DNA of 12,798 nt from Moraxellaceae bacterium (GTDB taxonomy: Bacteria; Pseudomonadota; Gammaproteobacteria; Pseudomonadales; UBA3067): contig NVTH01000088.1 of assembly GCA_002401525.1 (NCBI GenBank), forward strand, positions 682 to 13,479, in the 5' to 3' direction. Of this stretch, positions 1 to 12,798 are shown in pieces (position 1 is the first letter of the stretch; each line of letters begins with the position of its first letter). The position numbers and the translations under genes were made by a program. Below the pieces are notes generated by a model. That model was not told the origin of the DNA. It ran no database searches and saw nothing but the letters and a program-made list of their open reading frames with translations.

Positions 1-422
1 CCCGAGTAATCGGTGGGCAAGTCTTTAAAAAAGAACTGGCTTTCAATTTCACTGGCATCAAGCTTGATATAAGGGATATCGAGAGCATCCATCACTTCTT
101 CAGCGCTTTTAATACCCCCTTCTTGTGAATCAAGACTTGGGTCACCAAACCATAAACTGCCGCAGCGAGTCACTAAAGAATCAAAACTATAGCGTTGTAA
201 CTCTGTCCAATAGTCTTGCGCAGCGATTGCCAGCTCAGCCATATAAGTCTGAGCATATTGCAGTCTAAATTGTCGAGAGGCACCAGCCGAACTGCCCTCA
301 TTATTCAGAAAAGAATATTGTTCTAATACGAGTGTTCGTTTGCCACACAAACTGGCTTGAAAAGCTGTCGATAATCCGACAGGTCCACCGCCGATTACGA
401 TTAAGTCATATTGCTTGGTCAT
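1..422 (-). CDS. FAD-dependent amine oxidase, sarcosine oxidase/N-methyltryptophan oxidase-like (N-terminal part)
   Basis: The first about 140 residues of a flavoprotein are present; the rest runs off the left edge. The protein opens MTKQYDLIVIGGGPVGLSTA, a Rossmann FAD-binding motif (GGGPVG), with an acidic residue ending the second strand (VLEQ). The following GSSAGASRQFRLQY stretch resembles the flavin-contacting region of monomeric sarcosine oxidases and N-methyltryptophan oxidases (DAO family). Such enzymes oxidise secondary or N-methyl amines in the cytosol with release of hydrogen peroxide. The ATG at 422 follows a good AAAGGA ribosome site. It lies just beyond the attC-type site at 509-630, so it is either the next integron cassette or chromosomal DNA at the end of the array. 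The substrate cannot be predicted from this fragment. Confidence 0.8.
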   Translation of the reverse strand, partial: MTKQYDLIVIGGGPVGLSTAFQASLCGKRTLVLEQYSFLNNEGSSAGASRQFRLQYAQTYMAELAIAAQDYWTELQRYSFDSLVTRCGSLWFGDPSLDSQEGGIKSAEEVMDALDIPYIKLDASEIESQFFFKDLPTDYS

Positions 423-508
423 ATCAATTCCTTTTAGATTAAGGTTTCTATTTTTGTTAGGTTTTCCAGTACTAAAATCACGCCACAAGACACATCATCT
501 GCACGCAC

Positions 509-630
509 TTCTAACGCCTGCTTCTGGCGCATACCGAATTATACCGTTTAATACGGCTGATGGGCATTCGGTTATACTTCTCTAAAACGAAGCCAGCGTA
601 CGGTATATCGCTAACAAGCAATTGTTAGAT
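509..630 (-). other. attC: integron attC-type recombination site 1 (vapBC cassette)
   Basis: Read on the minus strand, the site starts with R'' ATCTAAC (630-624) followed by AAT and ends with GGC plus R' GTTAGAA (515-509). This is the usual attC polarity. The R boxes are complementary, and an inner TGCTT (519-523) pairs with AAGCA (616-620). A further imperfect arm pairs ATACCGAAT near 531 with ATTCGGTTAT near 566. The 122 bp length falls in the range of long Vibrio-type repeats. It begins 10 bp after the vapC stop, as expected for a cassette. The R'' variable bases match the predicted first bases of the same cassette at 1347. Confidence 0.8.
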
Positions 631-640
631 GAGATCTATG

Positions 641-1036
641 TTAGTTGAACCAGTTTTCAATTTTTAGTTTTGGAACTCTTTCGAATTCCTTTGTATTGCT
701 TGTTACTAAAATGCCTTGATGGGATAAGGCTGTCCCAGCGATTAGTAAATCATACGCTCCAATTGGGGTTCCTTTTTTTTCCAACTTTGCTCGTACAGAA
801 GCAGAATGTTGGGCTTCGTCTGCACCGAAAGATAGAATTGATACCAGAGAGCACAATCCTTTTAGCTGTTGCAGTCTTTTCTTGGGGGAATTCGATTTAG
901 CTATTCCGTATTCAAGTTCATATAAGACCACAGAAGGGATCGCGATCTCCTGCGGGGAAACCGACAACAACCTTGTAGGCACATTGCCCATACCTTTGAA
1001 GAAATAGATTAATGTATTAGTGTCAAGGACATACAT
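641..1036 (-). CDS. vapC: VapC-family PIN-domain toxin
   Basis: This is a 131-residue PIN-domain endoribonuclease, the toxin of a type II toxin-antitoxin pair; VapC proteins cleave tRNA or rRNA when freed from VapB. The PIN acidic residues are visible: Asp in MYVLDTN near the N-terminus, Glu in YELEYG near residue 41, and Asp in GAYDLLIAGTA near residue 96. The C-terminal VTSNTKEFERVP motif is typical of the family. I choose the ATG at 1036, which overlaps the antitoxin stop (TGATG), over a TTG one codon upstream. The stop lies 10 bp before attC site 1, so the pair is carried as a mobile integron cassette. Confidence 0.92.
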   Translation of the reverse strand: MYVLDTNTLIYFFKGMGNVPTRLLSVSPQEIAIPSVVLYELEYGIAKSNSPKKRLQQLKGLCSLVSILSFGADEAQHSASVRAKLEKKGTPIGAYDLLIAGTALSHQGILVTSNTKEFERVPKLKIENWFN

Positions 1037-1266
1037 CAAAGCTCTTCCCTGGCTGAATCTTTGCCAATTTTTCCCCTAATATCACCAATATCCGGGAAAT
1101 CGCCCCAAGCCCCATTTAGATTGATGATTGACTGGGGCCATTCAGTAGCCACTTCTTCCTTAATAAGTCTTGCGATCCACTTACTCTTTGATAAATGGGC
1201 AGATTTTGCCGCATCAACCATTTTTTTCTCAACTTCATCTTCAAGATAGATAGTAACTTGACCCAC
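1036..1266 (-). CDS. vapB: VapB-like ribbon-helix-helix antitoxin
   Basis: This 76-residue antitoxin precedes vapC and shares one base with its start, so the two are translationally coupled. From the GTG at 1266 the protein opens MGQVTIYLEDEVEKKM, the usual beta-strand plus helix start of ribbon-helix-helix DNA-binding antitoxins. The acidic and hydrophobic C-terminal half (WGDFPDIGDI) would wrap the toxin. The GTG at 1266 is preferred to the GTG at 1275 because GAGG (1278-1275) lies 8 bases ahead of it and the family usually starts with MGQVTIY. It should neutralise VapC and repress the promoter at 1296-1323. Confidence 0.88.
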   Translation of the reverse strand: MGQVTIYLEDEVEKKMVDAAKSAHLSKSKWIARLIKEEVATEWPQSIINLNGAWGDFPDIGDIRGKIGKDSAREEL

Positions 1267-1285
1267 AATAATCACCTCATTAAAG

Positions 1286-1305
1286 TATATGTGTAATTAT
1301 ATGTG
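1286..1305. repeat. direct repeat overlapping the vapBC -10 box, candidate VapB operator
   Basis: TATATGTG occurs twice, at 1286-1293 and 1298-1305, one helical turn apart (12 bp). The second copy covers the -10 box. Ribbon-helix-helix antitoxins bind repeated short sites at their own promoters, so this is a likely autoregulatory operator. The function is inferred from position. Confidence 0.5.
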
Positions 1306-1323
1306 CTTCTCCTCTAGAGTCAA
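1296..1323 (-). promoter_or_regulatory. vapBC sigma70 promoter
   Basis: On the minus strand a TTGACT -35 box (1323-1318) and a perfect TATAAT -10 box (1301-1296) are separated by 16 bp. They point into vapB about 30 bp downstream. The cassette therefore carries its own promoter and does not depend on an integron Pc promoter. Confidence 0.82.
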
Positions 1324-1341
1324 CGCCTCTCTTTGGCTTGC

Positions 1342-1434
1342 ATCTAACGCTTGGTGAGTGGGCAGTGTTGCTGCGAAGCCGCACTTTTAGCTGTCCAGCC
1401 AGCTTGCTGGCGTGCATTGCACGTATTGTTAGAA
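1342..1434 (-). other. attC: integron attC-type recombination site 2
   Basis: On the minus strand the site runs from R'' TTCTAAC (1434-1428), followed by AAT, to AAGC plus R' GTTAGAT (1348-1342). The 93 bp length is normal. It lies 39 bp downstream of the decayed gene that ends at 1474. Pairing inside the R boxes is weaker than in sites 1 and 3. Two local hairpins are visible, CGTGCA-T-TGCACG (1411-1423) and GCCAGC-TT-GCTGGC (1398-1411), so the fold is not one clean long stem. It marks the start of the vapBC cassette, whose first bases TTAGAT pair exactly with R'' of site 1. Confidence 0.68.
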
Positions 1435-1473
1435 GGCTCTACACCCAATTTTTTTACGAACATTCTGTAAATT

Positions 1474-1868
1474 CTATTTTGGTATTTTTTTAAGGATATC
1501 TGCAGTGATGTTTCCATACTCTTCTCTCATTACAGTAAACTCCTCGGAATTCGCTGTTGGTAGATGCCACATGACATAGCGGCAATGTATAAGCCCGGTG
1601 TTGGAGAATTTTGTGGATTATTGTAAAGAGTTACACGCCAGATATCCCGTTTTACCAGCTTGCCAAGATCCCCCCCAAAGTAATCAGATTCTTTACTTTT
1701 CCATACAGGAAATTCAGTAATATCTTTCATGCCCGAACCAAGTATGTCATACGCCTTTTTAAATTCCCCGGACTCCTTGGCTAATAAAAATTCTTCAGTA
1801 CGTTTCTTGGCGGTAGACTTAATGTTAGCGACCCTCTCTGGCTTGTTCGCCAATCCAGTAATTGTCAC
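1474..1868 (-). pseudogene. decayed small hypothetical gene, DUF4019-like, frameshifted
   Basis: One frame from a GTG at 1868 reads ANIKSTAKKRTEEFL to TPGLYIAA, then runs into unrelated sequence and stops at 1530. The continuation lies in another frame: VMWHLPTANSEEFTVMREEY, ending in a stop at 1474. The break is at about 1576-1577. The overall pattern (an alpha-helical start with KAYDIL, a WRVTLYNNP strand, PGLYIAA, then EEFTVMREEYGNIT) recalls DUF4019 proteins from memory. Those normally start with a signal peptide and have extra residues at the break, so a short out-of-frame deletion is likely. The 5' end also appears lost, since a TAG precedes the GTG directly. Its attC site at 1342-1434 marks it as a former cassette gene. 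Confidence 0.6.
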
Positions 1869-2007
1869 CTATACTGAATCTTTGCAATGCATTGATGTCA
1901 TCATTTGCTTGCATGCGCCGGCCTTTACTAAATTCATTGTCCACAATCTTTTGTTCATTACGCGCAAAACGCCAGTCAGAGAATCCATGTTTTACAGCGA
2001 AACTCGC
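1825..2007 (-). other. possible coding remnant, 60 codons without a start
   Basis: A stop-to-stop minus-strand frame contains protein-like sequence, HGFSDWRFARNEQKIVDNEF followed by SKGRRMQANDDINALQRFS, with no convincing start codon. It overlaps the 5' part of the decayed gene and ends at the glycan cluster start. It may be a leftover of DNA cut when the cluster arrived, or chance. I do not recognise a family. Confidence 0.2.
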
Positions 2008-2009
2008 CT

Positions 2010-3509
2010 ATGTTTAACCCCGAACAAAAACGTGTCACTGACGAAGCTCCACTGCCCACAGAAAAGCCATTGTTAAATATGCAGCAGGCGACGCAGGCGA
2101 TGACTCTCGCCTTTGTGCGAATCAATAAGGCCCACGACAAAAATACCCGTCAAAAGGACATTTCTCCTAGGGACATTAAAATAATTTTCGATGGGATAGC
2201 GCTTTATTTCCCCAACAATCGTCCAATTATTTACAAAAAGTTCGTCCCCGATCTTCTTAAGTATTACAAATACTTTTTGTTACATATCACTGATTTCGAA
2301 TTCATGATGGAGCTGCATGATACCGTACATACGATTATCTGGAACTACCAAGATGACTACATTCAATCTCAAATTGATATTAGCGAGAATATTGAGAAAT
2401 ACGCAATTAGGTGGTATCAAGCGCTTTGTAAAGAAAACAAAATTGAACCCATCAACGTAGACAACAACAAAACTGACAGTAAGACCATCGTTTACCTTCT
2501 AAAGCATGCCAGTATTTCTGCCTCCTACGCCTGCTCTAAACTCATTTATTCTTGTTTGCACGGACACTCCTCGAATCGAAATATTGTCGTATATATACAC
2601 GGTGGATCCGAAATTGAATTTATTGACTCTCTAAGTCATAAGGTTACCTTCAAACAGTTTTCTGGCACCAGGGACAGTACATTTCGTAAAATACGAAACG
2701 AAATCATGATCGACAAGCCTTACATGGTGATCTCTGAATTAAAACTATCGCTTATCGCTGCCCTGTTCAGCGCCCGCATCGCGCCCAAACAAGTGTATTG
2801 GTCGATGGGCTTTTCGGCTATCTCCTGGGCTGATGAATACGTTTTGCTTACCTCTGATTATCACGTAAAACATTTACTTCAGCTGTCTGGTAAAAAATGC
2901 ATTGAAATGCCTTATCGATTGCATCGCACTCTACTCGCACCAGAAGAGAACAAAGCGAACACTAAAGAAATTCGACGTCAGTTAAACGTTTCGCCAGACC
3001 AAATGTTAATCGGCTATTTAGGGCGCATGGAGAAAGTCAATGATGAATACCTCGACCTTATATGCACTTTATTGTGGAATAATAAGATTAAATATTTTTG
3101 TGCCGGGCCGGGAGACGTCAATAGAATCGAAAATCATCTAAAAAGTCGCGCACCCGAAGGCCAGTACACTGTTTCTACCTCGATTAATCCTCATGAATAC
3201 GGTTACGCGTTTGATTTATTCATTGAAACCTTTCCCATGGGCACCGGCTTGTCTGCAATCGAAGTAATGGCAAAAGGAATTCCTGTCGTTTATCTAAAAA
3301 CGAAATCCCAAAAAGGCATGCAGGAAACTACACGTGTACCCTCGTTAGGAGCGGAGAACACTGATGAATTAATCGGAATTATTCTGGCACTTTTATCAAA
3401 ACCACAGCTTTATAAGGAAGCCTCAAAGGCATGCAAAAATATTGTCAAAAATATGTCTCGATGCGAAGACGCAGCGGCGATCATTGAATCTATTGCTGTG
3501 AATGCTTAA
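2010..3509 (+). CDS. GT-B fold glycosyltransferase with a large helical N-terminal region
   Basis: This is a 499-residue cytosolic protein with no signal peptide or membrane segment. The C-terminal half looks like a GT-B sugar-nucleotide-binding domain: IGYLGRMEKVNDEYL near residue 335, FCAGPGD near 365, and around 404-426 an ETFPMGTGLSAIEVMAKGIP motif followed by VV. This resembles the donor-binding loop (G, S/T, E, G-P-V) of GT4, GT41 and HMW1C-type enzymes. Residues 1-180 are predicted mainly helical and match no family I know. As first gene of the cluster it probably transfers the sugar made by the following enzymes, perhaps to protein, lipid or polysaccharide. The ATG at 2010 lacks a clear ribosome site; later ATGs at 2079 and 2100 are no better. 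Confidence 0.72.
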   Translation: MFNPEQKRVTDEAPLPTEKPLLNMQQATQAMTLAFVRINKAHDKNTRQKDISPRDIKIIFDGIALYFPNNRPIIYKKFVPDLLKYYKYFLLHITDFEFMMELHDTVHTIIWNYQDDYIQSQIDISENIEKYAIRWYQALCKENKIEPINVDNNKTDSKTIVYLLKHASISASYACSKLIYSCLHGHSSNRNIVVYIHGGSEIEFIDSLSHKVTFKQFSGTRDSTFRKIRNEIMIDKPYMVISELKLSLIAALFSARIAPKQVYWSMGFSAISWADEYVLLTSDYHVKHLLQLSGKKCIEMPYRLHRTLLAPEENKANTKEIRRQLNVSPDQMLIGYLGRMEKVNDEYLDLICTLLWNNKIKYFCAGPGDVNRIENHLKSRAPEGQYTVSTSINPHEYGYAFDLFIETFPMGTGLSAIEVMAKGIPVVYLKTKSQKGMQETTRVPSLGAENTDELIGIILALLSKPQLYKEASKACKNIVKNMSRCEDAAAIIESIAVNA

Positions 3510-3522
3510 TCGGTAAACGACC

Positions 3523-4692
3523 ATGCAGTTTATTAATCTTGATCGGCAGTATAAAAATATTAAGAAAGAAATTCAGCACGCTATCAATACGGTGTTGGAG
3601 CACGGCCAATACATTTTGGGGCCTGAAGTTGATGAGCTGGAAATTGAATTATCTCGGAGAACTAAAAGCAAACATGTCATCGGGGTTAGCTCCGGTTCAG
3701 ATGCCCTTCTAATTGCCTTGCTGGCCCTTGATATACGCCCAGGTGACGAAGTGATTACCACCCCCTTTTCTTTTATCGCAACAGCAGAAATGATTTCGGT
3801 GCTCGGGGCCAAACCCGTTTATGCGGACGTAGAGTCAGACACATTCAACCTTAATCCTCAAAATATTGAGCCTCTCATTACTAAAAACACCAAAGCCATT
3901 GTGGCAGTCTCAATTTTTGGCCAATGCGCCAATATGGACCAGATTAATGCGATTGCAGAAGAATATAATTTAACTGTTATCGAAGACGCTGCACAAAGTT
4001 TTGGCGCAACCTACAAAGGCCGGTCGTCCTGCGCACTCACCCAAATCGCCATCACCTCGTTTTATCCCTCCAAACCTTTGGGCGCATACGGTGATGGTGG
4101 GGCATGCTTCACTCGCTGTGACGAGTTAGCAGAGAGGATGCGTAAAATAAGAATCCACGGCCAAGATCAACCTTACCTGCATTCTCGACTTGGCATTAAC
4201 GGCAGGCTGGACACCATTCAAGCTGCCATTTTGTTAACCAAATTGAAAGTATTGACGCTAGATTTAGAAAAGCGGCGACAAGCGGCAAATTATTATACAC
4301 AACAACTCAATAATGCCGGCTTCGCCGAAACACCAAGGATCGAGAAACACAATACTAGCACTTACGCTCAATACACCGTGCTAGTTAAAAATAGACAGGC
4401 AGTACAGCAAATACTTAACACTAAGGGCATTCCAAGTGCAGTATTTTACCCCGTTCCGCTAAACCGACAACCGGCGACCCATAACGATTCCACGCCTTGT
4501 CCAAATTCAGACCGCCTGTCCGAACACGTGTTAAGCCTGCCCCTATGCGCCTATATGACAAAAGAAGAACAAGATCATGTCATAAATCACTTTATTGAGG
4601 CCATCTCAGAGACCCAAAAAACAAAGGAGCCGTCATGCTCGCTGAATCCTACTCACACACCACAGCACAAATCGATGCAGGCGCCCTTATAG
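3523..4692 (+). CDS. DegT/DnrJ/EryC1 sugar-nucleotide 3-aminotransferase, WbpE/GnnB-like
   Basis: This 389-residue PLP enzyme closely follows WbpE of Pseudomonas aeruginosa, which aminates a UDP-3-keto-2-acetamido sugar with glutamate. Visible features are HGQYILGPEVDELE near residue 27, the VIEDAAQSFGA motif with the PLP-pyridine Asp155, the Schiff-base lysine K184 in SFYPSKPLGAYGDGG, and the C-terminal AVFYPVPLNRQP motif. It should work directly after the GnnA-like dehydrogenase three genes downstream, forming a 3-amino sugar nucleotide. It starts 13 bp after the glycosyltransferase. Oddly, about 25 extra residues past the usual WbpE end run 58 bp into the next gene. Confidence 0.9.
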   Translation: MQFINLDRQYKNIKKEIQHAINTVLEHGQYILGPEVDELEIELSRRTKSKHVIGVSSGSDALLIALLALDIRPGDEVITTPFSFIATAEMISVLGAKPVYADVESDTFNLNPQNIEPLITKNTKAIVAVSIFGQCANMDQINAIAEEYNLTVIEDAAQSFGATYKGRSSCALTQIAITSFYPSKPLGAYGDGGACFTRCDELAERMRKIRIHGQDQPYLHSRLGINGRLDTIQAAILLTKLKVLTLDLEKRRQAANYYTQQLNNAGFAETPRIEKHNTSTYAQYTVLVKNRQAVQQILNTKGIPSAVFYPVPLNRQPATHNDSTPCPNSDRLSEHVLSLPLCAYMTKEEQDHVINHFIEAISETQKTKEPSCSLNPTHTPQHKSMQAPL

Positions 4693-5135
4693 GGGATCAG
4701 TGCCAGCTATGGATCAACGTCCAAGTCCGAGAAGGCGCTGAAATAGGGCGCGGATGCATATTATCCAAAGACGTCTATATTGATAAGAACGTTACCATCG
4801 GAAATCATTGCAAGATACAAAATAGTGTTTCGGTATATCAAGGGGTTACGCTAGAAGACGATGTCTTTGTGGGCCCCAACGCTTGTTTTACTAACGATAA
4901 AGTACCTAGGGCTTTTAACGCCGACTGGCAAATCAGCCCCACATTAGTCAAAAAAGGAAGTAGCATCGGCGCAAACGCGACCATTATCTGCGGCGTCACC
5001 ATAGGCGAGTACGCCATGATTGCGGCGGGAAGCGTGGTTACCAAAGACGTCGCGCCCTTCACGTTAGTGATGGGCAATCCGGCGCGCTATGTAGCCCATA
5101 TTGATAAGCTAGGCAACAAAGTTACCAACGGCTAA
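4635..5135 (+). CDS. left-handed beta-helix N-acetyltransferase, WbpD-like
   Basis: This 166-residue hexapeptide-repeat acyltransferase probably acetylates the 3-amino group made by the preceding aminotransferase, giving a UDP-2,3-diacetamido sugar. Repeated LIVG-x4 turns fill residues 12-150 (IGDQCQLW, IGRGCIL, IGNHCKIQNSVSVY, LEDDVFVGPNACFTND, IGANATIICGVTIGEY). The KIQNSVSVY and TLVKKGSSIGANATI stretches align well with WbpD from memory. It is slightly shorter than WbpD because the C-terminal extension is missing. The ATG at 4635 is firmly set by AAAGGAG at 4623-4629, even though it lies inside the end of the previous gene. The next gene starts 2 bp after the stop. Confidence 0.9.
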   Translation: MLAESYSHTTAQIDAGALIGDQCQLWINVQVREGAEIGRGCILSKDVYIDKNVTIGNHCKIQNSVSVYQGVTLEDDVFVGPNACFTNDKVPRAFNADWQISPTLVKKGSSIGANATIICGVTIGEYAMIAAGSVVTKDVAPFTLVMGNPARYVAHIDKLGNKVTNG

Positions 5136-5137
5136 CT

Positions 5138-6106
5138 ATGCGACAGAATACACCAAAATTAATTAAAGTTGGCTTAATTGGTGTGGGTAAAATGGGTGAA
5201 AACCACCTGCGCATACTGTCGATGTTAAAAAACATTTCCGTTGAATTTATCTACGACATCGATAAAGAAAAAGCCGCTTACTTAGCAGAGAAGTATGCAG
5301 TCAGTGCCACGGTCGACATAGAACAAAGCCTGTCCAAGGTGGACGCCGTTGCCATTTGTTCACCAACCCATATGCACTACAAACACCTGATGTTAGTCAG
5401 TCAGTTTGTCAGTCACATTTTTGTTGAAAAGCCATTAACCGATTCTTTGGCGACTTCGGAAAAAGTAATAAGCCTTGCTAAAGAAAGATGCCTTACTATT
5501 CAGGTAGGGTTTATTGAGCGTTTTAATCCAGCAATACAAGCGTTGAATAGGATATTAAAAAACGGCATTAACGTGCTTAATATTGATTTTGAAAGGACCA
5601 ATAGGCTTAGCGATCGAATTACTGACATTGATGTGATTTATGATCTGATGATACACGACATCGATTTAGCGCTCTATTTAAACGGCGACATTGCAAACAT
5701 CACCGCCAACGGTATCATTAGGAACAACATGATTGCCTTTGCCACTGCCAATTTCATCCACAAAAATGGCACGCTTTCACGAATCCTTGCCAGCCGAATT
5801 ACTGAGAAAAAATTTCGTCATATTCGCGTCACCTGTGAAAATCTATTTATTGATTGCGAGCTATTACGAAAAGAAATTATTATCAATAGGCAATCTAAAA
5901 CAGAATCGGGTGTCGGCCAACACATTAGTATCGCCAATTTACAGGAAACCGTCGTAGTGCCGCCGCAAGAAGCTTTGCTTGATGAACTCACTACTTTTTT
6001 CCATAAAAGCGTGGATGCCAACGTGCAAGTACCTGACGAAATCGATGGGCTTAATGCGATTAGAGTGTGTGACCAGATCAAAGACATTATTTGGAGTAAT
6101 CATTGA
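5138..6106 (+). CDS. Gfo/Idh/MocA sugar-nucleotide 3-dehydrogenase, GnnA-like
   Basis: This 322-residue NAD(P)-dependent oxidoreductase opens with the Rossmann motif VGLIGVGKMGENHLR (residues 11-25). It carries the family EKP motif (97-99), QVGFIERFNPA (122-132) and DVIYDLMIHDIDLAL (165-179), with catalytic-site His173. The last two motifs are typical of GnnA-type UDP-GlcNAc 3-dehydrogenases rather than WbpB. It would oxidise C3 of UDP-GlcNAc or a relative, the substrate then being aminated by the WbpE/GnnB-like enzyme at 3523-4692. Its stop overlaps the next gene's start. GnnA with GnnB is known from 2,3-diamino lipid A synthesis. Confidence 0.87.
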   Translation: MRQNTPKLIKVGLIGVGKMGENHLRILSMLKNISVEFIYDIDKEKAAYLAEKYAVSATVDIEQSLSKVDAVAICSPTHMHYKHLMLVSQFVSHIFVEKPLTDSLATSEKVISLAKERCLTIQVGFIERFNPAIQALNRILKNGINVLNIDFERTNRLSDRITDIDVIYDLMIHDIDLALYLNGDIANITANGIIRNNMIAFATANFIHKNGTLSRILASRITEKKFRHIRVTCENLFIDCELLRKEIIINRQSKTESGVGQHISIANLQETVVVPPQEALLDELTTFFHKSVDANVQVPDEIDGLNAIRVCDQIKDIIWSNH

Positions 6107-7074
6107 GAGCCCCCCTCGCCAGTAAGGCCATACTCGTTACCGGCGGAGCTGGTTTTATTGGTAGCCATTTAGTGGACCGACTAATAACCGAGGGGGCGAC
6201 ACAAGTTGTCGTCATTGACAACCTGTTTTTAGGAAGTGAAGACAACTTAAACGACGCCTTGAATAAAGGTCTTTATTTTCATAATGATGATGCCGTATTC
6301 AGCAGTTCACTGGATTACATTTTTAAACGTTATAAAATCGACATTGTTTTTAATTGCGCCACCAAGGCATTAAATTACTCCTTCATTAATCCAAAAAATG
6401 CCTTTGATACCAATGTAGACATTACACTCAATTTGTTGGAGCACCAACGGCAGGGATCATTTGAAACCCTTTGCCAACTCTCAACCTCTGAGGTTTATGG
6501 TACCGCAGTGTATGAACCGATGGATGAGCAACACCCCAGAAACCCGACGACAAGCTATGCCGCAGGCAAAGCCGCCGCAGACCTTGCCGTAGAAAGTTAT
6601 GTCCGCATGTTTGATCTCGACAGTTTTATTGTTAGGCCTTTTAATAACTACGGACCAAGGCAAAATTACAAAGGTGTTTTGGCGGGGCTGATTCCAACCA
6701 CAATACGAAAAATACTGAACGGTCAGCCACCTGAACTACAGGGCAATGGCAGGCAAAGCCGGGATTTTATTTACGTGGACGACACAATCGACGCAGTGAT
6801 TAATCTTTATAGCAAACTACCTTCCGGCGAATCCGTCAATATTTCCACCGACAATACCATTACAATTCGGGATGTAATCGATCAAACATGCCAGCTCATG
6901 GGCTACACGGGCGAGATTCTAAACACACCGGCAAGAGCATCCGATGTGTTTTGCCACACCGCTTGCAACAAAAAAGTTCGCTCATTAATAGACTATCGTT
7001 TAACCCCGTTTGAGCACGGTTTAGTAGAAACCGTTGAGTGGTATAAAAAACACATCAGCCGCGAGTCATCGTAG
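6103..7074 (+). CDS. extended SDR sugar-nucleotide dehydratase/decarboxylase/epimerase
   Basis: This 323-residue NAD-dependent enzyme has TGGAGFIGSHL (13-23), STSEVYG (127-133) and the catalytic pair Tyr152 and Lys156 in SYAAGK. RPFNNYGPRQNYKG and SRDFIYVDDT follow, as in 4,6-dehydratases and UDP-glucuronate decarboxylases. Serine-Glu replaces the Asp-Glu of RmlB, as in ArnA, UDP-xylose synthases and LegB-like dehydratases, so the exact reaction is open. It most likely makes a 4-keto sugar for the following aminotransferase. It starts at TTG 6103, the only suitable in-frame start, with GGAG at 6093-6096 and a 4-base overlap (TTGA) with the previous stop. Confidence 0.85.
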   Translation: MRAPLASKAILVTGGAGFIGSHLVDRLITEGATQVVVIDNLFLGSEDNLNDALNKGLYFHNDDAVFSSSLDYIFKRYKIDIVFNCATKALNYSFINPKNAFDTNVDITLNLLEHQRQGSFETLCQLSTSEVYGTAVYEPMDEQHPRNPTTSYAAGKAAADLAVESYVRMFDLDSFIVRPFNNYGPRQNYKGVLAGLIPTTIRKILNGQPPELQGNGRQSRDFIYVDDTIDAVINLYSKLPSGESVNISTDNTITIRDVIDQTCQLMGYTGEILNTPARASDVFCHTACNKKVRSLIDYRLTPFEHGLVETVEWYKKHISRESS

Positions 7075-8165
7075 TGGAACGAATCCCCATTATAAGGCCC
7101 TACATACAATACGACGACATTGCCCAAGACATGGAGGCTATATTCAACTCCGGCATTTTGACAAAGGGCAAGCATGGGCTTGCTTTTAGAGAATCCTTTG
7201 CTGATTATACCGGCGCCCAATTTGTTTCGCTCACCACCTCGGCAACCACCGCTTTATCACTGGCGCTTAAAATATATGGGGTAGAAAAAGGCGATGAAGT
7301 CGCCGTCGCTGATTTTTCTTTTCCAGCCTCGGTCAACGTAATTGAAGACATAGGAGCCAAACCAATATTTATTGATGTGGATCCACACACTTTCAATATG
7401 GATCCACAACGTTTAATTAGTCATATTACCCGGCACACCAAAGCCGTTATATTTGTCGATAGTTTTGGCAATGCAAGCGGCCTAAGCGAAATCAAACGTA
7501 TTTGCGAACAACACAAACTGCCGTTAATTGAGGACGCCGCGTGTGCAATTGGTAGCTCAGAAAACAACAAGCGCTGTGGCAGCATCGCAGACATTGCATG
7601 CTTTAGCTTCCACCCTAGAAAGTTATTAACCACGGGGGAAGGCGGCGCCATCACTACCAACCACCGGGATATCGCTAATAGAATAGAGATTAAACTCAAT
7701 CATGGGGCAATATTAGATGCCGAAAGAAAATTGGATTTCGTCGATTTTGGTTACAATTATCGGATGACTGAAATGCAAGCGCTAATGGGCATCTCTCAGC
7801 TGCGCAAACTTGACGCAATAATTGAGGACCGTAGGCGTATAAAAGAAAAATACGTTCGCGCTTTAAAACCCTTGGGGTTCTACGCCCAAGCCTGCGCCCC
7901 GAATACGGAGCACAACGTCCAGTCTGTTGTCTTTTGTGTTCCAGAAGGCGTCGAGCGTAACGGACTCATTCAATACCTGGTATCCCACAATATTGAATCG
8001 ACACTCGGTACTTACAGCCTTAGCAATTGTTCTTTTTATAAACATAAATATCAAAAACCACAAAAGACCTCCTTAATATTGGAGGAAAATACCATCACGC
8101 TGCCATGCTATGAGGATGTAAATGTTGACAGGGTCATTAATGTCATCAAATTATTTATTAATTAG
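7074..8165 (+). CDS. DegT/DnrJ/EryC1 aminotransferase, second copy, probably acting on a 4-keto sugar
   Basis: This 363-residue PLP enzyme is distinct from the one at 3523-4692. PLP-binding Asp154 lies in LIEDAACAIG, and the Schiff-base lysine is K183 in SFHPRKLLTTGEGG. That last motif fits C4 aminotransferases of the perosamine/Qui4N/EpsN type better than WbpE. It probably aminates the keto product of the preceding SDR. The GTG start at 7074 shares one base with the previous TAG stop, a tight coupling. The substrate assignment is inference from neighbours and motif style. A 117 bp gap follows, the first large gap in the cluster. Confidence 0.85.
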   Translation: MERIPIIRPYIQYDDIAQDMEAIFNSGILTKGKHGLAFRESFADYTGAQFVSLTTSATTALSLALKIYGVEKGDEVAVADFSFPASVNVIEDIGAKPIFIDVDPHTFNMDPQRLISHITRHTKAVIFVDSFGNASGLSEIKRICEQHKLPLIEDAACAIGSSENNKRCGSIADIACFSFHPRKLLTTGEGGAITTNHRDIANRIEIKLNHGAILDAERKLDFVDFGYNYRMTEMQALMGISQLRKLDAIIEDRRRIKEKYVRALKPLGFYAQACAPNTEHNVQSVVFCVPEGVERNGLIQYLVSHNIESTLGTYSLSNCSFYKHKYQKPQKTSLILEENTITLPCYEDVNVDRVINVIKLFIN

Positions 8166-8282
8166 ACGTCGTCGAATTTAGTGGACTAATCAACTTAAGC
8201 GCTGGCGAAACGATAAAATCATGTGGCAGGCGCTGCATTAACTCACGGGTAAAAAGTATCGAAGCGCAAAGGAGGCTCTCTA
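8166..8282 (+). repeat. spacer with repeat copy A and ribosome site
   Basis: This gap before the first formyltransferase holds TGGCGAAACGATAAAATC followed by ATGT at 8203-8224, nearly identical to a copy in the next spacer (9233-9253). AGCGC and GCGCT arms flank it. It ends with a strong AAAGGAGG ribosome site (8268-8275), 7 bp before the ATG. Confidence 0.55.
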
Positions 8283-9224
8283 ATGAATAAGATCAATCGG
8301 GTTCTCTTTATTGGCAGTAAACAATTAGGGCTTCGAATTTTAAATGAGCTCTATTTACTTTCCCCCAATAAGTTGATTGGGGTAATAACCCTCAATGACT
8401 TTCGCGATACGCGAAGTGTGTTCGCTAAGTTTAAAGATTTTTCGCGGCAGACGGAAATAGACATTCACGTAGTGGAAAGCCAGCGTGCATCCGAAGCACA
8501 AATCCAGGCCTTAAGGCCTGATCTATGTATTGTCGTTGGCTGGTATTGGCTCTTTAGTGACGCCTTATTAGACACCGTTCCATTTGGTTTTGTCGGTTTA
8601 CATAACTCATTACTACCACAATATCGCGGCGGATCACCGCTAGTTTGGGCGATCATAAATAATGAAAAGGAAGTAGGCTGCAGTTATTTTTCTCTCAGTC
8701 GAGAAATGGACGCAGGGGATATTTGGGCCCAAGAGAGTGTAAGCGTAGACATCAACGAGAATATTTCTGATTTGCTTGAAAAATTGGAAGATCGTTCAGT
8801 GAATGCGCTGCACGAATGTTATCCGCGCCTATTGGACGGCACCATGACGCCCGTTACGCAAGACCATGCGCTTGCGACCTATTGCGCTCAACGACGCCCA
8901 AGTGACGGGAATATAGATTGGAATAAAACCGCACTAGAAGTACACAACTTTATTCGGGCCCAATCAGCGCCGTACCCAGGCGCGTTTACCTATTATAAAG
9001 ATCACAAGTTAACCGTATGGAAAGCCCGCTGTTTTCATAGGCCTTATTACGGAATACCAGGGCAAGTGGTTCACATTTCCAAGTCTGGTGTGTCTATTAT
9101 TTGCGGCGATCATCAGGCGATTATACTAGAATGGGTAGAAACCTCAGGGCACAGGGCGCACGCAAACCAAATAATTCAAACCCTTAAGGTACGTATGTCT
9201 GACGTTGTAACAAACGATGCATGA
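8283..9224 (+). CDS. formyltransferase-family protein, Fmt/ArnA-like, with altered triad
   Basis: This 313-residue protein has the Fmt layout: an N-terminal Rossmann domain, the loop LHNSLLPQYRGGSPLVW (106-122), EMDAGDIWAQ (141-150), and a C-terminal domain with AQRRPSDGNIDW and IRAQSAPYPGAF. Such enzymes pass formyl from N10-formyltetrahydrofolate to amino sugars or Met-tRNA. The invariant His107 and Asp143 are present. The usual Asn two residues before the His is Gly105 (VGLHNS instead of N-x-H), so activity or chemistry may differ. It probably acts on the amino group placed by the aminotransferase upstream. The start is set by AAAGGAGG 7 bp ahead. Spacers on both sides share a repeat, so it may be an inserted module. 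Confidence 0.85.
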   Translation: MNKINRVLFIGSKQLGLRILNELYLLSPNKLIGVITLNDFRDTRSVFAKFKDFSRQTEIDIHVVESQRASEAQIQALRPDLCIVVGWYWLFSDALLDTVPFGFVGLHNSLLPQYRGGSPLVWAIINNEKEVGCSYFSLSREMDAGDIWAQESVSVDINENISDLLEKLEDRSVNALHECYPRLLDGTMTPVTQDHALATYCAQRRPSDGNIDWNKTALEVHNFIRAQSAPYPGAFTYYKDHKLTVWKARCFHRPYYGIPGQVVHISKSGVSIICGDHQAIILEWVETSGHRAHANQIIQTLKVRMSDVVTNDA

Positions 9225-9336
9225 ACACCACGTGGCGAACCGATAAAACATGTCGGTGGGGTAATCAGGTTGCCAAACTATTTGGGTTACCAATAGACCA
9301 GTAGCAAGCGCTGAAAGGTGGAGTATAGATAGATAA
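9225..9336 (+). repeat. spacer with repeat copy B and small hairpins
   Basis: The gap between formyltransferase and deacetylase carries TGGCGAACCGATAAAACATG plus T at 9233-9253, matching copy A with one substitution and one missing base. ACCGA pairs with TCGGT around it. A second hairpin, CCAAA-CTA-TTTGG, lies near 9272-9284. AAGCGC followed by AAAGG near the end also resembles the first spacer. Confidence 0.55.
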
Positions 9337-10044
9337 ATGACCTATAAATTTCACTTAACCTTTGACATAGATTGGGCTCCCGATGACTCGATAGAAAAAT
9401 GCCTGACGCTGTTGGCGAAGAGTGCTGTAAAAGCAACCTTCTTTACCACTCATGAAACCGATATGAATAAAGAGATTGTGGTGCAGGGGCATGAGCTTGG
9501 CATACATCCGAATTTTTTGCCTGGCGGTTCTCATGGTCAGTCCACCCATGAGATTATAGAATCATGTTTGGAGTGGGCGCCAAACGCTCGCTATATGAGA
9601 ACCCACGCACTAGTACAATCCACCCCGTTATTGTGTGATATATTTTCAACCTTTACTCAGCTAACAACGGATGTCTCCTTATTGATGCACGGAGCGAAAT
9701 ACGTCCAACGATGCGAATTTAAATTCGAGGGGGTTTGTTTCGAACGCATACTCTATAACTGGGAGGACGACGCAGAATTTTATAATCAACGATTTGGAGC
9801 GCAGGACACCCATTTCTTTGGGCCCCTTACCATTTTTGATTTTCATCCAATCCATGTCCACCTAAACTCCAATAACGTAAAGAACTACACTCGACTTAAG
9901 GACCACTTCATTCAACGCGCCTTGTCGGAACTTCGCAGCGTAGACATAGAACCTTACGTAAACCCGAATGAGGGCGCGGGTACGTTTCTTCAATCCATCC
10001 TTTGTTCGAACGCGGAATCAATCCAGCTTGGTGCAGTGAAATGA
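9337..10044 (+). CDS. NodB/CE4-fold polysaccharide deacetylase, WbmS-like
   Basis: This 235-residue cytosolic protein lacks a signal peptide, so it probably acts on a sugar nucleotide or lipid-linked intermediate rather than cell wall. CE4-type motifs are visible: FDIDWAPD with Asp10 and Asp12, GHELGIHPN with His52 and His57 as likely metal ligands, RTHAL (Arg88) and IFDFHPIHVHLN with His170, His173 and His175. This short form recalls the WbmS-like group found in O-antigen loci. Its stop overlaps the next formyltransferase start (ATGA), which suggests removal of an acetyl group followed by formylation. The ribosome site is weak: GGAG at 9320-9323 is 13 bp from the ATG. The substrate is unknown. 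Confidence 0.75.
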   Translation: MTYKFHLTFDIDWAPDDSIEKCLTLLAKSAVKATFFTTHETDMNKEIVVQGHELGIHPNFLPGGSHGQSTHEIIESCLEWAPNARYMRTHALVQSTPLLCDIFSTFTQLTTDVSLLMHGAKYVQRCEFKFEGVCFERILYNWEDDAEFYNQRFGAQDTHFFGPLTIFDFHPIHVHLNSNNVKNYTRLKDHFIQRALSELRSVDIEPYVNPNEGAGTFLQSILCSNAESIQLGAVK

Positions 10045-10964
10045 ACGTTGGTTTTATGGGCCGCACCCGAATGCTCCTTGATACCATTAATATCATCCGG
10101 CATGATGATACACATCAGATCGCCTTTATTTGGACCTCTAAATCTGAGCCTTACTACAATTGCCATGAAGACGAATTTCAACACGTTGCACAACGCCTAA
10201 ATTGCCCCTTTATCTATTCCTCAAATATCGATGGTATAGACAAAGGCATTGATCTTTCAAAAGTAGATCTAGTCATTTCAATAAATTTTGTGAATATACT
10301 TTCCGCCACCTTTCTAAATCAATTCCAGTTCGGCGTACTCAATGCGCATGCTGGCGATTTACCTCGCTATAAAGGCAACGCATGCCCTAACTGGGCAATA
10401 CTTAATGACGAAAACTCGATTAGTCTATCAATACATCAAATGAGCGCTGAGCTTGATTCAGGGCCGATTTACACAACACGCATCTTCCCTTTAAACGATA
10501 ATACCTACATCGGAGATGTGTACAATTGGCTTGGCCTTGAGGTTCCACGAGGATTCCTCGATGTAATTAATAGTATACAAAAAGGGGTCTCGCCGACTCC
10601 GCAAAAAGACGTCCGCTCACTTAGGACTTTTCCTCGAAAAGCCGAAGATGCGGAAATTGATTGGTGCCAAGGAATTGAGTCTATCCATCGTTTAATTCGG
10701 GCTTCGTCGAGACCGTTTGACGGCGCCTACTGCCACCTCAACGGTACAATCGACAATAGAGTCACTGTATTTAAAGCGCGGGTAATTGAGCTTCCTTATG
10801 ATTTTTGCGCCATTAACGGACAAATACTGGAACGACATAAAGATTCTTTTGTAGTCGCCAGCGGTAACAGTGCTCTAGAAGTATTCGACTTTAAGCTCAA
10901 TGAATTAACCCAGACTGAGAGTTTAAAAAAAATTACCGCTTCGCTAAGGAATCGGTTAACGTAA
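10041..10964 (+). CDS. sugar N-formyltransferase, ArnA/Fmt-like, complete triad
   Basis: This 307-residue enzyme should transfer formyl from N10-formyltetrahydrofolate to an amino sugar nucleotide. The full triad is visible as Asn101 and His103 (LNAHAGDLPRYKG) and Asp139 (AELDSGPIY), with positions almost identical to ArnA N102, H104 and D140. A C-terminal Fmt-like domain follows (EDAEIDW, IRASSRPFDGAY). I choose the ATG at 10041 because it forms an ATGA overlap with the deacetylase stop; an ATG at 10002 would add 13 unlikely residues. It is divergent from the first formyltransferase, so the two are not a recent duplication. It is the last gene of the cluster. Confidence 0.88.
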   Translation: MNVGFMGRTRMLLDTINIIRHDDTHQIAFIWTSKSEPYYNCHEDEFQHVAQRLNCPFIYSSNIDGIDKGIDLSKVDLVISINFVNILSATFLNQFQFGVLNAHAGDLPRYKGNACPNWAILNDENSISLSIHQMSAELDSGPIYTTRIFPLNDNTYIGDVYNWLGLEVPRGFLDVINSIQKGVSPTPQKDVRSLRTFPRKAEDAEIDWCQGIESIHRLIRASSRPFDGAYCHLNGTIDNRVTVFKARVIELPYDFCAINGQILERHKDSFVVASGNSALEVFDFKLNELTQTESLKKITASLRNRLT

Positions 10965-10968
10965 CGTA

Positions 10969-11040
10969 TTAAGAATAATCGATTACATTCTCAGAGGTAG
11001 TCTCGTTTCTTGAACGGTGACTACATGGACCTATTCTTAA
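10969..11040. repeat. nested inverted repeat after the glycan cluster
   Basis: TTAAGAATA (10969-10977) and TATTCTTAA (11032-11040) are perfect 9 bp complements. Inside lies a hairpin, GTAGTC (10997-11002) with GACTAC (11019-11024), whose loop contains CGTT and AACG as an inner stem. No T-run follows the hairpin, so it is not a standard terminator. It may be a transcription end, a mobile element end or an attC relic. The rest of 10965-11091 shows no gene. Confidence 0.5.
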
Positions 11041-11091
11041 AATTGTCGGCATTTAATTATTCTACATTAATGATGATGAGGCACCAAAAGA

Positions 11092-11163
11092 AGTTAACGT
11101 TCGCATAAGGAGCGCTCCGCTTTTTGCACGTCCCAGTGAGTAGAGCGAACGAACTTGTTAAGC
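11092..11163 (-). other. attC: integron attC-type recombination site 3
   Basis: On the minus strand, R'' GCTTAAC (11163-11157) is followed by AAGTTC, then L'' GTTCGC. The other end is GCGAAC directly joined to R' GTTAACT (11098-11092). The L boxes GTTCGC and GCGAAC pair perfectly, with the unpaired spacer on the R'' side as in real attC sites. GGAGCGCTCC forms an inner palindrome. The length is 72 bp. The stop codon of the 163-residue gene lies inside R'', typical of cassette genes. R' deviates from GTTRRRY at one base. Confidence 0.75.
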
Positions 11164-11649
11164 AATTTCTGCTGCTGAAATACAATTAACAATATTAAAG
11201 CCTGCGATGATTAAGTACTTTGAACTTTCATATTTAAGATCATGAAACCCCGATTCGAGCATTTCCTTGTAAACGTAAGCTAACAACGTTTTCTCCTCAT
11301 GAGATTCTATATACTGCTGTATAGCTGTTAGCTCACTACTGGAAGAAAGGCCTTCGGTAAATTTTACGTGACCCACAAATCGTGACAATTCACGCTCTTG
11401 CTCGCTCTCTGTTACTTCTGCTATTTTTATCCCTGATTCATTCAGCGCAAGATATGCGACTAGAAGTATGTTTAGTAAAACCTCCATTTGCTCCAAAGTG
11501 CTTCCCATCTGGTTTAACACCACAACTGAACCTAGCAAATTTGGTTGCTCGACATAAATTTCATCCAGTATGACCTCTTTTTCCTTAAGGCTCATTCTCG
11601 AAGCTCTCTTTATAGCTTGTCTAAGAAAACTTCTATTTATTTTCGCCAT
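11158..11649 (-). CDS. unrecognised 163-residue cassette protein
   Basis: I do not recognise this family. The protein is soluble and predicted mainly helical. A basic N-terminus (MAKINRSFLRQAIKRASRMS) is followed by an acidic region, a hydrophobic helix near residues 50-70 (MEVLLNILLVAYLALNE), and a C-terminal hydrophobic stretch (YLIIAGFNIVNCISAAEIA). There is no signal peptide. The TAA stop falls inside attC site 3, so this is an integron cassette gene. It starts 36 bp after relE with only a weak ribosome site, so it might be read from the relBE promoter. A link to the toxin-antitoxin pair is possible but unsupported beyond position. Confidence 0.7.
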   Translation of the reverse strand: MAKINRSFLRQAIKRASRMSLKEKEVILDEIYVEQPNLLGSVVVLNQMGSTLEQMEVLLNILLVAYLALNESGIKIAEVTESEQERELSRFVGHVKFTEGLSSSSELTAIQQYIESHEEKTLLAYVYKEMLESGFHDLKYESSKYLIIAGFNIVNCISAAEIA

Positions 11650-11684
11650 ACTTTTTTATTTCTCGATATACGCTGCACACCGAC

Positions 11685-11691
11685 GTTAATT
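11685..11691 (-). other. possible remnant attC R'' box at the relE stop
   Basis: Minus-strand AATTAAC overlaps the relE stop codon (AAT TAA C), the usual place for an attC R'' box. It is exactly complementary to GTTAATT at 12227-12221, just upstream of the relBE -35 box. That pairing would mark relBE as its own cassette. No R' box follows within the next 130 bp, so the attC would be truncated. Confidence 0.35.
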
Positions 11692-11949
11692 GTTTTTATA
11701 AACACTTGAACGATGACCCACCTTGACAACATGTACAATTAACACCTCTTCTCTAATTTCATACACTATTCGATACAGTCCTTGCCTTACACGATAACGC
11801 TCCCGAGCTGAAAGTTTGATACATCCCTCAGCTCGCGGTTCCTCAGCCAGGGCTTCAATTCTTTTTAGAATACGACTAACATCCTTTTTAGGAATGTCAC
11901 GCAAATCTTTAGCAACAGATTTCTTGAAGGTGATTTTATATTTTGCCAT
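11686..11949 (-). CDS. relE: RelE/ParE-family toxin
   Basis: This 87-residue toxin of a type II pair has the RelE fold pattern: YKITFKKSVAKDLRDIPKK, then a helix (ISRILKRIEALAEEP-like), CIKLSARERYRVRQGLYRIV and a final VVKVGHRSSVYK. Basic residues in YRVRQGLYRIVY and VGHR fit the family core, in which active RelE proteins cleave mRNA in the ribosome A site. It overlaps the antitoxin gene by 14 bp, an arrangement that keeps toxin translation tied to antitoxin. The stop overlaps a possible attC remnant, consistent with a cassette origin like vapBC. Confidence 0.9.
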   Translation of the reverse strand: MAKYKITFKKSVAKDLRDIPKKDVSRILKRIEALAEEPRAEGCIKLSARERYRVRQGLYRIVYEIREEVLIVHVVKVGHRSSVYKNN

Positions 11950-12169
11950 GCTTCTTCAAGTCATTAAGTAAAGCTTCATAACTGATTTCCTTTTCATCAG
12001 CCCTCTCTGAAAATGCTGCCAGATCTTCTTGGTCTTCACTCATAAGTAGACGGACCGCTTCGTCTACAAGTTCCGAAACAGAGAGATGAGATGATGCTGA
12101 CTTAAGCTTAAGTGCTTGATGTATAGCGGGTTCAAAGTAAATCGTTGAACGCTTGGACAAATTACTCAT
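11936..12169 (-). CDS. relB: RelB-like ribbon-helix-helix antitoxin
   Basis: This 77-residue antitoxin precedes the RelE-like toxin. The N-terminal MSNLSKRSTIYFEPAIHQAL and SVSELVDEAVRLLM segments form a ribbon-helix-helix DNA-binding domain. The acidic tail (EDQEDLAAFSERADEKEISY) should bind the toxin. The ATG at 12169 has a good AAGGAG ribosome site about 6 bp ahead. It should repress its own promoter through the palindromes at 12182-12210. Confidence 0.88.
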   Translation of the reverse strand: MSNLSKRSTIYFEPAIHQALKLKSASSHLSVSELVDEAVRLLMSEDQEDLAAFSERADEKEISYEALLNDLKKHGKI

Positions 12170-12181
12170 AAGGATCTCCTT

Positions 12182-12210
12182 TAACGTTATGTCATTATAA
12201 CGTTATAACG
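12182..12210. promoter_or_regulatory. palindromic operators at the relBE promoter
   Basis: TAACGTTA (12182-12189), ATAACGTTAT (12197-12206) and CGTTATAACG (12201-12210) are perfect overlapping or adjacent palindromes covering the -10 box and spacer. They are likely RelB or RelB-RelE binding sites for autorepression. Binding is inferred from their position and from how this family behaves. Confidence 0.65.
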
Positions 12211-12222
12211 TCTATAGAGCAA
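12194..12222 (-). promoter_or_regulatory. relBE sigma70 promoter
   Basis: On the minus strand TTGCTC (12222-12217) and a perfect TATAAT (12199-12194) are separated by 17 bp and lead into relB about 25 bp downstream. The palindromic operators overlap the spacer and the -10 box. Confidence 0.8.
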
Positions 12223-12286
12223 TTAACAGTCTTTTCCAATACGGAATGAGCCTGAAATAATCATTGATGTCGTTCATGATCAACGG

Positions 12287-12571
12287 ATGAACACGATCAT
12301 GAAATTAGACCAATTGACGACCATTGATGCCATAAATCGATTCCTTGAGGGCACGTGCGGCATTTCTAAAAATGTTCACATTCATACTTTACGCCACAGC
12401 TTCGCGACCAACTTGCTAGAAAATGGCATTAATCTTCGTTCCATTCAAACCCATCTCGGGCATGTAAGCCCCATTACCACCGCGATCTATACCAAAATGA
12501 CTGAGCAAGCCCAGCAAAACAGCGCCCTCATGATTAATGCTTTAGTCGATACCCTCGGCATTACGCCGTGA
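12287..12571 (+). pseudogene. truncated tyrosine recombinase of an IS91-type element, probably chimeric
   Basis: The 94-residue product keeps only the C-terminal catalytic part of a tyrosine recombinase: [15 protein letters not shown] with His and Arg, HLGH, and the nucleophile Tyr in AIYTKM. A full enzyme is about 300 residues and needs an upstream Arg that is absent here. The first residues, [19 protein letters not shown], do not look like recombinase; they recall the N-terminus of HTH/DDE integrase-like proteins linked to insertion elements. A fusion by deletion near 12357 is therefore likely. Its TGA shares a base with the transposase ATG (TGATG). Full-length IS91-type elements often carry such a gene in this place. 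Confidence 0.7.
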
Positions 12572-12798
12572 TGAATGCCATTATCGCCTGTCACACACGG
12601 GACCAAGGCCAACTTAAATATCAGTGCCCTGCTTGCGAGCAGCGTAAAGATTTCTATCGCTCTTGTGGCAATAGAGGTTGTCCTGCTTGCCAACACCTAA
12701 GCAATAATCAGTGGCTCGACCGCCAACGTCGTAAACTATTGCCCGTCGACTATTTCATGGTGACCTTTACTTTGCCCAGAGAATTACGCTCATTTGCT
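12571..12798 (+). CDS. IS91-family transposase (N-terminal part)
   Basis: The first 76 residues of a rolling-circle (Y2) transposase are visible; the rest lies beyond the right edge. A zinc-binding module is seen as CPACEQRKDFYRSC followed by CGNRGCPACQ, typical of the IS91 N-terminal domain, then QWLDRQRRKLLPVDYFMV and TFTLPRELRS, the start of the Y2 domain. The enzyme nicks DNA and moves the element by single-strand transfer, without target duplication. The ATG at 12571 overlaps the recombinase stop, so the two are coupled. Activity cannot be judged from this fragment. Confidence 0.92.
   Translation, partial: MNAIIACHTRDQGQLKYQCPACEQRKDFYRSCGNRGCPACQHLSNNQWLDRQRRKLLPVDYFMVTFTLPRELRSFA

Follow-up and report, generated by a model that had tools for sequence, protein, structure and literature searches.

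The usual picture of an integron array is a series of small cassettes carried on the sense strand. The genes of 3-amino sugars include those of the WbpE/WbpD/WbpB and GnnA/GnnB types, WbmS (PDB 3hft) is a protein that we take to be from Bordetella, and IS91 elements can mobilise the DNA adjoining one of their ends. A cluster of attC sites lacking an integrase is termed a CALIN in the IntegronFinder definition, as given in the available text of PMC9024848. The accessible portions of PMC3590141 and PMC3856429 describe cassettes of Vibrio rotiferianus DAT722 that alter surface polysaccharide and cite a V. vulnificus cassette gene required for capsule (Smith and Siebeling 2003, as cited there). 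A large metagenome survey, in the part of its text available to us, links two attC sites only when they lie within 4,000 nt (PMC7370490).

Here we describe a locus from a Moraxellaceae bacterium in which a whole glycan pathway sits inside an array. Within the window, that is, the entire stretch of 12,798 nt that was analysed, the nine-gene operon that the original prediction had placed on the plus strand between sites 2 and 3 was confirmed at 2010-10964, bracketed by two minus-strand attC-type sites and flanked by remnants of two different broken cassettes: on the right, the beginning of a DUF4160 gene, and on the left, the 3′ part of a DUF4019-type gene. The space between these remnants is now occupied by about 9.1 kb. 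We consider it probable that the operon is foreign DNA that replaced part of a decaying, CALIN-like attC array, rather than one giant cassette. The features of the locus are as follows.

1-485, minus strand: 5′ part of a FAD-dependent (DAO) oxidoreductase gene (PF01266) and upstream bases
509-630, minus strand: attC site 1 (model R1, 21.2 bits, E 4e-4)
641-1275, minus strand: VapC gene (PIN by Pfam) and 79-aa partner ORF, the cassette between sites 2 and 1
1342-1434, minus strand: attC site 2 (R1, 42.9 bits, E 4.8e-10)
1430-1866, minus strand: cassette B remnant, a 5′-truncated, out-of-frame DUF4019-type gene (alignments to P0002, P0003 and P0004)
1850-2009: left junction interval, from the end of P0003 homology to the start of g1, with the exact break lying within
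2010-3509, plus strand: g1, weak GT4-like glycosyltransferase, 499 aa (PF13692, E 1.9e-4, 22.2 bits against a cut-off of 27)
3523-4692, plus strand: g2, WbpE-like DegT aminotransferase (PF01041; WbpE chain 3nu7, E 2.5e-114)
4635-5135, plus strand: g3, hexapeptide acyltransferase (PF00132)
5138-6106, plus strand: g4, GFO/IDH oxidoreductase, nearest to UDP-GlcNAc 3-dehydrogenases (PF01408)
6103-7074, plus strand: g5, SDR epimerase / 4,6-dehydratase (PF01370)
7074-8165, plus strand: g6, DegT aminotransferase, PseC/LegC/perosamine synthase-like (PF01041; NCBIfam matches below cut-offs)
8283-9224, plus strand: g7, Fmt/ArnA-like N-formyltransferase (PF00551 and PF02911)
9337-10044, plus strand: g8, WbmS-like predicted deacetylase (PF22537, E 2e-46, 158.8 bits against a cut-off of 27)
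10041-10964, plus strand: g9, second formyltransferase (PF00551 and PF02911)
10965-11026: right junction interval, from the g9 stop to the end of DUF4160 homology
11027-11097, minus strand: cassette A remnant, a 45-nt leader from the crossover followed by MPTILRIGP (11052-11027)
11092-11163, minus strand: attC site 3 (R1, 11.1 bits, E 0.23)
11158-11649, minus strand: cassette gene of 163 aa with no family match (ORF list, profile searches)
12287-12798: IS91-family element, with a transposase starting at 12568 and a recombinase piece upstream; the contig ends inside the element

Rfam gave no match in the window, and an attC model was therefore built. This covariance model, R1, derives from 20 attC sites of relatives, the sites of the window being absent from its training, and was run on the whole window with filters off. 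The training sites were hand-picked among candidates that arm-pairing scripts had proposed, so that arm-pairing counts do not constitute independent evidence. Across 23 fetched stretches R1 returned 122 matches at E ≤ 1, including the 20 sites it was trained on, and it returned none at E ≤ 10 in 31 control loci (588 kb). A first palindrome scan had recovered none of the three sites and a second site 1 alone. In single-strand DNA folding, site 1 departed from shuffled sequences (z of -3.7 and -4.1) and sites 2 and 3 resembled them (z of -0.75 to -1.19).

Of the three minus-strand attC-type sites originally put forward, R1 accepts sites 1 and 2, a pair separated by 711 nt, and cannot decide on site 3, whose score ties with that of a palindrome lying inside a gene (11278-11333). 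Sequence resembling site 2 is found in at least 10 of 144 other relatives, at up to 93% identity, and the DUF4019-type gene finishes (F-stop) inside its R′′ (TTCTAAC). Site 3 has blastn matches in at least two of 139 other relatives; these homologues score 33.6 bits (L078:10053-10128) and 18.4 bits (L077:3025-3106) with R1, and each shares its stretch with further attC matches. Because its core recurs in two relatives amid attC matches, and because its R′′ (GCTTAAC) contains the TAA stop of the 163-aa cassette gene, site 3 is a credible attC despite its weak R1 score. Between the two bounding sites (1435-11091), no R1 match exceeded 8.9 bits. We infer that sites 1-3 formerly belonged to one array.

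The left end of the window constitutes the chromosomal flank of this array. Over 140 aa, the oxidoreductase piece shares 97% identity with G001, a genome of the same genus, and DNA homology to that genome (90.7%) stops at position 485; in G001, the contig carrying the shared flank gene has no attC match. In the cassette that follows, the VapC gene is above the Pfam cut-off for PIN and reaches 135.4 bits against a cut-off of 140 for VapC in NCBIfam, and its 79-aa partner has no family match in either collection. The DUF4019-type remnant aligns in two frames and carries a stop, with its 3′ end within the R′′ of site 2 and a Pfam DUF4019 match of only E 0.011. Its homology to P0003, a protein of 193 aa that itself ends inside the domain, stops between about 1850 and 1886; since the 151-aa homologue P0002 begins near the break point of the window copy, 5′ truncation of the gene rests on P0003, which has no plasmid matches. 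Searching 369 class genomes for the DUF4019-type gene gave the genome's own copy and one distant match only (27%, G158). A DUF4019 search of the own genome matched nothing, as did its 14 controls.

On the right side, MPTILRIGP represents the nine opening codons of a DUF4160 gene that is interrupted at 11027, the gene type concerned being MPTILRIGPYRF. This start pattern occurs in five of 369 class genomes, the own genome included, with a reversed-pattern control yielding none; in all four other genomes it runs on as PYRF, in genes that Pfam assigns to DUF4160 (57-69 bits against a cut-off of 23). None of these four counterparts has an attC match nearby, and they thus give no demonstration that the type travels as a cassette. 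A second DUF4160 fragment, in C73 (model positions 34-65), was a candidate for the missing half of cassette A but was rejected because its remaining part, judged by eye, resembles the copy on contig C210 and not the four PYRF counterparts. Relatives of the 163-aa protein, at 36-39% identity, are encoded on five plasmid records. No integron integrase scored above the cut-off on the 13,479-base contig, whose ends restrict the view; one on C210 did so (model positions 26-314 of 315).

The operon combines nucleotide-sugar enzymes with a glycosyltransferase (g1, weakly and below its cut-off), and no flippase, polymerase or exporter, as expected in a complete O-antigen or capsule locus, was found among its nine proteins with Pfam and NCBIfam. 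A search for relatives of g1 returned g1 itself alone among 6,123 candidates and no PDB match at E 1; P0005, the same protein on a contig listed at 13,352 bases, might come from a second assembly of the locus. A structure predicted for g1 from its single sequence, without an alignment, was set aside (mean pLDDT 40.7). The match of g4 to NF040723 amounts to 148.5 bits against a cut-off of 450, and that to 7bvj to E 1.5e-31. Judged from family membership, the operon would make one or two rare N-acyl/N-formyl amino sugars decorating a surface polysaccharide: g4 and g2 would oxidise and aminate C3 of UDP-GlcNAc, with g3 acylating the product; g5, g6 and g7 would produce a 4-formamido sugar; g8 and g9 are predicted to swap an N-acetyl for an N-formyl group; and g1 would transfer the sugar. 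The nine-gene order did not recur in any of 35 fetched loci with a g8 relative (tblastn matches above 80 bits), and in 14 of 34 loci the gene directly after the g8 relative is a g9 relative. No attC match was detected in the 31 loci scanned out of these 35 with related glycan genes.

Two directly oriented attC-type bounds with no comparable match between them could delimit a giant cassette running 9,750 bases from crossover to crossover (site 3 at 11097, site 2 at 1348), its antisense operon having been captured whole by IntI; antisense cassette genes may occur, one example being the DUF4160 gene that lies opposite two attC matches on C210. The cassette boundaries argue against this reading. 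The original prediction had correctly read TTAACT after site 3 and TTCTAAC as the R′′ of site 2, and these match at one of four variable bases, compared with four of four between the site 2 cassette start and the R′′ of site 1 (ATCTAAC). On its own this argument is modest, since one base or fewer is matched in eight of the 80 control pairs as well; full matches number 57, against a mean of 4.4 for shuffled partners. These pairs, one low-scoring example of which is a misread register, join neighbours 150-2,500 nt apart and draw on 108 of the 122 R1 matches, leaving out the nine that score below 20.7 bits as well as L065:9416-9500, two matches in L069 and single ones in L039 and L006. The gap between sites 3 and 2 spans 9,657 nt, while 85 gaps between R1 matches of at least 20.7 bits in the ten array loci of relatives have a median of 597 nt and a maximum of 3,871 nt, none exceeding 4,000 nt. 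The unit from site 3 to site 2 therefore departs from a cassette in the complementarity of start and R′′, in its end genes, which are broken on both sides, and in size. Capture as a giant cassette is accordingly very unlikely; the original prediction had ranked it as the less likely reading, and its view that the two ends belong to no single cassette is borne out by the distinct DUF4160 and DUF4019-type remnants. It is also unlikely, if somewhat less so, that the locus functions as a composite cassette, in which IntI provided in trans would recombine the directly oriented sites 3 and 2 and release a 9,750-base circle containing the pathway and one attC.

An assembler could also have joined two array pieces with a glycan operon from another contig or organism. 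The assembly is a draft (250 contigs, 74% complete, with N bases in this contig), and attC arrays are difficult to assemble, as stated in the available text of PMC9024848. Against a chimeric contig, the junction intervals are unrepeated elsewhere in the window except for one 12-mer, and blastn against eleven stretches of the own genome and G001 returned only short, weak matches; GC content is similar across parts (0.386-0.436), contamination is given as 1%, and the left end closely matches the same-genus genome. We regard such a misjoin as unlikely. A 9-base direct repeat common to the flanks (1801 and 11004) was also considered and rejected as near chance (42 of 2000 shuffles). One-ended transposition by the IS91-type element at the right end, which carries a transposase and a recombinase piece, might have brought the operon, together with the cassette genes to its right, into the DUF4019-type cassette, but three cassette-type genes and site 3 separate the IS from the operon, and a second event would be required for the break at 11027, making this route highly improbable. 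Finally, attC matches are dispersed over contigs in the own genome and in G001 (a capped set of candidates, 6 and 150, was scored in some genomes, making the counts lower bounds), in line with an older chromosomal operon on both sides of which cassettes were inserted. Insertion by IntI would have left the cassettes complete, however, whereas the two that face the operon are each cut on that side, and g8 was found in none of 55 other relatives, G001 included; this order of events is extremely unlikely.

The evidence thus supports an operon inserted into, or replacing part of, a cassette array, an original proposal now backed by two broken cassette genes that it had not named. The two junction intervals have no 8-mer in common. 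Because the two remnants come from different genes, replacement is a better fit than simple insertion, and we infer that replacement took place. Under replacement, the operon would have entered as ordinary foreign DNA and not through cassette capture by IntI, and would have landed in a decaying attC array with no integrase above the cut-off on its contig, at the cost of at least the remaining parts of the DUF4160 and DUF4019-type cassettes; end joining, natural transformation or an IS are candidate routes of entry. An empty site, sought as originally suggested, was not found among 55 other relatives (through g8), 369 class genomes (through the DUF4019-type gene) or the flank contig of G001, and no second copy of the locus was found among the sequences compared.

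If the bracket still recombines, multi-gene surface-sugar pathways could move by integron, and a composite cassette, if real, would mean that integrons could pass on pathways assembled in place; if the bracket no longer recombines, the locus provides a clear case of old arrays being overwritten. The spacing of sites 2 and 3 exceeds the 4,000-nt limit, so that the survey of PMC7370490, as far as its available text describes it, would not link them and would miss a composite unit of this kind. The presence of a broken cassette on each side offers a simple search criterion for further cases.

Among known systems, the locus resembles a CALIN in its same-orientation attC sites, at least two in number, and its cassette genes, including a toxin-antitoxin gene; no integrase passed the cut-off on the contig, which is short enough for one to lie farther off. 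It differs in the 9-kb operon of opposite orientation that interrupts it, with broken cassettes flanking. The operon recalls the locus of the O-antigen deacetylase WbmS of Bordetella through g8 (E 9.2e-30 to 3hft over residues 5-225), although the remaining gene content differs. It likewise recalls 3-amino sugar genes, g2 being close to WbpE, g4 nearest to a UDP-GlcNAc 3-dehydrogenase model and g3 a hexapeptide acyltransferase, yet among the NCBIfam matches listed 25 of 31 for g2 and all 12 for g4 fall below curated cut-offs. With the Vibrio arrays, as described in the accessible portions of those reports, it shares surface glycan genes within an integron array; there the genes are cassette-borne, whereas here several genes form a sugar pathway outside any cassette of its own.

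The window spans bases 682-13479 of a contig that is 13,479 bases long and belongs to a draft genome of 3.37 Mb in 250 contigs, 74% complete. Read from right to left along the minus strand, it holds a probable cassette array interrupted by an operon on the opposite strand:

Minus strand: ParE-like toxin gene with a ribbon-helix-helix-like partner
Minus strand: cassette gene of 163 aa
11163-11092, minus strand: attC site 3
11097-11027, minus strand: 71-base cassette remnant
2010-10964, plus strand: operon of nine genes (g1-g9)
Minus strand: gene remnant
1434-1342, minus strand: attC site 2
Minus strand: VapC cassette
630-509, minus strand: attC site 1
Left end: chromosomal oxidoreductase gene
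12287-12798, far right: IS91-family element, with a recombinase piece and after it the zinc-binding part of a transposase, truncated where the contig stops

The attC sites were scored with a covariance model trained on 20 aligned attC sites taken from the arrays of relatives, with no window site among them, and encoding the attC anatomy, in which R and L arms pair with an unpaired base between them. At E ≤1 the model returned 122 matches in 23 fetched genome stretches (the 20 training sites included), many in dense same-strand runs; in 31 loci from other taxa (588 kb), drawn from the 35 loci carrying WbmS relatives, it returned none at E ≤10. Applied to the window with filters off, it scored site 2 at 42.9 bits (E 4.8e-10), site 1 at 21.2 bits (E 4e-4) and site 3 at 11.1 bits (E 0.23). 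The original observation of attC sites enclosing an opposite-strand operon is confirmed, with site 3 as its weakest part. Within site 3 the inner arms are out of register when paired, a possible reason for its low score. Its core is matched in at least two of 139 other relatives (G004 and G102), where the counterparts score 18.4 and 33.6 bits, and sequence resembling site 2 is present in at least 10 of 144. At site 2 and at site 3 alike, the gene lying upstream has its stop codon within R''.

Sites 2 and 3 lie 9,657 nt apart, against a median gap of 597 and a maximum of 3,871 in relatives (85 gaps, ten loci). Relatives supplied 80 control pairs of consecutive attC sites: the cassette start agrees with the next R'' at all four variable bases in 57 of them and at one base or fewer in eight, and shuffled partners average 4.4 and about 23, respectively. 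All four bases match from site 2 to site 1, as expected for a whole cassette, and one of four from site 3 to site 2, bearing out the predicted disagreement between the two ends. Because eight control pairs match equally poorly, this mismatch is supporting, not decisive, evidence for two different cassettes.

Broken genes lie on both sides of the operon. The cassette due after site 3 starts at 11097, and 45 bases later ATGCCGACAATTTTAAGAATAGGTCC (11052-11027) encodes MPTILRIGP. A degenerate form of this pattern occurs in five of 369 genomes of the class, this one included, and its reversed control in none. In the other four the protein continues PYRF... and is DUF4160 by Pfam (57-69 bits, cut-off 23); homology in the window ends at 11027. 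No attC match lies on any of their fetched stretches, so these counterparts give the identity of the gene and not its cassette status. On the other side, the minus-strand gene before site 2 is related to three proteins (P0002, P0003 and P0004), two of them noted as DUF4019. It aligns to P0002 at 7-88 in one frame and at 99-150 in another, with a stop within the second piece; the N-terminal part present in P0003 is missing from it, and its homology runs out somewhere around 1850 to 1886. These alignments indicate that nearly all of a DUF4160 gene has been lost on one side and the start of a DUF4019-type gene on the other.

The parsimonious reading is replacement: foreign DNA bearing the operon would have displaced the part of the array between two cassettes, of which only stubs survive. 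The two stubs thus lend support to the proposal that the operon was inserted into, or replaced part of, an array. The left and right junction intervals share no 8-mer, and no target duplication was seen. A 9-base repeat in the flanks was near chance. The IS91-family element is a possible actor in the entry of the operon, although it does not touch it. A chimeric contig created by the assembler is unlikely, given that the junction intervals are not repeated within the window save for one 12-mer and that base composition is similar. A bolder and rather improbable possibility is that the two bracketing attC sites would let the operon be excised whole, in a 9,750-base unit. 

Relatives place the array in context. 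The left-end oxidoreductase is 97% identical over 140 aa in G001, the sole other listed genome of the genus, and DNA homology stops at 485, 24 bases before site 1. The G001 contig with this gene (12,159 bases) has no attC match, so G001 shows no sign of the array at this locus; its other contigs hold at least 13 at E ≤1. An integron integrase scores above cut-off in 27 of 56 relatives, counting this genome, where it lies on a different contig, C210, is N-terminally short and spans model positions 26-314 of 315. C210 also carries, on the plus strand at 2709-3475 (L006), a DUF4160 gene and a second small gene between two minus-strand attC matches (23.3 and 16.5 bits), possibly an antisense cassette. 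Another contig, C73, has at 1082-1817 (L180) a DUF4160 fragment, a second small gene and an attC match (20.4 bits), with a group II intron (Rfam RF02005) close behind. Both second small genes are presumably DUF2442-like. Group IIC introns target attC sites.

The nine operon genes are all on the plus strand and either overlap or are separated by short gaps:

g1, 2010-3509, plus strand: weak GT4-like glycosyltransferase, 499 aa
g2, plus strand: WbpE-like aminotransferase
g3, plus strand: hexapeptide acyltransferase
g4, plus strand: oxidoreductase, nearest model UDP-GlcNAc 3-dehydrogenase
g5, plus strand: SDR epimerase/dehydratase
g6, plus strand: second DegT aminotransferase
g7, plus strand: formyltransferase
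g8, plus strand: WbmS-like deacetylase
g9, plus strand: second formyltransferase

Since Pfam and NCBIfam detect no flippase, polymerase or exporter among these proteins, the operon looks like a module making a rare sugar and adding it to a polysaccharide built elsewhere, a putative pathway drawn from protein families. For g1, a search of 6,123 candidates from a large protein set at E 1e-3 returned only itself, PDB gave nothing at E 1, and the single-sequence structure model was unusable. None of 55 other relatives has g8; proteins related to it, at most 48% identical, turn up in 35 genome_contigs loci that span several phyla, and the nine-gene order occurs in none of the 35 (tblastn matches >80 bits). 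A g9 relative lies directly behind that of g8 in 14 of 34 loci, which come from several phyla and include one from an archaeon (L082, L084, L086, L088, L090, L092, L093, L094, L098, L099, L107, L108, L110 and L113). This recurrent pairing of deacetylase and formyltransferase suggests that N-acetyl is swapped for N-formyl on a sugar. Both gaps around g7 contain a near-identical repeat of 21-22 nt (8203-8224, TGGCGAAACGATAAAATCATGT; 9233-9253, TGGCGAACCGATAAAACATGT), whose score was equalled in none of 2000 shuffles and whose 16-base core is confined, among 200 loci, to copies of this contig; g7 might be a unit that joined the operon separately.

In the open-licence literature, chiefly titles and abstract openings, we found no multi-gene glycan operon inverted in a cassette array. 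One metagenome survey retains an attC only if another lies within 4,000 nt (PMC7370490), and another study describes integrase-less arrays as mobilisable in trans (PMC12444791). Vibrio rotiferianus is reported to have cassettes altering surface polysaccharide, and that work cites a capsule-related cassette gene of V. vulnificus (PMC3590141, PMC3856429).
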